This document shows positions 1-64,000 of a DNA stretch of 64,000 nucleotides, in pieces; the stretch's first letter is position 1, and each line of letters opens with the position of its first letter. A program made the position numbers and the translations under genes. The stretch comes from Limobrevibacterium gyesilva. Its GTDB lineage: Bacteria > Pseudomonadota > Alphaproteobacteria > Acetobacterales > Acetobacteraceae. Location: positions 1 to 64,000 of the forward strand of contig NZ_JAPDNT010000025.1 in NCBI RefSeq assembly GCF_025989185.1, given 5' to 3'. The notes under the pieces were generated by a model, which saw nothing but the letters and a program-made list of their open reading frames with translations, ran no database searches and had not been told where the DNA came from.

Positions 1-1036
1 CATCGGTCGGCGCGGCATCGCTGCCGCCGGCATGGCGGCGCCGGCCGGCGGCGGGGAACAGCGCGGCCACCGCACGCGCCGCATCCGCCGCGCGGCTCTG
101 CTCGGCGCCGGGCGTGAGCGGGCTGCCCAGCAGATCGCGCCCGTCGCGGCCGGTGACCCGCACCGCCCCGGCAAGGCGCGCGAAGCGGGACGCCGGCACA
201 TGGAACCGGCGTGGCCGGGCCAACGGACCAGGGGCAAGCATCCGGGTATCGTCGGCGGTCAGGGTGAACAAGGCCTTTCCGGCGGCGGAGCGCACCGTCA
301 GCACGGGATCGGCGTCGGGGTCGCCGGGATGCCACGCCCAGCCCTCCAGCCCGCCGTCGCGCACGGCCACAACGCCTTCGATGCGCCGGATCTGCGCCAC
401 CGCAAGCGGGCTGCCCAGCAATGCCCGGCCGCCCACCGTCACATCGGCCGCCGCCGCGGTGTCGGGCACGCGCGCCCCCGGCGCCAGCCGCATGCCGTCC
501 ACCGACAGTTTCGCCTTGGCGCCGTCCGGCACCATGGCAGCCACGTGTCCGTCGGCGCGCAGACCGCACCAGCCGGGCAGCCCGGCCTCGGCCGCGACCG
601 CATCGGCCAGGGCCGCGATGCCGGCCTCATCCGGCAGCACGTGGCGGGACAGCGCCTGCGCCAGCGCGACGGCGGCCCCGGCAGGGTCGGCCAGCCCGCG
701 CCGGACCACGGCCAGCGTCAGCCAGGCCTCGCGCAGGTCATGCCGCCCGACCACGTCGTCGAGCAGCGAGGCGGCTTCGGCGAAGGCGCCGAGGCGCAGC
801 CGCACGGTCGCCAGCGCCAGTGCCACGGCGGCATCGCGCGGTCCGATCCGGTGCGCCCGCTCCAGCCAGCGCAATGCATCGTCCATGTCGCCGGCCGCCA
901 TGGCGGCCTGACCGCGGCGCCACGCATCCTGGGCCAGGTCCTGGAACCATTCCTGGCTGGTCTTCGGAGTGGCCGCCTGGTCCGGGACGGCATGGTTCGT
1001 GCCGGTGAGGGGTTCTGCGGCGCGCGACGGAGGCAC
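1..1036 (-). CDS. TPR-containing protein, C-terminal part beyond window edge (possible glycosyltransferase-associated)
   Basis: An open minus-strand frame runs without a stop from about 1036 to the window edge. The N-terminal ~130 residues are helical and TPR-like (an ALRWLERAHRIGPRDAAVAL-type repeat, then AWLTLAVVRRGLADPAGAAVAL). After a GWCGL motif comes a beta-rich stretch containing GWAWHPGDPDADPVLTV and two copies of the phrase LLGSPL. The start is uncertain: GTG at 1036 lies 8 bases below the stop of the Sel1 gene, and in-frame ATGs lie at 901 and 886. It is the last visible gene of the secretion operon. The beta-rich segment resembles N-terminal regions I associate with large glycosyltransferase-type proteins of Acetobacteraceae, but that is memory and inference. 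The function is not established because the catalytic part is not in view. Confidence 0.6.
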   Translation of the reverse strand, partial: MPPSRAAEPLTGTNHAVPDQAATPKTSQEWFQDLAQDAWRRGQAAMAAGDMDDALRWLERAHRIGPRDAAVALALATVRLRLGAFAEAASLLDDVVGRHDLREAWLTLAVVRRGLADPAGAAVALAQALSRHVLPDEAGIAALADAVAAEAGLPGWCGLRADGHVAAMVPDGAKAKLSVDGMRLAPGARVPDTAAAADVTVGGRALLGSPLAVAQIRRIEGVVAVRDGGLEGWAWHPGDPDADPVLTVRSAAGKALFTLTADDTRMLAPGPLARPRRFHVPASRFARLAGAVRVTGRDGRDLLGSPLTPGAEQSRAADAARAVAALFPAAGRRRHAGGSDAAPTD

Positions 1037-1043
1037 CTGGTCG

Positions 1044-2873
1044 TCAGCCGGTGCCGGTTGCGGCCCGGACGGGCTTCTCCGCAGACGGCTCGGCCGAGGG
1101 GTCCGGGGGCGGCAGGGCGGCGAGATCCCCCTGCACGTCCGCGATGCCCTGCGCCTGGGCCCGCAGCAGCCAGGCGCGGGCCTCTTCGATGTCGCGGTCA
1201 CCGGCGAGGCCACGGGCCAGATAGCGGCCGAGCATCATCTGGGCGTGGCCATGCCCGCGCTCGGCGGCGGCGCGGAACCAGCGTTGGGCCAGCGGACGGT
1301 CCCAGGGGATGTCGTGCCCGCCGCCATACATCGCGCCGAGGGCGAACATCGCCCCGACGTGGCCATGGTTCGCCGCCCGCTGGAACAGGGCCAGCGCCTC
1401 CGCATGGTCTTTCGGGCCGCCGCGGCCGCTCACCAGCAGTTCCGCGAGCCCGACGATGGCGTCCAGCATCCCCGCCGTGGCAGCGCGGCTGATCCAGGCG
1501 CGCCCTTCCTCCGCATTGGCCTCGACGCCGCGGCCCTCCATCAGCATGCGGCCATACCAGTATTGCGCGTTCACCACGCCTTCGGCGGCGCGGCGCAGCC
1601 AGTGGGCCGCCTGCCGGTCGTCGCGCTCCACGCCGACGCCCTGCGCCAGGCAGATGCCGTAGTTGTAGGCGCCGACCAGGTCGCCTGCCGTCGCCTCCTG
1701 CTCGAACCACTCGCGGGTGCGGGTGCTGTCCTCGGGCGTGGCGTCGCCGTGCAGCACCAGGGCGGCGAGGTCGAAGCGCGAATGGGTGTCGCCCGCCTCC
1801 GCCGAAACGCGGAACCAGTGGGCGGCTTCCGTGGGGTCGCGCGGCACGCCGGCCCCGGTCATGTGCATCAGGCCCAGCGAGCGCGCCGCCACCTTGTGGC
1901 CGGCCTCGGCGGCGCGGCGATACCACATCGCCGCTTCGGCGTGGTTGGGCGGCAGCGAACCGCCGCGGGAATACAGGTCGCCGACCAGCGCGGCCGCCTC
2001 GGGGTCGCCTTGCAGCGCCGCCCGGCGCAGCCAGGATTCGCCGTCCTGCGGGCTTTTCTCGACACCGCGCCCTTCCAGCAGCGCTAGGCCATAGCGCGCC
2101 TGCGCCGCCCGCAGGCCCTTCTCCGCGGCCTGCCGGTACAACTCGGTCGCCGCCGAAACGTCCGCCGCGACGCCATGGCCCTGCTCGGTCAGCACGCCCA
2201 GCAGGTACTGCGCCGTGGCGAGGCCCGCCGTCGCGGCGCGCACCATGTACTCCGCCGCGGCTTTCTGCTCTTCCGGCGTGCGGGCCTTGCGCAACAGCGC
2301 CAGCGCATAGCCCAGGCATCCTTGCGGGCAGTCGGCGGCGGCGGACTTGCGGTACAGCTCCTCCGCCTGGTCGAGGTCGCGCAGCGAGTCCGGGCCCGAG
2401 GTCAGGATATAGGCCAGCAGCGCCTGGCCGTCCGCCGAGCCGCCCTCTGCCGAACGCCGCGCCCATCCCACCGCGCGCTCGAAATCGGGTTTCGCCTGTT
2501 CGCCGGCGGTGAACAGGGCTGCGGCGGGGCGGCTGGCCGACAGCGCCGAGGCGTCCGCCTCGGACGTGCCGCCCGCCCCGGCGACGCCGTGCACATACAG
2601 CGCCGCCAGCATCGACTGCGCTTCGAGATAGCCGCGATTGGCCGCGCGCTCCAGCCAGCGCACGCCTTCCGCCGCACTTGGCGGCACGCCACCGCCTTCC
2701 AGATAGGCGCGGGCCACCAGGAACTCGGCCTGGGGGTTCCCGGTCCGGGCGACGGCGGCGAGCAGCGGGAACGCCTCGGCGCGGCGGCCTTCCTCGATCA
2801 GCCGCTGCGCGCGCCGCAATCTGGCACTCGGCGACGAGGCCCAGCCCGTCACCTTTTCGATCAGGCCTGCCAT
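1044..2873 (-). CDS. Sel1-like repeat protein
   Basis: 609 residues made almost entirely of about thirteen Sel1-type helical repeats of ~36 residues, with recurring A..LG.M...G.GV..D..EA..W...AA..G patterns (for example LGLMHMTGAGVPRDPTEAAH and LGAMYGGGHDIPWDRPLAQ). No signal peptide or membrane segment is visible. Sel1 proteins are scaffolds for protein-protein contacts and often accompany secretion or signalling machinery. It sits 73 bp downstream of the HlyD-type adaptor gene in the same direction, so an accessory role in the type I secretion operon is likely but inferred. A short Pro-rich tail ends the protein. Confidence 0.88.
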   Translation of the reverse strand: MAGLIEKVTGWASSPSARLRRAQRLIEEGRRAEAFPLLAAVARTGNPQAEFLVARAYLEGGGVPPSAAEGVRWLERAANRGYLEAQSMLAALYVHGVAGAGGTSEADASALSASRPAAALFTAGEQAKPDFERAVGWARRSAEGGSADGQALLAYILTSGPDSLRDLDQAEELYRKSAAADCPQGCLGYALALLRKARTPEEQKAAAEYMVRAATAGLATAQYLLGVLTEQGHGVAADVSAATELYRQAAEKGLRAAQARYGLALLEGRGVEKSPQDGESWLRRAALQGDPEAAALVGDLYSRGGSLPPNHAEAAMWYRRAAEAGHKVAARSLGLMHMTGAGVPRDPTEAAHWFRVSAEAGDTHSRFDLAALVLHGDATPEDSTRTREWFEQEATAGDLVGAYNYGICLAQGVGVERDDRQAAHWLRRAAEGVVNAQYWYGRMLMEGRGVEANAEEGRAWISRAATAGMLDAIVGLAELLVSGRGGPKDHAEALALFQRAANHGHVGAMFALGAMYGGGHDIPWDRPLAQRWFRAAAERGHGHAQMMLGRYLARGLAGDRDIEEARAWLLRAQAQGIADVQGDLAALPPPDPSAEPSAEKPVRAATGTG

Positions 2874-2946
2874 GGCGGTCAGGCCGGCCCGCTGCGGCGC
2901 GATGCCAGCGTGGCGGCGCGGCTGGACGGGCGGCAGGGTCGTCTGG

Positions 2947-4389
2947 TCATGGTTCGCGCATGCCTTCCATGGTCGGCGGGATGACGCGCGACATCAGGTA
3001 CTGCAGGAACGTCCGCCTGCCGACCTTGATGTCGCCGGTGACAGGCATGCCGGGCGTCACGCGGAAGCCGGGCGGCAGGTCATGCAGCTTCATCTGGTCG
3101 ATCGAGATCCGGGTCCGGTAGAAGGGCGTGCCGGCCTCCTGCTCGGGACGCGACTTGGTGACCTTGTCGCGCTCCGCCATGGGGTGGCTGAAGCTGTCGG
3201 GACTGACCACCCGGACGGTGCCCCGCGCCACGCCATAGGTGAAATAGGGGAAGGTTTCGAACTTGATGGTGACCGGGTCGCCCACCCGCACGAAACCGGA
3301 ATCGCGCCCGTCCACCAGCGTCTCGATCTCCAGCGGCGAGTCGATCGGAACCAGGGTGATCAACTGGTCGCCCGACTGCATCACCGACCCGACGCTGACC
3401 GGCGCCACGTTCAGCACGATCGAGTCCCGGTCGGCGCGAAGCTGCACCAGTGCCCGGCGCAACCGCGCCTTGCTGAGGTTCTCGCGCGCCTCGGCCAGCT
3501 TGCGGCCCTGCTCGGTCAGCTGCTGCGAGGTGTCGCTGCGATATTGCTGCACGTAGCCGTCGCGCTCGGCGATCATCGCGTCGAGGTCGCGCTGGGACCC
3601 GGCCAGGCTCGCCCGGGCCGTCTCCAGCCCACGCCCGATCTCGACGCGGTTGTCGATCGCGGCCAGCGTATTGAGCTGGCTGCCCACCTGCAGCCGCTCC
3701 AGCTCCTTGCGCTTCTGCTCCACCGTCTTCGCCACGGCGAGGCGTTCGGAGTACGAGTCGATGTCGGACTGCGCCTGCACCACCTTCACGCGCAGCGAGT
3801 CGATCTTCTGGGCGTAGTTCTCCAGCCGGAACGCACGTTCGGCGTGGCGCTGGGTGAAGATCACCGCCTGCAGCTGGCTGGGCGGACTGCCGTCGGTCAG
3901 ATAGGTCCGGCCGTCCTGCTCGGCCGACAGACGATCCACTTCCGCCTGCAGGCTGGCCACCGAGGATTCCAGCGCGCCGGCATCGGCGCCGGCGAAGGTC
4001 GGGTCGAGCCGCGCCAGCAGGTCGCCGGCATGGACGAGTTGCCCTTCCTTCACGTCGATGGAACGCACGATCGAGACTTCGAGCGGCTGCACCACCACGT
4101 TCGGGGCGCTGGAGATGACCTTGCCGGACGTCGTCACCACGCGGTCGATCGGGTAGGCCCAGGCCAGCCCCACCGCCACACAGACCATGGATGCGATGAT
4201 CCAGGTCACGAAGCGCGAACGCAGCGGCACGGGGCGCGCCAGCAGGGCCGCCGTCGGGGATTCGAACTCCAGCAGAATCGGCGCGGCCGGGTCCGATGCG
4301 TCGGCGCCGGCGCCGGCAGTGGCGATGCCGTTGCCGGTGGTCCTGGCCGGGGCCTTGGCGGCCAGGCGAAGGGACGGGAGTTGGGCCAT
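2947..4389 (-). CDS. HlyD-family type I secretion periplasmic adaptor
   Basis: 480 residues. A cytoplasmic N-terminal tail of ~60 residues is followed by one membrane segment (FVTWIIASMVCVAVGLAW), then a lipoyl/barrel-sandwich half motif (VVQPLEVSIVRSIDVKEGQL), a long coiled coil (about residues 130-330) and the second half of the beta barrel with the typical HlyD C-terminal stretch (LPPGFRVTPGMPVTGDIKVG). This is the membrane fusion protein that links an inner-membrane ABC exporter to a TolC-type outer-membrane channel. ATG at 4389 is preceded by an AGGAG-type site 8 bases upstream. It lies 17 bp after the ABC ATPase gene, so the two are one transport unit. No TolC homologue is in view. Confidence 0.93.
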   Translation of the reverse strand: MAQLPSLRLAAKAPARTTGNGIATAGAGADASDPAAPILLEFESPTAALLARPVPLRSRFVTWIIASMVCVAVGLAWAYPIDRVVTTSGKVISSAPNVVVQPLEVSIVRSIDVKEGQLVHAGDLLARLDPTFAGADAGALESSVASLQAEVDRLSAEQDGRTYLTDGSPPSQLQAVIFTQRHAERAFRLENYAQKIDSLRVKVVQAQSDIDSYSERLAVAKTVEQKRKELERLQVGSQLNTLAAIDNRVEIGRGLETARASLAGSQRDLDAMIAERDGYVQQYRSDTSQQLTEQGRKLAEARENLSKARLRRALVQLRADRDSIVLNVAPVSVGSVMQSGDQLITLVPIDSPLEIETLVDGRDSGFVRVGDPVTIKFETFPYFTYGVARGTVRVVSPDSFSHPMAERDKVTKSRPEQEAGTPFYRTRISIDQMKLHDLPPGFRVTPGMPVTGDIKVGRRTFLQYLMSRVIPPTMEGMREP

Positions 4390-4406
4390 GGCTCAGTCTC
4401 CTCCCC

Positions 4407-6737
4407 TCAATCGCCTTGCGCCAGCACCGGCTTCGGGCCGGCAGGCTTGTGCGTGTCGAGGTGGCGGTTCTGCTGCAGCCAAAGCTGGCGATACACCTGG
4501 CAGCGTTCCAGCAGCTCGAGATGAGGGCCGATATCCATCACCTTGCCCTGGTCGAGCACCAGGATCTGGTCGCATTCGGTCAGCGAGGACAGGCGGTGCG
4601 ACACGATCACCATGGTCCGCCCCTGGGCGATCCGCGCGATGTTCGCGTTCACCAGCGCCTCGCTCTCGGGATCGAGGGCGCTGGTCGCCTCGTCCAGGAT
4701 CAGGATGCGCGGATCGTGGATCAGCGCGCGCGCGATCGCCAGCCGCTGCCGCTGCCCGCCCGACAGGTTCGGCGAGCCTTCCTCCACCACCGTCTCATAG
4801 CCTTGCGGCATCCGCTCGATGAACTCCTCGGCGCCGGCCAGCCGGGCCGCCCGCACCGCGTCGGTCAAGGTCAGGCCCGGACGACCGGCGATGATGTTCT
4901 CGCGGACGCTGCCGCGGAACAGGAAGTTGTCCTGCAGCACGACGCCGAAGCTGCGGCGCAGATGCGCGAGGTTGATCTCGCGCAGGTCCGCGCCGTCGAT
5001 CTTGATCTGCCCCTCGTATTCGCGGTTGATGCCCTGCAGCAGGCGGGTGATCGTGGACTTGCCCGAGCCGCTGCGGCCCACCAGGCCGAGCATGGTGCCC
5101 GGCGGCACGTCGAACGAGACGCCGTCCAGCGCGCGCTGGCGCGAGCCGGGATAGCTGAACTCCACCTTGCGGAAGCTGACCCCGCCCTCGAAGCGCGGCC
5201 GCAGGCCGGCGCCGGGGCTGGTGGTCTCGGGCCGGTTGTTCAGCACGTTCGCGGCCAGGCTGACGGCGGCCCGCACTTCCTCGAGATCCTCGATCAGCCG
5301 GGCGATGCCGACCAGCGGCGAGCTGACGCGGCCGCTCAACATCATGAACGCGATCAGGGCGCCGGCGCCGACCATGCCTTCGGTGGTCAGCGCCATGTAG
5401 GCGCCGACCAGCAGCACGCCGCGCTGCAGGAACACCTCGAGCGGTGTGACCAGCGTCTGCGGCCAGTTGCTGATGTCGCCCAGTGCCTTGCGCCAGGCGG
5501 CGGCGTCCGCGGTGCGCCGGTCCCAGGCCTCGCGCTGCTGCGGCTCCAGCGCCAGGGACTTCACCGTGCGGATGCCGTGCACAGTCTCGACCAGCACCGT
5601 GCTCTTGGCGATCTCGGCGTTCATCCAATGTCTGTAGACGCGCCGGATCGGCCGCAGGTAGATGGCGATGATCAGCGCGATCAGCCCGGCGCAGCCAATG
5701 ACCATCCAGGTCAGCGGCACGCTGATCCAGAACAGCACCGGCAGCAGCACGCACAGCGTCACCATGTCGAGCATCGTCGACAGCAGCTTGCCGGTGATGA
5801 AGTCGCGGATCTTGGTGATCTGGCCGAGCTGGTACATCACGGCGCCGGTCTGGGTGCGTTCGAAGTAATCGATCGGCAGGCCCAGCAGGCGCTTGAAGAC
5901 GTGCAGGTTCAGCTTCGCGTCCAGGCGCGTCGCCACGATCAGGATCAGCTCGCGGCGGATATAGCCCAGATAGGTCTCGTAGATCGCGGCGGCGCCCAGC
6001 AGCATCGCCACCATCAGCAGCGTGTTGAGACTCTGATGGGTCACGACCTTGTCGATCACCACCATGACCAGCAACGGCGGCAGGATGGCCAGGATGCTGA
6101 GCACGAACGACCCGATGCCGATGTCGCGCAGCGTCTTCTTCTCGAGCCAGACCATCCGGGCCAGCCAGCCGAAGCTGAACGGCTCGGCGTCCATCGAGCC
6201 GCCACGCTCGGGCCGGACCAGGATCGCCTCGCCGGACCAGACCTGCGACAGGCGCAGCTCGTCCACCGCGACCCCGTCCTCGTCGGTGGTCGCCGCCGGG
6301 TTGCGGAGCCAGACGAAATTGCGCGCCGCGTCGGCCCGCACCATCAGCGCCGCGCTGCCGTCGTTCAACAGCAGCACGACCGTGCCCGAGGTCTGCAGCC
6401 GCATCAGGTGGCGCCAGCTCAGCCGGGTGCCACGGGCCCACAGCCCGGCATTTCGCACCCATTCCACCAGCGCCGCCGGCGCGGGCGTGGTGCCCGGGGC
6501 GATGCGCAGGTCGTCGCGGTCGAGATCCGTGCCGTGATACCGGGCGGCCGCCATCAGGGCCAGCAGCCGCACTTCCGTCGGGCTGATGCCGGCAGCCCTG
6601 CTGCCAGCGTGCCCGCCACCGGCCGCGCCGCGGTCTGTGCCATGATCCGCGGCGTGTTCGGAAGACTGTCCGCCACCTGGCCCGATTGGGTGCGATCCGG
6701 CCGCGGCGGCGGTGGCCTTGCTGTCGTCAGAATCCAA
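4407..6737 (-). CDS. Type I secretion ABC transporter (permease-ATPase) with C39-like domain
   Basis: A single chain with an N-terminal C39-peptidase-like domain (~130 residues), a six-helix transmembrane domain and a C-terminal ATPase: Walker A GRSGSGKST, signature LSGGQRQRLAIARAL, Walker B ILILDEATSALD, H-loop SHRL. The C39-like domain lacks a DCG-type catalytic cysteine, as in HlyB, so it probably docks an uncleaved C-terminally tagged substrate rather than cutting a leader peptide. I chose TTG at 6737 (776 residues) because AGAGGGG lies 8 bases upstream. An upstream in-frame TTG at 6794 has no such site and encodes an unlikely Arg/Pro-rich N-terminus. The HlyD partner follows 17 bp downstream. 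No RTX substrate gene is visible in the window. Confidence 0.92.
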   Translation of the reverse strand: MDSDDSKATAAAAGSHPIGPGGGQSSEHAADHGTDRGAAGGGHAGSRAAGISPTEVRLLALMAAARYHGTDLDRDDLRIAPGTTPAPAALVEWVRNAGLWARGTRLSWRHLMRLQTSGTVVLLLNDGSAALMVRADAARNFVWLRNPAATTDEDGVAVDELRLSQVWSGEAILVRPERGGSMDAEPFSFGWLARMVWLEKKTLRDIGIGSFVLSILAILPPLLVMVVIDKVVTHQSLNTLLMVAMLLGAAAIYETYLGYIRRELILIVATRLDAKLNLHVFKRLLGLPIDYFERTQTGAVMYQLGQITKIRDFITGKLLSTMLDMVTLCVLLPVLFWISVPLTWMVIGCAGLIALIIAIYLRPIRRVYRHWMNAEIAKSTVLVETVHGIRTVKSLALEPQQREAWDRRTADAAAWRKALGDISNWPQTLVTPLEVFLQRGVLLVGAYMALTTEGMVGAGALIAFMMLSGRVSSPLVGIARLIEDLEEVRAAVSLAANVLNNRPETTSPGAGLRPRFEGGVSFRKVEFSYPGSRQRALDGVSFDVPPGTMLGLVGRSGSGKSTITRLLQGINREYEGQIKIDGADLREINLAHLRRSFGVVLQDNFLFRGSVRENIIAGRPGLTLTDAVRAARLAGAEEFIERMPQGYETVVEEGSPNLSGGQRQRLAIARALIHDPRILILDEATSALDPESEALVNANIARIAQGRTMVIVSHRLSSLTECDQILVLDQGKVMDIGPHLELLERCQVYRQLWLQQNRHLDTHKPAGPKPVLAQGD

Positions 6738-6878
6738 AACTGCTACCCCTCTTCGAGGACGCTCCGGCGGGTCGAAGCCTCGACAAACCGCCAAAGGGGA
6801 CGGTCTGCCGGTCGTGGCCCGCCGTCCCGGCCTCTGCTGTCAGCCATGGGCATGCCTGCGCACCGCCCCGGCAAGCCG

Positions 6879-6907
6879 CTTATACAGACCACCCCACCCA
6901 GCCCCAA
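6879..6907 (-). promoter_or_regulatory. Predicted promoter of the type I secretion operon
   Basis: On the minus strand, TTGGGG (6902-6907) and TATAAG (6879-6884) are separated by exactly 17 bp, upstream of the TTG start at 6737. This leaves a leader of about 135 nt. It is a pattern match only; the -35 box is weak. Confidence 0.35.
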
Positions 6908-7053
6908 GCGACCATTCCGCGGTGCGATGTAGCATAAGCGTGCGGCGATAATGGTGAAAATCATGCTAGCAGCGCGCCGCCGGCCGGAATCCTCGCTCTT
7001 TCCAAGCCGGACGCCTGGCTTCACGTTGCCGTCAACTGCCATGGAGGACAGGG

Positions 7054-8259
7054 ATGCAGCCACCTTCGGACCCGCTCGGCGAGGATCGCGTCGGCGCCTT
7101 CGTGCCCGGGCCGCGCGCGACAATGGCCGCCACCGGCACGGGTCCGCTGGATGGCCTGACGCTGGCCGTGAAGGACCTGTTCGACGTCGCCGGCGCGCTC
7201 ACCACCTTCGGCAACCCCGATTGGGCGCGCACCCATCCGCCGGCCCCCGCCACCGCCCCGGTCGTCGCCGCGCTGCTGGAGGCCGGGGCCCGGCTGGTCG
7301 GCAAGACCAAGACGGTGGAGCTGGCCTATGGGCTGACCGGCGAGAACATCTGGCACGGCACGCCGCTCAACCCGCGCGCGCCCGACCGCTTCCCCGGCGG
7401 GTCGAGCTGCGGATCGGCGGCCGCGGTCGCGGCCGGGCTGGTGGACCTGGCGCTGGGCTCGGACACCGGCGGCTCGGTACGCATTCCCGCCAGCTATTGC
7501 GGGCTGTTCGGCATCCGCCCCAGCCATGGCGCGATCAGCCTCGCCGGCGCCTGCCCGCTGGCGCCCAGCCTGGACACTCCCGGCTGGTTCACGCGCAGCG
7601 CCGCCTTGCTGGCCACGGTGGGCGAGGTGGTGCTGCCGCCCGCCACCGGCGGCGTCGGCGGCCCGCTGTTGCGCGTCGGCGAGGCCTGGGTGAACGCCGC
7701 CCCGGCCGTGGCCGCGGCGCTGACGCCGGCGCTGGAGCGGCTGCAGGGCGAATTCGGGCCGGCGCTGCAGGTGCAACTGGCGCCGGAGGGCATACCCACG
7801 CTGCACGCCCATTTCCGTGCCGTGCAGGCGCAGGAGGCATGGGCCGCCCTGGGCGGCTGGATCGCCGCCACCGGCCCGCGATTCGGCCCCGGCGTCGCCG
7901 AGCGCTTCGCCGCCGCGCGCGACATCGCGCCGCAGACCGCCGCCGCCGGCCGTGCCTTCCGCCGCACGCTGCAGGCCCGCATCGGCCCGCTGCTGGCCGG
8001 CGGCGCCATGCTGGTCTATCCCACCAGCCCCTGCCCGGCCCCCCGGCGCGATGCCCAGGCCGGCGAGCAGGAGGCGGTTCGTCAGGCCACGCTGAGCGTC
8101 ACCGCCATCGCCGGCCTTTGCGGCCTGCCGGAGGTCACGCTGCCGGTGGCGAGCGTCGACGGCGCGCCGGTCGGGCTGTCGCTGGTGGCCGGCCCCGGGC
8201 GTGATCGTGCCCTGCTGGCGGTCGCGCGCCACGTCGCCGGCCTGCTCGGGCTGGACTGA
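7054..8259 (+). CDS. Amidase (amidase-signature family)
   Basis: 401 residues with the Ser-cisSer-Lys catalytic triad of the amidase-signature family in order: Lys in LAVKDLFDV, the Gly/Ser-rich GGSSCGSAAAVAAG, and the nucleophile loop GSDTGGSVRIPAS. It hydrolyses an amide bond; the substrate cannot be read from sequence. It is shorter than GatA (~480 residues) and is not next to gatB or gatC, so it is a stand-alone amidase rather than the tRNA amidotransferase subunit. A GGAGG site lies 6 bases before the ATG. It diverges from the secretion operon across ~315 bp and is followed by a GNAT gene 15 bp downstream. Confidence 0.9.
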   Translation: MQPPSDPLGEDRVGAFVPGPRATMAATGTGPLDGLTLAVKDLFDVAGALTTFGNPDWARTHPPAPATAPVVAALLEAGARLVGKTKTVELAYGLTGENIWHGTPLNPRAPDRFPGGSSCGSAAAVAAGLVDLALGSDTGGSVRIPASYCGLFGIRPSHGAISLAGACPLAPSLDTPGWFTRSAALLATVGEVVLPPATGGVGGPLLRVGEAWVNAAPAVAAALTPALERLQGEFGPALQVQLAPEGIPTLHAHFRAVQAQEAWAALGGWIAATGPRFGPGVAERFAAARDIAPQTAAAGRAFRRTLQARIGPLLAGGAMLVYPTSPCPAPRRDAQAGEQEAVRQATLSVTAIAGLCGLPEVTLPVASVDGAPVGLSLVAGPGRDRALLAVARHVAGLLGLD

Positions 8260-8274
8260 AACGAGGAGCGCCGC

Positions 8275-8793
8275 ATGCACATCCACCCTGCCACCGAAGC
8301 CGACATCGCGGAGGTTCAGGCGATCTATGCCCACCACGTGCTGCACGGCACCGGCACCTTCGAGGAACGCCCGCCTTCGGTGGAGGAGATGGCCGCGCGG
8401 TTGCGCCGGATCAGCGGCCAGGGCTGGCCATGGCTGGTGGCGACCGACGCGACCGGCGTCATCGGCTACGGCTATGCCGCGCAATGGCGCGAGCGCTCCG
8501 CCTACCGCTTCACCGCCGAGGACAGTGTCTATGTCCGTGAGGACGTCCGCGGCCAGGGCGTTGGCAAGGTGCTGGTCGGCCGCCTGCTGACGGAAGCGGC
8601 CCGGCTCGGTTTCCGCCAGATGATCGCCGTGATCGGCGACTCCGAGAATGTCGGCTCGATCGGCGTGCACGCCAGCCTGGGCTTCCACCATGTCGGCACC
8701 CTGCGGGCCGTGGGGTTGAAATTCGGGCGCTGGCTGGATGTGGTAACCATGCAGCGTCCGCTGGGGGCGGGCGCCGGCAACGTGCCGGGCTAG
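8275..8793 (+). CDS. GNAT N-acetyltransferase, phosphinothricin/methionine-sulfone type
   Basis: 172 residues with the whole GNAT fold. The N-terminus (IHPATEADIAEVQAIYAHHV, then GTGTFEE) is characteristic of the Pat/MnaT/YncA group, which acetylates small amino-acid analogues. The acetyl-CoA loop is VREDVRGQGVGKVL, and the C-terminal part contains GDSENVGSIGVHASLGFHHVG. It is probably co-transcribed with the upstream amidase (15-bp gap). Its stop overlaps by 4 bp the end of the convergent 113-residue gene. The substrate is inferred from family resemblance only. Confidence 0.9.
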   Translation: MHIHPATEADIAEVQAIYAHHVLHGTGTFEERPPSVEEMAARLRRISGQGWPWLVATDATGVIGYGYAAQWRERSAYRFTAEDSVYVREDVRGQGVGKVLVGRLLTEAARLGFRQMIAVIGDSENVGSIGVHASLGFHHVGTLRAVGLKFGRWLDVVTMQRPLGAGAGNVPG

Positions 8794-9131
8794 TCTTTCT
8801 CCGCCAGACGGAACCGCCCGGCGGCCAGCGGGTCGTCGGCCAGCGCCGCGCGCACCGCGTCGGTATCGGCGGCCACCGCGACCACGCGGCGGAAGAACGG
8901 CACCTCGCCGCGGGCCCGCGCCAGGAACAAGGCCCCCAGGGCCGCCCCGGCCGCACTGCGCGGCAGGCAGCACAGGCAGCCCGCCACGTGCAGCGCGGTC
9001 GCGGCGAAGCGCGCCGCCGTGCGGCCCGCCGGCGCCGGCGCATCGCCTTCGATCAGCAGCGCATCCCCCGCCCCGGCATCGCCGACCGCGCCGAAGACCA
9101 CGGGCACGCGTGCATCCACGGACCAGTTCAT
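8790..9131 (-). CDS. Small conserved-looking protein with CobW-like GCxCC motif, no Walker A
   Basis: 113 residues. The middle carries GCLCCLPRSA, followed by a helix and FFRRVVAVAAD. This order resembles the metal-binding CxCC segment and following strand of COG0523/CobW G3E GTPases. The N-terminus has no intact GxxGxGKT loop: the corresponding region reads VVFGAVGDAGAG. The protein stops where the GTPase Asp/switch elements would continue, so it looks like a degenerate or stand-alone CobW-type domain. Its ATG lies 9 bp from the palindromic operator it shares with the divergent ArsR-methyltransferase gene. That placement next to metH suggests co-regulation with methionine or B12 metabolism. 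Function unknown. Confidence 0.6.
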   Translation of the reverse strand: MNWSVDARVPVVFGAVGDAGAGDALLIEGDAPAPAGRTAARFAATALHVAGCLCCLPRSAAGAALGALFLARARGEVPFFRRVVAVAADTDAVRAALADDPLAAGRFRLAEKD

Positions 9132-9139
9132 AGGCTGGA

Positions 9140-9157
9140 CATAAGGATATCTTTATG
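9140..9157. promoter_or_regulatory. Palindromic ArsR-type operator between divergent genes
   Basis: CATAAGGATATCTTTATG is an 18-bp inverted repeat centred on GATATC, with one mismatched base pair. It sits 9 bp from the start of the minus-strand 113-aa gene and 14 bp before the GTG of the ArsR-methyltransferase gene. Palindromes of the form CATAAAGATATCTTTATG are, as I recall, the sites of ArsR-type regulators of methionine/SAH metabolism in proteobacteria. Autoregulation and control of metH are therefore likely. Confidence 0.75.
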
Positions 9158-9170
9158 CGATGACAATCCC

Positions 9171-10142
9171 GTGGAAAACCTTCTGACCGGGCTGCGCGCC
9201 AGTGCCGAGCCGACCCGACTGCGCATCCTCGCGCTGGCCGCGCGGGGCTCGTTCTGCGTCATGGAGTTCACCGAAATCCTCGGCCAGTCGCAACCGCGCC
9301 TGTCGCGGCATTTGCGCCTGCTCTGCGAGGCCGGGCTGCTCGACCGGGTGCGCGAGGGCGCCAATGTCTGGTTCACCCTGCCCGACGGCGGCTCGCCCGG
9401 CGGGTCGCTCGCCCGCGCCGTGGTGGAGCGGCTGCCGGAGGACGACCCGATGCTGGCCGCGGATCGCCGCCAGGCTGCGCGCGTGCTGGCCGAACGCGCC
9501 CGCATCGCCTCGGAGAGCTTCCGCCGCACCGGGGCCGACTGGGACGAGATGCGCGCGCTGGACCTGCCGGCCTCGGCGGTCGAACAGGCTTTGCTGGATC
9601 TGCTGCCGGCCGGCGAGATCGGCCGGCTGCTGGACATCGGCACCGGCACCGGGCGGCTCCTGGAGCTGCTGGCGCCGCGCGTGACCGCCGCGCTGGGCAT
9701 CGACGCCAGCCGCGCCATGCTAGCCCTGGCCCGCGCCCGCCTGTCCCGCCCCGGCCTGCTGCATTGCGCCGTCCGGCTTGCCGACATGTACCGGCTGCCG
9801 CTGCCCGATGGCGGCTTCGACGCCGTGGTGCTGCAGATGGTGCTGCACTACGCCGAGGACCCGGCCGGCGCCCTGGCCGAGGCGGCCCGGGTGCTGCGGC
9901 CCGGCGGCGGGCGGCTTGTCGTGGTCGATCTCGCCCCGCATGGCCGCGCCGATTGCATCGACCGGCTGGCGCATCGCTGGCCCGGATTTTCCGATGAAGC
10001 CATGCACGACCTGTTCACCCGCGCCGGCCTGATTCCTGGCGGCGTTGTCGCCGTACCCGGCCCGATGGACATGCGGCTCTGGTCCGCCAGCCGCGCCGCC
10101 GAAGCCGTCCCTGCCGATCTGTTTCTGGAAGCCACACGATGA
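9171..10142 (+). CDS. ArsR-family regulator fused to SAM-dependent methyltransferase
   Basis: 323 residues. An N-terminal winged helix (about 1-90: LRASAEPTRLRILALAARG, then LGQSQPRLSRHLRLLCEAGL) is fused to a class I methyltransferase domain with the SAM-binding motif LLDIGTGTGRLLELLAP and the later LPDGGFDAVVLQMVLHY. This fused family is typically found beside metH/metF and is thought to sense SAM or SAH. GTG at 9171 is the only plausible start after the operator; in-frame codons upstream run into the palindrome and have no start. Its stop overlaps the metH ATG (ATGA), so the two are translationally coupled. The methyltransferase may serve as a ligand sensor rather than an enzyme; I cannot tell which. 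Confidence 0.9.
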   Translation: MENLLTGLRASAEPTRLRILALAARGSFCVMEFTEILGQSQPRLSRHLRLLCEAGLLDRVREGANVWFTLPDGGSPGGSLARAVVERLPEDDPMLAADRRQAARVLAERARIASESFRRTGADWDEMRALDLPASAVEQALLDLLPAGEIGRLLDIGTGTGRLLELLAPRVTAALGIDASRAMLALARARLSRPGLLHCAVRLADMYRLPLPDGGFDAVVLQMVLHYAEDPAGALAEAARVLRPGGGRLVVVDLAPHGRADCIDRLAHRWPGFSDEAMHDLFTRAGLIPGGVVAVPGPMDMRLWSASRAAEAVPADLFLEATR

Positions 10143-13100
10143 CACGACCCCATCTGCTCGATGCCTTGCGCGACCAGGTCCTGCTCTGCGACGGCGGCAT
10201 GGGCAGCCGGGTGCAGGCGCTGACCCTCGATGTCGAGGCGGATTACTGGGGCCGCGAGAACTGCACGGAAGTGCTGAACCTGTCGCGTCCCGACCTCGTG
10301 CGCGACATCCATCGCGGCTATTTCGCGGCCGGCGCCGACATGGTGGAAACCAACAGCTTCGGCGGCTCGCCGGTGACGCTGGGCGAGTTCAACCTGCAGG
10401 ACCGCGCCTTCGAGATCAACAAGGTCGCCGGCGAGCTGGCGCGCGAGGCGGCCGAGGGCTTCGCCGACGGGCGGCATCGCTGGGTGGTCGGCAGCGTCGG
10501 GCCGGGCACCAAGCTGCCCTCGCTCGGCAACATCGCCTATGACCCGCTGGAGGCCGCCCTGGCCGAGCAGTGCCGCGGCCTGATCGCCGGCGGCGTGGAT
10601 GCCATCCTGATCGAGACCTGCCAGGACACGCTGCAGATCAAGGCCGCCGTCAACGGCGCCAAGATCGCCCGCGCCGCGGCCGGGACCAGCACGCCGATCT
10701 TCGTGCAGGTGACGGTGGAGACCACCGGCACGCTGCTGGTCGGCCCCGACATCGCCGCCGCCGCGACTGTGGTGCGGGCGCTGGACGTGCCGCTGCTCGG
10801 GCTGAACTGCGCGACCGGGCCGCAGGAAATGGCCGAGCATGTGCGCTGGCTCGCCGCCAACTGGCCCGGCCTGCTGTCGGTGCAGCCGAATGCCGGCCTG
10901 CCCGAGCTGGTCGACGGCAAGACGCATTATCCGCTGGGCGCGGCCGAAATGGCGAGCTGGGTGGAGCGCTTCGTCGCCGAGGACGGCATGAATCTGGTCG
11001 GCGGCTGCTGCGGCACCTCGATCGAGCATATCGAGGCGCTGGACGCCATGCTGCGCAAGCGCGGCGGCTCCCGGCCGGCGCCGGTGCAGCGGACGGTCGT
11101 GTGGATGCCCTCGGTCGCGAGCCTGTACCAGCAGGTGCCGCTGCGCCAGGAGAACAGCTATTTCTCCATCGGCGAACGCTGCAACGCCAACGGCTCGAAG
11201 AAGTGGCGCGAGCGGCAGGAGAAGGGCGACTGGGACGGCTGCGTGGCGATGGGCCGCGAGCAGATCGCCGAGGGCTCCAACAGCCTCGACGTCTGCACCG
11301 CCTTCGTCGGCCGCGACGAGCGCCGCGAGATGGACGAGGTGATCCGCCGCTTCACCGGTTCGGTCAATGCGCCACTGGTGATCGACAGCACCGAGACGCC
11401 GGTGCTCGAAAGCGCGCTGAAACTGCATGGCGGCAAGCCGATCATCAACTCGATCAACTTCGAGGACGGCGAGAAGGCGGCGCATGACCGCCTGATCCTG
11501 GCCCGACGCTTCGGCGCCGCGGTAATCGCGCTGACCATCGACGAGCAGGGCATGGCGAAGACGCCCGAACGCAAGCTGGAGGTGGCGACCCGCCTGGTGG
11601 AGTTCGCCTGCACCCGCCACGGGCTCGAGCAGTCCGACTTGCTGATCGACCCGCTGACCTTCACCATCGCCACCGGCAACGAGGACGACCGCAAGCTCGG
11701 CCAGTGGACGCTGGAAGGCATCCGCATGATCCGCGAGCGCTTCCCGGACATCCAGATCATTCTCGGGCTGTCCAATATCAGCTTCGGCCTGAACCCGGCC
11801 GCGCGCGCGGTGCTGAACAGCGTGTTCCTCGACCATGCCGTGAAAGCGGGCATGAGCGGGGCCATCGTGCATGTCTCCAAGATCCGCCCGCTGCACCTGA
11901 TCGCGGCGGAGGAAGTGCAGGTCTGCGAAGACCTGATCTTCGACCGCCGCCGCGACGGCTACGACCCGCTGCAGCGCGTGCTGGAGATCTTCGCCGACCG
12001 CAAGCTGGCCGACGCGGTGAAGAAGACCCGTGCCGAGACCGTCGAGGGCCGGCTGAAGGACCGCATCGTCGACGGCGACCGCAAGGGCCTGGGCGATGAG
12101 CTGGACCAGGCGATGCAGGTCCACAAGCCGCTCGACATCATCAACAACATCCTGCTCGACGGCATGAAGGTGGTGGGCGAGCTGTTCGGCGCCGGCAAGA
12201 TGCAGCTTCCCTTCGTGCTGCAGAGTGCCGAGACCATGAAGGCGGCGGTCGCGCATCTGGAGCCGCACATGGAACGCGTGGACGGCCAGGAGAAGGGTAC
12301 GATCGTGCTGGCGACGGTGAAGGGCGACGTGCACGACATCGGCAAGAACCTGGTCGACATCATCCTCACCAACAACGGCTATCGCGTGGTCAACCTCGGC
12401 ATCAAGGTGCCGCTGGCCGACATGGTTGCGGCGGCCAAGGAGCATCGCGCCCATGCCATCGGCATGTCCGGCCTGCTGGTGAAGTCGACCGTGGTGATGC
12501 GCGAGAATCTCGAGGAGATGTCGCGCCAGGGGCTGGAGATTCCGGTGATGCTCGGCGGCGCCGCGCTGACCCGCAACTATGTCGAGGACGTGTGCGTGGG
12601 TGCCTATGCCTGCGGCCGCGTGGCCTACGCGCGCGATGCGTTCGACGGGCTGCATTTGATGGACCGCGTGACCGGCAACGCGTTCGAGGACTATCTGACG
12701 GCGGTCCAGGCCAAGCGGGCCGGCAAGGCCCGCAACACCGCGCGCACGCTGGGCCAGGCCGACGCGCGGGCGTTCCAGCCGGTGGACGTGCTGACCGTGC
12801 AGAAGCGCCGCCGCCGCCTGACCGCCGATGTGCCGCCGTTCGAGCCGCCGTTCTGGGGTGCCCGCACGATCGAGGCCTCGCCCAGGGCGATCGTGCCGTT
12901 CATCAACGAGCGCAGCCTGTACCAGCTGCAATGGGGCTTCCGCAAACAGGGCCGTGGTCTTGACGACTTCCTGGGCTGGGCGAAGCAGGAGCTGCGCCCG
13001 GTGATGAAGCGCATGCTTGGAATCTGCGAAGACGAGGGCATTCTCAAGCCGCAATCGATCTACGGCTACTGGAAGGCGGCCGGCCAGGGCAACGACCTGA

Positions 13101-13624
13101 TCATCTTCGACCAGGACGGCGCCACCGAGTTGTGCCGGTTCACCTTGCCCCGCCAGCCCAAGGAGGACGGCGAATGCATCGCCGATTTCTTCCGCGACGT
13201 CGATGACGCCGAGCGCGACGTGATCGGCCTGCAGGTGGTCACCGTCGGCCAGCAGGCCAGCGACACCGCGCGGCTGTGGTTCGAGGACAACCGCTACCAG
13301 GACTATCTGTACCTGCACGGCCTGTCGGTGGAGATGGCCGAGGCGATGGCGGAGTACACGCATAAGCGCATCCGCGCGGAATGCGGCTTCGCCGGCGAGG
13401 ACGACCGCGACCTGGAGAAGATGCTGCAGCAGGGCTATCACGGCAGCCGCTACTCGTTCGGCTATCCGGCCTGCCCGAAGCTCGAGGACCAGGAGCCGTT
13501 GCTGAAGCTGCTGGAGTCCGAGCGCATCGGCGTGTCGCTGTCCGACGAGTGGCAGTTGCACCCCGAACAGTCCACCAGCGCGATCGTGGTGCTGAACCCG
13601 CACGCGAAATACTTCTCGGTGTAA
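10139..13624 (+). CDS. metH: Cobalamin-dependent methionine synthase
   Basis: 1161 residues with all four MetH modules. These are the homocysteine-binding barrel (1-~310, zinc cysteines in LNCATGP and VGGCCGTS), the pterin-binding barrel (~350-620, starting near FSIGERCNANGSKKW), the cobalamin domain (~650-880, with the lower-ligand loop GDVHDIGKN near residue 730), and the C-terminal reactivation domain (~890-1161, with SRYSFGYPACP). It transfers a methyl group from 5-methyltetrahydrofolate to homocysteine in the cytoplasm via methylcobalamin. It is slightly shorter than the E. coli enzyme (~1227 residues) but all modules are visible. It overlaps the upstream ArsR-methyltransferase gene by 4 bp, which implies shared control. 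A B12 uptake cluster follows within 2 kb. Confidence 0.98.
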   Translation: MTRPHLLDALRDQVLLCDGGMGSRVQALTLDVEADYWGRENCTEVLNLSRPDLVRDIHRGYFAAGADMVETNSFGGSPVTLGEFNLQDRAFEINKVAGELAREAAEGFADGRHRWVVGSVGPGTKLPSLGNIAYDPLEAALAEQCRGLIAGGVDAILIETCQDTLQIKAAVNGAKIARAAAGTSTPIFVQVTVETTGTLLVGPDIAAAATVVRALDVPLLGLNCATGPQEMAEHVRWLAANWPGLLSVQPNAGLPELVDGKTHYPLGAAEMASWVERFVAEDGMNLVGGCCGTSIEHIEALDAMLRKRGGSRPAPVQRTVVWMPSVASLYQQVPLRQENSYFSIGERCNANGSKKWRERQEKGDWDGCVAMGREQIAEGSNSLDVCTAFVGRDERREMDEVIRRFTGSVNAPLVIDSTETPVLESALKLHGGKPIINSINFEDGEKAAHDRLILARRFGAAVIALTIDEQGMAKTPERKLEVATRLVEFACTRHGLEQSDLLIDPLTFTIATGNEDDRKLGQWTLEGIRMIRERFPDIQIILGLSNISFGLNPAARAVLNSVFLDHAVKAGMSGAIVHVSKIRPLHLIAAEEVQVCEDLIFDRRRDGYDPLQRVLEIFADRKLADAVKKTRAETVEGRLKDRIVDGDRKGLGDELDQAMQVHKPLDIINNILLDGMKVVGELFGAGKMQLPFVLQSAETMKAAVAHLEPHMERVDGQEKGTIVLATVKGDVHDIGKNLVDIILTNNGYRVVNLGIKVPLADMVAAAKEHRAHAIGMSGLLVKSTVVMRENLEEMSRQGLEIPVMLGGAALTRNYVEDVCVGAYACGRVAYARDAFDGLHLMDRVTGNAFEDYLTAVQAKRAGKARNTARTLGQADARAFQPVDVLTVQKRRRRLTADVPPFEPPFWGARTIEASPRAIVPFINERSLYQLQWGFRKQGRGLDDFLGWAKQELRPVMKRMLGICEDEGILKPQSIYGYWKAAGQGNDLIIFDQDGATELCRFTLPRQPKEDGECIADFFRDVDDAERDVIGLQVVTVGQQASDTARLWFEDNRYQDYLYLHGLSVEMAEAMAEYTHKRIRAECGFAGEDDRDLEKMLQQGYHGSRYSFGYPACPKLEDQEPLLKLLESERIGVSLSDEWQLHPEQSTSAIVVLNPHAKYFSV

Positions 13625-13719
13625 CATTCGCGGGCGCCGGGCCGGCGGCACGGCAACGTCATCGAGGCAACGGTCTTTTTCCGGTCCTCCGCGGCCGGAT
13701 AATGCTCTAGGCTTGGCGC

Positions 13720-14655
13720 ATGCGATTCCTCGCGCCGCTCCGCCTGCTGCCGCTGCTGCTCGCCCTTGCCGCCTGCGTGACGGCGCCCCGGGATGATTTC
13801 GATTACGACACGTGTGGGCTGCGTCCGCGCGCCGCGATCGCGGTGGAGATGCGCGGCAACGTTCCGCTGGTGAAAGCCTCGATCAAGGGCAAGCCGACGA
13901 CGTTCATCCTCGATACCGGGGCGGACAGCGTCGTGCTCACCGAAACCGCGCTGCGACGGCTCGACCTCGAGACCGATGCCGGCAACATCCTGGCCGGCCG
14001 CGGCGCCGGCGGGGAGTCGCGCTTCTTCGCCGGCAAGCTGCGCGATTTCGAGATTGCCGGCATCCCGGTGCCGGACCACCCCGTGCGGGTGCTGCCGCGC
14101 AATTCGCCGATCGGCGGGCAGGAGATGATCGACGGGCTGTTCGGCGCGTCCGTGCTGTCCGCATTCGAAATCGATCTCGATTTGCCGCGCCGCCGCGTCA
14201 CGCTGTACGCGGGGCGGATGTGTCCGGACACGACGGTGCCGCCCTGGACGGGCCCTTACACCACCATCGATGCCAGCGCCTCCAACCGCGGGCGTTTCAT
14301 GATTCCGGTCGTGCTCGACGGCCGGCCGCTCATGGCGCTGCTCGACACCGGCGCCGCCGCATCGCTGGTGGCAAGGGACGTCGCGGCGGCGCTCGGGGTG
14401 ACGCCGGAGATGCTGGCGCGCGATCCCAGCACCAGGCTGGTGGGCACCGGGCCGTCGACGCCAACGGCGCATTTCCATCGCTTCCGCGAGATCAAGGTCG
14501 GCGACGAAACCTTCCCCGCTCCGGCGATGCTGGTGACCGACCGGCCGGAGCCAGGGATCGATATGATCATCGGCTCGGATTATCTGGGGGGGCGCCGCAT
14601 CTGGCTGTCCTATGCCCGCAAACGCGTGTTCATCGACCGGTCGGGGGCGCCGTAG
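13720..14655 (+). CDS. Retropepsin-like aspartyl protease, predicted lipoprotein
   Basis: 311 residues. The N-terminus is a lipoprotein signal (LLPLLLALAAC, lipobox LAAC, Cys at ~22). Two aspartyl-protease motifs follow: FILDTGADSVVLTETAL (~residue 67) and ALLDTGAAASLV (~residue 208), each heading a retropepsin-like domain. Both halves are therefore in one chain, as in an intramolecular pseudo-dimer, rather than the single DTG of retroviral-type proteases. The likely location is the periplasmic face of a membrane. The gene lies between metH and the CDF/B12 run with gaps of ~95 and ~120 bp and is probably its own unit. The substrate is unknown. Confidence 0.85.
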   Translation: MRFLAPLRLLPLLLALAACVTAPRDDFDYDTCGLRPRAAIAVEMRGNVPLVKASIKGKPTTFILDTGADSVVLTETALRRLDLETDAGNILAGRGAGGESRFFAGKLRDFEIAGIPVPDHPVRVLPRNSPIGGQEMIDGLFGASVLSAFEIDLDLPRRRVTLYAGRMCPDTTVPPWTGPYTTIDASASNRGRFMIPVVLDGRPLMALLDTGAAASLVARDVAAALGVTPEMLARDPSTRLVGTGPSTPTAHFHRFREIKVGDETFPAPAMLVTDRPEPGIDMIIGSDYLGGRRIWLSYARKRVFIDRSGAP

Positions 14656-14774
14656 CGCCCTGCCCGGCGTATGGCGCTGGTGACGCCCCCCCGGGGTTTT
14701 GCTAGACGCGCACCCAGGCTGGCCTGTGACCGGCTCATCATGAGGACGCGGCGCATCATGACGGCGGGTGGCAG

Positions 14775-15662
14775 GTGAAACAGGCTCAGCGGATTGCAGC
14801 CGGCAGCATTGTCGTGGGCCTGGTCGTGCTGGGCCTCAAGATGGCCGCCTGGGCGATCACCGGCAGCGCGGCGCTGTTCTCCGATGCGGCCGAGTCGGTC
14901 GTGAACGTGGCCGCGGGAATCGTTGCCCTGCTGGCCCTGCGCCTGGCGGCCGTGCCGGCCGACGCCAACCACCCCTATGGCCACGACAAGGCGGAATTCT
15001 TCTCCGCCGTGATCGAGGGCGTGCTGATCGTGGTGGCCGCGATCGCCATCCTGCAGCACGCCTGGCACGCCTACACCAACCCGCAACCGATCGAGGCCCC
15101 GCTTCTGGGCATGGCGCTGAATGCCGTGTCGACCGTGCTGAACCTGGCCTGGGCGATGGTGCTGATCCGCCGCGGCCGAAGGCTGCGCTCGCCGGCGCTG
15201 GTCGCGGACGGGCATCACCTGATGTCCGATGTCGTGACATCGGCGGGTGTCCTCATCGGCGTGGGGCTGGTGGTCGTGACCGGCCTGCAATGGCTCGACC
15301 CGTTGCTGGCGGCGATGACCGCCGTCTACATCCTGGCCTCCGGCGCCCTCGTCATCCGCGACTCCGTCGGCGGGCTGATGGACGCAGCCCCCGCGGCCGA
15401 GATCGTGGAGCGCATCCGCACGCTGGTCGGCCAGCACGCCGAGGGCGCGATCGAGGCGCACGACCTGCGCACCCGCCATGCCGGCCGCCTGACCTTCCTG
15501 GAATTCCACCTCGTGGTGCCCGGGGCCATGAGCGTGTCAGACGCGCACGCGATCTGCGACCGCATCGAGGCGGCCCTGAAGGCGGAGATGGAAGGCCTGA
15601 TGATCACCATCCATGTCGAGCCCGAAGGCAAGGCGAAGCACCGGGGCATCCTCGTGCTGTGA
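14775..15662 (+). CDS. Cation diffusion facilitator (metal/proton antiporter)
   Basis: 295 residues starting with GTG. CDF features: TM1-TM2 with GSAALFSDAAESVVNVAAG (metal-site Asp), HPYGHDKAEFFSA, a second membrane block with ADGHHLMSDVVTSAGVL (second metal-site HxxxD), the DPLLAAMTAVYIL helix, and a cytoplasmic C-terminal domain with HDLRTRHAGRLTFLEFHL. These are inner-membrane exporters of Zn, Fe, Mn, Co or Cd; the metal cannot be assigned safely. Its TGA overlaps the GTG of the btuF-type gene (GTGA), so it is translationally coupled to a cobalamin-type importer. Cobalt handling is therefore an attractive but inferred role. Confidence 0.93.
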   Translation: MKQAQRIAAGSIVVGLVVLGLKMAAWAITGSAALFSDAAESVVNVAAGIVALLALRLAAVPADANHPYGHDKAEFFSAVIEGVLIVVAAIAILQHAWHAYTNPQPIEAPLLGMALNAVSTVLNLAWAMVLIRRGRRLRSPALVADGHHLMSDVVTSAGVLIGVGLVVVTGLQWLDPLLAAMTAVYILASGALVIRDSVGGLMDAAPAAEIVERIRTLVGQHAEGAIEAHDLRTRHAGRLTFLEFHLVVPGAMSVSDAHAICDRIEAALKAEMEGLMITIHVEPEGKAKHRGILVL

Positions 15663-16420
15663 CCCGCTGGCCGCTCCGTCTGCTCGCGCTGCTGGCGCTG
15701 CTGGCCGCCTCGCCGGCGCAGGCCGGGGGAGTGGTTTCGCTCAATCTGTGCACGGACGAATTCCTGGTGCTGCTGGCGCCGCAGCGCATCGCCGCCCTCA
15801 GCCCGCTGGCCCGCGACCCCGCGCTGTCGGTGGTGGCGGAGGCGGCGCGGAACTTCCCCTGGGTGCGCCCGGACGCCGAGGCGGTGCTGGCGCTGCATCC
15901 CGACCTCGTGCTGGCCGGGCCGTACGGGGCACAGACGACGCTGGCGGCGCTGGAGCGGCGCGGCGTGCCGGTCGAGCGCACCCGGCTGCCGCAGGATTTC
16001 GCCGCGATCCGCGCCGAGACGCGCCGGCTGGCCGAACTGCTGGGCGCGCCCGCGCGGGGCCTCGCCTTGCTGGTGGAGATGGATTCGCGCCTGGCCGCCG
16101 TGCCTCGCCGCCCGCCGTTGCGGGCGCTGCCGCTGCAGGCCCGCGGCTACACCGCCCCGCCGCGCTCGCTGGAAGATGCGGTGCTCCACGCGGCCGGCCT
16201 GATCAACGCCGGCACCGGCGCCCGGCTCGGGCTGGAAGCGGTGGTGGCGGATCCGCCGGCGCTGCTGGTGGTGGCGCAGGCGCCCGACTACCCCTCGCTT
16301 GCCACCGATCTGCTGCAGCACCCCGCGCTCGCCGGCATCCCCCGCCGCAGCATCCCGCCGGCTTTGCTGGCGTGCGGCGGCCCCTGGACGGTGCGCGCCG
16401 TCGAGCTGCTGGCGCGATGA
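15659..16420 (+). CDS. btuF: Periplasmic cobalamin/siderophore-binding protein, BtuF-like
   Basis: 253 residues from GTG at 15659, which overlaps the CDF stop. The signal peptide is LLALLALLAASPAQA. The mature protein starts with GGVVSLNLCTDEFLVLLAP, the usual opening of class III binding proteins for corrinoids and siderophores, followed by PDLVLAGPYGAQTTLAAL and a C-terminal lobe. It is the substrate-binding partner of the following FecCD-type permease and ATPase. Cobalamin is preferred over iron because of the neighbours: a cobalamin riboswitch and BtuB-like receptor, and a PduO adenosyltransferase. The assignment is by context; a siderophore or heme substrate is the alternative. Confidence 0.82.
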   Translation: MTRWPLRLLALLALLAASPAQAGGVVSLNLCTDEFLVLLAPQRIAALSPLARDPALSVVAEAARNFPWVRPDAEAVLALHPDLVLAGPYGAQTTLAALERRGVPVERTRLPQDFAAIRAETRRLAELLGAPARGLALLVEMDSRLAAVPRRPPLRALPLQARGYTAPPRSLEDAVLHAAGLINAGTGARLGLEAVVADPPALLVVAQAPDYPSLATDLLQHPALAGIPRRSIPPALLACGGPWTVRAVELLAR

Positions 16421-17352
16421 TCCGGGCACTCGTCGCCGCCGTCCTGGTGCTGTCCGGGCTGGGGCTGCTGGTCGGCGCGGCGGGGCTCGGCGTGCCCGAC
16501 CCGCTGATCCTCGTGCAGATCCGGCTGCCGCGCAGCGCCCTGGCGCTGCTGGTCGGCGGCAGCCTCGGGCTGTCTGGCGCGGTGCTGCAGGGCGCATTGC
16601 GCAATCCGCTGGCCGATCCCGGGCTGCTGGGCATCGGCGGCTGCGCCGGGCTCGGCGCCGTCATCGCCTTCTACTGGGGTCTGTCCGCCGTCTTCGCCCC
16701 CGCCCTGCCGCTGGCCGGCCTCGCCGGCGCGGCGCTGGGCTGCGTGTTGCTGCTGCGCTTCGCCGGTGCGGCGACCGGCCCGTCCCTGATCCTGGCCGGC
16801 GTGGCCCTGTCGGCCATCGCCGCTGCCTTGCTGGCGCTGGCGCTGACCCTGGCGCCCAATCCGTACGCGCTGGCCGAGATCACCTTCTGGCTGATGGGCG
16901 GGCTGGAGGATCGCAGCCTGCTGCATCTGGCGCTGGCGGCGCCGCCAATTCTGCTGGGCTGCGCCGTGCTGCTGCGCCTGGGTCCCGGACTCGACGCGCT
17001 GGCGCTGGGCGAGGACGTGGCCGCCAGCCTGGGCGTGCCGGTGGCGCGCACGCTGCGCGTGGCGGCGTTCGGCGTGGCGCTGGCGGTAGGCGCGGGGGCC
17101 GCGGTCGCCGGCGGCATCGGCTTCGTCGGGCTGGTGGTGCCGCATCTGCTGCGCCCGACGCTGGGCGAGCGACCCGGCGGGCTGCTGCTCGCCTCGATGC
17201 TGGCCGGGGCCGCCCTGCTGCTGGCCGCCGACCTGCTGGCACGCATTGCCCCGCTGCTGCTGCCGCTGGCGCAGGAGCCGCGGCTGGGCGTGCTGACCGC
17301 GTTGCTCGGCGCGCCCTATCTGGTGCGCATCGCCCGGCGCGTGGCGCCGTGA
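16417..17352 (+). CDS. btuC: FecCD-family permease, BtuC-like
   Basis: 311 residues, almost all hydrophobic, with about nine or ten membrane segments. Family marks are LPRSALALLVGGSLGLSGAV near the N-terminus, the conserved RNPLADPGLLGI stretch, and GGIGFVGLVVPHLLRP, which contacts the ATPase. ATG at 16417 overlaps the preceding stop (ATGA). It forms the membrane channel of the BtuCDF-type importer with the genes on both sides. Specificity for cobalamin is inferred from the cluster. Confidence 0.88.
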   Translation: MIRALVAAVLVLSGLGLLVGAAGLGVPDPLILVQIRLPRSALALLVGGSLGLSGAVLQGALRNPLADPGLLGIGGCAGLGAVIAFYWGLSAVFAPALPLAGLAGAALGCVLLLRFAGAATGPSLILAGVALSAIAAALLALALTLAPNPYALAEITFWLMGGLEDRSLLHLALAAPPILLGCAVLLRLGPGLDALALGEDVAASLGVPVARTLRVAAFGVALAVGAGAAVAGGIGFVGLVVPHLLRPTLGERPGGLLLASMLAGAALLLAADLLARIAPLLLPLAQEPRLGVLTALLGAPYLVRIARRVAP

Positions 17353-18032
17353 TCGCGCTGGAGGCCGCCTCGGTGAGCCTGGGCGGCCGGGCCGTGCTGC
17401 ACGACATTCATGTCTGCGCCGCGCCCGGCGCGCTGGTAGCGCTGTGCGGCCCGAACGGCGCCGGCAAGTCGACGCTGCTGCGCGCCCTCGCCGGCCTGCT
17501 GCCGGGCCTGCCGGCGCGCGACCCGCGGTGCGTCGCCTACCTGCCGCAGGGCGCGCGCTGCGCCTGGGGGCTGACGGTGGCGGAGGTGGCCGCACTCGGC
17601 CGCATCCCGCATCGCGACTCGGCCGCAGCCCCGGTAACCCGGGCTTTACAGGCCTGTGGCCTGATCGGGCTGCAGGCGGCGCGCATCGACCGGATTTCCG
17701 GCGGCCAGGCGCGCCGCGCCATGCTGGCCCGTGCCTTCGCCACGGAACCGGAGGTCTTCCTGCTGGACGAGCCGACATCCGACCTGGACCCCGCCGCGGC
17801 GCACGAGGTGATGGCGCTGCTGCAGGCCACCGCGCGAACCGGGCGCGCCGTCGTGGTGGTGCTGCACGCGCTGGATCTGGCGCTGCGCTATGCCGACCGG
17901 ATGCTGGTGCTGGACCATGGCCGCGTGATCGCCGACGCGCCGCCCGCCGAGGCGCTGCCGGCCGCCGCTTCCGCCTTCGGCCTGCCCTGGGGCCCCGATC
18001 CCACGCCGCGGTTGCTGCCGCCGGTGGCATGA
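17349..18032 (+). CDS. btuD: ABC transporter ATPase, BtuD-like
   Basis: 227 residues from GTG at 17349, overlapping the permease stop by 4 bp. Walker A is GPNGAGKST; the signature is ISGGQARRAMLARAF (LSGGQ variant); Walker B is VFLLDEPTSDLD; the switch His lies in VVLHALDLAL. It powers the BtuC-like permease. It is a little shorter than the usual FecE/BtuD ATPase (~250), mostly because the end is clipped (PWGPDPTPRLLPPVA). It is followed by a 4-bp overlap with a TonB-type gene, so this is a single translationally coupled block. Confidence 0.88.
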   Translation: MIALEAASVSLGGRAVLHDIHVCAAPGALVALCGPNGAGKSTLLRALAGLLPGLPARDPRCVAYLPQGARCAWGLTVAEVAALGRIPHRDSAAAPVTRALQACGLIGLQAARIDRISGGQARRAMLARAFATEPEVFLLDEPTSDLDPAAAHEVMALLQATARTGRAVVVVLHALDLALRYADRMLVLDHGRVIADAPPAEALPAAASAFGLPWGPDPTPRLLPPVA

Positions 18033-18724
18033 AGCGAGGGCTGCTCATCGCCACCGCCGGCCACGTGCTGGTCATCGCGGCCCTGATGCTGGCAAGCGCC
18101 AATTTCGACCGCCCGGCCCCGCCGCCCGACCAGGCAGCGGAGGTCGAGGTGATCGAGGGCGCCGGCGCTCCCGGTGGACCGGTGGCGCAGGACGGCCGCG
18201 ACACCCCCTCCCCGCCAGCCGTCCCGGGCCCGCCCGCCCCGGCCGTGGCGGCGCCGGACCAGGTGAACATGCCGCCGCGGCCGGCCGTGCCCCCGCCCCC
18301 CGACGTGCCGCCCGACGGCGACATCGCCGCCACCCCACCCAATGCCGTCGCGCCGTCCATGCCGGCCGCACCCGCAGCACCGCCCTCGGTCCGGCTGGGC
18401 GCCAACGACGCCAATCCGCAGGCCAGGATCCTGGAACGCGACCCGCATCTGCGCCCCGCCCAGGCCGCCGGCGGCAATCCGCCGCCGCCTTACCCGCTGG
18501 AGGCGGCGCGGCGCGGCGAGCAGGGCACGGTGACGTTGCGCATCCATGTCGGCGCCAGCGGCTTGGCCACGCTGGTGGAGGTGGTGAAATCCTCGGGCTC
18601 GCCGCGCCTCGACCGCGCCGCCCGCGACACCATCGCGTCGCGCTGGCGGTTCAAGCCGGCGATGAGGGATGGGCAGGCGGTGGCGGATGTGTTCGATATG
18701 AACGTGAATTTCGAAATGGATTAG
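18029..18724 (+). CDS. tonB: TonB-family energy transducer
   Basis: 231 residues. There is one N-terminal membrane anchor (LLIATAGHVLVIAALMLASA), a long Pro/Ala-rich periplasmic spacer (~residues 30-130) and a C-terminal TonB domain (PYPLEAARRGEQGTVTLRIH, then SSGSPRLDRAARDTI and WRFKPA). It couples the proton-motive force to outer-membrane receptors. No exbB/exbD genes are in view. The 4-bp overlap with the btuD-like gene suggests a TonB dedicated to the B12 receptor encoded nearby on the other strand. Confidence 0.92.
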   Translation: MKRGLLIATAGHVLVIAALMLASANFDRPAPPPDQAAEVEVIEGAGAPGGPVAQDGRDTPSPPAVPGPPAPAVAAPDQVNMPPRPAVPPPPDVPPDGDIAATPPNAVAPSMPAAPAAPPSVRLGANDANPQARILERDPHLRPAQAAGGNPPPPYPLEAARRGEQGTVTLRIHVGASGLATLVEVVKSSGSPRLDRAARDTIASRWRFKPAMRDGQAVADVFDMNVNFEMD

Positions 18725-18732
18725 GATTTGCC

Positions 18733-19293
18733 ATGGTCAGGATCAATCGCGTCATCACCCGCGGCGGCGACGGCGGGGAGACCTCGCTGGGCGACGGCAC
18801 ACGGGTGCCGAAAGACGCCTTGCGGGTCGAGGCCGTTGGTTGCGTCGACGAGGCCAATGCCACGATCGGCCTGCTGCGCCTGCACACCAGTGGCGATGCC
18901 GAGACCGACGCCATGCTCGCGCGCATCCAGAACGACCTGTTCGACGCCGGCGCCGACCTGTGCGTTCCCGGTGCCGCCGGCGATCGCATGCGCCTGACCG
19001 ATACACCGTCGCTGCGCCTGGAAGCCGAGGTCGCGGCCATGAACGCGAGCCTGCCGCCGCTCACCAGCTTCATCCTGCCCGGCGGCACACCCGGCGCGGC
19101 CCACGCCCACCTGGCCCGCACCGTGGTCCGCCGCGCCGAGCGCCGGGTGGTGGCGCTGGCGCGCGCGGACGGCGTGAACCAGGCGCTGATCCGCTATCTC
19201 AACCGGCTGTCCGACCACCTGTTCGTGCTCGGACGCCGGCTGAACGGCGGCGGCGTTGCCGACGTGCTGTGGGTGCCCGGCGCCAACCGGTAG
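18733..19293 (+). CDS. pduO: Cob(I)alamin adenosyltransferase, PduO type
   Basis: 186 residues with the PduO signatures RGGDGGETSLGDGTRVPKD, EAVGCVDEANATIGLL and the C-terminal RRAERRVVALARADG followed by YLNRLSDHLFVLGR. It uses ATP to convert cob(I)alamin or corrinoid to the adenosyl form in the cytoplasm. It starts 8 bp after the tonB-type gene and is the last gene of the uptake operon, which supports cobalamin as the imported substrate. Its stop abuts the stop of the convergent receptor gene with no spacing. Confidence 0.95.
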   Translation: MVRINRVITRGGDGGETSLGDGTRVPKDALRVEAVGCVDEANATIGLLRLHTSGDAETDAMLARIQNDLFDAGADLCVPGAAGDRMRLTDTPSLRLEAEVAAMNASLPPLTSFILPGGTPGAAHAHLARTVVRRAERRVVALARADGVNQALIRYLNRLSDHLFVLGRRLNGGGVADVLWVPGANR

Positions 19294-21264
19294 CTAGAAT
19301 CTTGCCCGCACGCCGGCCAGCAGCGACCGGCCCGGCGTCTGGAAGCCGCTTGCCGGTTCGAAGCGCGAGCTGCCGAGATTGCGGCCGTTCGCGAACAAGG
19401 CCAGTTGCGGGGTCAGCGCATAGGTGACGGTCAGGTTCACGATCGCGCCCGGCTTGGCGCGCCCGGTGCCGATGGGGAAGCCGTTGTCGTCGATCAGGAA
19501 ATCCTGGAAGGCGCCGGTGTAGATCAGCTCCGGAACCACCGTCAGCCCGGGCAGCGGGGTCGCGCGCAGGCTGGCGCTGATCGCGTCGACCGGGCGGCGC
19601 AGCAGCCGCGCGTTGGTTGCGGCGTCGCGCGCGTCGGTCCAGGTATAGGTCAGCACCGTCTCCAGCCAGCTTGCCGGGCGCAGCGTCAGGCTGCTCTCGA
19701 CGCCCTGGATATTGGCCCGGTTGACGTTCTCCGTGGTCGACGACATGAAGTTGGGCGCGAAGATGACCTGGATCAGGTCGCGGATGCGGGTGTTGAAATA
19801 GGTCACTTCCAGCGTGGCCGCGTCGCGGCGCCCGAGTGCGGGCACGTCGATCGCCCAGCCAAGCTCGTAGCCGGTGCTGCGCTCCGGCCGCAGGTTCGGA
19901 TTTCCCATGTAGCCGGTGGTGTCCACGCCGAACAGGTCGTACAGCGACGGCGCGCGGAACGAAGTGCCGTACGACGCCTTGAAGCGCGACAGCACCTCCG
20001 GCACCGCCAGCACGCCGCCGGCGCGCCAGGTGAACGCCGAGCCGCCATAGCGGGCATCCTCTTCGCGCATGTCCGCGGTCAGCGTCAGGCGCTGCCAGAG
20101 CAGGGTCTGCAGGCCGGCATGGCCGGCGTTGGAGGTGGCGCTGGCGCGGATGTTCGACTGGAACGGGAACCCCGCGAAATTCGCGGCCAGAACCGAATGC
20201 GACGAGTCCAGGGTGTGCGAATAGCCGAAGATCAGCGCGGTATCGCTCGACGGCCCGTAATCCGGCAGGTGGACGGTGTTGTTCCACTGCAGCTCGGTCC
20301 GCCGCCCGTGATAGCGCGTGTCGCTCTGCGTCTGGTTCGGGTCGGCGGCTTCCAGCGGCTCGATGTAATGCCGGTCCGTCTGGCCCCGCGCGATGAACAT
20401 CGCGGTTTCCCACACGCCGCCGAACAGCTTGCTGTTGACGCCGAGCCGGCCGTAGACCGCGTCGTCATGGGCCTCGTACAGGCTCGCGTCATAGGCCGGG
20501 AAGCCCTGCTCATCGAGGTTGAACGTGGAGGTCCGGCCGCGCAGATAGGCCCCGATGCGCGTGCCCTCGATCGGCGTGTAGCCGAGATTGATCGTTCCGG
20601 CCGTGGTTTTGAACTTGTTGCGCACGCCGTTGTAGACGCTCTCGCGCTGCGGCGTGGTGTCGAAGCCGCGGTCGGCCCGGCTCTCGGCGTTCAGGCTGTA
20701 GTCGAACTTGCCGGTGACGCCGGAGAGCCCCGCCGCGCCCTGCGCCGCGCGCGGCACGCCGAATGCCATCTCGGCGGTGGCGTGCGGCGCGCCCGTGCCC
20801 TTGCGCGTGATCAGGTTGATCACGCCGCCGATCGCACCCGATCCGTACAGGCTCGACATCGGCCCGCGCACCACTTCGATCCGCTCGATATCCGCCAGGG
20901 TGTCGACGCCGAAATTGTACAGGCCGCCCGGGTCGGACGGATCGTTCACGGGCACGCCGTCGCGCAGCACCAGCACGTGGTTGGAGTTGGTGCCGCGGAC
21001 GAACACGCTGCCGTTGCCGCCGGGGCCGCCGGACTGCACCACCCGCAGGCCCGGCACGGTGCTGAGTGCCTCGACCAGCGTGGTGTAGCCGTGGGTCTCA
21101 ATGGCGGCGCGGCTGATCACCGTGACGCCCGCGGGAATCCGGTCGATCAGCGTGGGAATGCGCGTGGCCGTCACCACCAGGTCGGGCAGCGGGACGGCAT
21201 AGTCTTGCGCAAAGGCGGAGGCGGCGACGGACGAGAACAAGGTGGCCAGAAGCATGCGGCGCAT
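19294..21264 (-). CDS. btuB: TonB-dependent outer-membrane cobalamin receptor, BtuB-like
   Basis: 656 residues from ATG at 21264. Signal peptide MRRMLLATLFSSVAASAFA; TonB box in PDLVVTATR; plug domain with ETHGYTTLVEALSTVPGLRV, VFVRGTNSNHVLVLRDGVPV and IERIEVVRGPMSSLYGSGAI; a beta barrel; and a C-terminal strand ending in an aromatic residue (LLAGVRARF), as needed for outer-membrane assembly. A cobalamin riboswitch in its leader identifies the ligand class. It works with the convergent btuFCD-tonB block. An upstream in-frame extension exists but has no signal peptide at its start, so the shorter start is chosen. Confidence 0.95.
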   Translation of the reverse strand: MRRMLLATLFSSVAASAFAQDYAVPLPDLVVTATRIPTLIDRIPAGVTVISRAAIETHGYTTLVEALSTVPGLRVVQSGGPGGNGSVFVRGTNSNHVLVLRDGVPVNDPSDPGGLYNFGVDTLADIERIEVVRGPMSSLYGSGAIGGVINLITRKGTGAPHATAEMAFGVPRAAQGAAGLSGVTGKFDYSLNAESRADRGFDTTPQRESVYNGVRNKFKTTAGTINLGYTPIEGTRIGAYLRGRTSTFNLDEQGFPAYDASLYEAHDDAVYGRLGVNSKLFGGVWETAMFIARGQTDRHYIEPLEAADPNQTQSDTRYHGRRTELQWNNTVHLPDYGPSSDTALIFGYSHTLDSSHSVLAANFAGFPFQSNIRASATSNAGHAGLQTLLWQRLTLTADMREEDARYGGSAFTWRAGGVLAVPEVLSRFKASYGTSFRAPSLYDLFGVDTTGYMGNPNLRPERSTGYELGWAIDVPALGRRDAATLEVTYFNTRIRDLIQVIFAPNFMSSTTENVNRANIQGVESSLTLRPASWLETVLTYTWTDARDAATNARLLRRPVDAISASLRATPLPGLTVVPELIYTGAFQDFLIDDNGFPIGTGRAKPGAIVNLTVTYALTPQLALFANGRNLGSSRFEPASGFQTPGRSLLAGVRARF

Positions 21265-21404
21265 GCGGGTCTCCAGGCAGGCAAGGTGCCTTGGCGCCGG
21301 GGCATGGCCCGGGCGCGTGGGCGCCGTTCGAAGGGCGATTGCCGCCTGCGGGTCTCTCTCCCGTTGCGCCGGTGCACCTCGCCCGTCGCGCGCGCGCAGT
21401 CTCG

Positions 21405-21612
21405 ATGTCGGCCGGTCTCCTGGCTCGCGGTGCGCGGGGGCCATCGCGTCGATGGCACCCGGTGCATTCGCCCGCCTTCTCGCCCCCGTTGCGGGGGCAA
21501 TGGCACGCCGGGCGAAGGCTCACCGCCTACAGTTGCGAGGGCAGCCGCGGATACGCCGGTTCCCCGGCTTCGCACGTTCCCGTTTCAGCCCTTTCGGGCC
21601 ACCGTCATCTGC
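21405..21612 (-). ncRNA. Cobalamin riboswitch
   Basis: Read on the minus strand, the leader of the receptor gene shows the class features in order: GGGAACGTGCGAAGCCGGGG-like P3/P4 elements near 21575-21550, TGCCCTCGCAACTGTAGGCG just after, and the B12 box AGCCAGGAGACCGGC at 21411-21425. About 140 nt separate the box from the ATG. Binding of adenosylcobalamin normally represses the downstream gene. The outer boundaries are approximate. Confidence 0.93.
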
Positions 21613-21657
21613 ATCACTCTTAAGCGATTGCGCGCCGCCACGGAAGCGGCGGCGGCC

Positions 21658-22455
21658 TCAGCGCCCCAGGAAACGCGGCGGTCGCTTCTCCATGAACGCG
21701 GTGCGGCCCTCGCGGTAGTCGGTGCTGTCGAAGCAGGCCGTCACCGCCGCGTGCACCGCGGCCGCATCGCGCTCGCTCTCGCTCTTGACCGCCTCGTTCA
21801 CGGCGAGCTTCGCCGCGCGCAGCGACAGCGGGGCGTTGTCGGCAATGGTGCGCGCCATGTCGAACACCACGTCCGACAGGTCGGCATCCGGCACCACCTT
21901 GTTCACCAGGCCGATCCGCTGCGCCTCGGCCGAGTCGATGCGCTCGCCGGTGAACAGCAACGTGCGCGCATGCGCCGGCCCGACCAGCGAGACCAGCTTG
22001 CGCACCATGTCGAACCCATAGGCGATGCCCAGCCGCGCCGCGGGGATGCCGAACTGCGAATCCTCGGCGGCGATGCGCAGGTCGGCCTGCATGGCGATGC
22101 CCAGGCCGCCGCCCAGGCAGTAGCCGCGGATGCGTGCGATGACGGGCTTCGGGAAGGCGGCCAGCTTGGCGCGGCCGGCGCTGGTCAGCCGGTCGTATTC
22201 GAGCTGCGCATTGGCGTTCGCCCGCTGCTGCTCGAACTGGCTGATATCGGCGCCGGACACGAACGCCTTGTGGCCGGCGCCGGTCAGCACCACCGCGCGG
22301 ATGCCGCCGTCGGCCGCGAACGCGTCGAGGATCTCGCCCAGGCCCAGCCACATGTTCACCGACATGGCGTTGCGTTTCTCGGGCTGGTTGAAGGTGATCA
22401 GGCCGACGCCGTCCTCGACTTCCGCCAGCATCTTGCCGTCAGCGTATTCCTTCAT
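21658..22455 (-). CDS. Enoyl-CoA hydratase/isomerase family protein
   Basis: 265 residues with the crotonase fold: GVGLITFNQPEKRNAMS, the oxyanion-hole motifs HKAFVSGADISQF and RGYCLGGGLGIAMQADLRIA, and a C-terminal helical cap ending in EKRPPRFLGR. The residue usually serving as a general acid/base in hydratases is not obvious (AARLGIAYGFD), so it could be a hydratase, isomerase or another crotonase. Its ATG overlaps the stop of the CoA-transferase gene by one base (TGATG). The pair therefore probably degrades one acyl substrate together. Confidence 0.9.
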   Translation of the reverse strand: MKEYADGKMLAEVEDGVGLITFNQPEKRNAMSVNMWLGLGEILDAFAADGGIRAVVLTGAGHKAFVSGADISQFEQQRANANAQLEYDRLTSAGRAKLAAFPKPVIARIRGYCLGGGLGIAMQADLRIAAEDSQFGIPAARLGIAYGFDMVRKLVSLVGPAHARTLLFTGERIDSAEAQRIGLVNKVVPDADLSDVVFDMARTIADNAPLSLRAAKLAVNEAVKSESERDAAAVHAAVTACFDSTDYREGRTAFMEKRPPRFLGR

Positions 22456-23663
22456 CAGATGATGCCCTTGCTGCGCATGTCGTTGATCTCGCTGTCGCTA
22501 TAGCCCACTTCGCGCAACACGTCGTCGGTATCCGCGCCGGCGTCGTGGGTGGCCGAGCGGATGTCCTTCGGAACGCCGGAGAGGTTGATGGGCGAGCCCA
22601 CCAGTGGCGTGACGCCCAGCCGCGGGTGCCGCACCGGCTTCGCCAGCCCCAGATGCTGCACCTGCGGATCGGCGAAGACCTTGTCGATGGTGTTGATCGG
22701 GCCGCAGGGAATCCCGGCTTCCTCGAACAGCTCGATCCAGTGGGCGGCAGGCTCGTGCCGGGTCACTTCGCCGATCGCGGCATTGATGGCCTTGCGGTCG
22801 TCGCTGCGGCCCTGCTGCGTCTGCCACGCGGGATTGGCGTTCCACTCCGGATGGCCGATGGCATCGCAGAACCGCCCCCACAACCGGCTGGAGCTAGCGG
22901 CGATGTTGATGTGCCCGTCGCTGGTGGGGAACACGCCGGTGGGGATGCCGGTGGGATGATCGTTGCCGGCCTGTTGCGCCACCTCGCCGTCCATCAGCCA
23001 GCGCGCGGCCTGGAAGTCCAGCATGAACACCTGCGCCTCCAGCAGGCTCGTGGTCACCCAGCGGCCGACGCCGGTCGCCTCGCGGTCGAACAGCGCGGTC
23101 ATGATGCCGAGCGCCAGCAGATTGCCGGCGGTGAGGTCGGCGATGGGGATGCCGACGCGCACGGGGCCCTGCCCGGGCAGGCCGGTGATCGACATCAGCC
23201 CGCCCATGCCCTGGGCGATCTGGTCCACACCGGCGCGCTTGCCGTAGGGGCCGTCCTGCCCGAAGCCGCTGATGCTGCCGTAGACGATGCGCGGATTGAC
23301 GGCGCGCACGTCGTCGTAGCTCACCTTCAGCCGGTGCTTCACGGCCGCGCGCATGTTCTCCACGATCACATCGGCGGTCGCCGCCAGGCGCATGAACGCC
23401 GCATGCCCCTCCGGCGATTTCAGGTCGAGGCGGATGGCACGCTTGTTGCGGTGCAGGTTCTGGAAGTCGAACCCGTCGCGCTTGCCGGTCACCTCCTCGG
23501 CGCCCGCGCCCGGCGGCTCGATGCGGATGACGTTGGCGCCCCAGTCCGCCAAATGGCGCACGCAGGTGGGGCCGGCGCGCGCCAGCGTCAGGTCCAGCAC
23601 GGTGATGCGCGACAGCGGCAGGCGCGTCTGCGCCGTCGTCACGGCCTGTTCGGTGTCTCGCAT
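22455..23663 (-). CDS. Family III CoA-transferase (CaiB/BaiF)
   Basis: 402 residues from ATG at 23663, chosen because GGGGAGG lies 6 bases upstream. A longer frame to 23717 lacks such a site. Family marks: VLDLTLARAGPTCVRHLADW at the N-terminus, FDFQNLHRNKRAIRLDLK, the catalytic-Asp region VRVGIPIADLTAG, and TGIPTGVFPTSDGHINIAAS. It moves CoA between carboxylic acids in the cytoplasm. It is translationally coupled to the crotonase that follows, so a small acid-catabolism pair is likely; the acid is unknown. Confidence 0.93.
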   Translation of the reverse strand: MRDTEQAVTTAQTRLPLSRITVLDLTLARAGPTCVRHLADWGANVIRIEPPGAGAEEVTGKRDGFDFQNLHRNKRAIRLDLKSPEGHAAFMRLAATADVIVENMRAAVKHRLKVSYDDVRAVNPRIVYGSISGFGQDGPYGKRAGVDQIAQGMGGLMSITGLPGQGPVRVGIPIADLTAGNLLALGIMTALFDREATGVGRWVTTSLLEAQVFMLDFQAARWLMDGEVAQQAGNDHPTGIPTGVFPTSDGHINIAASSSRLWGRFCDAIGHPEWNANPAWQTQQGRSDDRKAINAAIGEVTRHEPAAHWIELFEEAGIPCGPINTIDKVFADPQVQHLGLAKPVRHPRLGVTPLVGSPINLSGVPKDIRSATHDAGADTDDVLREVGYSDSEINDMRSKGII

Positions 23664-23743
23664 CGGCGCCCTCCCCGCAATTTCATGGATGATCGGCCGG
23701 ATGCCGCTTCCGCTCAAGCCCGCCCGGCCTTACTTCCGTCGGC

Positions 23744-24376
23744 ATGGACAATGTCGATCTGGCCCTGGTGCTCGCTTTCGACTGCTCGGCGAGCGTGACG
23801 TACGATGAATTCGGCTTGATGGCCGGCGGTTGCGCCGCTGCCTTGCGCCACGACGAGGTGGCCGCCGGGCTGACCACCGGCCCGCAGGGCGGCAGCTTGT
23901 GCAGCGTGTTGCTGTGGTCCGGGCGCGCCGACCAGGAAGTGCTGGTGGACTGGATGCGGATCGGCACCCAGACCGAGCTCGAGGATTTCGCCAAACAGGT
24001 GGAGAACGTGCCGCGCATCGTCCGCGCCGGTTCCACCGCCATCGGCGAGGCGCTGCTGGCCTGCGAGAAGCTGCTGCAGATCGCGCCCGCCGCCGCGCGC
24101 CGCCGGGTGATCGACATGGTCGGCGATGGCCGCTCCAACGACGGCACGCCGCCCGGCCCGGTGCGCGACCGCCTGGCCGAGGCCGGCGTCACCATCAATG
24201 GCCTGTGCGTCCTGCACGAGGAGCCGGACCTGCTGACCAGCTACACCCGCGAGGTCGTCGGCGGCCCCGGCGCCTTCGTGCTGCAATGCCAGGATTTCAA
24301 TGGATTTGCCGCCGCGATGCGCCAGAAGCTGCAGCGGGAGATCGCCCGGATCCATACGCCCGGCCAGCCCGCCTGA
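23744..24376 (+). CDS. DUF1194 (VWA-like) protein without signal peptide
   Basis: 210 residues. The von Willebrand-type metal site is visible as LAFDCSASVT (DxSxS), with AGSTAIGEALLACEKLL (Thr of the site) and VIDMVGDGRSNDGTPPGP downstream, matching the DUF1194 pattern. Most members I know carry a signal peptide. Here the protein starts directly at the first VWA strand (MDNVDLALVLAFDC), so it appears cytoplasmic unless an upstream start was missed. It is divergent from the CoA-transferase and convergent with the GNAT gene. Function unknown; VWA domains usually mediate metal-dependent protein contacts. Confidence 0.82.
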   Translation: MDNVDLALVLAFDCSASVTYDEFGLMAGGCAAALRHDEVAAGLTTGPQGGSLCSVLLWSGRADQEVLVDWMRIGTQTELEDFAKQVENVPRIVRAGSTAIGEALLACEKLLQIAPAAARRRVIDMVGDGRSNDGTPPGPVRDRLAEAGVTINGLCVLHEEPDLLTSYTREVVGGPGAFVLQCQDFNGFAAAMRQKLQREIARIHTPGQPA

Positions 24377-24398
24377 CCTGCGGCGGAGGCCGCGGCCG

Positions 24399-24956
24399 TT
24401 ACAGCCGCAAGGCGTCTGGGATCTGCAGGCCCAGCCGCCTGGGCACGTTCCACTCTTCGCGCACCTGGCGCACCACGTGGAACCCGGCGCGCCGATAGGT
24501 CGGCAAGGCGCGCGGATGGTCGGCGGTGCAGGTGTTCACGGTCATCGCCCGCGCCCCGCCGCGCCACACCGCATCCACGGCATGCCGCAGGAACGCATAG
24601 CCCATGCGCATCCCCACGACATGCGGCATCAGGCCGAAATAGCTGAGGTTCACCACCGGCCACGTCGTGCTGTCCAGCTCATAGAAGCCGGCCGGCTCGT
24701 CGTTCATGTACAGCACGTGGATCGACACCCGCTGATCGCGCAGCAGCCCGGCCAACTGGTGGTCCGGCATCGTCCGGCGCAGCCACCACACATAAGGCGC
24801 GCCGACGGTGTCATAGAGCATGCGGTAGAACGGCACCGAACAGTCCCGGATCAGCCGTACCTCGGCCCCCTCGGGCAAGGGCGGCGCGGGATCGCGGGGC
24901 GGCTCGTCCATCCGCAGGAACGTCACCACCACCCCGACGCGATCAACTGGCTCCAC
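24399..24956 (-). CDS. GNAT-family N-acetyltransferase
   Basis: 185 residues from GTG at 24956, preceded by GGGAG 7 bases upstream. A longer frame to 25007 would start inside the rpoD terminator hairpin and is rejected. Sequence marks: FYRMLYDTVGAPYVWWLRRT, HVLYMNDEPAGFYELD, LSYFGLMPHVVGMRMGYAFL (acetyl-CoA loop region, with MRMG instead of the canonical RG.G), and HPRALPTYRRAGFHVVRQV. The acceptor is unknown. It lies just downstream of rpoD but behind a terminator, so it is probably expressed separately. Confidence 0.85.
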   Translation of the reverse strand: MEPVDRVGVVVTFLRMDEPPRDPAPPLPEGAEVRLIRDCSVPFYRMLYDTVGAPYVWWLRRTMPDHQLAGLLRDQRVSIHVLYMNDEPAGFYELDSTTWPVVNLSYFGLMPHVVGMRMGYAFLRHAVDAVWRGGARAMTVNTCTADHPRALPTYRRAGFHVVRQVREEWNVPRRLGLQIPDALRL

Positions 24957-24976
24957 GGTTCGGCTCCCGTCTGCGC

Positions 24977-25003
24977 AGAAAGGCCGGGGGCTTTCGCCCC
25001 CGG
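24977..25003 (-). terminator. Rho-independent terminator of the dnaG-rpoD transcript
   Basis: On the minus strand, CCGGGGGC, loop GAAA, GCCCCCGG (25003-24984) form a perfect 8-bp stem with a stable tetraloop. It is followed by CCTTTCT and begins 14 bp after the rpoD stop. Confidence 0.85.
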
Positions 25004-25017
25004 TCATCCTGGTGATC

Positions 25018-26976
<1,959 letters not shown>

Positions 26977-27062
26977 CGATCAGAGCACTCCGCAAATACG
27001 GTGGTCGCCACGCCCGACGTGATCGGGCATGGCCGGAAAATCATTCAACGCATGGGGCCGGG

Positions 27063-28868
27063 TCATGGCTCGGACTCCATTCCCTGCTCTCCCTGGCGCA
27101 AGGCGTTGCGCGCCGTACATAGGGCTATCAGCCGACGCTGGGTCGCCTCGTCGGCATGTTCGGCCATGTCGCGCATGGCCGCTGCCACTTCCTCTTCCAG
27201 ACGGCCGCGATGCATCAGTCCGAAGATATGCCACCAGCCCGCCTCGGCCTCCGCCGGCATGGCCTCAGGCGCAGCGCAGGCCGGCAGCGGGTAGGGAACC
27301 GCCGAAAGGGCCTGCGCCGCGTCCGCAGCCAAACCAGTTTCGCTGAGGTGGGTCATCAGGGCAGCCGAGTCAAGCGCTTGTGCCGCGTCTCCCCAATGCA
27401 GAATCGCATCCCGCAGCGCGGCGAGGCCGGGCGGCAGGTCGATCGTGCCGAACGCCTCCTCGACATCGTGCAGCAGCGCGGGATGGTTCAGCAGGATCGC
27501 CACCAGGTTGCGGGCGCGCTCGGCGGCAGCGTTCCCGACTCCAAGGGCGGGGCGATGGAAGGCCGGCGGCGGCTTCGGCTGGCCGGGGGCGCCGCCGCGG
27601 CGGGCGGGCGCGGGGCGGCGCGCGTAGAAGCGCTCCATCAGGGCGCGGCGGTACTCGCTGGCCAGGGACTTGTCGCGGATCTGGCCGGCGGCGGCCTCCA
27701 GCCGGGTGCGCAGGGCGGCGCGCTGCTCCGGCGTGGCGTCGCCGGCGCCCTCGCGCAGCAGGCCGAACAGCGCCTCGGCGAGCGGGCGGGCGGCATCCAG
27801 CACCGCCTGGAAGGCGGCGGGGCCCTGGCGGCGCACCAGCGTGTCGGGGTCCTCCGCCGACGGCAGGGTCGCCAGTTTCAGGCTGCGCTCGGCGGTCAGC
27901 AGCGGCAGGGCCAGCTCCGCGGCCCGGGCGGCGGCACGCCCGCCCGCGGCGTCGCCGTCGAAGCACAGCACGGGCATGGGCGACAGCCGCCACAGCTCCT
28001 CAAGCTGCTCCTCGGTGAGCGCCGTGCCCAGCGGCGCCACCGCGCCTGCGAAGCCGGCCTGGTGCAACGCGATCACGTCCATGTAGCCCTCGACCGCGAC
28101 CACGGCGCCGCCGGCGCGGGCGGCCTCGCGCGCCAGGTCGAGCGCGAACAGGGTGCGCCGCTTGGAGAACAGCGCGGTCTCTGGCCCGTTCACGTATTTC
28201 GGCTGGCCGTCGCCGAGGATGCGGCCGCCGAAGCTGATCGTCCGGCCGCGGCGGTCGCGAATCGGGAACATCACCCGGTTGAAGAACAGGTCATAGGCCG
28301 GGCGGCCGTCCTCGGGCGGCTTCATCAATCCGGCCTCGATCAGCATCGCCGGCGCGATGCCTTCGCGCGCCAGGTCGGCGGCGAGCGCGCCGCGGCCTTC
28401 GCCGGACCAGCCGAGGCCGAAGCGCTGGATGGTCTGCTCGGCGAGGCCCCGGCCACGCAGGTAGTCGAGCGCGCGCGCGCCCTCGGGCAGGCGCAGCCGG
28501 CGCTGGAAGGCTTGGCTCGCCGCCTCCAGCACGCCATGCAGGTCGAGCCGCCGGCGCTCCGCTTCCGCGGCGCCGGGGCTGGGCTTGGGTACGTCCATCC
28601 CGGCCTCGCCGGCCAACTGCTCCACCGCCTCGGGGAACGAGGTGCCCTGGCTCTGCATGACGAAGCTGATGGCGTCGCCATGCGCGCCGCAGCCGAAGCA
28701 GTGGAAATGGTCGTCATAGACGTAGAAGCTCGGCGTCTTCTCGCCGTGGAACGGGCAGCAGCCCTTCCAGTTCCGGCCGGAGCGGGCGAGCCTCACCCGC
28801 CGCCCGATCACCCCGGCCAGCGGCGTGCGGGCGCGCAGCTCGTCCAGGAAGCCGGCCGGAAGCGCCAT
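27063..28868 (-). CDS. dnaG: DNA primase
   Basis: 601 residues. N-terminal CHC2 zinc finger (CPFHGEKTPSFYVYDDHFHC, then FGCGAHGD); RNA-polymerase core with TOPRIM segments (VVAVEGYMDVIALHQAGF, VLCFDGDAAGGRAA); and a C-terminal helicase-binding region that is weakly conserved, as usual. It makes RNA primers at the replication fork. Its ATG follows the yqeY TGA directly (TGAATG), and rpoD lies 86 bp downstream, so yqeY-dnaG-rpoD read as one operon. Confidence 0.98.
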   Translation of the reverse strand: MALPAGFLDELRARTPLAGVIGRRVRLARSGRNWKGCCPFHGEKTPSFYVYDDHFHCFGCGAHGDAISFVMQSQGTSFPEAVEQLAGEAGMDVPKPSPGAAEAERRRLDLHGVLEAASQAFQRRLRLPEGARALDYLRGRGLAEQTIQRFGLGWSGEGRGALAADLAREGIAPAMLIEAGLMKPPEDGRPAYDLFFNRVMFPIRDRRGRTISFGGRILGDGQPKYVNGPETALFSKRRTLFALDLAREAARAGGAVVAVEGYMDVIALHQAGFAGAVAPLGTALTEEQLEELWRLSPMPVLCFDGDAAGGRAAARAAELALPLLTAERSLKLATLPSAEDPDTLVRRQGPAAFQAVLDAARPLAEALFGLLREGAGDATPEQRAALRTRLEAAAGQIRDKSLASEYRRALMERFYARRPAPARRGGAPGQPKPPPAFHRPALGVGNAAAERARNLVAILLNHPALLHDVEEAFGTIDLPPGLAALRDAILHWGDAAQALDSAALMTHLSETGLAADAAQALSAVPYPLPACAAPEAMPAEAEAGWWHIFGLMHRGRLEEEVAAAMRDMAEHADEATQRRLIALCTARNALRQGEQGMESEP

Positions 28869-29327
28869 TCAGCCGCCCAGCCGGGCTTTGACGATCGGGC
28901 CGACCCTGGACATGTCGAGGGCGGCGGCATGCTTCGCCTTCAGCGCCGCCATCACCTTGCCCATGTCCTTGATGCTGGCCGCCCCGGTCTCGGCGATCGC
29001 CGCCGCCACCGCCGCTTCGGTGGCCACCGCGTCCATCTGCCGGGGCAGGAAGGATTCGATGACGGCGATCTCCGCCTCCTCCTTGGCCACCAGTTCCGGG
29101 CGGTTGCCCTGGCGGTACAGCTCCACGCTCTCGCGGCGCGACTTCACCATGCTGCGCAGCATGGTGATGATCTCCTCGTCCGGGACCTTGTCGATGCCCT
29201 TGGGGCGGGCGGCGATGTCGGTGTCCTTGAGCTTCGCGGTGATCATGCGCAGCGCGGAGACGCGCGGGGCGTCTTTCGCCAGCATGGCGGTCTTCAGTTC
29301 GGACGTGAACGCGTCGCGCAATGTCAT
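28869..29327 (-). CDS. yqeY: GatB/YqeY domain protein
   Basis: 152 residues from ATG at 29327, which has AGGAGG about 5 bases upstream; a longer start at 29342 lies within that leader and is rejected. Typical sequence: LRDAFTSELKTAMLAKDAPR, VSALRMITAKLKDTDI, then IESFLPRQMD and GKVMAALKAKHAAALDMS. It resembles the tRNA-binding tail of GatB; stand-alone YqeY proteins have no firmly assigned role. It is the first gene of the dnaG-rpoD operon and is divergent from carA across 121 bp that hold two matched palindromes. Confidence 0.93.
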   Translation of the reverse strand: MTLRDAFTSELKTAMLAKDAPRVSALRMITAKLKDTDIAARPKGIDKVPDEEIITMLRSMVKSRRESVELYRQGNRPELVAKEEAEIAVIESFLPRQMDAVATEAAVAAAIAETGAASIKDMGKVMAALKAKHAAALDMSRVGPIVKARLGG

Positions 29328-29380
29328 ACGGCCCTCCTGCATACGCCCTCATATATTATGTCGGAACGCCGTTGTGGACC

Positions 29381-29395
29381 GGGAAGAAATTTCCC
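29381..29395. promoter_or_regulatory. Palindrome GGGAA-GAAAT-TTCCC facing the yqeY-dnaG-rpoD operon
   Basis: GGGAAGAAATTTCCC is a 15-bp inverted repeat with one mismatch, matching the palindrome inside the carA promoter 40 bp away. It lies about 54 bp upstream of the yqeY ATG, close to where the -35 region of a CATAAT -10 box (minus strand, near 29353-29358) would fall. It is probably a second operator of the same regulator. The role is inferred. Confidence 0.6.
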
Positions 29396-29413
29396 ACGCA
29401 TAGCGGGGTCGCG

Positions 29414-29442
29414 TTGATCTGGGAAAAAATTTCCCATATCCT
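29414..29442 (+). promoter_or_regulatory. carA promoter with palindromic operator filling the -10/-35 spacer
   Basis: TTGATC (29414-29419) and TATCCT (29437-29442) are separated by exactly 17 bp. The whole spacer is the perfect-armed palindrome TGGGAAAAAATTTCCCA (29420-29436). Transcription would start about 7 bases after the -10 box, which is the ATG at 29449, so the mRNA should be leaderless. A protein bound here would block RNA polymerase. Confidence 0.65.
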
Positions 29443-29448
29443 GGCGTC

Positions 29449-30885
29449 ATGAGCATCGACGACATCATCGAGCGCCTGGGCGGCGCCGAGGCCGCCGCGC
29501 GCCGCCTGGGCGTGGGCACCGAAGCCGTCCGCAAATGGCGCCAGGCCCGCAGCATGCCGGCCCGCCACTGGCCCGCAATCATCGCCGCCACCGGCCTGTC
29601 GCTGGCCGATCTGGCCGGCCCCCTCCCTTCCGACAAGAGCCAAGCCATGCCCGACTCGCCCATCGCCCCGGCGCCTGTCCCGGGCGCGCCGCCCGCCGGC
29701 GCCACCGCCGCCCTGGTGCTGGCCGACGGCAGCGTGTTCTGGGGACGCGGCTTCGGCGCCCATACCGCCGGCGCGCCGGTCGGCGAGGTGTGCTTCAACA
29801 CCGGCCTGACCGGCTACCAGGAAACCCTGACCGACCCGTCCTATGCCGGGCAGATCATCACCTTCACCTTTCCGCATATCGGCAATGTGGGCGTCAACCA
29901 CGAGGATATCGAGGCGACCAACATCGCCGCCCGCGGCCTGGTGGTGAAGCAGGACATCACCGCGCCCAGCAACTGGCGGGCGCACCAGCCGCTGGATGCC
30001 TGGCTGCAGGCGCAGGGCGTGACCGGCCTCGCCGGGGTGGACACCCGCGCGCTGACCATTCGCATCCGCGACGGCGGGGCGCCGTCCGGCGTGCTGGCCT
30101 TCCCCGCCGACGGGCAGTTCGACCTCCCCGCACTGACGGCGCAGGCGCGCGACTGGCCGGGGCTGGTGGGCATGGATCTGGCGCAGGAAGTCTCCTGCAC
30201 CCAGTCCTATGACTGGGACGAGACGGAATGGGCCTGGCCCGATGGCCATGGCCGCCAGACCGATCCGAAATACCATGTCGTGGCCGTCGATTACGGCGCC
30301 AAGCGCAACATCCTGCGCTGCCTCGCCGCCGCCGGCTGCCGGGTGACCGTGGTGCCCGCCACCGCCACCGCCGAGGACATCCTGCGCCATGAGCCGGACG
30401 GGGTGTTCCTCTCCAACGGGCCCGGCGATCCCGCGGCCACCGCGGCGTACGCGGTGCCGGCAATCCAGGGCGTGCTGGCATCCGGCAAGCCGCTGTTCGG
30501 TATCTGCCTCGGCCATCAGTTGCTGGCCATCGCGCTGGGGGCGAAGACCTTCAAGCTCGACCGCGGCCATCGTGGCGCCAACCAGCCGGTGAAGGAACTG
30601 GCCACCGGCAAGGTGGAGATCACCAGCCAGAACCACGGCTTCGCCATCGACGAGAAGACGCTGCCGGCCGGCGTGCGAGTGACGCATACCAGCCTGTTCG
30701 ACGGCACCAACGAAGGCATCGCCTGCAACGATCGCCCGGCCTTCAGCGTGCAGTACCACCCTGAAGCCAGCCCCGGTCCGACCGACAGCCATTATCTGTT
30801 CAACCGCTTCGTCGCGGTGATCGAGGCACACAAGGCCAAGCCCCAGGAGGCGTCATCCCATGCAGCCAGAGACCGATCCCGATGA
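29449..30885 (+). CDS. carA: Carbamoyl-phosphate synthase small subunit with N-terminal helix-turn-helix fusion
   Basis: 478 residues. Residues ~1-58 form a Cro/YdaS-like HTH (IIERLGGAEAAARRLGVGTE, then VRKWRQARSMPARHWPAIIA). A ~25-residue Ala/Pro linker follows, then a complete CarA: AALVLADGSVFWGRG, NTGLTGYQETLTDPSYAGQI, and the class I amidotransferase with GICLGHQ nucleophile Cys and YHPEASPGPTD. It supplies ammonia from glutamine to CarB for arginine and pyrimidine synthesis. Normal CarA is ~380-400 residues, so the extra ~80 are the HTH and linker. ATG at 29449 coincides with the predicted +1. An internal ATG at 29647 could also yield plain CarA. The fused HTH probably binds the palindromes upstream; I recall a domain name linking such HTHs to carbamoyl-phosphate synthase, unverified. 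Confidence 0.95.
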   Translation: MSIDDIIERLGGAEAAARRLGVGTEAVRKWRQARSMPARHWPAIIAATGLSLADLAGPLPSDKSQAMPDSPIAPAPVPGAPPAGATAALVLADGSVFWGRGFGAHTAGAPVGEVCFNTGLTGYQETLTDPSYAGQIITFTFPHIGNVGVNHEDIEATNIAARGLVVKQDITAPSNWRAHQPLDAWLQAQGVTGLAGVDTRALTIRIRDGGAPSGVLAFPADGQFDLPALTAQARDWPGLVGMDLAQEVSCTQSYDWDETEWAWPDGHGRQTDPKYHVVAVDYGAKRNILRCLAAAGCRVTVVPATATAEDILRHEPDGVFLSNGPGDPAATAAYAVPAIQGVLASGKPLFGICLGHQLLAIALGAKTFKLDRGHRGANQPVKELATGKVEITSQNHGFAIDEKTLPAGVRVTHTSLFDGTNEGIACNDRPAFSVQYHPEASPGPTDSHYLFNRFVAVIEAHKAKPQEASSHAARDRSR

Positions 30886-31144
30886 TCATGTCCGTATCCT
30901 GCTGCTGGTCGGCTTGCGGCATTTCCTGACCGCCGACAACGCCGAGGCCGCCTTCGAGAAAGTCCAGGAAACGGCTGGCCGCCCGCTCGATCCCGCCCGG
31001 TTCCACGCGGCCGTCGCCGCCTGCATCGCCGAGGGGATGATCAGGGAGCCGATCCGCCTGGAGTCGAACAGCCTGCACTGCCACTGGCGCCTCGAACTCA
31101 CGCCCAAGGGCGTCGAGACCGCGCGCACCCTTACCGGAACCTGA
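30860..31144 (+). CDS. Small protein encoded between carA and carB
   Basis: 94 residues, overlapping the carA end by 26 bp in another frame and ending one base before the carB ATG, so it is surely co-translated with both. The sequence starts acidic and helical ([20 protein letters not shown]) and ends with [18 protein letters not shown], which looks like the recognition wing of a winged-helix fold (LTPKG). I do not recognise a family. Retention between two subunit genes of one enzyme suggests a role in carbamoyl-phosphate synthase regulation; this is inference. Confidence 0.65.
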
Positions 31145-31145
31145 G

Positions 31146-34100
31146 ATGCCCAAGCGCACCGACATCCACTCCATCATGATCATCGGCGCCGGCCCGATCG
31201 TGATCGGCCAGGCCTGCGAGTTCGACTATTCCGGCGCCCAGGCCTGCAAGGCGCTGCGGGCGGAGGGGTACCGGACCATCCTGGTGAACTCCAACCCCGC
31301 CACCATCATGACCGATCCCGGTCTGGCCGATGCCACCTATATCGAGCCGATCACGCTGGAGATGGTCGAGCGCATCATCGCCAGGGAGCGGCCGGACGCG
31401 CTGCTGCCGACGATGGGCGGGCAGACCGCGCTGAACACGGCGATGCAGCTGGCGGCGGCGGGCGTGCTGGAGAAATACGGCGTGGAGCTGATCGGCGCCA
31501 AGGCCGAGGTGATCGACCGCGCCGAGGACCGGCTGAAGTTCCGCGACGCCATGGCCGAGATCGGCATCGAGAGCCCGCGCAGCGCCATCGCCCACAGCAT
31601 GGCCGAGGCCCGCGCGGCGCTGGCCCTGGTCGGCCTGCCGGCGGTGATCCGGCCCAGCTTCACCCTCGGCGGCACCGGCGGCGGCATCGCCTACAACAAG
31701 GAAGAATTCGAGCAGATCGTCGGCAGCGGCCTGGACGCCTCGCCCACCAGCGAGGTGCTGGTGGAAGAAAGCGTGCTGGGCTGGAAGGAATTCGAGATGG
31801 AGGTGGTCCGCGACAGCGCGGACAACTGCATCATCATCTGCTCCATCGAGAACGTCGATCCGATGGGTGTGCATACCGGCGATTCCGTGACCGTGGCGCC
31901 GGCGTTGACGCTGACCGACAAGGAATACCAGCGCATGCGCGATGCCTCCATCGCCTGCCTGCGCAAGATCGGCGTGGACACCGGCGGATCGAACGTGCAG
32001 TTCGCCGTCAATCCCGCCGACGGGCGCATGGTGGTGATCGAGATGAACCCGCGGGTGTCGCGTTCCTCGGCGCTGGCGTCCAAGGCCACCGGCTTCCCGA
32101 TCGCCAAGATCGCCGCCAAGCTTGCTGTCGGCTACACGCTCGACGAGCTTGCCAACGACATCACCCGCGTCACGCCGGCGAGCTTCGAGCCCGCGATCGA
32201 CTACGTCGTGGTGAAGATCCCGCGCTTCACCTTCGAGAAGTTCCCGGGCACGCCGGCGATGCTGACCACGAGCATGAAGTCGGTGGGCGAGGCCATGTCG
32301 ATCGGCCGCAGCTTCGCCGAGGCGTTGCAGAAGGGCCTGCGCAGCATGGAGACGGGGTTCTCCGGCCTCGATACGATCGAGGCGCCAGGCGACGGCGGCC
32401 CCGACGCATTCCGCGCGGCACTGTCGCAGCCCAAGCCCGACCGGCTGCTGATGGCCGCCCAGGCGCTGCGTGCCGGATTGTCGGTGGACGAGATCCACGA
32501 CGCCTGCAAGTTCGACCCATGGTTCCTGCGCGAGCTGGAGCGCATCGTCGCCGCCGAGCGCGAGATCGCCGGTGGCCTGCCGCAGGACGCGACGGCGCTG
32601 CGCCGGCTGAAGGCGCTGGGCTTCTCCGACCGGCAGCTGGCGCAACTGTCCGGGGTCGCCGAGACCGACGTTGCGGCCCTGCGGGCGAAGCTGGGCGTGC
32701 ATCCCGTGTACAAGCGCATCGACACCTGCGCGGCCGAGTTCGCCTCGGCAACGCCTTATATGTATTCCACCTACGAAGGCGGCTTCGGCGAGCCTGCGTG
32801 CGAGTCCGACCCGACCGACCGCCGGAAGATCATCATCCTCGGCGGCGGGCCGAACCGGATCGGCCAGGGCATCGAGTTCGACTATTGCTGCGTGCACGCG
32901 GCCTACGCGCTGAAGGAAGCCGGCTTCGAGACCATCATGGTCAATTGCAACCCGGAGACGGTGAGCACCGACTACGACACCTCCGACCGGCTGTATTTCG
33001 AGCCGCTGACCGCCGAGGACGTGATCGCGCTGGTGCGGCGCGAGCAGTCCAACGGCACCGTGCTGGGCTGCATCGTGCAGTACGGCGGGCAGACGCCGCT
33101 GAAGCTGTCGCAGTCCTTGTCGAAGGCCGGCATTCCCGTCCTCGGCACCTCGGCCGACGCCATCGACGCCGCCGAGGATCGCGAGCGGTTCCAGCAATTG
33201 CTGCACCGGCTCGGCCTGCGCCAGCCCGAGAACGGCATCGCGCGGTCGGCCGAGGAGGCCGAGGCCATCACCGCGCGGATCGGCTATCCCGTGGTGATCC
33301 GCCCCAGCTACGTGCTGGGCGGGCGGGCCATGGAGATCGTCTATGACTCGCGCGGGCTGCATCGCTACATGCGCGAGGCCGTGCAGGTTTCCGGCGACAA
33401 TCCCGTGCTGATCGACCGTTACCTCAACGACGCGATCGAGGTCGATGTCGATTGCATCGCCGACGGCCACAGCGTCTACGTCGCCGGCGTGATGGAGCAT
33501 ATCGAGGAGGCCGGCATCCACTCCGGCGATTCCGCCTGCGCCCTGCCCCCCTACACGCTGTCGCCCGCGACCGTCACCGAGCTGAAGGCGCAGACCGAGG
33601 CGATGGCGAAGGCGTTGGGCGTGGTGGGCCTGATGAACGTGCAATACGCCATCAAGGACAATGACGTTTACGTGCTGGAAGTGAACCCCCGCGCCTCGCG
33701 CACCGTGCCGTTCGTTGCCAAGGCGACGGGCGTGCCGGTGGCGAAGATCGGCGCGCGGGTCATGGCCGGCGCGAAGCTGTCCGAGTTCCGGCTCGACGAC
33801 CAGGCGATCGCGCCGCATGTGGCGGTGAAGGAAGCGGTGTTCCCGTTCGCCCGCTTCCCGGATGTGGACACGATCCTGGGCCCGGAAATGAAATCGACCG
33901 GCGAGGTGATGGGCCTCGATTCCAGCTTCGAGCGCGCCTTCGCGAAAAGCCAGCTCGGCGCGGGCGTCAGGCTGCCCGGGTCCGGGCAGGTGTTCCTGTC
34001 GGTGCGCGATTCCGACAAGGCCGCGGCGATCGGGGTGGCGCGCCGGTTGCTGGAGATGGGCTTCTCCATCATCGCCACGCGCGGCACCGCCGCCCGCCTG

Positions 34101-34385
34101 CGCGAGGCCGGGCTGCCGGTGGGCGTGGTGAACAAGGTGCTGGAGGGCCGGCCGCATTGCGTGGACGCCATCCGCTCGGGTGAGGTGCAACTGGTCATCA
34201 ATACCGCGGCGGGCTCCCAGGCGGTGACGGACAGCTTCGATATCCGCCGCAGCGCGCTGACGCATGGCGTGCCGCACTACACCACCATCGCCGGCGCCCG
34301 GGCCGCGGCGCATGCGATCGCCGCGCTGAAGGCGGGCACCCTTGAAGTCGCGCCGCTGCAAGCCTATTTTCGCGGATCGTTCTGA
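31146..34385 (+). CDS. carB: Carbamoyl-phosphate synthase large subunit
   Basis: 1079 residues with both homologous synthetase halves. The first (1-~400) starts [20 protein letters not shown] and carries an ATP-grasp with [20 protein letters not shown]. The second (~555-940) starts [20 protein letters not shown] and carries [20 protein letters not shown]. An oligomerisation domain lies between them and a C-terminal MGS-like allosteric domain follows (~945-1079: [20 protein letters not shown]). It makes carbamoyl phosphate from bicarbonate, two ATP and ammonia channelled from CarA. Full length and intact. It is separated from carA only by the 94-residue ORF. Confidence 0.99.
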
Positions 34386-34393
34386 CGTTCCGT

Positions 34394-34422
34394 CGCGGCC
34401 AGGTCACAGGCACCTGGCCGCG
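34394..34422 (+). terminator. Hairpin after carB, probable terminator
   Basis: CGCGGCCAGGT (34394-34404) and ACCTGGCCGCG (34412-34422) form a perfect 11-bp stem with a 7-base loop, 9 bp after the carB stop. The following GCGGTCGTGTTT has only a short T run, so termination may be partial. Confidence 0.6.
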
Positions 34423-34434
34423 GCGGTCGTGTTT

Positions 34435-34472
34435 CAGGGCTATGTCCCGGATTCAGGGCCATGCCCCGGATT
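34435..34472. repeat. 19-bp tandem repeat, two copies
   Basis: Two adjacent 19-bp units starting CAGGGC and ending CCCGGATT (34435-34453 and 34454-34472) differ at two C/T positions. They lie between the carB hairpin and greA. No function is evident. Confidence 0.6.
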
Positions 34473-34532
34473 CGCGTGACCAGCCGCGCCTGCCCACTCT
34501 ACAACGTTACCCTTGTTCCCGAGGTTTGCGCC

Positions 34533-35006
34533 GTGCAGAAGTTCCCGATGACCGCCCCCGGCCTTTTGCGGTTGGAGGAAGAGCTCCGAACCCTCAGGAC
34601 CATCGAGCGTCCGGCGGTCATTCGCGCCATCGCCGAGGCGCGCAGCCACGGCGACCTGTCGGAGAATGCCGAGTATCACGCGGCGCGTGAGCGGCAATCC
34701 TTCATCGAAGGCCGCATCCTGGAACTCGAGGAGATCGTTTCCGCGGCCGAGGTGATCGACCCGTCGAGCCTGTCGGGCGACCATGTGCGATTCGGCGCCC
34801 ATGTCCAGCTGGTCGACGAGGAGACCGAGAAAGAGGCGACCTATCAGATCGTCGGCGTGCACGAGGCCGACATCAAGCTGGCGCGCCTGTCGATTTCGAG
34901 CCCGCTGGCCAAGGCGCTGATCGGCCGGAAAGTGGGCGACACCATTTCGGTGCCCGCGCCGGGTGGCGACCGGACCTACGAAATCCTCTCCGTCAAGTTC
35001 GTCTGA
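34533..35006 (+). CDS. greA: Transcription elongation factor GreA
   Basis: 157 residues from GTG at 34533, with GAGG 8 bases upstream; this gives the normal GreA length. N-terminal coiled coil ([20 protein letters not shown], then [20 protein letters not shown] with the acidic tip) and C-terminal FKBP-like domain ([20 protein letters not shown]). It reactivates backtracked RNA polymerase by stimulating transcript cleavage. Longer frames upstream cross the tandem repeat and lack a ribosome site. Its stop overlaps the next ATG by one base (TGATG). Confidence 0.96.
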
Positions 35007-36208
35007 TGCCGATGCTGTCGCTGGCCGAGATTCGCGCCGCATCGGCGCGGATCGCCGGCCGCGTGTTGCGCACGCCCGCCCTGCGCAGCGACGCGATCTC
35101 GCAGGCGACCGGCGCCGATGTCACGCTGAAGCTCGAGAACCTGCAGGCGACCGGCGCGTTCAAGGAGCGCGGCGCCGCCAACCGGCTGGCGCTGCTGACC
35201 GAGGCGGAACGCCGCGCGGGCGTGATCGCGATGTCGGCCGGGAACCACGCGCAGGCCGTGGCACGGCATGCGCATCTGCTGGGCATCGACGCGGTGATCG
35301 TGATGCCCAGGCACACGCCGCTGACCAAGGTGTCGCGCACCGCCGCCTGGGGCGCGCGCGTGGTGCTGCATGGCGATACGCTGGCGGAGTCGGCCGAGCA
35401 TGCATGCGTGCTGGCGCAGCAGGAAGGGCTGATCTTCATCCACCCCTATGACGACCGGGGCGTGATGGCCGGCCAGGGCACGCTCGCGCTCGAGCTGCTG
35501 GAGGACGCGCCCGACCTCGATACGCTGGTGATCCCGGTGGGCGGCGGCGGCCTGATCGCCGGCTGCGCGGTGGCGGCAACCGGAGTGAAGCCGGGCATCG
35601 AGGTGATCGGCGTCGAGGTCGCGGCCTATGCCGCGCTGGCGCAGCGCCTGGCGGGCCAGCCCGTGCATGTCGGCGGCGCCACCATTGCCGAGGGCATCGC
35701 GGTGCGCGACATCGGCGAGGCGGCCTTTGGCGTCATCCGCGCGCATGTGGCCGACGTGCTGGTGGTGCCCGAGCGCGCGGTGGAAGAAGCCATCGCCCTG
35801 CTGGCAGAGGGCGCGAAGCTGGTCGCCGAGGGCGCGGGTGCCGCCGGCGTCGCGGCACTGCTGGCGTTCCCCGATCGTTTCGCCGGGCGGCGCGTCGGCA
35901 TTCCCGTCTGCGGCGGCAACATCGACGCGCGCATCCTCGCCAACGTGCTGCTGCGCAACCTGCTGCGCGACGGGCGGCTGTTGCGGCTGGTCATGGAGAT
36001 CCCCGACCGGCCCGGCGTGCTGGCCGACATTGCCGGCAAGATCGGCGGCGCCGGCGGCAACATCATCGAGGTGTCGCATCAGCGGCTGTTCGCCTCGCCC
36101 AGCGTGCAGGCGGCCCAGCTGGAAGTGATGTTCGAAGCGCGGGACGCCGCGCATGGCGCCGACATCGTGCGCGCGCTGGAAGAAACCTATACCGTCCGAC
36201 GGATCTGA
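35006..36208 (+). CDS. ilvA: Threonine ammonia-lyase with C-terminal ACT domain
   Basis: 400 residues. Fold-type II PLP enzyme: the Schiff-base Lys lies in NLQATGAFKERGAANRLALL, the Asn-loop in VIAMSAGNHAQAVARHAHL, and the phosphate-binding glycine loop in VIPVGGGGLIAG. The C-terminal ~75 residues form an ACT domain (LVMEIPDRPGVLADIAGKIG). It deaminates threonine to 2-oxobutyrate, the first step to isoleucine, or serves catabolically. The single short ACT-type tail matches the ~400-residue class rather than the 510-residue IlvA with two regulatory domains. Translational coupling to greA (TGATG) suggests co-transcription. Confidence 0.93.
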   Translation: MPMLSLAEIRAASARIAGRVLRTPALRSDAISQATGADVTLKLENLQATGAFKERGAANRLALLTEAERRAGVIAMSAGNHAQAVARHAHLLGIDAVIVMPRHTPLTKVSRTAAWGARVVLHGDTLAESAEHACVLAQQEGLIFIHPYDDRGVMAGQGTLALELLEDAPDLDTLVIPVGGGGLIAGCAVAATGVKPGIEVIGVEVAAYAALAQRLAGQPVHVGGATIAEGIAVRDIGEAAFGVIRAHVADVLVVPERAVEEAIALLAEGAKLVAEGAGAAGVAALLAFPDRFAGRRVGIPVCGGNIDARILANVLLRNLLRDGRLLRLVMEIPDRPGVLADIAGKIGGAGGNIIEVSHQRLFASPSVQAAQLEVMFEARDAAHGADIVRALEETYTVRRI

Positions 36209-36255
36209 CACCGCGATCCGGCGCATCCGGATTCGCCTGACGGGACCCGGATGAC

Positions 36256-36933
36256 ATGACCTATTCGCTGCTGGGCCGTTGCGCCCGAACCGGCCAGCTT
36301 GGCGCCGTCGTGACCACCTCGGCGATGGGCGTCGGGGCGCGCTGCCCGTTTGCACGCGCCGGCGTCGGCGCGGCGCTGACGCAGCATCGCACCGATCCGC
36401 GGCTTGGGCCGCTTCTCATCGCATTGCTGGCGCGCGGCTTCACCGCGCAGCAGGCGCTGGACGGCGCGGTGGCGGCGACACCGCATCGCGACTGGCGGCA
36501 ACTCGCGGTGATCGATGCGGCTGGCCGCACCGCGAGCTTTACCGGCGCACATGTGCGCGCCGAGCGCGGCGAGGCACACGGGCCGGATTGCGTGGCCATC
36601 GCCAATATCGTGCGCAGCGCCGAGCTGCCCGCCGCGATGGCCCGCGCCTTCGCCGCCGACCCGGCGCTGCCGCTGGCGGCGCGCCTCGTGCAGGCGATCC
36701 AGGCCGGCGAGGCCGCCGGCGGCGAGTTCGCGGCCGTGCGCTCCGCGGCCCTGCTGGTGGTGGACCGCGAAAGCTTCCCCTATGTGGACCTGCGCGTCGA
36801 CGACCACGCGACGCCGCTGGCCGAGCTCGCCCGGCTGTGGGCGGCCTATGCGCGCGATGCCGATGACTACGTCATCCGCGCGATCGACCCGGACCAGGCC
36901 GCGACCTACGTGCCCCCGCCGCCGAAGCCCTGA
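36256..36933 (+). CDS. DUF1028 family protein (Ntn-hydrolase-like)
   Basis: 225 residues matching DUF1028: N-terminal YSLLGRCARTGQLGAVVTTS, GARCPFARAGVGAALTQHRT, RDWRQLAVIDAAGRTASFTG, and the C-terminal FPYVDLRVDDHATPLAELAR. The family has the predicted N-terminal-nucleophile hydrolase fold and often sits beside peptide or amino-acid transport genes, as here (a branched-chain-type importer follows). The enzymatic activity is not established. Confidence 0.88.
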   Translation: MTYSLLGRCARTGQLGAVVTTSAMGVGARCPFARAGVGAALTQHRTDPRLGPLLIALLARGFTAQQALDGAVAATPHRDWRQLAVIDAAGRTASFTGAHVRAERGEAHGPDCVAIANIVRSAELPAAMARAFAADPALPLAARLVQAIQAGEAAGGEFAAVRSAALLVVDRESFPYVDLRVDDHATPLAELARLWAAYARDADDYVIRAIDPDQAATYVPPPPKP

Positions 36934-36947
36934 CCCCCGCGCGGGGG
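36934..36947. terminator. GC-rich palindrome directly after the DUF1028 stop
   Basis: CCCCCGCGCGGGGG is a perfect 14-bp palindrome starting at the base after the stop codon. There is no T run downstream, so terminator activity is uncertain. Confidence 0.3.
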
Positions 36948-37116
36948 AGCGTTGCAACAAATCGAGATGCATGTGACACTTCGTAAAGAGGTGATCGGAC
37001 CGCTGTCTCATCGCTGCAGGTGAGTGGCGCAAGACCACCCATTGCACGGCCCGGCATAGCGAGGCGTCGGCCGAAGCGGATCGCAACGAAGTACTGGGAG
37101 AGGGACGGCATCAACA

Positions 37117-38349
37117 ATGAAGCACGCGTACCTGTACAGTCTCTTTGGCGCTGCGCTTGGCGCGGCCCTGTGCCTGCCGGCGACGGCACGCGCCGCGGAG
37201 CCGATCAAGATCGGCGTCATTGCCGAGGCCGCGGCCCTTGGCGGCAGCGCCATCCCGAACGCCGCCAAGCTCGCCGCCGAAGAGATCAACGCCGCCGGCG
37301 GCGTGAACGGCCGCATGATCGAGATCGTCGAATATGACGACCACAGCTCCGCCTCCGACGCCGTGCGCGCCTTCCAGCGCGCCGCCAACCAGGACAAGGT
37401 GCACGCGGTCATCGCCAGCTATATCAGCGAGGTGGTGCTGGCGCTGGAACCATGGGCGGGGCGGCTGAAGCTGCCGTTGATCACGCCCGGTGCGGCGAGC
37501 GACCTGATCACCAAGCGTGTCCATGACGACTACAACAACCTGAAATACGTCTTCCATGGCTACCTCGCCTCCACCCAGATCTCCGATGCGGTGTGCGAGA
37601 GCGGCAAGGACCTGCTGATCGGCCAGATGAAGGCGAAGACCGCGGTGGTGGTCAGCGAGGACGCGGCCTGGACCATCCCGCTCGACGAAGAATACCTGAA
37701 ATGCCTGCCGAAGATCGGCGTCAAGGTGCTGGACCATATCCGGCTGTCGCCTGATACCACCGACTTCACCCCGATCTTCAACAAGATCGAAGGCATCAAG
37801 CCGGACGTCATGGTCACCGGCATCAGCCATGTCGGCGCGCAGCCCACGGTGCAGTGGCAGCAGCAGCAAGTGCCGATCCCCATGTTCGGCGTGTCGAGCC
37901 AGGCCACCACCAGCACGTTCTGGAAGGACACCAATGGCGCGGCGGAAGGCGTGGTGTTCAACATGTTCTCCGCGCCCGACGTGGCAGTCACGCCGAAAAC
38001 GATCCCGTTCGCCCGCGCCTACGAGAAGAAATACGGCGTGACCCCCGCCTATTCCGGCTACACCGCCTATGACGACGTCTACATGTTCGCCGATGCGATC
38101 AAGCGCGGCGGCAGCAGCGAGCCGGACAAGCTCGTGGACGCCATGGAGAAGACCGACTGGGTCGGCACCATCGGCCGCATCCAGTTCCTCGGCAAGGACG
38201 ATCAGTTCACCCACGGCATGAAGATCGGGCCCGGCTTCATCACCGGCCTGATGGTGCAGTGGCAAAGCGGCAAGCAGGTCACGGTGTGGCCGGCCGAGGC
38301 CGCCAGCGGGCAGATGAAGTTCCCCTCCTTCATCAAGACCGTGAACTGA
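37117..38349 (+). CDS. Branched-chain-type amino-acid ABC transporter, periplasmic binding protein
   Basis: 410 residues. Signal peptide (YSLFGAALGAALCLPATARA, then AEPIKIGV). Type I periplasmic-binding fold: KLAAEEINAAGGVNGRMIEI, DAVRAFQRAANQDKVHAVIA, YSGYTAYDDVYMFADAI. It captures a hydrophobic amino acid or related carboxylate for the following LivH/LivM/ATPase genes. A GGGAGAGGGA site lies ahead of the ATG. It is the first gene of a four-gene operon, with a ~180-bp upstream gap in which I see no firm promoter. The substrate is not assignable; LivK-type proteins also bind amides and aromatic acids. Confidence 0.93.
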   Translation: MKHAYLYSLFGAALGAALCLPATARAAEPIKIGVIAEAAALGGSAIPNAAKLAAEEINAAGGVNGRMIEIVEYDDHSSASDAVRAFQRAANQDKVHAVIASYISEVVLALEPWAGRLKLPLITPGAASDLITKRVHDDYNNLKYVFHGYLASTQISDAVCESGKDLLIGQMKAKTAVVVSEDAAWTIPLDEEYLKCLPKIGVKVLDHIRLSPDTTDFTPIFNKIEGIKPDVMVTGISHVGAQPTVQWQQQQVPIPMFGVSSQATTSTFWKDTNGAAEGVVFNMFSAPDVAVTPKTIPFARAYEKKYGVTPAYSGYTAYDDVYMFADAIKRGGSSEPDKLVDAMEKTDWVGTIGRIQFLGKDDQFTHGMKIGPGFITGLMVQWQSGKQVTVWPAEAASGQMKFPSFIKTVN

Positions 38350-38426
38350 CCGTTCCGGCGCGGGCAGCCCCCCTGCCCGCGCCGCCTGCCTGAACCGGAC
38401 GAACGCGGCGGGGTTTCGGGACAGCC

Positions 38427-39302
38427 ATGGTCGGACTGCAAATTCTCATCGACGGGTTTGCGATCAGCAGCCTGTACGCCCTCGGCGCAATCGGTTTCAC
38501 GCTGATCTTCGGCGTCTCCGGCGTGTTGAACCTGTCGCACGGCTCCATCATGGTGGCGGCCGCCATCACCGCCTGGCTGGCGGCCGGCGATTACGGCGCC
38601 GGGTCGCTCGGCGGCGCGCTGGCCGGCGTGGCCGCGAGCGTGGTGCTGTCGTTCGCGACCTACCTCCTGGTGGTGCGGCCGATCCAGTCCTCGCGCGCCA
38701 TCCCCGGCGAGGAGAAGGAGATCTTCGTTCTCACCGGCACGCTGCTGTGGGGGATCATGCTGCAGGAGGCGATGGCCTATTTCTTCACCAACTCGCCGAA
38801 GACGGTGCGGCCGCTGATCGCCGGCGTGGTGAATATCATGGGCGTGCGCACCCCCGCCAACGAGATCGTCACCGCCGTGCTGTCCTGGGTGGCGATCGGG
38901 CTGCTGTGGCTGCTGGTCAATCGCACCCGGGCGGGCAAGGCGCTGCTGGCCGCCTCGATCAACCCGCGCGGGCTCACGCTGCTGGGCTTCGAGCTTGCCA
39001 ACATCCACCTGCTGGTCTGGGCCATCTACGGCGTGCTGGCGGGAATCGCCGGCGTGCTGCTGGGGTCGTTTCTTGGCGTCAGCTCCGACAATGTCGGCAC
39101 GCTGACCGCCAGCGCCTTCTCCATCGTCGTGCTCGGCGGCCTGGGCAGCGTGTCCGGCTCGCTGCTGGCCGCCTATGTCGTGGGCTATCTGGAGACGATG
39201 ACGGCGTATCTGGTCTCACCGTCGATCCGCACGGTGCCCGTGCTGCTGCTGCTGGTGCTGGTGATCTATCTGCGGCCGCAGGGCCTGCTGGGACGGCGGT
39301 GA
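38427..39302 (+). CDS. Branched-chain-type amino-acid ABC permease, LivH-like
   Basis: 291 residues with about eight membrane segments. LivH marks: LIDGFAISSLYALGAIGFTL, FGVSGVLNLSHGSIMVAAAI, the ATPase-contact loop around ASINPRGLTLLGFELANIHL, and VLGGLGSVSGSLLAAYVVGY. It pairs with the LivM-like permease, whose GTG overlaps this stop (GTGA). Confidence 0.93.
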   Translation: MVGLQILIDGFAISSLYALGAIGFTLIFGVSGVLNLSHGSIMVAAAITAWLAAGDYGAGSLGGALAGVAASVVLSFATYLLVVRPIQSSRAIPGEEKEIFVLTGTLLWGIMLQEAMAYFFTNSPKTVRPLIAGVVNIMGVRTPANEIVTAVLSWVAIGLLWLLVNRTRAGKALLAASINPRGLTLLGFELANIHLLVWAIYGVLAGIAGVLLGSFLGVSSDNVGTLTASAFSIVVLGGLGSVSGSLLAAYVVGYLETMTAYLVSPSIRTVPVLLLLVLVIYLRPQGLLGRR

Positions 39303-40221
39303 AATCGATGCGCACGGCACGCCTGCTTCCTGTTGCCCTGGTCGTCCTGCTGGTAATGGCGCTGCTGCCGTTCGGCGTCGGCGGCTATGTGCTGGGCCTG
39401 CTGACGCTGGCCTATTATTATGGCGTGTTCGCCATGGCGTGGGACCTGCTGTTCGGTTTCGCCGGCGAAGTGAATTTCGGCCCGAGCTTCCTGGTGGGCC
39501 TCGGCGCCTACGCCGCCGCCCTGCTGAATCATTATTATTCCTGGCCGATCTGGGCCTGCCTGGTGGCCGGGTCCGCCGCCGCGGTGGTGGGCGGCGTGGT
39601 TCTGGCGGTGCCGGCGCTGCGCCTGCACGGTCCGTATTTCGGCCTGGTGACGCTGGTGGCCGTGCTGCTGCTGCAGAACGTGATCGTGCTGTTCGCGGGC
39701 GTGACCGGCGGCGAGATCGGGCTCGACATCCCCGACGTACTGTCGATCAGCGACCGGGTGAACTACTGGTATGCGCTCGGCTTCATGGTCATCAGCGGCG
39801 CCGTGCTGTTCGGGCTCGCGCGCTCGCCGGTGGGCCTGATCCTGCAGGCGAGCGGCCAGGACGCGGTCGAAGCCTCGGCACTCGGCTTCAATGTCGCCAA
39901 GCACAAGCTGGCGGCATTCTGCATCAGCGCGTTCTTCTCCGGGCTCGCCGGCGCCATGCTGATCTTCTATCTCGGCACCGCATCGGTGGGGACAGTGGTG
40001 GATATCGGCGTCGGGGTGCAGGTGATCATTGCGGCCGTGCTGGGCGGCCGGCGCACCATCCTGGGCGGCGCCATCGGTGCCATCTTCCTGATCGTGGCGG
40101 GCGAGATGCTGCGCGACCTCGGCCAGCTCTCCACCTTCGTCGTCTCCGCCATCGCCCTGGTGGTGATCCTGTTCTTCCCCGGCGGCCTTCTCGGCAGCCT
40201 GCTGCGCACGGAGGGCCGGCA

Positions 40222-40225
<4 letters not shown>
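39299..40225 (+). CDS. Branched-chain-type amino-acid ABC permease, LivM-like
   Basis: 308 residues from GTG at 39299 (overlapping the LivH stop); an ATG 9 bases later is an alternative. LivM marks: YGVFAMAWDLLFGFAGEVNF, HGPYFGLVTLVAVLLLQNVI, and the coupling loop SGQDAVEASALGFNVAKHKL. Its stop overlaps the ATG of the ATPase gene by 4 bp. Confidence 0.92.
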
Positions 40226-41685
<1,460 letters not shown>

Positions 41686-41720
41686 GGCGCGCGGTTGCTG
41701 CGGGGCGCCCCGCGCGCGCC
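41686..41720. terminator. GC-rich inverted repeat after the LivG-LivF gene
   Basis: GGCGCGCG (41686-41693) pairs with CGCGCGCC (41713-41720), and an inner palindrome CGGGGCGCCCCG lies between them. It begins right after the stop codon. There is no T run, so this is at best a weak or Rho-assisted terminator. Confidence 0.35.
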
Positions 41721-41964
41721 GGCTGAACCGGGATTCCCCGCGAAGTCTTGACCCTGCTGTTACTGTCCAGTCACATTCCAATACGTCATTACCGGCCGGT
41801 TCAGCAGTCTCCGTCAGATCGATTCCGACGAGTCCGGCTTCGTAGCGGCCCGCTTCCACGCTATCGGCATCATTTATGCTGGTGCACCCCGCGAAAAGAG
41901 CGTTGACCGCGAACACGGCCTGTATAGGCTCCTCCGCTCGGCGCACCCCCGGGGGGAAACGGGC

Positions 41965-43143
41965 ATGGAAGAGACGCAGGCTGCAACGCCACTTCTGGGT
42001 GCGGCGATCCGCCACGAGTGGGCGCTGGATTGGAACTACCTCACCGTCAATCACGGATCGTTCGGCGCCACGCCGAAAGTGGTGCTGGCCGCGCAGGACG
42101 AATGGCGCCGTCAGCTGGAGGCGCAGCCCAGCCGCTTCATGCGCCGCATCCTGCCGGACGCCTTGCGCGACGCCGCGGCCCGGCTGGGGCGCTTCGTCGG
42201 CGCCGAAGGTACGGATCTCGCCTTCGTGGAGAACGCGACGGTCGGCTGCAATGCGGTGTTACGCTCCCTGCGCCTGGCGCCGGGAGACGAGATCGTGGTG
42301 CTCACGCATGTCTACGGCGCCGTTCGCAACACCGTACGCTATGTTACGGAACGGGCCGGCGCGCGCATGGTGGAAGTCGCGATCCCCTTCCCCCGCCCTG
42401 ATTCCGACGCGATCGTCGCCAACCTTGCCAGCGCGCTCACGTCATGCACGCGCATCGCGGTGCTGGATCACATCACGTCCTCCAGTGCCCTGGTGCTGCC
42501 GATCGCGCGCATGATCGAGGCGTGCCACGCCGCCGGCGTGCCGACACTCGTTGACGGCGCGCACGGGCCCGGCCAGGTGACCCTGGACGTCACGGCCCTG
42601 GGCGTCGACTGGTACGTCGGCAATTGCCACAAATGGCTCATGGCGCCGAAAGGCTGCGCCTTCCTGTACGCGCGGCCCGACCGTCGTGAAGACCTGCACC
42701 CCGTTACGATTTCCCATGGTTACGGCAAGGGATTCCTGGCCGAGTTCGACTGGACCGGCACCTGGGACCCCAGCGCCTATCTGGCTGTCACGGCGGCGAT
42801 CGACTTCCACCATCGCCTCGGCGGCGCCGCCCTTCGCGCGCGCAACGCCGCCCTGGCGGCCGAAGGCGCGGCCCTGGTCGCGGGACGGCTGGGCACCGAG
42901 ACAGGCTCGGGCAACGAACTCGCGGGGGCGATGGGCCTGGTGCGCCTGCCGCTCACCGGTGCCGCCACCGCCGAACGTGCGCTGGCCCTGCGCGGGCACA
43001 TGCTGGACGCAAACACGGATGTGCCGCTGCACGTGCAGGAAGGCGCGGTGTGGCTGCGCCTGTCCGCGCAGGCCTACAACGAAGTCGGCGACTACGAAAA
43101 GCTGGCAGGAATCGTCGCCGACGTACTCGCGACACACGGCTGA
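41965..43143 (+). CDS. Class V aminotransferase family protein (isopenicillin-N-epimerase-like)
   Basis: 392 residues, fold-type I PLP enzyme. N-terminus WALDWNYLTVNHGSFGATPK; PLP-anchoring stretch ENATVGCNAVLRSL; the cofactor Asp in PTLVDGAHGPGQVTLDV; and the Schiff-base Lys in YVGNCHKWLMAPKGCAFLYA. This group includes isopenicillin N epimerases and cysteine-desulfurase-like lyases; the substrate cannot be told. It stands alone between two amino-acid import operons, 25 bp upstream of the second one, so it may process the imported amino acid. The ~280 bp ahead of it hold no gene. Confidence 0.9.
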   Translation: MEETQAATPLLGAAIRHEWALDWNYLTVNHGSFGATPKVVLAAQDEWRRQLEAQPSRFMRRILPDALRDAAARLGRFVGAEGTDLAFVENATVGCNAVLRSLRLAPGDEIVVLTHVYGAVRNTVRYVTERAGARMVEVAIPFPRPDSDAIVANLASALTSCTRIAVLDHITSSSALVLPIARMIEACHAAGVPTLVDGAHGPGQVTLDVTALGVDWYVGNCHKWLMAPKGCAFLYARPDRREDLHPVTISHGYGKGFLAEFDWTGTWDPSAYLAVTAAIDFHHRLGGAALRARNAALAAEGAALVAGRLGTETGSGNELAGAMGLVRLPLTGAATAERALALRGHMLDANTDVPLHVQEGAVWLRLSAQAYNEVGDYEKLAGIVADVLATHG

Positions 43144-43168
43144 ACCGAAGAAACGGGGGGAACAAACG

Positions 43169-44038
43169 ATGCGCAGAATAATGGTCCTGGCCGCGGCCGC
43201 ACTGTTCGCGGCCTTGTCAGGACAGGTGGCAGCCGCCGACGAACTGTACGGCACGCTGAAGAAGATCAAGGACAGCGGCCGCATCGTCATCGGCCGCAGC
43301 GAGAACTCGATCCCGTTCAGCTTCACCGATGCCTCCGGCAAGCCCGTCGGCTATTCCATCGACCTTTGCAGCCGCATCGTGGAAGCGGTGAAGGCCGAGC
43401 TGAAGATGGACAAGCTGGAGGTGCAGTACGTCACCATCATGGGCACGACGCTGATCCCGCTGCTGGTGAACGGCACGGTCGACATGTCCTGCTCCACCAC
43501 CACCAACAACCTCACGCGCCAGAAACAGGTCGATTTCCTCTACACCATGTACGTCACCGGGAATCAGCTTCTGGTGCGCAAGGGTTCCGGCATCCGCGAA
43601 GTGGAGGACCTGAAGGGCAAGCGCGTCGCGGTGAACCAGGGCACCACCAACGAGAAGATCATCAAGGCGCTCGACAAGCAGCTGAATCTGGGCATCCGTT
43701 TCCTGGACACCGAAGACCAGCCGCGCGGCTGGCTTGCGTTCGAAAGCGGCCGCGTCGATTGCTATGTGACGGACGCCATCGTGGAACACGGCCTGATCGC
43801 CAAATCGGCCACGCCCGAGAAATACGAGGTGGTCGGCCGGCTGCTGTCATTCGACCCCTACGCCATCGTGGTGCGGCGCGACGATTCCGCTTTCCGCCTG
43901 ATCGGCAACCGCGTTCTGGCCGACCTGTTCCGGTCCGGCGAGATCGAGCAGATCTACGACAAATGGCTGAAGCCGATCGCGGGCCCGCTGAGCGAACCGC
44001 TGCGCACCGTGTTCGCGACGCAGGCAATGCCTTATTGA
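43169..44038 (+). CDS. Polar amino-acid ABC transporter, periplasmic binding protein (GltI-like)
   Basis: 289 residues from ATG at 43169. Signal peptide (MVLAAAALFAALSGQVAAA). The mature part begins with LKKIKDSGRIVIGRSENSIP, followed by GYSIDLCSRIVEAV and NGTVDMSCSTTTNNLTRQKQ, the pattern of glutamate/aspartate binding proteins. It delivers substrate to the two permeases that follow. It sits 25 bp after the class V aminotransferase gene and may be co-transcribed with it. The glutamate/aspartate assignment is by family resemblance. Confidence 0.92.
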   Translation: MRRIMVLAAAALFAALSGQVAAADELYGTLKKIKDSGRIVIGRSENSIPFSFTDASGKPVGYSIDLCSRIVEAVKAELKMDKLEVQYVTIMGTTLIPLLVNGTVDMSCSTTTNNLTRQKQVDFLYTMYVTGNQLLVRKGSGIREVEDLKGKRVAVNQGTTNEKIIKALDKQLNLGIRFLDTEDQPRGWLAFESGRVDCYVTDAIVEHGLIAKSATPEKYEVVGRLLSFDPYAIVVRRDDSAFRLIGNRVLADLFRSGEIEQIYDKWLKPIAGPLSEPLRTVFATQAMPY

Positions 44039-44055
44039 ACTGAAACGGAACCCGG

Positions 44056-44778
44056 ATGCGCTATAGCTGGCACTGGTCGGTCCTGACGATCGAGCCGCAT
44101 TTCGGCTGGATCGTCTCGGGGGTCCAATGGACTATTCTGGTTTCGCTGGCGTCGTGGAGCATCGCCTTCACGCTGGGTTCCGTCCTCGGCGTCGCGCGCA
44201 CGGTGCGCAGTCCCGCCGTGCGCGCGTTTGCCGGCGCGTATGTGGAAGTGTTCCGCAACGTGCCGCTGCTGGTGCAGATGTTCCTGTGGTATTTCGTCCT
44301 GCCGGAATTATTGCCGGAACGCTGGGGCACCTGGCTGAAGCGCGAGCTGCCTGACGCGGAGTTCTGGACGGCCGTGGTGTGCCTCGGCCTGTATACCGCC
44401 TGCAGGGTGTGCGAGACGGTCCGTTCAGGCATCGGCTCCATCTCCCGCGGCCAGGCCTATGCCGGGCTGGCAACCGGGCTGACGCCGTTTCAGGTCTACC
44501 GGCACATCCTGCTGCCGGTCGGCTACCGCATCATCCTGCCGGCGCTGACCACGGAATTCCTGAGCATCTTCAAGAATTCCTCGCTCGCGCTGACCATCGG
44601 CGTGCTGGAGCTCACCGGGCAGACACGGCGCATCGCCGAATACACGTTCCAGCCCATCGAGATGTTCCTGACGGCCACCGTGCTGTACGGGCTGATGACG
44701 CTGACGGTGACCGGGTTGATGCGCATCGTGGAGAGCCGGACGCAGTTGCCGGGCATGATCACGGTGGCCGCGCGGTGA
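44056..44778 (+). CDS. Polar amino-acid ABC permease (GltJ-like)
   Basis: 240 residues with five or so membrane helices. HisM/GltJ marks: GVQWTILVSLASWSIAFTLG, VEVFRNVPLLVQMFLWYFVL, and the EAA-type coupling loop SRGQAYAGLATGLTPFQVYR. It pairs with the next permease, whose GTG overlaps this stop (GTGA). Confidence 0.92.
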   Translation: MRYSWHWSVLTIEPHFGWIVSGVQWTILVSLASWSIAFTLGSVLGVARTVRSPAVRAFAGAYVEVFRNVPLLVQMFLWYFVLPELLPERWGTWLKRELPDAEFWTAVVCLGLYTACRVCETVRSGIGSISRGQAYAGLATGLTPFQVYRHILLPVGYRIILPALTTEFLSIFKNSSLALTIGVLELTGQTRRIAEYTFQPIEMFLTATVLYGLMTLTVTGLMRIVESRTQLPGMITVAAR

Positions 44779-45431
44779 CGCATTTCGATCTCGCCTACGT
44801 CGTCTCCACCCTGCCGCTGCTGTGGGACGGCATGCAGACGACGGCGCTGCTGACGGTGATCTCGCTGGCGGGTGGCCTGGCGCTGGGCATGATGCTGGCG
44901 GTGTTGCGGCTGTCACGCCTCAGGCTGGTTGCCCTGGCCGCCGCCACTTACGTGAACCTGATTCGCGCTTTGCCGCTGCTGCTGCTGATCTTCTGGTTCT
45001 ACTTCCTGGTGCCGCTTCTGGTCGGGCGGCCGGTTGGCGGCTACACCGCGGCGCTGATCGGCTTCGTGTTGTTCGAAGGCGCCTATTTCTGCGAGATCAT
45101 ACGCTCAGGCATCCAGAGCGTGCGGCGCGGGCAGATCATGGCGGGGCTGGCGAGCGGCCTGACCTATGGGCAGACCATGCGCAGCATCGTGCTGCCCCAG
45201 GCGCTGCGCAACATGCTGCCCATGCTGTTGACCGAAAGCATCAACCTCTTCAAAGGCACGGCCCTGGTCTATGTGGTGGGCGTGCGCGATTTCCTGACCG
45301 CGGCCAGCGTCACGGGCACGCGCGACAACACGCTCGTGGAAATGTACATCCTGGTCGCACTGGTGTATTTCCTGCTGTGCTTGGCAGCCTCGCTTTCCGT
45401 CAGCCGGCTGCAGCGCCGCTACGCCGTCTAG
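44775..45431 (+). CDS. Polar amino-acid ABC permease (GltK-like)
   Basis: 218 residues from GTG at 44775, overlapping the previous stop. Marks: LLWDGMQTTALLTVISLAGG, NLIRALPLLLLIFWFYFLVP, the EAA loop RRGQIMAGLASGLTYGQTMR, then INLFKGTALVYVVGVRDF. Second half of the GltJK channel. The ATPase gene follows after 66 bp. Confidence 0.92.
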   Translation: MTHFDLAYVVSTLPLLWDGMQTTALLTVISLAGGLALGMMLAVLRLSRLRLVALAAATYVNLIRALPLLLLIFWFYFLVPLLVGRPVGGYTAALIGFVLFEGAYFCEIIRSGIQSVRRGQIMAGLASGLTYGQTMRSIVLPQALRNMLPMLLTESINLFKGTALVYVVGVRDFLTAASVTGTRDNTLVEMYILVALVYFLLCLAASLSVSRLQRRYAV

Positions 45432-45497
45432 TGCGGCCATGTCACCCCGTGTTCCGTGACATTCGTTTTCTGATCTCATGACCGCTGGGGCCGAACC

Positions 45498-46226
45498 ATG
45501 ATCACCGTCGAGAACGTCAGCAAATCCTACGGCGCCACGCGGGTTCTGACCGACTGCTCCACCGCGGTCGCGCGCGGCGAGATCGTCGTCGTCTGCGGCC
45601 CTTCGGGCTCGGGCAAGAGCACACTGATCAAGTGCATCAACGGCCTGGAGCCGATCGATGCCGGCCGCATCGTGGTGGACGGCACCAGCGTCGCCGACCG
45701 CGAGACCAACCTGCCGAAGCTGCGCGCGCGCATCGGCATGGTGTTCCAGACCTTCGAGCTCTATCCGCACATGACCGTCACCGAGAACATCACGCTCGCG
45801 CCCATCAAGGCGCTGAAGCGCACGCGGGCGGAAGCGGTGAAGCGCGCGAACACGCTGCTGGAGCGCGTGGGAATGCATGACTACGCGGACCGCTATCCCG
45901 CGAATCTCTCCGGTGGCCAACAGCAGCGCGTCGCGATTGCGCGCGCGCTCGCCATGGACCCGATCGCGATGCTGTTCGACGAGCCGACATCCGCACTCGA
46001 TCCGGAAATGATCAACGAAGTGCTGGATGTGATGACGGCATTGGCACAGGACGGCATGACCATGATCGTGGTGACGCATGAAATGGGCTTCGCCCGCCGC
46101 GTCGCCGACCGGGTCGTGTTCATGGACCAGGGCCGCATCGTCGAGGATTCACCCACGCAGAACTTCTTCGAGCAGCCGGCGAGCGACCGGGCGCGGCTGT
46201 TCCTCTCGAAGATCCTGCATCACTGA
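45498..46226 (+). CDS. Polar amino-acid ABC transporter ATPase (GltL-like)
   Basis: 242 residues: Walker A GPSGSGKST, Q-loop MVFQTFELYPHMTV, signature LSGGQQQRVAIARAL, Walker B AMLFDEPTSALDPEM, H-loop VTHEMGFARR. The near-canonical GlnQ/GltL sequence confirms the polar amino-acid class. It is the last gene of the GltIJKL-type operon. A CCGGC-AACGA-GCCGG hairpin lies in the 29 bp before the convergent small gene. Confidence 0.95.
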   Translation: MITVENVSKSYGATRVLTDCSTAVARGEIVVVCGPSGSGKSTLIKCINGLEPIDAGRIVVDGTSVADRETNLPKLRARIGMVFQTFELYPHMTVTENITLAPIKALKRTRAEAVKRANTLLERVGMHDYADRYPANLSGGQQQRVAIARALAMDPIAMLFDEPTSALDPEMINEVLDVMTALAQDGMTMIVVTHEMGFARRVADRVVFMDQGRIVEDSPTQNFFEQPASDRARLFLSKILHH

Positions 46227-46255
46227 CAAATCCCGACCGGCAACGAGCCGGCGGA

Positions 46256-46513
46256 TTACGGGCGGCCGGCGGTGGTGCGGGCGGTCGGATGCCGCCCACG
46301 CTCCTTCAGTTCCAGCGTGTATTCCCGATAGGTCATGCCGAGTTCCTCGGCCAGCGCCAGGCGCCGCAGCGCGATCTCCCGCGGCGGGGTCTTCCAGGCC
46401 CGGCGATGCGCCTTCTTCCAGCAGAACAGGCGCCACGCCTCGTTCTCATCCGGCAGGTCCGCATCCAGCGGCGGGCCGCCATTGTCGCCGATGGTGGGGA
46501 TACGGTCGGTCAT
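46256..46513 (-). CDS. Small conserved-looking protein with DNGGPPLD motif
   Basis: 85 residues from ATG at 46513 (a frame to 46564 gives 17 more, unlikely residues). It opens MTDRIPTIGDNGGPPLDAD, a phrase I know from short alphaproteobacterial proteins of unknown role, and continues with a basic helical segment (WKKAHRRAWKTPPREIALRR, then LALAEELGMTYREYTLELKE). The second half could form a helix-turn-helix-like bihelix. It is convergent with the GltL gene. No function assigned. Confidence 0.65.
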   Translation of the reverse strand: MTDRIPTIGDNGGPPLDADLPDENEAWRLFCWKKAHRRAWKTPPREIALRRLALAEELGMTYREYTLELKERGRHPTARTTAGRP

Positions 46514-46673
46514 GCTGCCTGCGCCGTGGTTGTTTCGGCAGCATAGGATGGCCGGCATCGGCACGCCAAGCCGGTCGGCGGTGACAGCATGACAGCGCCC
46601 CTCTGGCCGGATATCGTCAGCGCCTGAGCAACGACCGCCCCCGGACGGCCGTCAGGGAAAGGGAGAGCGCAGC

Positions 46674-47564
46674 ATGGCCAACACCATCCGTCCGGCCGAT
46701 CCGGCCGCCCAGCCCGGCTTCTTCGGCGTCGTCTCCGGCGTCGATCTCCGCCGTCCGCTCACGCCGGACGAGGTCGCCGCGATCGAGGCGGGCATGGACC
46801 GGTTCGCGGTGCTGCTGTTCCGCGACCAGCCGCTCGACGACGAGCTGCAACTGGCGTTCACCCGCAATTTCGGCGAACTGGAGCTGGCCACCGGCGACCT
46901 CGCGCAAGGCGAGGAACGGCGGCTCAGGATGGAAATCAACGACATCTCCAACCTCGACCGCAACAACAACCTCATGGCGCGCGACGACCGCAAGCGGCTG
47001 TTCGGGCTGGGCAACATGCTTTGGCACTCCGACAGCTCGTTCAAGCCGACGCCGGCGAAATATTCGCTGCTCTCCGCCCGGGTGCTCCCGGCCACCGGCG
47101 GCAACACCGAATTCGCCGACATGCGCGCGGCCTGGGATGCGCTGGATGGCGAAACCCAGGCGCAGGTCCGCGACCTCGTGTGCGACCACAGCCAGCTGTT
47201 CTCACGCGGCGTGCTCGGCTTCACCGATTTCACCGAGGCCGAGCGGGCGAAATGGGCGCCGGTGCCGCAGCGCCTGGTGCGCCGGCATCCCGTCACGGGG
47301 CGGCTGTCGCTGTATCTGTCGTCGCATGCCGGGACCATCCATGGCTGGCCGGTGCCGGAGGCGCGGATGCTGCTGCGCGACCTCGCGGAGCACGCGACAC
47401 AGCGGCGCTTCGTCCACGTCCATGAATGGCGCCAGAACGACCTGGTGATGTGGGACAACCGGGTGACCATGCATCGGGCCCGCCGCTACCCCGCCGATCA
47501 GCTGCGCGAGCTGCACCGCACCACCGTCGCCGACGCGGCGCCGACGCTCCAGCAAGCCGCCTGA
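46674..47564 (+). CDS. TauD/TfdA-family Fe(II)/2-oxoglutarate dioxygenase
   Basis: 296 residues. The facial triad is visible: HxD in NMLWHSDSSFKPTPAKYS and the distal His in TMHRARRYPADQLRELHRTT, with Arg for 2-oxoglutarate in the same tail. N-terminal FFGVVSGVDLRRPLTPDEVA and FRDQPLDDELQLAFTRNFGE fit the 2,4-D/alpha-ketoglutarate dioxygenase group. Substrates in this group are aryloxyacids, sulfonates and related compounds; the actual one is unknown. It is 17 bp upstream of the cyclase-family gene, which has its own GGAG site, so the two form a pair. Confidence 0.92.
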   Translation: MANTIRPADPAAQPGFFGVVSGVDLRRPLTPDEVAAIEAGMDRFAVLLFRDQPLDDELQLAFTRNFGELELATGDLAQGEERRLRMEINDISNLDRNNNLMARDDRKRLFGLGNMLWHSDSSFKPTPAKYSLLSARVLPATGGNTEFADMRAAWDALDGETQAQVRDLVCDHSQLFSRGVLGFTDFTEAERAKWAPVPQRLVRRHPVTGRLSLYLSSHAGTIHGWPVPEARMLLRDLAEHATQRRFVHVHEWRQNDLVMWDNRVTMHRARRYPADQLRELHRTTVADAAPTLQQAA

Positions 47565-47581
47565 CGAAACCGGAGACGACG

Positions 47582-48634
47582 ATGTCGCAGTCACCGCGCT
47601 GGACGCGCCGCCCGCCCGGCTCGACCTGGGGGGATTTCGGCCCGGACGACGAGCTGGGCCGGCTGAACCTGCTGACAAAGGAGAAAGTGCTGCAGGGCAT
47701 CGCGGAAGTGAAGGAAGGCAGGACCTTCTGCCTCAGCCTGCCGCTCGACTATCCCGGCGGCGCCGTGCTGAACCCGCGCCGGCACCCGCCGGAGCTGCGG
47801 CCGACGCTGCGCCACGGCAAGCCCAACATGACCTACCCGCTGCGCTGCGACGACCCGACGGCGCTGGACGTGATCTGCGACGACCAGGTACTGCTGACGC
47901 TGCAATATTCCACGCAATGGGACAGCCTGGCGCATGTCGGCCAGATGTTCGACGTGGACGGCGACGGCAAGCCGGAGGACGTGTTCTACAACGGCTTCCG
48001 CGCCGGCTCGGACATCGTGGGGCCGGTGGTGTACGGCGCCCAGGGGCAGCAGACCCCCACCACCGGGCCGCAGGGCGCGCGGCGCCTGGGGGTGGAGAAC
48101 ATGGCGGCGTCCTGCATCCAGGGCCGCGCGGTGATGATCGACCTGGAAGCGCATTACGGCCGTTCGGGGACGATCATTGGTTATAGTGAACTGATGGCGG
48201 TGCTGGAAAAGGACCGCGTGGTAGTGGAACAGGGCGACCTGGTGTGCCTGCGCACCGGCTTCGCGCAATTACTGCTGGACATGAACAGGCAGCCGGACGT
48301 GGAGCGGCTGTTCAAGACCACCAGCGCGCTGGACGGCCGCGACGCGCGGCTGCAGCAATGGATCACGGATACCGGCCTGGTGGCGCTGATCGCCGACAAC
48401 TACGCGGTGGAATGCCACCCGGCACGTCCCTGCACGGAGGATTTCTGCGCCACGTTGCCGCTGCACGCGCATTGCCTGTTCCGGCTGGGCGTCTATCTCG
48501 GCGAGATGTGGTACCTCACCGAGCTGGCCGACTGGCTGCGAACGCATGGCCGCAGCCGATTCCTGCTGACCGCGCCACCGCTGCGGCTGCCGGGTGCGGT
48601 CGGCTCGCCGGCGACGCCCGTCGCGACGGTGTAG
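47582..48634 (+). CDS. Cyclase family protein (kynurenine-formamidase superfamily)
   Basis: 350 residues from ATG at 47582 with GGAG 6 bases upstream. The metal-binding segment reads STQWDSLAHVGQMFDVDGDG, the TQWDxLAHxG variant found in the longer cyclase proteins in place of HxGTHxDxPxH. Other marks: VRWG-like N-terminus (STWGDFGPDDELGRLNLLT), GVENMAASCIQGRAVMIDLE, QGDLVCLRTGFAQLLLDMN. It is probably a metal-dependent hydrolase acting on an amide or lactone. Pairing with a TauD-like dioxygenase suggests a short catabolic route for an unknown acid. Confidence 0.88.
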   Translation: MSQSPRWTRRPPGSTWGDFGPDDELGRLNLLTKEKVLQGIAEVKEGRTFCLSLPLDYPGGAVLNPRRHPPELRPTLRHGKPNMTYPLRCDDPTALDVICDDQVLLTLQYSTQWDSLAHVGQMFDVDGDGKPEDVFYNGFRAGSDIVGPVVYGAQGQQTPTTGPQGARRLGVENMAASCIQGRAVMIDLEAHYGRSGTIIGYSELMAVLEKDRVVVEQGDLVCLRTGFAQLLLDMNRQPDVERLFKTTSALDGRDARLQQWITDTGLVALIADNYAVECHPARPCTEDFCATLPLHAHCLFRLGVYLGEMWYLTELADWLRTHGRSRFLLTAPPLRLPGAVGSPATPVATV

Positions 48635-48666
48635 CAGCGTCGCATTCCCGGGCGCGCGCACGCCCG

Positions 48667-51591
48667 TCAGCGGTCCACATGCGCAACCGGGAACGACCGC
48701 AGGTCGCGCTGGGCGGTACGGAACACCGCGTCCTGCTCATGGCCTTTCTGGCGCGCGAGCTGCCCGACCCGCCGCGAGACGTATTCGCCCAGTGTCAGCG
48801 CGCCCACATTGCCGTCGGCGTCCTCGCCCGCCCGCCCGGCCAGCGCCTCGCGCACGGCATACACGAACACGCCGTTGCGGTTGTCGTAGCTGTCCAGCGC
48901 CTCCTGCACCGAGCCGCTGGCGGCCAGCAGATAGCGGCCGGTCTCGTGGCCCACATTGGCGAGGTTGTCGGCAGTGACCTGCCCGGAATGGCAGGTGTCC
49001 AGCAGCAGCAGCGCGTCGCGCGCCTCGATGCGCGCCAGGGCGCCCACCAGCGTGCCCTCGTCGATCGCCTGACGGGCCATCGCCTGCCAGGACGAGACGT
49101 CGGACAGGTCCTGCGGGATCAGCAGGAAGCGGTCGGTCTCCTCGTCGCGCACGCCGTGGGTGGCGACATAGAACAGGAACGTGTCGCGCGGGCGAACCTG
49201 CTTCGACAGCCGCTCGAACGCCGCCAGGATGCCGGCCTTGGTGGCCTGGTCGTCCAGTAGCTGCGTCACCTCGACCGAGCTGTACAGCGGGGCGGCGGCG
49301 CGGCGGATGCCTTCGGTGAAGGCGCGGGCATCGGCGACCGCGTATTGCAGCGTCAGCGAGTCGTTGGCGAAATGGTCCACGCCGACCGACAGCACGAACA
49401 GCCGCCCGCGCCCGGTGGTGTCCGTCACCCCCTCGCGGGTCAGCAGCAAGGGCGCGGCCTGGGTGAAGATGGCGCTGCCGCCGTCGTACACGCGCAACTG
49501 CACCGTGTTGGCGCCGGGGTCCAGCGGCGCGTCCAGGATCACCGGCCCGCCGGCGGCCGGCGCGAGGCTGCGGCCGGTGTTGCGGTCGTTGACGAACATG
49601 TCGATCGGCCCGACGCCCAGGCCGCGCTCGGTCACCACCGCCGTCAGCCGCACGGTGGCTGTGTCCGCCGGCAGGGTCAGGGCCACGCCGGGTTTGATCG
49701 CCAGCGGCCGGCAGGACAGGTCGGGCTGCGGCAGGCAGGCATCCTTCACTTCCACCAGCGGCTGGCGCGCGAGGCGGTTGCGGATGTCGCCGAGCTCGGC
49801 CAGACGCGCCTGCGCCGGCGCCGGCTGGCCCAGCAGCCGGGCGCGCACCACGGCGGGTGCGTACAGCACGCGGTAGGCCTGGCTGAAGCTGACCCATTCC
49901 GGCTGCTGGTTGCGGCCGCGATTGAGGTGCACGCCCACCAGTTCGTTGCCGCCGCGATCGGCATGGTCGAAGAAGCCCTCGGGCGTGAACAGCACCCAGC
50001 GCGCGCCGTCGGCATGGGCGAACAGGGCGGCCCGCTCCTGCACGCCGCCGGCGGGCAGTGCCGGATCGAGCCCATACCAGCGCAGCGAGCCGTCAAGCAA
50101 TGCGGCCACGGCGATCCGGCCGCCGGCGGCCACGGTCACCGCCCAGGCGGCAGCCGGCGTGTCCACCGCGGCGATTTCGCGCCCGTCGCGCGCATACAGG
50201 CGCAGATGCGTGTCGGTGCCCAGCAACACACCGGACCCATCCGCCAGCACGGCCGCGCTGCGGGCGATCTCGTCGCGCTCCAGGGCCAGCCTGCGGCCAT
50301 TGAGCGTGGGCGCGCTGCTGTCGCGCCAGCCGGCCAGCGCCAGCCCCGGCGCCTCGGTGCGCGCCGGCGCCAGAGCGGCATCCGGCGTGCCGGCGGAACC
50401 AAGCGCGCGCTCCTTCACGGCGAAGCGCTGCAGGCCGTCGGCGGTGGTGAATTCGATCACGGCACCATCGGGCGACACCGCCAGCCGGCGCTCGCGCGCA
50501 GGCCGCAGATCGGCCAGCGGCGGCATCGGCCGGCGCAGCAGGCGCCCGTCGGAGCCGATGCGGCCCCAGCCCGGGTCCTCCGCCGCGAACACCGCGCCGC
50601 CGCCGGGCAGCGGCAGGATGTGGCGGATGGTGTCGTGCGCCGCCGCAAGGTCGGTGTAGCCGCCCAGGCCGAAATCGCCCCAGCGGCGGATCACGTAGCC
50701 GCCGGCGTCGTGAGCATAACCGCCAGCCAGCAACTGCACGCCCCCCTTGGCGTCAGCCGCCCACGCCGCCGCCAGCAGCCCCTCGCCCTTGAGGCCCGTG
50801 GTATCCGGACTGAACACCGGGGCCAGCACGCGTGCCGAGACGACGTCGATGCGCAGCCGCCCCGCCTTGTCCGCGGTCTCGCTGGTGGCGGCGAGCAGCG
50901 CCCCGTCCGGCGACAGCGCCAGCCCCCAGGGGCGCAATCCCGAAGGCAAGGCCGCCTCGGCCAGTTTGCGGCCGGAAGGATCGTAGGCGCGCAGCTTGCC
51001 GTCGGCAGCGGCGACATAGAGCCGCCCCTCGCGGTCGAGCACGATGGCGCGCACCGGGCCGGCATAGGCACGGTCCTCGTAGACCGCCTTGCCGGTGGCG
51101 GCGTCCCACACGCGCACCCCGCCCTGGGCGAGTCCGGCAGCGAACCGGGTGCCGTCGGGCGAGACCGCAAGGTCGTTCACCGGCGCGGGCAGCCCGCCCA
51201 GCAGGCCCACCAGAACGGCCCGCTCGGCGTCGAACACATAGATCGAGAAGGTGCCGTCCCATTGGCCGCCGGTGGCGCCGGCGGCGAACACGCGCCTGCC
51301 GTCGGGCGTGATCGCGACGGCGTAGATCTCGCCTTCCTGCAGCGTGCCGATGGGCGGGCGCAGCACCGCGCGCTGCGTGCCGTCGGGCAGCGACCACAGC
51401 CGCACGGTCTTGTCATAGCCGGCGCTGGCGAGCACCCGGCCGGAGGCATCGACCGCAAGCCGGGCCACGGCGCTGGTGTGGCCCCCGGCCTCGATGCGCA
51501 GGAACGGCTGCGGCGGCGGATCCCCGGCCACCGCCGGCCCGCCGGACAACACGCCCAGCAACAGGACGGCGGCGAGGAGCGCCCGGATCAA
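48667..51591 (-). CDS. Exported WD40-repeat protein with C-terminal caspase (C14) domain
   Basis: 974 residues from TTG at 51591, which places a signal peptide right at the start (LIRALLAAVLLLGVLSGGPA); no ATG fits. WD40/beta-propeller repeats fill ~30-600 (GHTSAVARLAVDASGRVLAS, then SAGYDKTVRLWSLPDGTQ). A beta-sandwich-like spacer follows, and a caspase domain spans ~728-960: RLFVLSVGVDHFANDSLTLQ, catalytic His ~812 in YVATHGVRDE, catalytic Cys ~867 in LLLDTCHSGQ. Both dyad residues are intact. It is the third gene of a minus-strand operon, 13 bp after the SH3/glycine-zipper lipoprotein. It is probably a periplasmic or surface-anchored protease switched by a propeller sensor. The substrate is unknown. 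Confidence 0.9.
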   Translation of the reverse strand: MIRALLAAVLLLGVLSGGPAVAGDPPPQPFLRIEAGGHTSAVARLAVDASGRVLASAGYDKTVRLWSLPDGTQRAVLRPPIGTLQEGEIYAVAITPDGRRVFAAGATGGQWDGTFSIYVFDAERAVLVGLLGGLPAPVNDLAVSPDGTRFAAGLAQGGVRVWDAATGKAVYEDRAYAGPVRAIVLDREGRLYVAAADGKLRAYDPSGRKLAEAALPSGLRPWGLALSPDGALLAATSETADKAGRLRIDVVSARVLAPVFSPDTTGLKGEGLLAAAWAADAKGGVQLLAGGYAHDAGGYVIRRWGDFGLGGYTDLAAAHDTIRHILPLPGGGAVFAAEDPGWGRIGSDGRLLRRPMPPLADLRPARERRLAVSPDGAVIEFTTADGLQRFAVKERALGSAGTPDAALAPARTEAPGLALAGWRDSSAPTLNGRRLALERDEIARSAAVLADGSGVLLGTDTHLRLYARDGREIAAVDTPAAAWAVTVAAGGRIAVAALLDGSLRWYGLDPALPAGGVQERAALFAHADGARWVLFTPEGFFDHADRGGNELVGVHLNRGRNQQPEWVSFSQAYRVLYAPAVVRARLLGQPAPAQARLAELGDIRNRLARQPLVEVKDACLPQPDLSCRPLAIKPGVALTLPADTATVRLTAVVTERGLGVGPIDMFVNDRNTGRSLAPAAGGPVILDAPLDPGANTVQLRVYDGGSAIFTQAAPLLLTREGVTDTTGRGRLFVLSVGVDHFANDSLTLQYAVADARAFTEGIRRAAAPLYSSVEVTQLLDDQATKAGILAAFERLSKQVRPRDTFLFYVATHGVRDEETDRFLLIPQDLSDVSSWQAMARQAIDEGTLVGALARIEARDALLLLDTCHSGQVTADNLANVGHETGRYLLAASGSVQEALDSYDNRNGVFVYAVREALAGRAGEDADGNVGALTLGEYVSRRVGQLARQKGHEQDAVFRTAQRDLRSFPVAHVDR

Positions 51592-51604
51592 CGGCCCGCC
51601 CCGG

Positions 51605-52594
51605 TCAGCTCGCCAGTTCGAAGCCGCTTGCGGCCGCCTGTTCGGACACCGCCACGCTCTGGGAGAAGCTGTCGCGGCGCGCGGCATTGCTGCCGGCCAG
51701 CATGCGCACATCGTTCCCGCCGCTGCCGCCCGACGACAGCAACGGGGCGCTTCCGGTTGCCCCCTGGATGGCGGAGGCAGGCGCATAGCCGCGCGCGCCG
51801 CTGGGTGTCTGCACCAGCACGTAGCCGCTGCGGCTGGGGGTGACGATCACCGGGTCGCTGGCGTTGAGCTGGCCGATATCGGCGGCAGCGGGATCGGGCT
51901 GCAGCTTCAGGGGCGCAGCACGGCGCACGGTGGCCGGCCGCGGCGCCGGCGCCTGGGTGGCGATAGCCGTCTTGGTGCCCGGCGCGAGGTTGTCCGCCGC
52001 CACCTCGAACTGCTCCGACCGGCCCTGGATCTGGCCGTTGATCTGTTTGGCCAAAGCCAGGTCATGCTGGACGTGCTGCTTCACCGTCCCCATGCGCGCC
52101 TCGGCGAGGCTGCGGTCGATGCGCCCGGCCTTGTAGTCCACGCGGATGGCCTGGGCCTGGCGGAAGCGGCAATCCATCAGCTGGTCGAAGGCCTGCTGGG
52201 TGCGATCGATATTCGTGTTCTCCCGCGCCAGGTCGCTGCTCACCTGGGTGAACATCCCGGCCTGGTCGTGTTGCTGCTGCTGCAGCGCCGACCAGTAGCC
52301 GCCGGCCGCGCCGAGCGCGCCGCCCGCGGCCGCCCCGATCAGCGCGCCTTTCCAGTCGCGCCCGATCAGCGCGCCGAGCGCCCCGCCCGCCACCGCACCG
52401 ACGGCGGCACCGGTCAGGATCTGGGTGCCGAAATAGTTGCCGGTGGAATCGAGCGCGACCAGCTGGGCACGGCACGGATCGGTGCTGTCATTCGGCCCGA
52501 TGCGCGCCTCTTGCGTCGAGAACGCGCCCTGGGCGCAGCCCGCCAGCAGGCCGGCGACGGCGAAAAGCGAGATGCAGAGGCGCAGCGGCTTCAT
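51605..52594 (-). CDS. Lipoprotein with glycine-zipper and SH3-like domain
   Basis: 329 residues from ATG at 52594. Lipoprotein signal (LCISLFAVAGLLAGC, lipobox LAGC). A glycine-zipper pair is at ~65-110 (GAAVGAVAGGALGALIGRDW, then GALIGAAAGGALGAAGGYW), followed by a helical Gln-rich segment and an SH3b-like C-terminal region (LNASDPVIVTPSRSGYVLVQ, then TPSGARGYAPASAIQG). Glycine zippers insert into or span membranes; SH3b domains often bind peptidoglycan peptides. It lies 13 bp upstream of the WD40-caspase TTG, so the two are co-translated. It could be an envelope pore or anchor serving the protease; that is inference. Confidence 0.85.
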   Translation of the reverse strand: MKPLRLCISLFAVAGLLAGCAQGAFSTQEARIGPNDSTDPCRAQLVALDSTGNYFGTQILTGAAVGAVAGGALGALIGRDWKGALIGAAAGGALGAAGGYWSALQQQQHDQAGMFTQVSSDLARENTNIDRTQQAFDQLMDCRFRQAQAIRVDYKAGRIDRSLAEARMGTVKQHVQHDLALAKQINGQIQGRSEQFEVAADNLAPGTKTAIATQAPAPRPATVRRAAPLKLQPDPAAADIGQLNASDPVIVTPSRSGYVLVQTPSGARGYAPASAIQGATGSAPLLSSGGSGGNDVRMLAGSNAARRDSFSQSVAVSEQAAASGFELAS

Positions 52595-52649
52595 CGGCTT
52601 GCGGATTGGCACGTGTCTTCTCCCGAACGGCAGCCCAGCGGGGCGCCGC

Positions 52650-53744
52650 CTACGACCATAGCTTCGCCCATCGGGACTGTCCCATGGCCGTGGCCGTATC
52701 GCGCCCCAGGTCACGGAATTTACCCGATATCGCCGCCAGGCGCGCGTCCCATTCGGCGTTGATCGGCTGGCCTTCGATGGTGGCGTGGAAGCGCACCGTC
52801 ATCATGATGAGGAACAGCGGCTTGATGAACGCGGCGCGCAGCGGCCCGGCCAGCAGCACCGCGATCAATACGGTCATCAGCCCGCCGAGCTCGCGCGCCG
52901 ATTGCGGCAGCGCCAGCGTGATCAGGCCCGCCGGAACCAGCAGCACGAACCACAGCGCCACGCTCATCGCCCGTTCCAGGATCACCGACCAGATCGCCAT
53001 CTTCAGCACCGGCCTGGCGTTCTGGGTGTAATAGACGAGGCCCTCGCGGCTGCTGCGCCAGGGATCCTCATCGCTGCGGGCGAGGTTGTAGGAGAAGATG
53101 ACCTTGTCGAGATACCGCGTGGCCGCCTTCAGCACCATGTTGACGAGGTGGGACAGCGAATCCAGCCCGGGGATCGGGACCAGGTCGGCGATCCAGTCCA
53201 GGGTGCGATGGAACGCCTCGACGACGCCGCGCACCAGCGCGTTCAGGCCGAACAGGACATTGGCCTGCACGAAGCGCTCGATCACCACGCGCCGGCCATA
53301 CGCGAACATCGATTCGCTGCCGTTGCCGACGGCGCCCTTGGTGATCAGCTCGGTCAGCACGGCGACGTGGCCGCACTCGATGAGGTGCAGCACGTAGCGC
53401 AGGATGGCGCCCCAGACGAAGCTGGCGCCGAGCAGGCACAGCACCAGCCAGATCCAACCGAACACCGTGGCGACATGCGTGCCCAGCCAGGCGGCGCCGC
53501 CGAAGGTGACGACGATCCAGACGATCGCGGCGACGGAAGCGGCGAGCAGAACGCCGAACCGGGCCATGGCGTATGGCAGGCTGCGCAGCATCAGGCCGAT
53601 GGCGGTGGCGAACGAGGCGTCGCGCACCGCCAGCGGATAGGCATGCCGCACGGCGGAAGAACCGGCGGCCGGCGTGGCCGTGCCGTCCGCCCATGCGGAA
53701 CCGGGGGGCATGCGCACGGTTTCGTCGGATGATGGTTCCGGCAT
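52650..53744 (-). CDS. Multi-pass membrane protein of unknown family
   Basis: 364 residues from ATG at 53744 (GAGG 7 bases upstream; a longer frame to 53801 is less likely). At least six hydrophobic stretches, including LLAASVAAIVWIVVTFGGAA, FGWIWLVLCLLGASFVWGAI, MSVALWFVLLVPAGLITLAL and GGLMTVLIAVLLAGPLRAAF. Between them is a conserved-looking loop (RYLDKVIFSYNLARSDEDPW, then RSSREGLVYYTQNARPVLK). The arrangement faintly recalls the C-terminal half of choline-transporter-like (SLC44) proteins, but I cannot support that. First gene of the operon with the lipoprotein (55-bp gap) and the WD40-caspase protein. Confidence 0.75.
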   Translation of the reverse strand: MPEPSSDETVRMPPGSAWADGTATPAAGSSAVRHAYPLAVRDASFATAIGLMLRSLPYAMARFGVLLAASVAAIVWIVVTFGGAAWLGTHVATVFGWIWLVLCLLGASFVWGAILRYVLHLIECGHVAVLTELITKGAVGNGSESMFAYGRRVVIERFVQANVLFGLNALVRGVVEAFHRTLDWIADLVPIPGLDSLSHLVNMVLKAATRYLDKVIFSYNLARSDEDPWRSSREGLVYYTQNARPVLKMAIWSVILERAMSVALWFVLLVPAGLITLALPQSARELGGLMTVLIAVLLAGPLRAAFIKPLFLIMMTVRFHATIEGQPINAEWDARLAAISGKFRDLGRDTATAMGQSRWAKLWS

Positions 53745-54015
53745 GGCGCGTCCTCGCGGGGCGGTCGGAACGAGGATGATCCGATCCGCGGACAAGAACA
53801 ATCGGGTTGACAGTGATGTGACGCCCGGCCGCCGCCACGGCGCGCTTCACCCGAAATGTTTCGTCACGACCAATCCGTGGCCGGCCGCGGCGCCCCTAAG
53901 AACTCCTTAATCCGGCGCGTTGATGCTGCTGTCACGGTTCTGCTCGGTGGGCGGCGCCGACGCCCGGCACGAAACCATCGGCTGACCCGACCATGACCCA
54001 CCGTGGAGACGCCCC

Positions 54016-54402
54016 ATTTCAGCGCAAGTTCTGACATTCGACGATCTTCGGGGCGGCCTCACCGATCCGGACGTCGCGGCGCTGGGCCGCTTCGTGCCGA
54101 CCTTGTGCGGCGGCTGGGCGTGCGAGATCCATCGCGAGGACGACGGCACCCGCCGCGCCTTCCTCATCGCCCGCGACTGGGGCGATGGCAGCGAGGCGGC
54201 GTTCGTGATCTGCCGTGAAGCCGGGCTGTTGACGCTGGCCGATCACCGGCGCACCCCCGCTTTCGGCAACGCCGAATGGTCCCTGGACCTGGCCGAGAGC
54301 GCGTTCGCGAGCCTGGACGAACTGCAAGCCCATATCGCCGCGCTGGTCGGTCGCCGCCGCACGGTGCCGGGCCCGGCCGCCGCCAGCGTCCAGCCCGGCT
54401 GA
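54016..54402 (+). CDS. Hypothetical protein, possible ATT start
   Basis: An open frame with coding-like sequence encodes ~128 residues (LTFDDLRGGLTDPDVAALGR, CGGWACEIHREDDGTRRAFL, WSLDLAESAFASLDELQAHI). No ATG precedes the conserved-looking start. The first GTG is at 54094 and would remove ~26 good residues. GGAG sits 7 bases before an ATT at 54016, which would be a rare start codon; CTG at 54031 is another option. No family recognised. It lies alone between the caspase operon and the CRISPR array. Confidence 0.45.
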   Translation: MSAQVLTFDDLRGGLTDPDVAALGRFVPTLCGGWACEIHREDDGTRRAFLIARDWGDGSEAAFVICREAGLLTLADHRRTPAFGNAEWSLDLAESAFASLDELQAHIAALVGRRRTVPGPAAASVQPG

Positions 54403-54781
54403 CGGGCACGCGGGCGGCGGCTGCGCGCTGGCGGAGATGGCGTCTGCCATCGACGACGGACTATGGCGCGTGCGGCAACGGCCACCCGCAACCAGCGACA
54501 CCAGGCCGCATCCCGCCACGCGGCCGGACGGCGTGACACGCCGTGCCGATTCGTTCGAGGTCGCGCCGGAGGCCCTTCGAAACAGCTGAGCGGCCTTCCC
54601 GGATCGGCCACCCCGGCGGCGAGAGCAGCAGTTGCACCGGCTCTAGTCGCCGGCCCGGACGCCGTGGCCCCTCGGCGACGTGCCGCCGGAGGCCGACGAC
54701 GCGTCAGCGGCACCGTAATTTCCATCACGACGCCTGGCGCTGCTGGACATTTCGCCTGTTGGGAAAGGAGCGCTCGCGGCG
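54403..54781. other. Non-coding stretch beyond the leader-distal end of the CRISPR array
   Basis: About 380 bp between the hypothetical gene and the first listed repeat. I find no convincing gene, no further repeat copies and no insertion-sequence end. Short open frames here have no ribosome site or recognisable sequence. Confidence 0.5.
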
Positions 54782-56091
54782 CGGTTCATCCCCGCAGGCG
54801 CGGGGAACACCAAGAAGGCGCGGCCATGACGTGCCACGTCTACGGTTCATCCCCGCAGGCGCGGGGAACACTGCAGCCGCTCCGTGCGGACGAAGTTGAA
54901 CCCCGGTTCATCCCCGCAGGCGCGGGGAACACTGCGTCTCATTGATTTTCACCGGGTCGACGCTCGGTTCATCCCCGCAGGCGCGGGGAACACTTCGGAC
55001 CACAGCGGTGGCGCGCTCGCAGATGCGGTTCATCCCCGCAGGCGCGGGGAACACCTCGCCGGCGCCGCCTTCCCCGCTGCCGCCACCGGTTCATCCCCGC
55101 AAGCGCGGGGAACACGCGGCTCCGATGCGGATCGGATCGTCCCTCTGCGGTTCATCCCCGCAGGCGCGGGGAACACCGTTACGACGGGTCCAGTTATCCA
55201 ACCGTGACCGGTTCATCCCCGCAGGCGCGGGGAACACGCAGCGTTCACGGAGGGGGGTTGGTGCCTGGGCGGTTCATCCCCGCAGGCGCGGGGAACACCA
55301 GCCGCCGCTCCCGCTTCTGTGGTTCGACGCCGGTTCATCCCCGCAGGCGCGGGGAACACGTCACCTTCGCATCACGAGAGAGTAGGTCGTACGGTTCATC
55401 CCCGCAGGCGCGGGGAACACCAGCGGCGCAAGCTGCTGGGGGTGATCGAGGACGGTTCATCCCCGCAGGCGCGGGGAACACGTGTTGCGGATCGGATCAG
55501 GCTCGAAGATCCCCGGTTCATCCCCGCAGGCGCGGGGAACACCTCCCGGAGCCACGGCGCCGGGTTTCTCCAGCCGGTTCATCCCCGCAGGCGCGGGGAA
55601 CACGCGGTCTGGAAGAAAGGCATGCCCGTGGAAAACGGTTCATCCCCGCAGGCGCGGGGAACACATGCCCGCGCGCCTGTACAGGCACGCCTCGCACGGT
55701 TCATCCCCGCAGGCGCGGGGAACACATGGTGATGACATTCGGAATGGACAGGGAAACCGGTTCATCCCCGCAGGCGCGGGGAACACGAGCCCGAAGTGAA
55801 GTTGGGCAAGGGCCTGACCGGTTCATCCCCGCAGGCGCGGGGAACACTTCATCGACCGCGTGCGTTTCAGCCTGCGCACCGGTTCATCCCCGCAGGCGCG
55901 GGGAACACACAGCCCGCCAGCGCAACGCAATCCCTGCCCGCGGTTCATCCCCGCAGGCGCGGGGAACACTACAACGGCCTCATTCGGGCGAATTGGTCCA
56001 CCGGTTCATCCCCGCAGGCGCGGGGAACACAGCATGGCACGCGTTACCGCGAAGCGGTCACGCGGTTCATCCCCGCAGGCGCGGGGAACAC
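54782..56091 (-). CRISPR. Type I-E CRISPR array, 22 repeats and 21 spacers
   Basis: 22 copies of a 29-bp repeat at an exact 61-bp period, with every one of the 21 spacers 32 bp long. On the minus strand the repeat begins GTGTTCCCCGC and ends GGGGATGAACCG, the canonical I-E type with stem CCCCGC/GCGGGG. All copies are identical except the sixth from the left (55087-55115), which has one G-to-A change (plus strand) in the loop between the stem arms. There is no degenerate terminal repeat at either end. The cas genes lie to the right and point toward the array, so the leader end and newest spacer are at the right (56091). Spacer targets cannot be determined here. Confidence 0.99.
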
Positions 56092-56151
56092 TCTTCCCAG
56101 AAGTGCTTGCGACATAACCCAGATCCACTCTTCAAAGAACCTACCGAAGAA
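56092..56151 (-). promoter_or_regulatory. CRISPR leader
   Basis: 60 bp between the cas2 stop and the first repeat, noticeably richer in A/T than the surroundings. A weak promoter match on the minus strand, TTCTTT - 17 bp - TATGTC, could drive the array. I do not see a good IHF consensus. The functional leader may extend into the end of cas2. Confidence 0.65.
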
Positions 56152-57460
<1,309 letters not shown>

Positions 57461-57470
57461 GGCCGCCCGG

Positions 57471-58154
57471 TCAGGCCCGCCGCAGCAGCATGAGGCCGCA
57501 GCCGAACGCCCGGGCCCGCCCCAGACCACAGGTGACGGCCGCGACCAGCGCCGCCGGCTCGGTCACCGTCAGCACGCCCTCGAACGCAAGCACGCCGAAC
57601 TCTGCGCACACGCTGCCGCCGCGCGGGATGCGGACCGTATCGTAGCCATCGATCCGCAACAGGTCCGTCTCGAGTGCGAACCCTGCACGGGTGCCCTGAC
57701 GCGCCAACCACTCCGCCCCCGCGGTCACGATGGCGGCCCTGCGCGCGCCCGCCCGCTCCTCCCGCGGCATTCCGTGCAGCGCATCCATGACGACGTCGTG
57801 GCGCTTGCCGCGCACACCCGGTGCGGGGCTTCGCGCGACGGTGGGGTTGGCGCGCAGCAGGAACCCGAGCCGGTCGCCCCGGCGCAATCCCGGCGCCCAG
57901 GGTTTGCTCTCGACATCGAACAGCGCGCCATCGGCCTGGGCCGGCCGCGGGGCGAGGATCAGGAACGCACCGGGCTGCTCCTCACGCCACAGGAAATCCC
58001 GGGTGCGCCCCGGACCATCGGACATCAGGGACCACACCAGCCGATGCGCAGCCCCCAGGCGGGCATGCCCGTCCTCCGGCAGCAACAACGGCGCGATCGC
58101 CTGCACGCTGCTGTCCGGTCGCAGCCGGGCGCGGGAGAGGAACATGCCTGTCAT
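57471..58154 (-). CDS. cas6e: crRNA-processing endoribonuclease Cas6e
   Basis: 227 residues from ATG at 58154, overlapping the cas5e stop by 4 bp. The N-terminal helix has the catalytic-type His in LGAAHRLVWSLM. The RRM-type second domain ends with the glycine-rich loop CGLGRARAFGCGLMLL, diagnostic of Cas6. It cleaves the precursor transcript at each repeat stem and stays bound in Cascade. Confidence 0.96.
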   Translation of the reverse strand: MTGMFLSRARLRPDSSVQAIAPLLLPEDGHARLGAAHRLVWSLMSDGPGRTRDFLWREEQPGAFLILAPRPAQADGALFDVESKPWAPGLRRGDRLGFLLRANPTVARSPAPGVRGKRHDVVMDALHGMPREERAGARRAAIVTAGAEWLARQGTRAGFALETDLLRIDGYDTVRIPRGGSVCAEFGVLAFEGVLTVTEPAALVAAVTCGLGRARAFGCGLMLLRRA

Positions 58155-58894
58155 GGCGTGGCGCCAACGGAAGCGGGCAGCGGCAGGCCGATCACCGCCT
58201 CCTGCCGGAGGGAGAATTGCCAGCGGTCGCGGCTGGCGATGCTGTCGCGCCGCGTCTCGATCCAGCGCGGCGGGATTCCGTCGGGAATGCCGTCGAGATC
58301 GGTCGCCAACGTGACCGGGCGGGCGCGCAACCGCGACCGGACAATCTGCTCCGGTATCGGAACCGGGCGCGCCTCCATCGCCGCCAGCGGGTCGGCGGCC
58401 GCCACGACGACGGGGCCGGGCGGCAATCCCAGCGGACAGGACTTGCGGCCGATCGAGAGCGTGAAATTCGGCCGCAGCAACGCGTCGGCCAGATCGGCCA
58501 ACGGCACCGGCGCCTCGGCTCGCGCCCAGGCCGCGACCGTGTACAGCGAGTCGGTGCGGTATTCGCGACGCGACAGGATCGTCTCCAGCGGACGCGCATC
58601 CAACTCCGCCCGCCGTGTCGCATGATGCTCGCCGCGGCGCGCGGGCGGCACCTGAGCCGTGTGGTAGTCGCTGAGGGCCACGCCCGGCGCATCGACGCGA
58701 ACGGCCACGCCATAACCGCGCTCCATGGCCGCATGCGTCGCTGCCGCCGTCCGCTCGATGCCCAAGGCGGCCGACAGCAGGCCGAGCAGGGCCGAGCGGC
58801 CGGGGCGCATCTCCCCGCCCCGCCGCTCGCCGACCGCCACGCCACCAAAGGCCGCCATGGGGCCGTGCAGCACGAAGACCAGATAGTCCCGCAC
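58151..58894 (-). CDS. cas5: Cascade subunit Cas5e
   Basis: 247 residues. N-terminus DYLVFVLHGPMAAFGGVAVG, then RRGGEMRPGRSALLGLLSAA, SDYHTAQVPPARRGEHHATR and YRTDSLYTVAAWARAEA match CasD. It caps the 5' handle of the crRNA in the Cascade complex. Overlaps cas6e by 4 bp and starts 3 bp after the cas7e stop. Confidence 0.96.
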   Translation of the reverse strand: MRDYLVFVLHGPMAAFGGVAVGERRGGEMRPGRSALLGLLSAALGIERTAAATHAAMERGYGVAVRVDAPGVALSDYHTAQVPPARRGEHHATRRAELDARPLETILSRREYRTDSLYTVAAWARAEAPVPLADLADALLRPNFTLSIGRKSCPLGLPPGPVVVAAADPLAAMEARPVPIPEQIVRSRLRARPVTLATDLDGIPDGIPPRWIETRRDSIASRDRWQFSLRQEAVIGLPLPASVGATP

Positions 58895-58897
58895 CGC

Positions 58898-59938
58898 CTA
58901 CACCCCCCGGCAGAACGCGAGAATGTCGTCGAGCGCGCCGGTTTCGCCCACCAGCATCTCGCATCGCCGGTCGGCGCAGGGGCCGTAGGCGGCGTCCATC
59001 GCCGCGCGCAACTGGCGAAGCTGCTCCACCGATGCCGCCATCACATCATTGCCCACAACCGGCTTCAGGAACGCGCCGGCAAGAGTGCGCGGCGTCTGGT
59101 CCCCGGCCTCGGCCAGCACGTAGTGCGCCCGCGCCCGGCTGGCGAAACTGGCCTGCTTGCCGGTGGGAGCCACGGTCGCGGCGGCGCGCACCAGCGCGGA
59201 TAGCGCCGTCGCCGCGAGGCCCTCATCCGACAGGTTACGCCGCAGCAACGCGATATCGGCGCAGATGTACAGATAGAACAGGCCGGCGGCAAAGCCGGCT
59301 TCGCCCAGGAAGCCCGCGCCGGCATCCTCGTCAGGCGTCTTGAGGTCATCGACGGCGACGTAGTAGTCGTCCTCGACCGCGATCTTGTGGGTGGTGATGG
59401 CGTGCGCAACCTGCACCGCCGCCTCGCGGTTGTAGTCGGGATTGTCCGCCAGCATGCGGCCGAACATGGCGATGTCGGCGGCGGTGTCCTTCTGCCGAAG
59501 CAGGCTTGCCGCATTGGGCTCGATCTTGGCGCCGGCGGCGGCCTGCTCCGCCATCGCCAGTGCGGCTTCGCGTTCCTCGGCGGAAATGAAGGCGAGCTGC
59601 TCCGTGCGGGTCGGGTTCTTGTCGGCCTCCGGCTTGACCTTGCCGAACACCGGAACGATGTCGCGGGCGATCCTGGTGGCCTTCGCCGCGTCGGTGCCGC
59701 GGGCAATCAGATGGTCGCGGATGACCTCGCCGAGACGCTGCGTGCGCTCGCCGCGATGGCCGTCCAGTGCCGCCTTGAATGCGTCCGACGTGCGCCAGGC
59801 GCGCTTCAGGGACTGCGACGACAGCCGCAGCCGCGTGGCCCCGCCGATGACGGCCGTCTTGGGCCGCCCCGTATCGTCGCGGTTGAGATTCGCGGGCGGG
59901 TAGAAGGTCAGCAGATGGAGTTGCAGGAAACGGCTCAT
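58898..59938 (-). CDS. cas7: Cascade backbone subunit Cas7e
   Basis: 346 residues from ATG at 59938, overlapping the cse2 end by 4 bp. CasC marks: LQLHLLTFYPPANLNRDDTG, RPKTAVIGGATRLRLSSQSL, KRAWRTSDAF, and a later FLYICADIALLRRNL region. Six copies normally form the crRNA-coating filament. Length is normal for the family. Confidence 0.97.
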   Translation of the reverse strand: MSRFLQLHLLTFYPPANLNRDDTGRPKTAVIGGATRLRLSSQSLKRAWRTSDAFKAALDGHRGERTQRLGEVIRDHLIARGTDAAKATRIARDIVPVFGKVKPEADKNPTRTEQLAFISAEEREAALAMAEQAAAGAKIEPNAASLLRQKDTAADIAMFGRMLADNPDYNREAAVQVAHAITTHKIAVEDDYYVAVDDLKTPDEDAGAGFLGEAGFAAGLFYLYICADIALLRRNLSDEGLAATALSALVRAAATVAPTGKQASFASRARAHYVLAEAGDQTPRTLAGAFLKPVVGNDVMAASVEQLRQLRAAMDAAYGPCADRRCEMLVGETGALDDILAFCRGV

Positions 59939-60495
59939 GCGGATGCGTCCTCGCTGGCGAATGCAACTGCATCCGCGTCGTTGGCAGTGATGTCGGCGGT
60001 GGTCCCGAAATCCGGCGCCTCGTGATAGGCGTAGATCCAGCGGCGCCGCTGCTTGTCGTTCCAGCGCCACAGGCTTGCCGCGAGGTCGGCGACGTTCAGC
60101 TTGTGGCCCGCGAGTGCCACGAGGCGACGGAAGCCGATCAGTTGCTCGTCGTCGGTGTCGGCCTGCAACAGCCGGCGGAATCGCAGGTCGGAGATCGCGG
60201 CCTTGCCGTCCTGCTGGACGCCCACCTGCCGGGCGACAGGAAGTCCGCCGACATTGTCGCGGACATGCGCAAGCACGGCGGCGATCAGCGCCGCGCGTCC
60301 AAGGTCGCACTCGGTTCCGCCCAGCCGCCGGCACAGGGCGATGGCCGCCGGCTCGCCCGCCGCCTCCATCACCGTCGCGCAACGACGCAGCCTGGCGAGC
60401 GCTGCACGGTCGCCGCGGCGCGGCTTCCCGGCCTCGTCGCACGGTTGCAGATCACGCCACCATGCGGCGGCGATTGGCCCCGTCTTCGGGCTCAT
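59935..60495 (-). CDS. cse2: Cascade small subunit Cse2 (CasB)
   Basis: 186 residues from ATG at 60495, overlapping the cse1 stop by 4 bp. Family marks: AAWWRDLQPCDEAGKPRRGD, RAALARLRRCATVMEA, RFRRLLQADTDDEQLIGFRR, WRWNDKQRRRWIYAYHEAP. Two copies stabilise the R-loop in the complex. The end carries an acidic tail (ITANDADAVAFASEDASA). Confidence 0.95.
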   Translation of the reverse strand: MSPKTGPIAAAWWRDLQPCDEAGKPRRGDRAALARLRRCATVMEAAGEPAAIALCRRLGGTECDLGRAALIAAVLAHVRDNVGGLPVARQVGVQQDGKAAISDLRFRRLLQADTDDEQLIGFRRLVALAGHKLNVADLAASLWRWNDKQRRRWIYAYHEAPDFGTTADITANDADAVAFASEDASA

Positions 60496-62153
60496 GTGCG
60501 TCTCTTCCCTGCTTTCGCCACGGATTTCGGTTTGGCGACGGCCGGCGGCGGCAGCCCCAGCGCCCGGAACAACGACTCGCCATCCTTGCCGTAGCCGTTC
60601 AACGCAAAGCGGAGGCCCTTCGCCGCGGCGGCAATGCGGTCGGGGCGGCGATCGGCCCCGGTCGCGTCGATGGGCGCGGCTTCGGCAAACAACGCGGCCG
60701 CGGCGCCGGCGAGATCGCGCAGCCATTGCCGCCGCACCGCTTCAGCTTCGATGGCCCCGCCGGCAGCGGCCTGCACGCGTTCGAGAAATGCCGGTTCCGT
60801 CGTGGCCCAGAAGCGCTCGCGCAGTGTGGTCAGCAGCCCGGCGTCGAGCGCCACTTTCGCGCCGTCCGAGAACAGGGCGCGTCGCACGGCCCGGCCCAGC
60901 AGCGCCGCCGCGTCGTTGGCGCCAGCGATCAACTGGCGCAGAAGCTGGACGAACGCCTCGGTTCGCTGCGGATCACCCGGTTCGATGACCGGCATCTCGC
61001 TCTCGACGAACCCGCGCGCCTTCATGTTGTCCATGTCGTAGCCGGCAGCCAGCAGCCGCCACCGCAGCCGATCGCCGCCTTTCGCCACCTGCCACAGGCG
61101 TCGCTCGCGAAACCGGCTGATGCACCGGGCGGCGCGGCGCGTCGTCGCCGCATCGGCAAAGATCAGCCCGACCCAGTGCCGGTAGCCGACGCCGCCCGGC
61201 TGGGCGTGAACCGGGAGCCACTGCGCGTCGGTCGGCTTCTGCCGGTAATAGGGAGACAGCGGATGCTCCCAGGCCGCATAGTTCGTGCCATACGGTCGCT
61301 GCCGCCAGGCGCGCACGACAACACTGTCCGTGGCGCCGCTGAGGTCGCACGACGCACTGTCGACGTTGTCGGCGAATTCAAGCCGGATGCGCCGCGCCAT
61401 CCCCCAGAACGCGTGCCGGTCGTGGGTGTCGGTTGGCGTCGTCGAACGCCCCGCTTCGCTGGTCCGCGTGGGCGCAAGCCACGGGAAGATCCTTGGCAAC
61501 TGCTCGGGCGTGGGGACCTCGCCCACCGGCACGTTCGCCCACAGCAAATGCCACAGCGGCAGGCTTCCGTTTCGCGGCGGCACGGCAAGCGTGGTCAGCG
61601 GCCCGCCGCCGCGCAGCCCGACCCGATTCCCGGCGCCGCCGGCCGGTGCAAAGGATTGCAGCGTGAACAGGGCCATCGCCGCCGCCGCGCGACCCATGGT
61701 CGCAACCGCGTTGCGCTTGACGAAATGATCGGCATTCTTCTTCAGCGTCTGGCCGCCCGGGGCGTCGATCAGCAGCGTCTCGATCCGGTTGGCGTCACCC
61801 GCAACATCCTCGAGATCCTGCATGAAGCGCGGACCGTCGCCGTCAAGGACAAATGCATGCGCGAACGGCGCAAAGGCTTCCGCCAGCACATCCGGCGACG
61901 GTGCCACCTTCCACCAATCCAGCCATCCACCCGGTTCGTCCGTACCGTCGTCATCGGCCGGCGGACAGGCGGTGGCGAGCAGTCCGATCAGAAACTCCAG
62001 GCCGGCGAGCCGGAAATCAGGTCGCGGCCAGTCCAGTGCCACGATCGGGTCCGTGGTGATGGCGTCGGTGATGTCACAGAGTCGGACGGTCAGCGCGCGG
62101 CCACTGGCCCGGCGCACGGGGACCCATGCGTCCGACAGCAATGAGAATGCCAA
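60492..62153 (-). CDS. cse1: Cascade large subunit Cse1 (CasA)
   Basis: 553 residues starting with TTG at 62153, supported by GGAG 7 bases upstream. CasA marks: LLSDAWVPVRRASGRALTVR, GLEFLIGLLATACPP, RFMQDLEDVAGDANRIETLL, and PGGQTLKKNADHFVKRNAVA. A four-helix-bundle C-terminal domain follows. It recognises the PAM and recruits Cas3. It is the first gene of the cse1-cse2-cas7-cas5-cas6-cas1-cas2 operon and is slightly longer than the E. coli protein (~500), with a Lys-rich tail. Confidence 0.97.
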   Translation of the reverse strand: MAFSLLSDAWVPVRRASGRALTVRLCDITDAITTDPIVALDWPRPDFRLAGLEFLIGLLATACPPADDDGTDEPGGWLDWWKVAPSPDVLAEAFAPFAHAFVLDGDGPRFMQDLEDVAGDANRIETLLIDAPGGQTLKKNADHFVKRNAVATMGRAAAAMALFTLQSFAPAGGAGNRVGLRGGGPLTTLAVPPRNGSLPLWHLLWANVPVGEVPTPEQLPRIFPWLAPTRTSEAGRSTTPTDTHDRHAFWGMARRIRLEFADNVDSASCDLSGATDSVVVRAWRQRPYGTNYAAWEHPLSPYYRQKPTDAQWLPVHAQPGGVGYRHWVGLIFADAATTRRAARCISRFRERRLWQVAKGGDRLRWRLLAAGYDMDNMKARGFVESEMPVIEPGDPQRTEAFVQLLRQLIAGANDAAALLGRAVRRALFSDGAKVALDAGLLTTLRERFWATTEPAFLERVQAAAGGAIEAEAVRRQWLRDLAGAAAALFAEAAPIDATGADRRPDRIAAAAKGLRFALNGYGKDGESLFRALGLPPPAVAKPKSVAKAGKRRT

Positions 62154-62281
62154 AACGTCGCTCCATTACGAAAGACAAGGGAACGCGGCAAACCGTGGCG
62201 CAGCGAAGTGGACGCCACGAGGGCTCGGCGATTCGGCCGACGACGATCTATTCCAGGCCGATTTCGCGGCGCTTTCCTTTA

Positions 62282-62310
62282 ATCGTACAACCGTGCCGGT
62301 CGTGTATCAA
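62282..62310 (-). promoter_or_regulatory. Predicted promoter of the Cascade operon
   Basis: On the minus strand TTGATA (62305-62310) and TACGAT (62282-62287) are separated by exactly 17 bp, in a local A/T-richer patch. Predicted transcription start is near 62275, giving a ~120-nt leader to the cse1 TTG. The remaining 62154-62495 interval between cas3 and cse1 holds no gene that I can support. Confidence 0.6.
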
Positions 62311-62495
62311 TATCCTGCCGCGCGTCCCTCGCGAAAGCCAGGGCTCGTTCGCTTTGGGTCTTGCGAAAAGACCTCAGACGGTCTGACACCAGGCAAGCCG
62401 GCCGCTCTCCCGAGGAGGGCCAGGAGCTGCTTCATCCAGCCGCATTGCGTTCCGGAGACGGCATGGATTATCGCCGGATCGCAGCGACGCCCCGC

Positions 62496-64000
62496 TCATA
62501 TCGCCATCAGTCCTCGATGCAGATCGTAGGTCGCGCGCCGCCCGCCCTTTTCAGTGGCAACGCTCCCCTCCCACCCATCCGGCGAGCGTGTCATCACCAG
62601 CATCGGCAAGTCCTGGTCCCATCGCCCCCACTCACGTTTCGCCGCCGCGACAGCCTCCGCGAGCGGACCGGTCGGCGTGGGCACGCCCGATGCGCGCCAG
62701 GCTGCCAGCGACACCTCCGACAAGGCCCAGGCCAGACGCGGCGAGTCCGCCTGGCACCACGGCGACAAGACGCCGTCACACCAGCGCGCGAGACGAAAGG
62801 TCACGCTCTCCTCCGACAGGCGGGTCGGTGTGCGGACGTCGCTGTCCCAGCCCTGCCCGGAGTCGTATCCGTCCTTCCAGACCAGGACATTCATCTTGCC
62901 CATGGCGATTGCGGCGCTTTCGACACCCTGCTCGGCCGCCAATGCGGCGCGCAAGCCCTCGGGCACGTCGTCCGGCTTCGCGTACACCGCCTCGATCAAC
63001 CGCCGTACGTCGCCCGGCGTGGCGATCGCGCCGGTCCCGAACAGCTCGCGCGCGGTCCGCCACAGGATGGTCCATCGGTAGATGTTCCGCGTTCGCCGCA
63101 ACGGTCCGCAGAGCCAGCCGCCATCCGCGTCCGTGGTGGGCTCCGGTGAAACCACCAGCAGCCTCGGCGTGTCCGCTGCCGCCGGGCGATCCGGCCGCGC
63201 GTGCCGCCACAGCCGCCCGGCGCGCTGGATCAGCAGGTCGATGGGCGCAAGATCCGACACGATCAGGTCGAAATCGAGGTCGAGGCTCTGCTCGATCACC
63301 TGGGTCGCCACCAGCACGCGCCCGGCACGCTCCGTCTGCGCCGCAATGCGGCCGAACCGCCGGATCGCCGCCTCCTCGATCTGCAACCGATCGCCCATGG
63401 CAAAACGGGCGTGGAACAAATCCGCGTCGATCCCATCCGTGCGAAGGGCAGCATGGCCCTCGATCGCGTCGTCCACCGCATTGCGGATCCAGGCAACCGC
63501 CAGCCCGGCCCGCGCCGCCGCTGCGATCCGAGCGACGGCGGCCTCGGCAGTCGCCAGCCGCTCGACGACCACGTTTCGGCCGAGCTCGCGGCGCGGATCG
63601 CACGGCTGTTCCAGCGCGCCGCCCGCGGTCGCCAGCGTGACCAACGGATAGTGGTCACAGGCAAGTTCGGATGTGCTTCCTCCCGCCCCGCGATGGAACG
63701 CGGTGACCAGCGCCGCGCGCCGCGCCTGCGGCAACGTCGCCGACAGGATGATCGTGCTGCCGCCGAGGCCGGCATGGAACGCCACCAGCGTTTCCAGCTC
63801 CTGCGACATGTAGGCGTCATACGCATGGGCCTCGTCCACGATCAGCACGCGCTGCGACAGACCGAGTTGTCGCAGGGCCGCATGCCGCGCCGGCAGAACA
63901 GCGAGCAGAGCCTGATCGATGGTGCCGACCCCGACATCGGCGAGGAATGCGCGGCGCCGATCCGAGGCGACCCAGGCCGCGCACTGCGCGCCTGCGGTCT
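62496..64000 (-). CDS. cas3: CRISPR-associated helicase-nuclease Cas3, N-terminus beyond window
   Basis: The frame is open from the window edge to the stop at 62496, giving ~500 residues of the helicase and C-terminal parts. Visible: motif II VDEAHAYD, motif III SATLP, the second RecA domain with LVATQVIEQSLDLDFDLIVS and QRAGRLWRHARPD (motif VI), and a C-terminal domain. The HD nuclease domain and Walker A lie upstream, outside the window. Cas3 is recruited by Cascade and degrades target DNA. It is separated from cse1 by 342 bp with an apparent promoter, so the two transcripts may be independently controlled. Confidence 0.97.
   Translation of the reverse strand, partial: TAGAQCAAWVASDRRRAFLADVGVGTIDQALLAVLPARHAALRQLGLSQRVLIVDEAHAYDAYMSQELETLVAFHAGLGGSTIILSATLPQARRAALVTAFHRGAGGSTSELACDHYPLVTLATAGGALEQPCDPRRELGRNVVVERLATAEAAVARIAAAARAGLAVAWIRNAVDDAIEGHAALRTDGIDADLFHARFAMGDRLQIEEAAIRRFGRIAAQTERAGRVLVATQVIEQSLDLDFDLIVSDLAPIDLLIQRAGRLWRHARPDRPAAADTPRLLVVSPEPTTDADGGWLCGPLRRTRNIYRWTILWRTARELFGTGAIATPGDVRRLIEAVYAKPDDVPEGLRAALAAEQGVESAAIAMGKMNVLVWKDGYDSGQGWDSDVRTPTRLSEESVTFRLARWCDGVLSPWCQADSPRLAWALSEVSLAAWRASGVPTPTGPLAEAVAAAKREWGRWDQDLPMLVMTRSPDGWEGSVATEKGGRRATYDLHRGLMAI

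Follow-up and report, generated by a model that had tools for sequence, protein, structure and literature searches.

The three genes named by the initial annotation are all present on the minus strand of the window, the 64,000-nt stretch of contig NZ_JAPDNT010000025.1 from Limobrevibacterium gyesilva that was analyzed here. They code for an exported WD40-caspase of 974 aa (48667..51591, with a TTG start at 51591), a glycine-zipper/SH3 lipoprotein of 329 aa (51605..52594), and a multi-pass membrane protein of 364 aa (52650..53744). Whole-caspase identities of 46–82% across approximately 80 species rule out chance open reading frames. The lipoprotein and caspase genes are separated by 13 nt in the window, and this junction mostly measures −4 to +8 nt in relatives, so that the co-translation initially claimed is plausible for these two genes. 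In each of the 67 informative relatives, the gene immediately upstream of the caspase gene is that of the lipoprotein, and the loci that seemed to lack it were contig ends or, in L239, masked sequence. The membrane gene, in contrast, lies 55 nt from the lipoprotein gene and is not part of the core. It is found with the pair in the window and, beyond that, only in two related MAG loci (L198 and L200); homologues with 62–64% identity occur in two genomes without the pair (G057 and G202), and those at approximately 30% are located elsewhere. Approximately four hydrophobic segments are present in its product, for which Pfam gave no family. With company in just three loci, the proposed three-gene module was rejected; the synteny holds for the lipoprotein and the caspase, the true unit is these two genes, and the membrane gene is an optional neighbor.

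The caspase protein begins with MIRALLAAVLLLGVLSGGPAVAG, typical of a signal peptide, followed by a beta-propeller (residues ~29–570), a beta-sandwich-like region (~612–720), and a C-terminal caspase domain (~730–974), as delineated by Pfam, alignments, and a confident AlphaFold model (pLDDT 88.5). In Pfam, the WD40 repeats scored 70.9 bits and Peptidase_C14 reached 35.9 bits at a cut-off of 21.4, which places the protein in this family; a PF00656 scan of its own genome did not have the window caspase among the matches, and the score above the cut-off stems from hmmscan of the protein itself. The intact dyad, located initially at about residues 812 and 867 behind a propeller and a signal peptide, is exactly His812 and Cys867 when counted from the TTG start. 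The codons of the invariant His812-Gly813 occupy 49153..49158, and those of the D-T-C-H motif (865–868), with the catalytic Cys867 and the invariant Asp865, occupy 48988..48999, both on the minus strand (alignments A1 and A3). His812, Asp865, and Cys867 were invariant in 40 of 40 caspase homologues. Asp865, two residues ahead of Cys867, is reminiscent of the acidic pocket in metacaspases with a preference for cleavage behind Arg or Lys. Cys619 and Cys627 are invariant in the homologue alignment as well and would fit a periplasmic disulfide. A PDB sequence search with the caspase domain returned weak matches only, to a metacaspase and to GSU0716. The best-scoring named caspase family was NCBIfam NF047832 (EACC1-associated caspase) with 68.1 bits over the catalytic domain; unlike the members of that family, the window caspase lies below the curated cut-off of 140 bits. 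Taken together, the signal peptide, the dyad, and the constant pairing bear out an exported caspase dedicated to a lipoprotein partner, as had been suggested.

The lipobox of this partner reads LLAGC, and its Cys20 is invariant in alignment A2. In the confident AlphaFold model (pLDDT 86.7), the lipobox cysteine is followed by a glycine-zipper helical hairpin (42–107), two long helices (111–203), a bacterial SH3-type barrel (219–272), and a C-terminal helix (293–323). The combination of a glycine zipper with an SH3b-like domain, read previously from the sequence, is hence confirmed: the zipper scored 33.8 bits in Pfam (cut-off 28.9), and the barrel is seen in the model, with SH3_3 slightly below its cut-off (24.5 versus 27 bits). 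Asp was never found at position +2 after the lipobox Cys in the 53 homologues scored, which fits sorting of the lipoprotein to the outer membrane. A role as pore former was considered and dropped, the Foldseek matches to MakA-type proteins being insignificant (probability 0.41, E 0.06).

Profile comparison shows homology of the lipoprotein to TagQ, which belongs to a known damage sensor of the type VI secretion system (T6SS), a bacterial killing machine. The NCBIfam TagQ model (NF041250) matched with 61.6 bits over profile positions 11–194 of 301, below its curated cut-off of 300 bits, and 12 of 12 members matched as well. Alignment with a genuine TagQ by hhalign gave 98.6% (E 9e-16) over 171 columns; this reference scores 505 bits on the model and is encoded in an operon with PppA, PpkA, ABC genes, and the FGE-sulfatase TagR. 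Like TagQ of the Pseudomonas H1-T6SS (TagQRST-PpkA), the window protein is a T6SS-bound lipobox lipoprotein in which a glycine zipper precedes long helices. It departs from TagQ in having an SH3 domain and a C-terminal helix in addition, and in being partnered by a WD40-caspase in place of TagR (an FGE-sulfatase) and the ABC pair TagST. Where loci were read gene by gene, the neighbor was the caspase, and none of TagR, TagS, and TagT was seen next to the pair.

T6SS genes, whose identities were verified, directly abut the pair in 21–25 of 80 named loci. The pair lies between Hcp and VgrG in Falsiroseomonas, ahead of VgrG in Roseococcus, Pseudoroseomonas, and two MAGs (L224 and L230), directly after TssM-TagF-PppA in Roseomonas sp. 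AR75, L235, and, in Siccirubricoccus (L213), ahead of a gene for a PpkA-like kinase. The contexts belong to separate clades and comprise several arrangements. In L235, the position after tagF-pppA is the slot of ppkA, the ABC genes, tagR, and tagQ in Pseudomonas-type clusters. A kinase with a DUF4384-like domain was also considered as an obligate third gene and rejected, as many T6SS genomes have it irrespective of the pair, and only in Siccirubricoccus are the two adjacent; in L316, DUF4384 is located behind a caspase domain next to the pair. It is unlikely that the pair itself is a secreted T6SS effector, since an N-terminal export signal is present in each of the two proteins and their sequences are conserved, not polymorphic.

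The association extends to genomes in which the two are not neighbors. Among 250 surveyed genomes of the order Acetobacterales, the caspase was found in 41 and TssK in 71, and TssK was present in 35 pair genomes versus 36 of the 209 others (Fisher p = 5e-17, although p-values overstate the association because the genomes are not independent). Five draft pair genomes without TssK do have TssC. A T6SS is entirely absent from just one pair genome, the complete, single-contig G144, and there both genes are broken: a stop codon interrupts the lipoprotein gene, and the caspase frame is split. In a second test, which overlaps with the survey in some species, TssC was present in all 45 genomes whose pair is away from T6SS genes, whereas a control draw gave 13 of 58. 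A T6SS is thus present in every tested genome whose pair is intact, against a background rate of 22–28% in the order, and within the genera g9 and g20 the presence of the pair and of a T6SS agreed in every genome seen. L. gyesilva itself has a T6SS along with FHA, PppA, and TagF, and its genome also encodes a kinase that weakly matches DUF4384; FHA and PppA are present in most T6SS clusters read, and a T6SS with kinase, FHA, and PppA is found alongside the pair within the order, not outside it. In terms of gene content, the dependence of the intact pair on a T6SS is near-perfect within Acetobacterales, and the caspase-type protease is probably a T6SS part or regulator.

The reverse does not apply, as about half of the TssK genomes (36 of 71) lack the pair, which is therefore not essential to the T6SS. 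This weighs against an assembly or maturation factor that would clip TssJ, TssL, TssM, or peptidoglycan-facing parts, or clear room for the trans-envelope complex, without any sensing. Such a factor would match the tight T6SS dependence and the position among structural genes, and the modeled SH3 domain could bind peptidoglycan, but the pair also occurs without a T6SS elsewhere, and we consider this explanation quite unlikely.

In the window, a type I-E CRISPR-Cas system neighbors the pair, and clustering with defense genes had been raised initially. No homologue of the window cas genes was found in the relatives' loci compared, and a link to CRISPR was rejected because this neighbor is seen in this genome only. 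Beside the pair in relatives' loci, no defense genes were recognized; neighbors vary or are T6SS genes, and the steady partner is the T6SS with its post-translational control genes. The initial annotation's idea of cell suicide or abortive defense, with the caspase released to kill a damaged cell, draws on the caspase fold with its intact dyad and on a 44-bit match to the generic caspase model of PADLOC. However, it leaves the strict T6SS dependence unexplained, defense genes were not recognized next to the pair in relatives, and the caspase is exported, whereas the known caspase-type defense effectors are, to our knowledge, cytoplasmic. We therefore regard it as very improbable. The pair probably serves in the envelope to sense attack or damage.

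Outside the order, six genomes carry the pair without TssC (G304, G416, G566, G620, G536, and G582), which means that a T6SS cannot be required for the basic activity of the pair. Here, homologous pairs stand beside other signaling genes, namely a CHASE2-adenylate cyclase (G304), MoxR-VWA (G416 and G512), or a second caspase (G566 and G620). This setting would suit a general envelope-stress sensor protease, kept in larger-genome soil and water lineages that also keep a T6SS, in which case the association would be ecological and not mechanistic. Such a coincidence is improbable, because separate clades repeatedly show the pair physically linked to T6SS genes, the lipoprotein has TagQ homology, the pair decays jointly with T6SS loss, and the agreement within g9 and g20 is complete.

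With a probability of roughly 0.5, we favor an interpretation by analogy with the TagQ-TagR arm of the Pseudomonas TagQRST-PpkA pathway, in which the pair would be a periplasmic T6SS accessory module that senses envelope damage and licenses firing. The TagQ-like lipoprotein with its glycine-zipper hairpin and SH3 domain, probably anchored in the outer membrane, would hold or position the exported caspase in the periplasm. Envelope damage, such as a rival's attack, would release or activate the caspase, which would then cleave a periplasmic substrate. The favored candidate is a component that gates a PpkA-like membrane kinase whose outer part has a DUF4384-like domain; the kinase would pass the signal on to the FHA protein, PppA and TagF would act as brakes, and sheath assembly would be licensed. 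The pairing, the export signals, the intact catalytic residues, the TagQ homology, and the T6SS dependence within the order are observed; we infer the outer-membrane location, a physical complex, proteolytic activity, the damage trigger, and the kinase as downstream target. More tentatively, and on balance doubtfully, periplasmic proteolysis by the lipoprotein-held caspase may be what converts envelope damage into T6SS retaliation in Acetobacterales, as a caspase-operated tit-for-tat sensor derived from an older lipoprotein-caspase envelope sensor, which other classes employ in the absence of a T6SS.

The T6SS dependence would fit equally well with immunity in place of sensing, where the anchored caspase would act on T6SS effectors from outside or on mis-assembled needle parts, destroying or blocking them, and would shield T6SS carriers living among armed kin. 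VgrG, beside which the pair is found, is a frequent site of immunity genes, and persistence without a T6SS outside the order fits general protection. Nevertheless, the joint loss with the T6SS in G144 would be odd, since T6SS-less cells still get attacked, and both the linkage to tagF-pppA and the kinase and the kinship of the lipoprotein to a regulator point to control. We judge a protective protease unlikely and retain the damage-sensing module as the preferred interpretation.

In P. aeruginosa, TagQ is an outer-membrane lipoprotein needed for the response to outer-membrane damage, and a 2025 AFM study invokes an unknown signaling molecule upstream of PpkA (PMC11881912). In Serratia, the periplasmic protein RtkS activates the T6SS kinase PpkA (PMC10482370). 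The kinase-activating role proposed for the pair is similar, and unlike for the window protein, a caspase domain is not reported for RtkS. The caspase itself shares its fold, the His/Cys dyad, and WD40 repeats with prokaryotic WD40 metacaspases and orthocaspases (Peptidase_C14), for which N-terminal helices, possibly signal peptides, were noted earlier (PMC3501461). What sets it apart is the obligate pairing with a lipoprotein, the export signal, and the dependence on a T6SS, features that did not turn up in the literature searched; likewise, no paper was found there that links caspases with the T6SS in such a manner. A T6SS-dependent caspase paired with a TagQ homologue is a concrete candidate, mutable at Cys867, for the step from damage to kinase. 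It also points to a likely function for one class of WD40-caspases that bacteria export, a group mostly treated as death proteins and nothing else.

The three genes lie on the minus strand (53744-48667) and encode a multi-pass membrane protein of 364 aa (52650-53744), a lipoprotein of 329 aa (51605-52594), and an exported WD40-caspase of 974 aa (48667-51591), the latter two with export signals. Counting residues from the TTG start codon at 51591 puts the catalytic dyad at His812/Cys867, as in the initial annotation. The WD40, Peptidase_C14, and glycine zipper matches were all above the Pfam cut-off, the SH3 match of the lipoprotein was slightly below it, and an SH3-type barrel was present in the lipoprotein model (AlphaFold pLDDT 86.7; Foldseek). 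In the caspase model (pLDDT 88.5), a long beta-propeller region is followed by one resembling a beta-sandwich, and the caspase domain forms the C-terminal part. The caspase residues His812, Asp865, and Cys867 were unchanged in 40/40 homologues, as was the cysteine pair 619/627.

From a scan of 84,980 species, the best 80 caspase relatives were retained, and all belonged to named Acetobacteraceae and near kin or to MAGs placed among them by the caspase tree. The lipoprotein gene was found directly upstream of the caspase gene in all 67 loci with enough sequence, the others being cut off by contig borders or masked (L239), and the junction usually measured -4 to +8 nt. Among the loci compared, the membrane gene adjoined the pair solely in the window and at two further loci (L198, L200); its distant relatives are encoded away from the pair, and two genomes hold the membrane gene while the pair is absent. 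Thus, of the three-gene module proposed initially, the lipoprotein-caspase linkage stands and the membrane gene drops out; the conserved unit comprises two genes, not three. In genus g9 (L094-L098), distant homologues of the membrane protein (approximately 30% identity) keep a fixed place upstream of two further conserved genes, with no relation to the pair. Genus g20 (L093, L106-L110, and others) carries several extra lipoprotein paralogues per genome (~35-42% identity), with no caspase alongside.

The neighboring region (54782-64000) holds a type I-E CRISPR array of ~22 repeats with a 61-nt period (CGGTTCATCCCCGCAGGCGCGGGGAACAC) and, beyond it on the minus strand, cas genes including cas1, cas6e, cas7, cse1, and cas3. 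As no counterpart was seen beside the relatives' pairs, clustering with defence genes was not supported.

The partner of the pair in the Acetobacterales is the type VI secretion system (T6SS). In a first survey of 250 genomes of this order, the pair was present in 41 and the marker TssK in 71, with an overlap of 35 genomes (Fisher's test, p = 5e-17, which overstates significance because the genomes come from related species). Of the six pair genomes without TssK, five are drafts in which TssC is present. The sixth (G144), a single-contig genome with neither marker, has both pair genes broken and is the only one in this survey of the order in which the pair occurs without a T6SS; at this locus (L073, G144:C1 ~2379600-2383600), a stop interrupts the lipoprotein gene and the caspase frame is split. 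A second test covered 45 genomes with the pair located away from T6SS genes, some species being common to the first survey, and TssC was found in 45/45 compared to 13/58 in a control draw from the same order. About half of the T6SS genomes in the order lack the pair, which is therefore an accessory.

Consistent with this co-occurrence, T6SS genes adjoin the pair in 21-25 of 80 loci (gene identities checked with NCBIfam in one linked locus and by sequence similarity in the others), and these contexts are spread over separate clades of the caspase tree. The pair is flanked by Hcp and VgrG in Falsiroseomonas, precedes VgrG in Roseococcus, Pseudoroseomonas, and two MAGs (L224, L230), and directly follows TssM-TagF-PppA in Roseomonas sp. 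AR75 (L235), while a PpkA-like kinase gene lies downstream of the caspase gene in Siccirubricoccus phaeus (L213).

The TagQ model was matched by 12/12 lipoprotein family members with scores under the model cut-off, and the lipoprotein profile aligned with genuine TagQ proteins at 98.6% probability (E 9e-16, 171 columns), extending past the zipper. Judged by sequence, the lipoprotein is a distant TagQ relative; since neither the cut-off was reached nor a TagQ gene context found, it is not classed as TagQ itself. Clusters of the Pseudomonas type have ppkA, ABC genes, tagR (FGE-sulfatase protein), and tagQ downstream of pppA, whereas the slot behind pppA in Roseomonas sp. AR75 holds the TagQ-like lipoprotein and the caspase.

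In P. aeruginosa, T6SS assembly upon mechanical or chemical outer-membrane damage needs outer-membrane TagQ and PpkA (PMC11881912), with TagR in the periplasm and the ABC transporter pair TagTS placed between them (PMC10482370). The pairing, export signals, catalytic residues, TagQ homology, and genomic dependence on the T6SS are established by the data above, and by analogy with this pathway we infer the activity, trigger, and target of the caspase: the lipoprotein would tether it, envelope damage would free or activate it, and cleavage of a periplasmic gate would lead to kinase activation. The main rival readings of the T6SS association are that the pair protects the cell from incoming effectors or matures the T6SS envelope complex. 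The genome under study has its own T6SS with FHA, TagF, and PppA on another contig. Nearby (L143 969-17213), the stretch between this T6SS and a two-partner secretion locus, which encodes an exoprotein of 3956 aa and a ShlB-type transporter, contains the gene for a Ser/Thr kinase that has one membrane helix and, in its outer part, a weak match to DUF4384. At another locus (L316), a protein encoded next to the pair has a caspase domain followed by DUF4384. A 187-aa protein in the Hcp/VgrG interval of the own T6SS cluster (L141 13457-14020) had no Pfam match and is possibly an effector or adaptor.

Both components, a TagQ-like lipoprotein and a WD40-caspase, are of known kinds; their combination and its T6SS dependence were not found in the literature searched. 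We file the pair with T6SS sensory modules, separate from TagQ itself. Seven genomes outside the order carry either the pair or its lipoprotein; TssC was present in one and absent from the other six, and the pair there adjoins other signaling genes. At one locus (L319 6302-13072), the genes for the TagQ-like lipoprotein and the WD40-caspase are followed in the same row by those for an exported protein of 239 aa and for a CHASE2-adenylate cyclase, which suggests that this same sensor pair signals through cyclic AMP. Two genomes of a single family (L320 7382-13804, L321 7336-14119) encode a MoxR-type ATPase and a protein of the VWA type after the pair. The most economical history would be an older lipoprotein-caspase envelope sensor that was later tied to T6SS in Acetobacterales.
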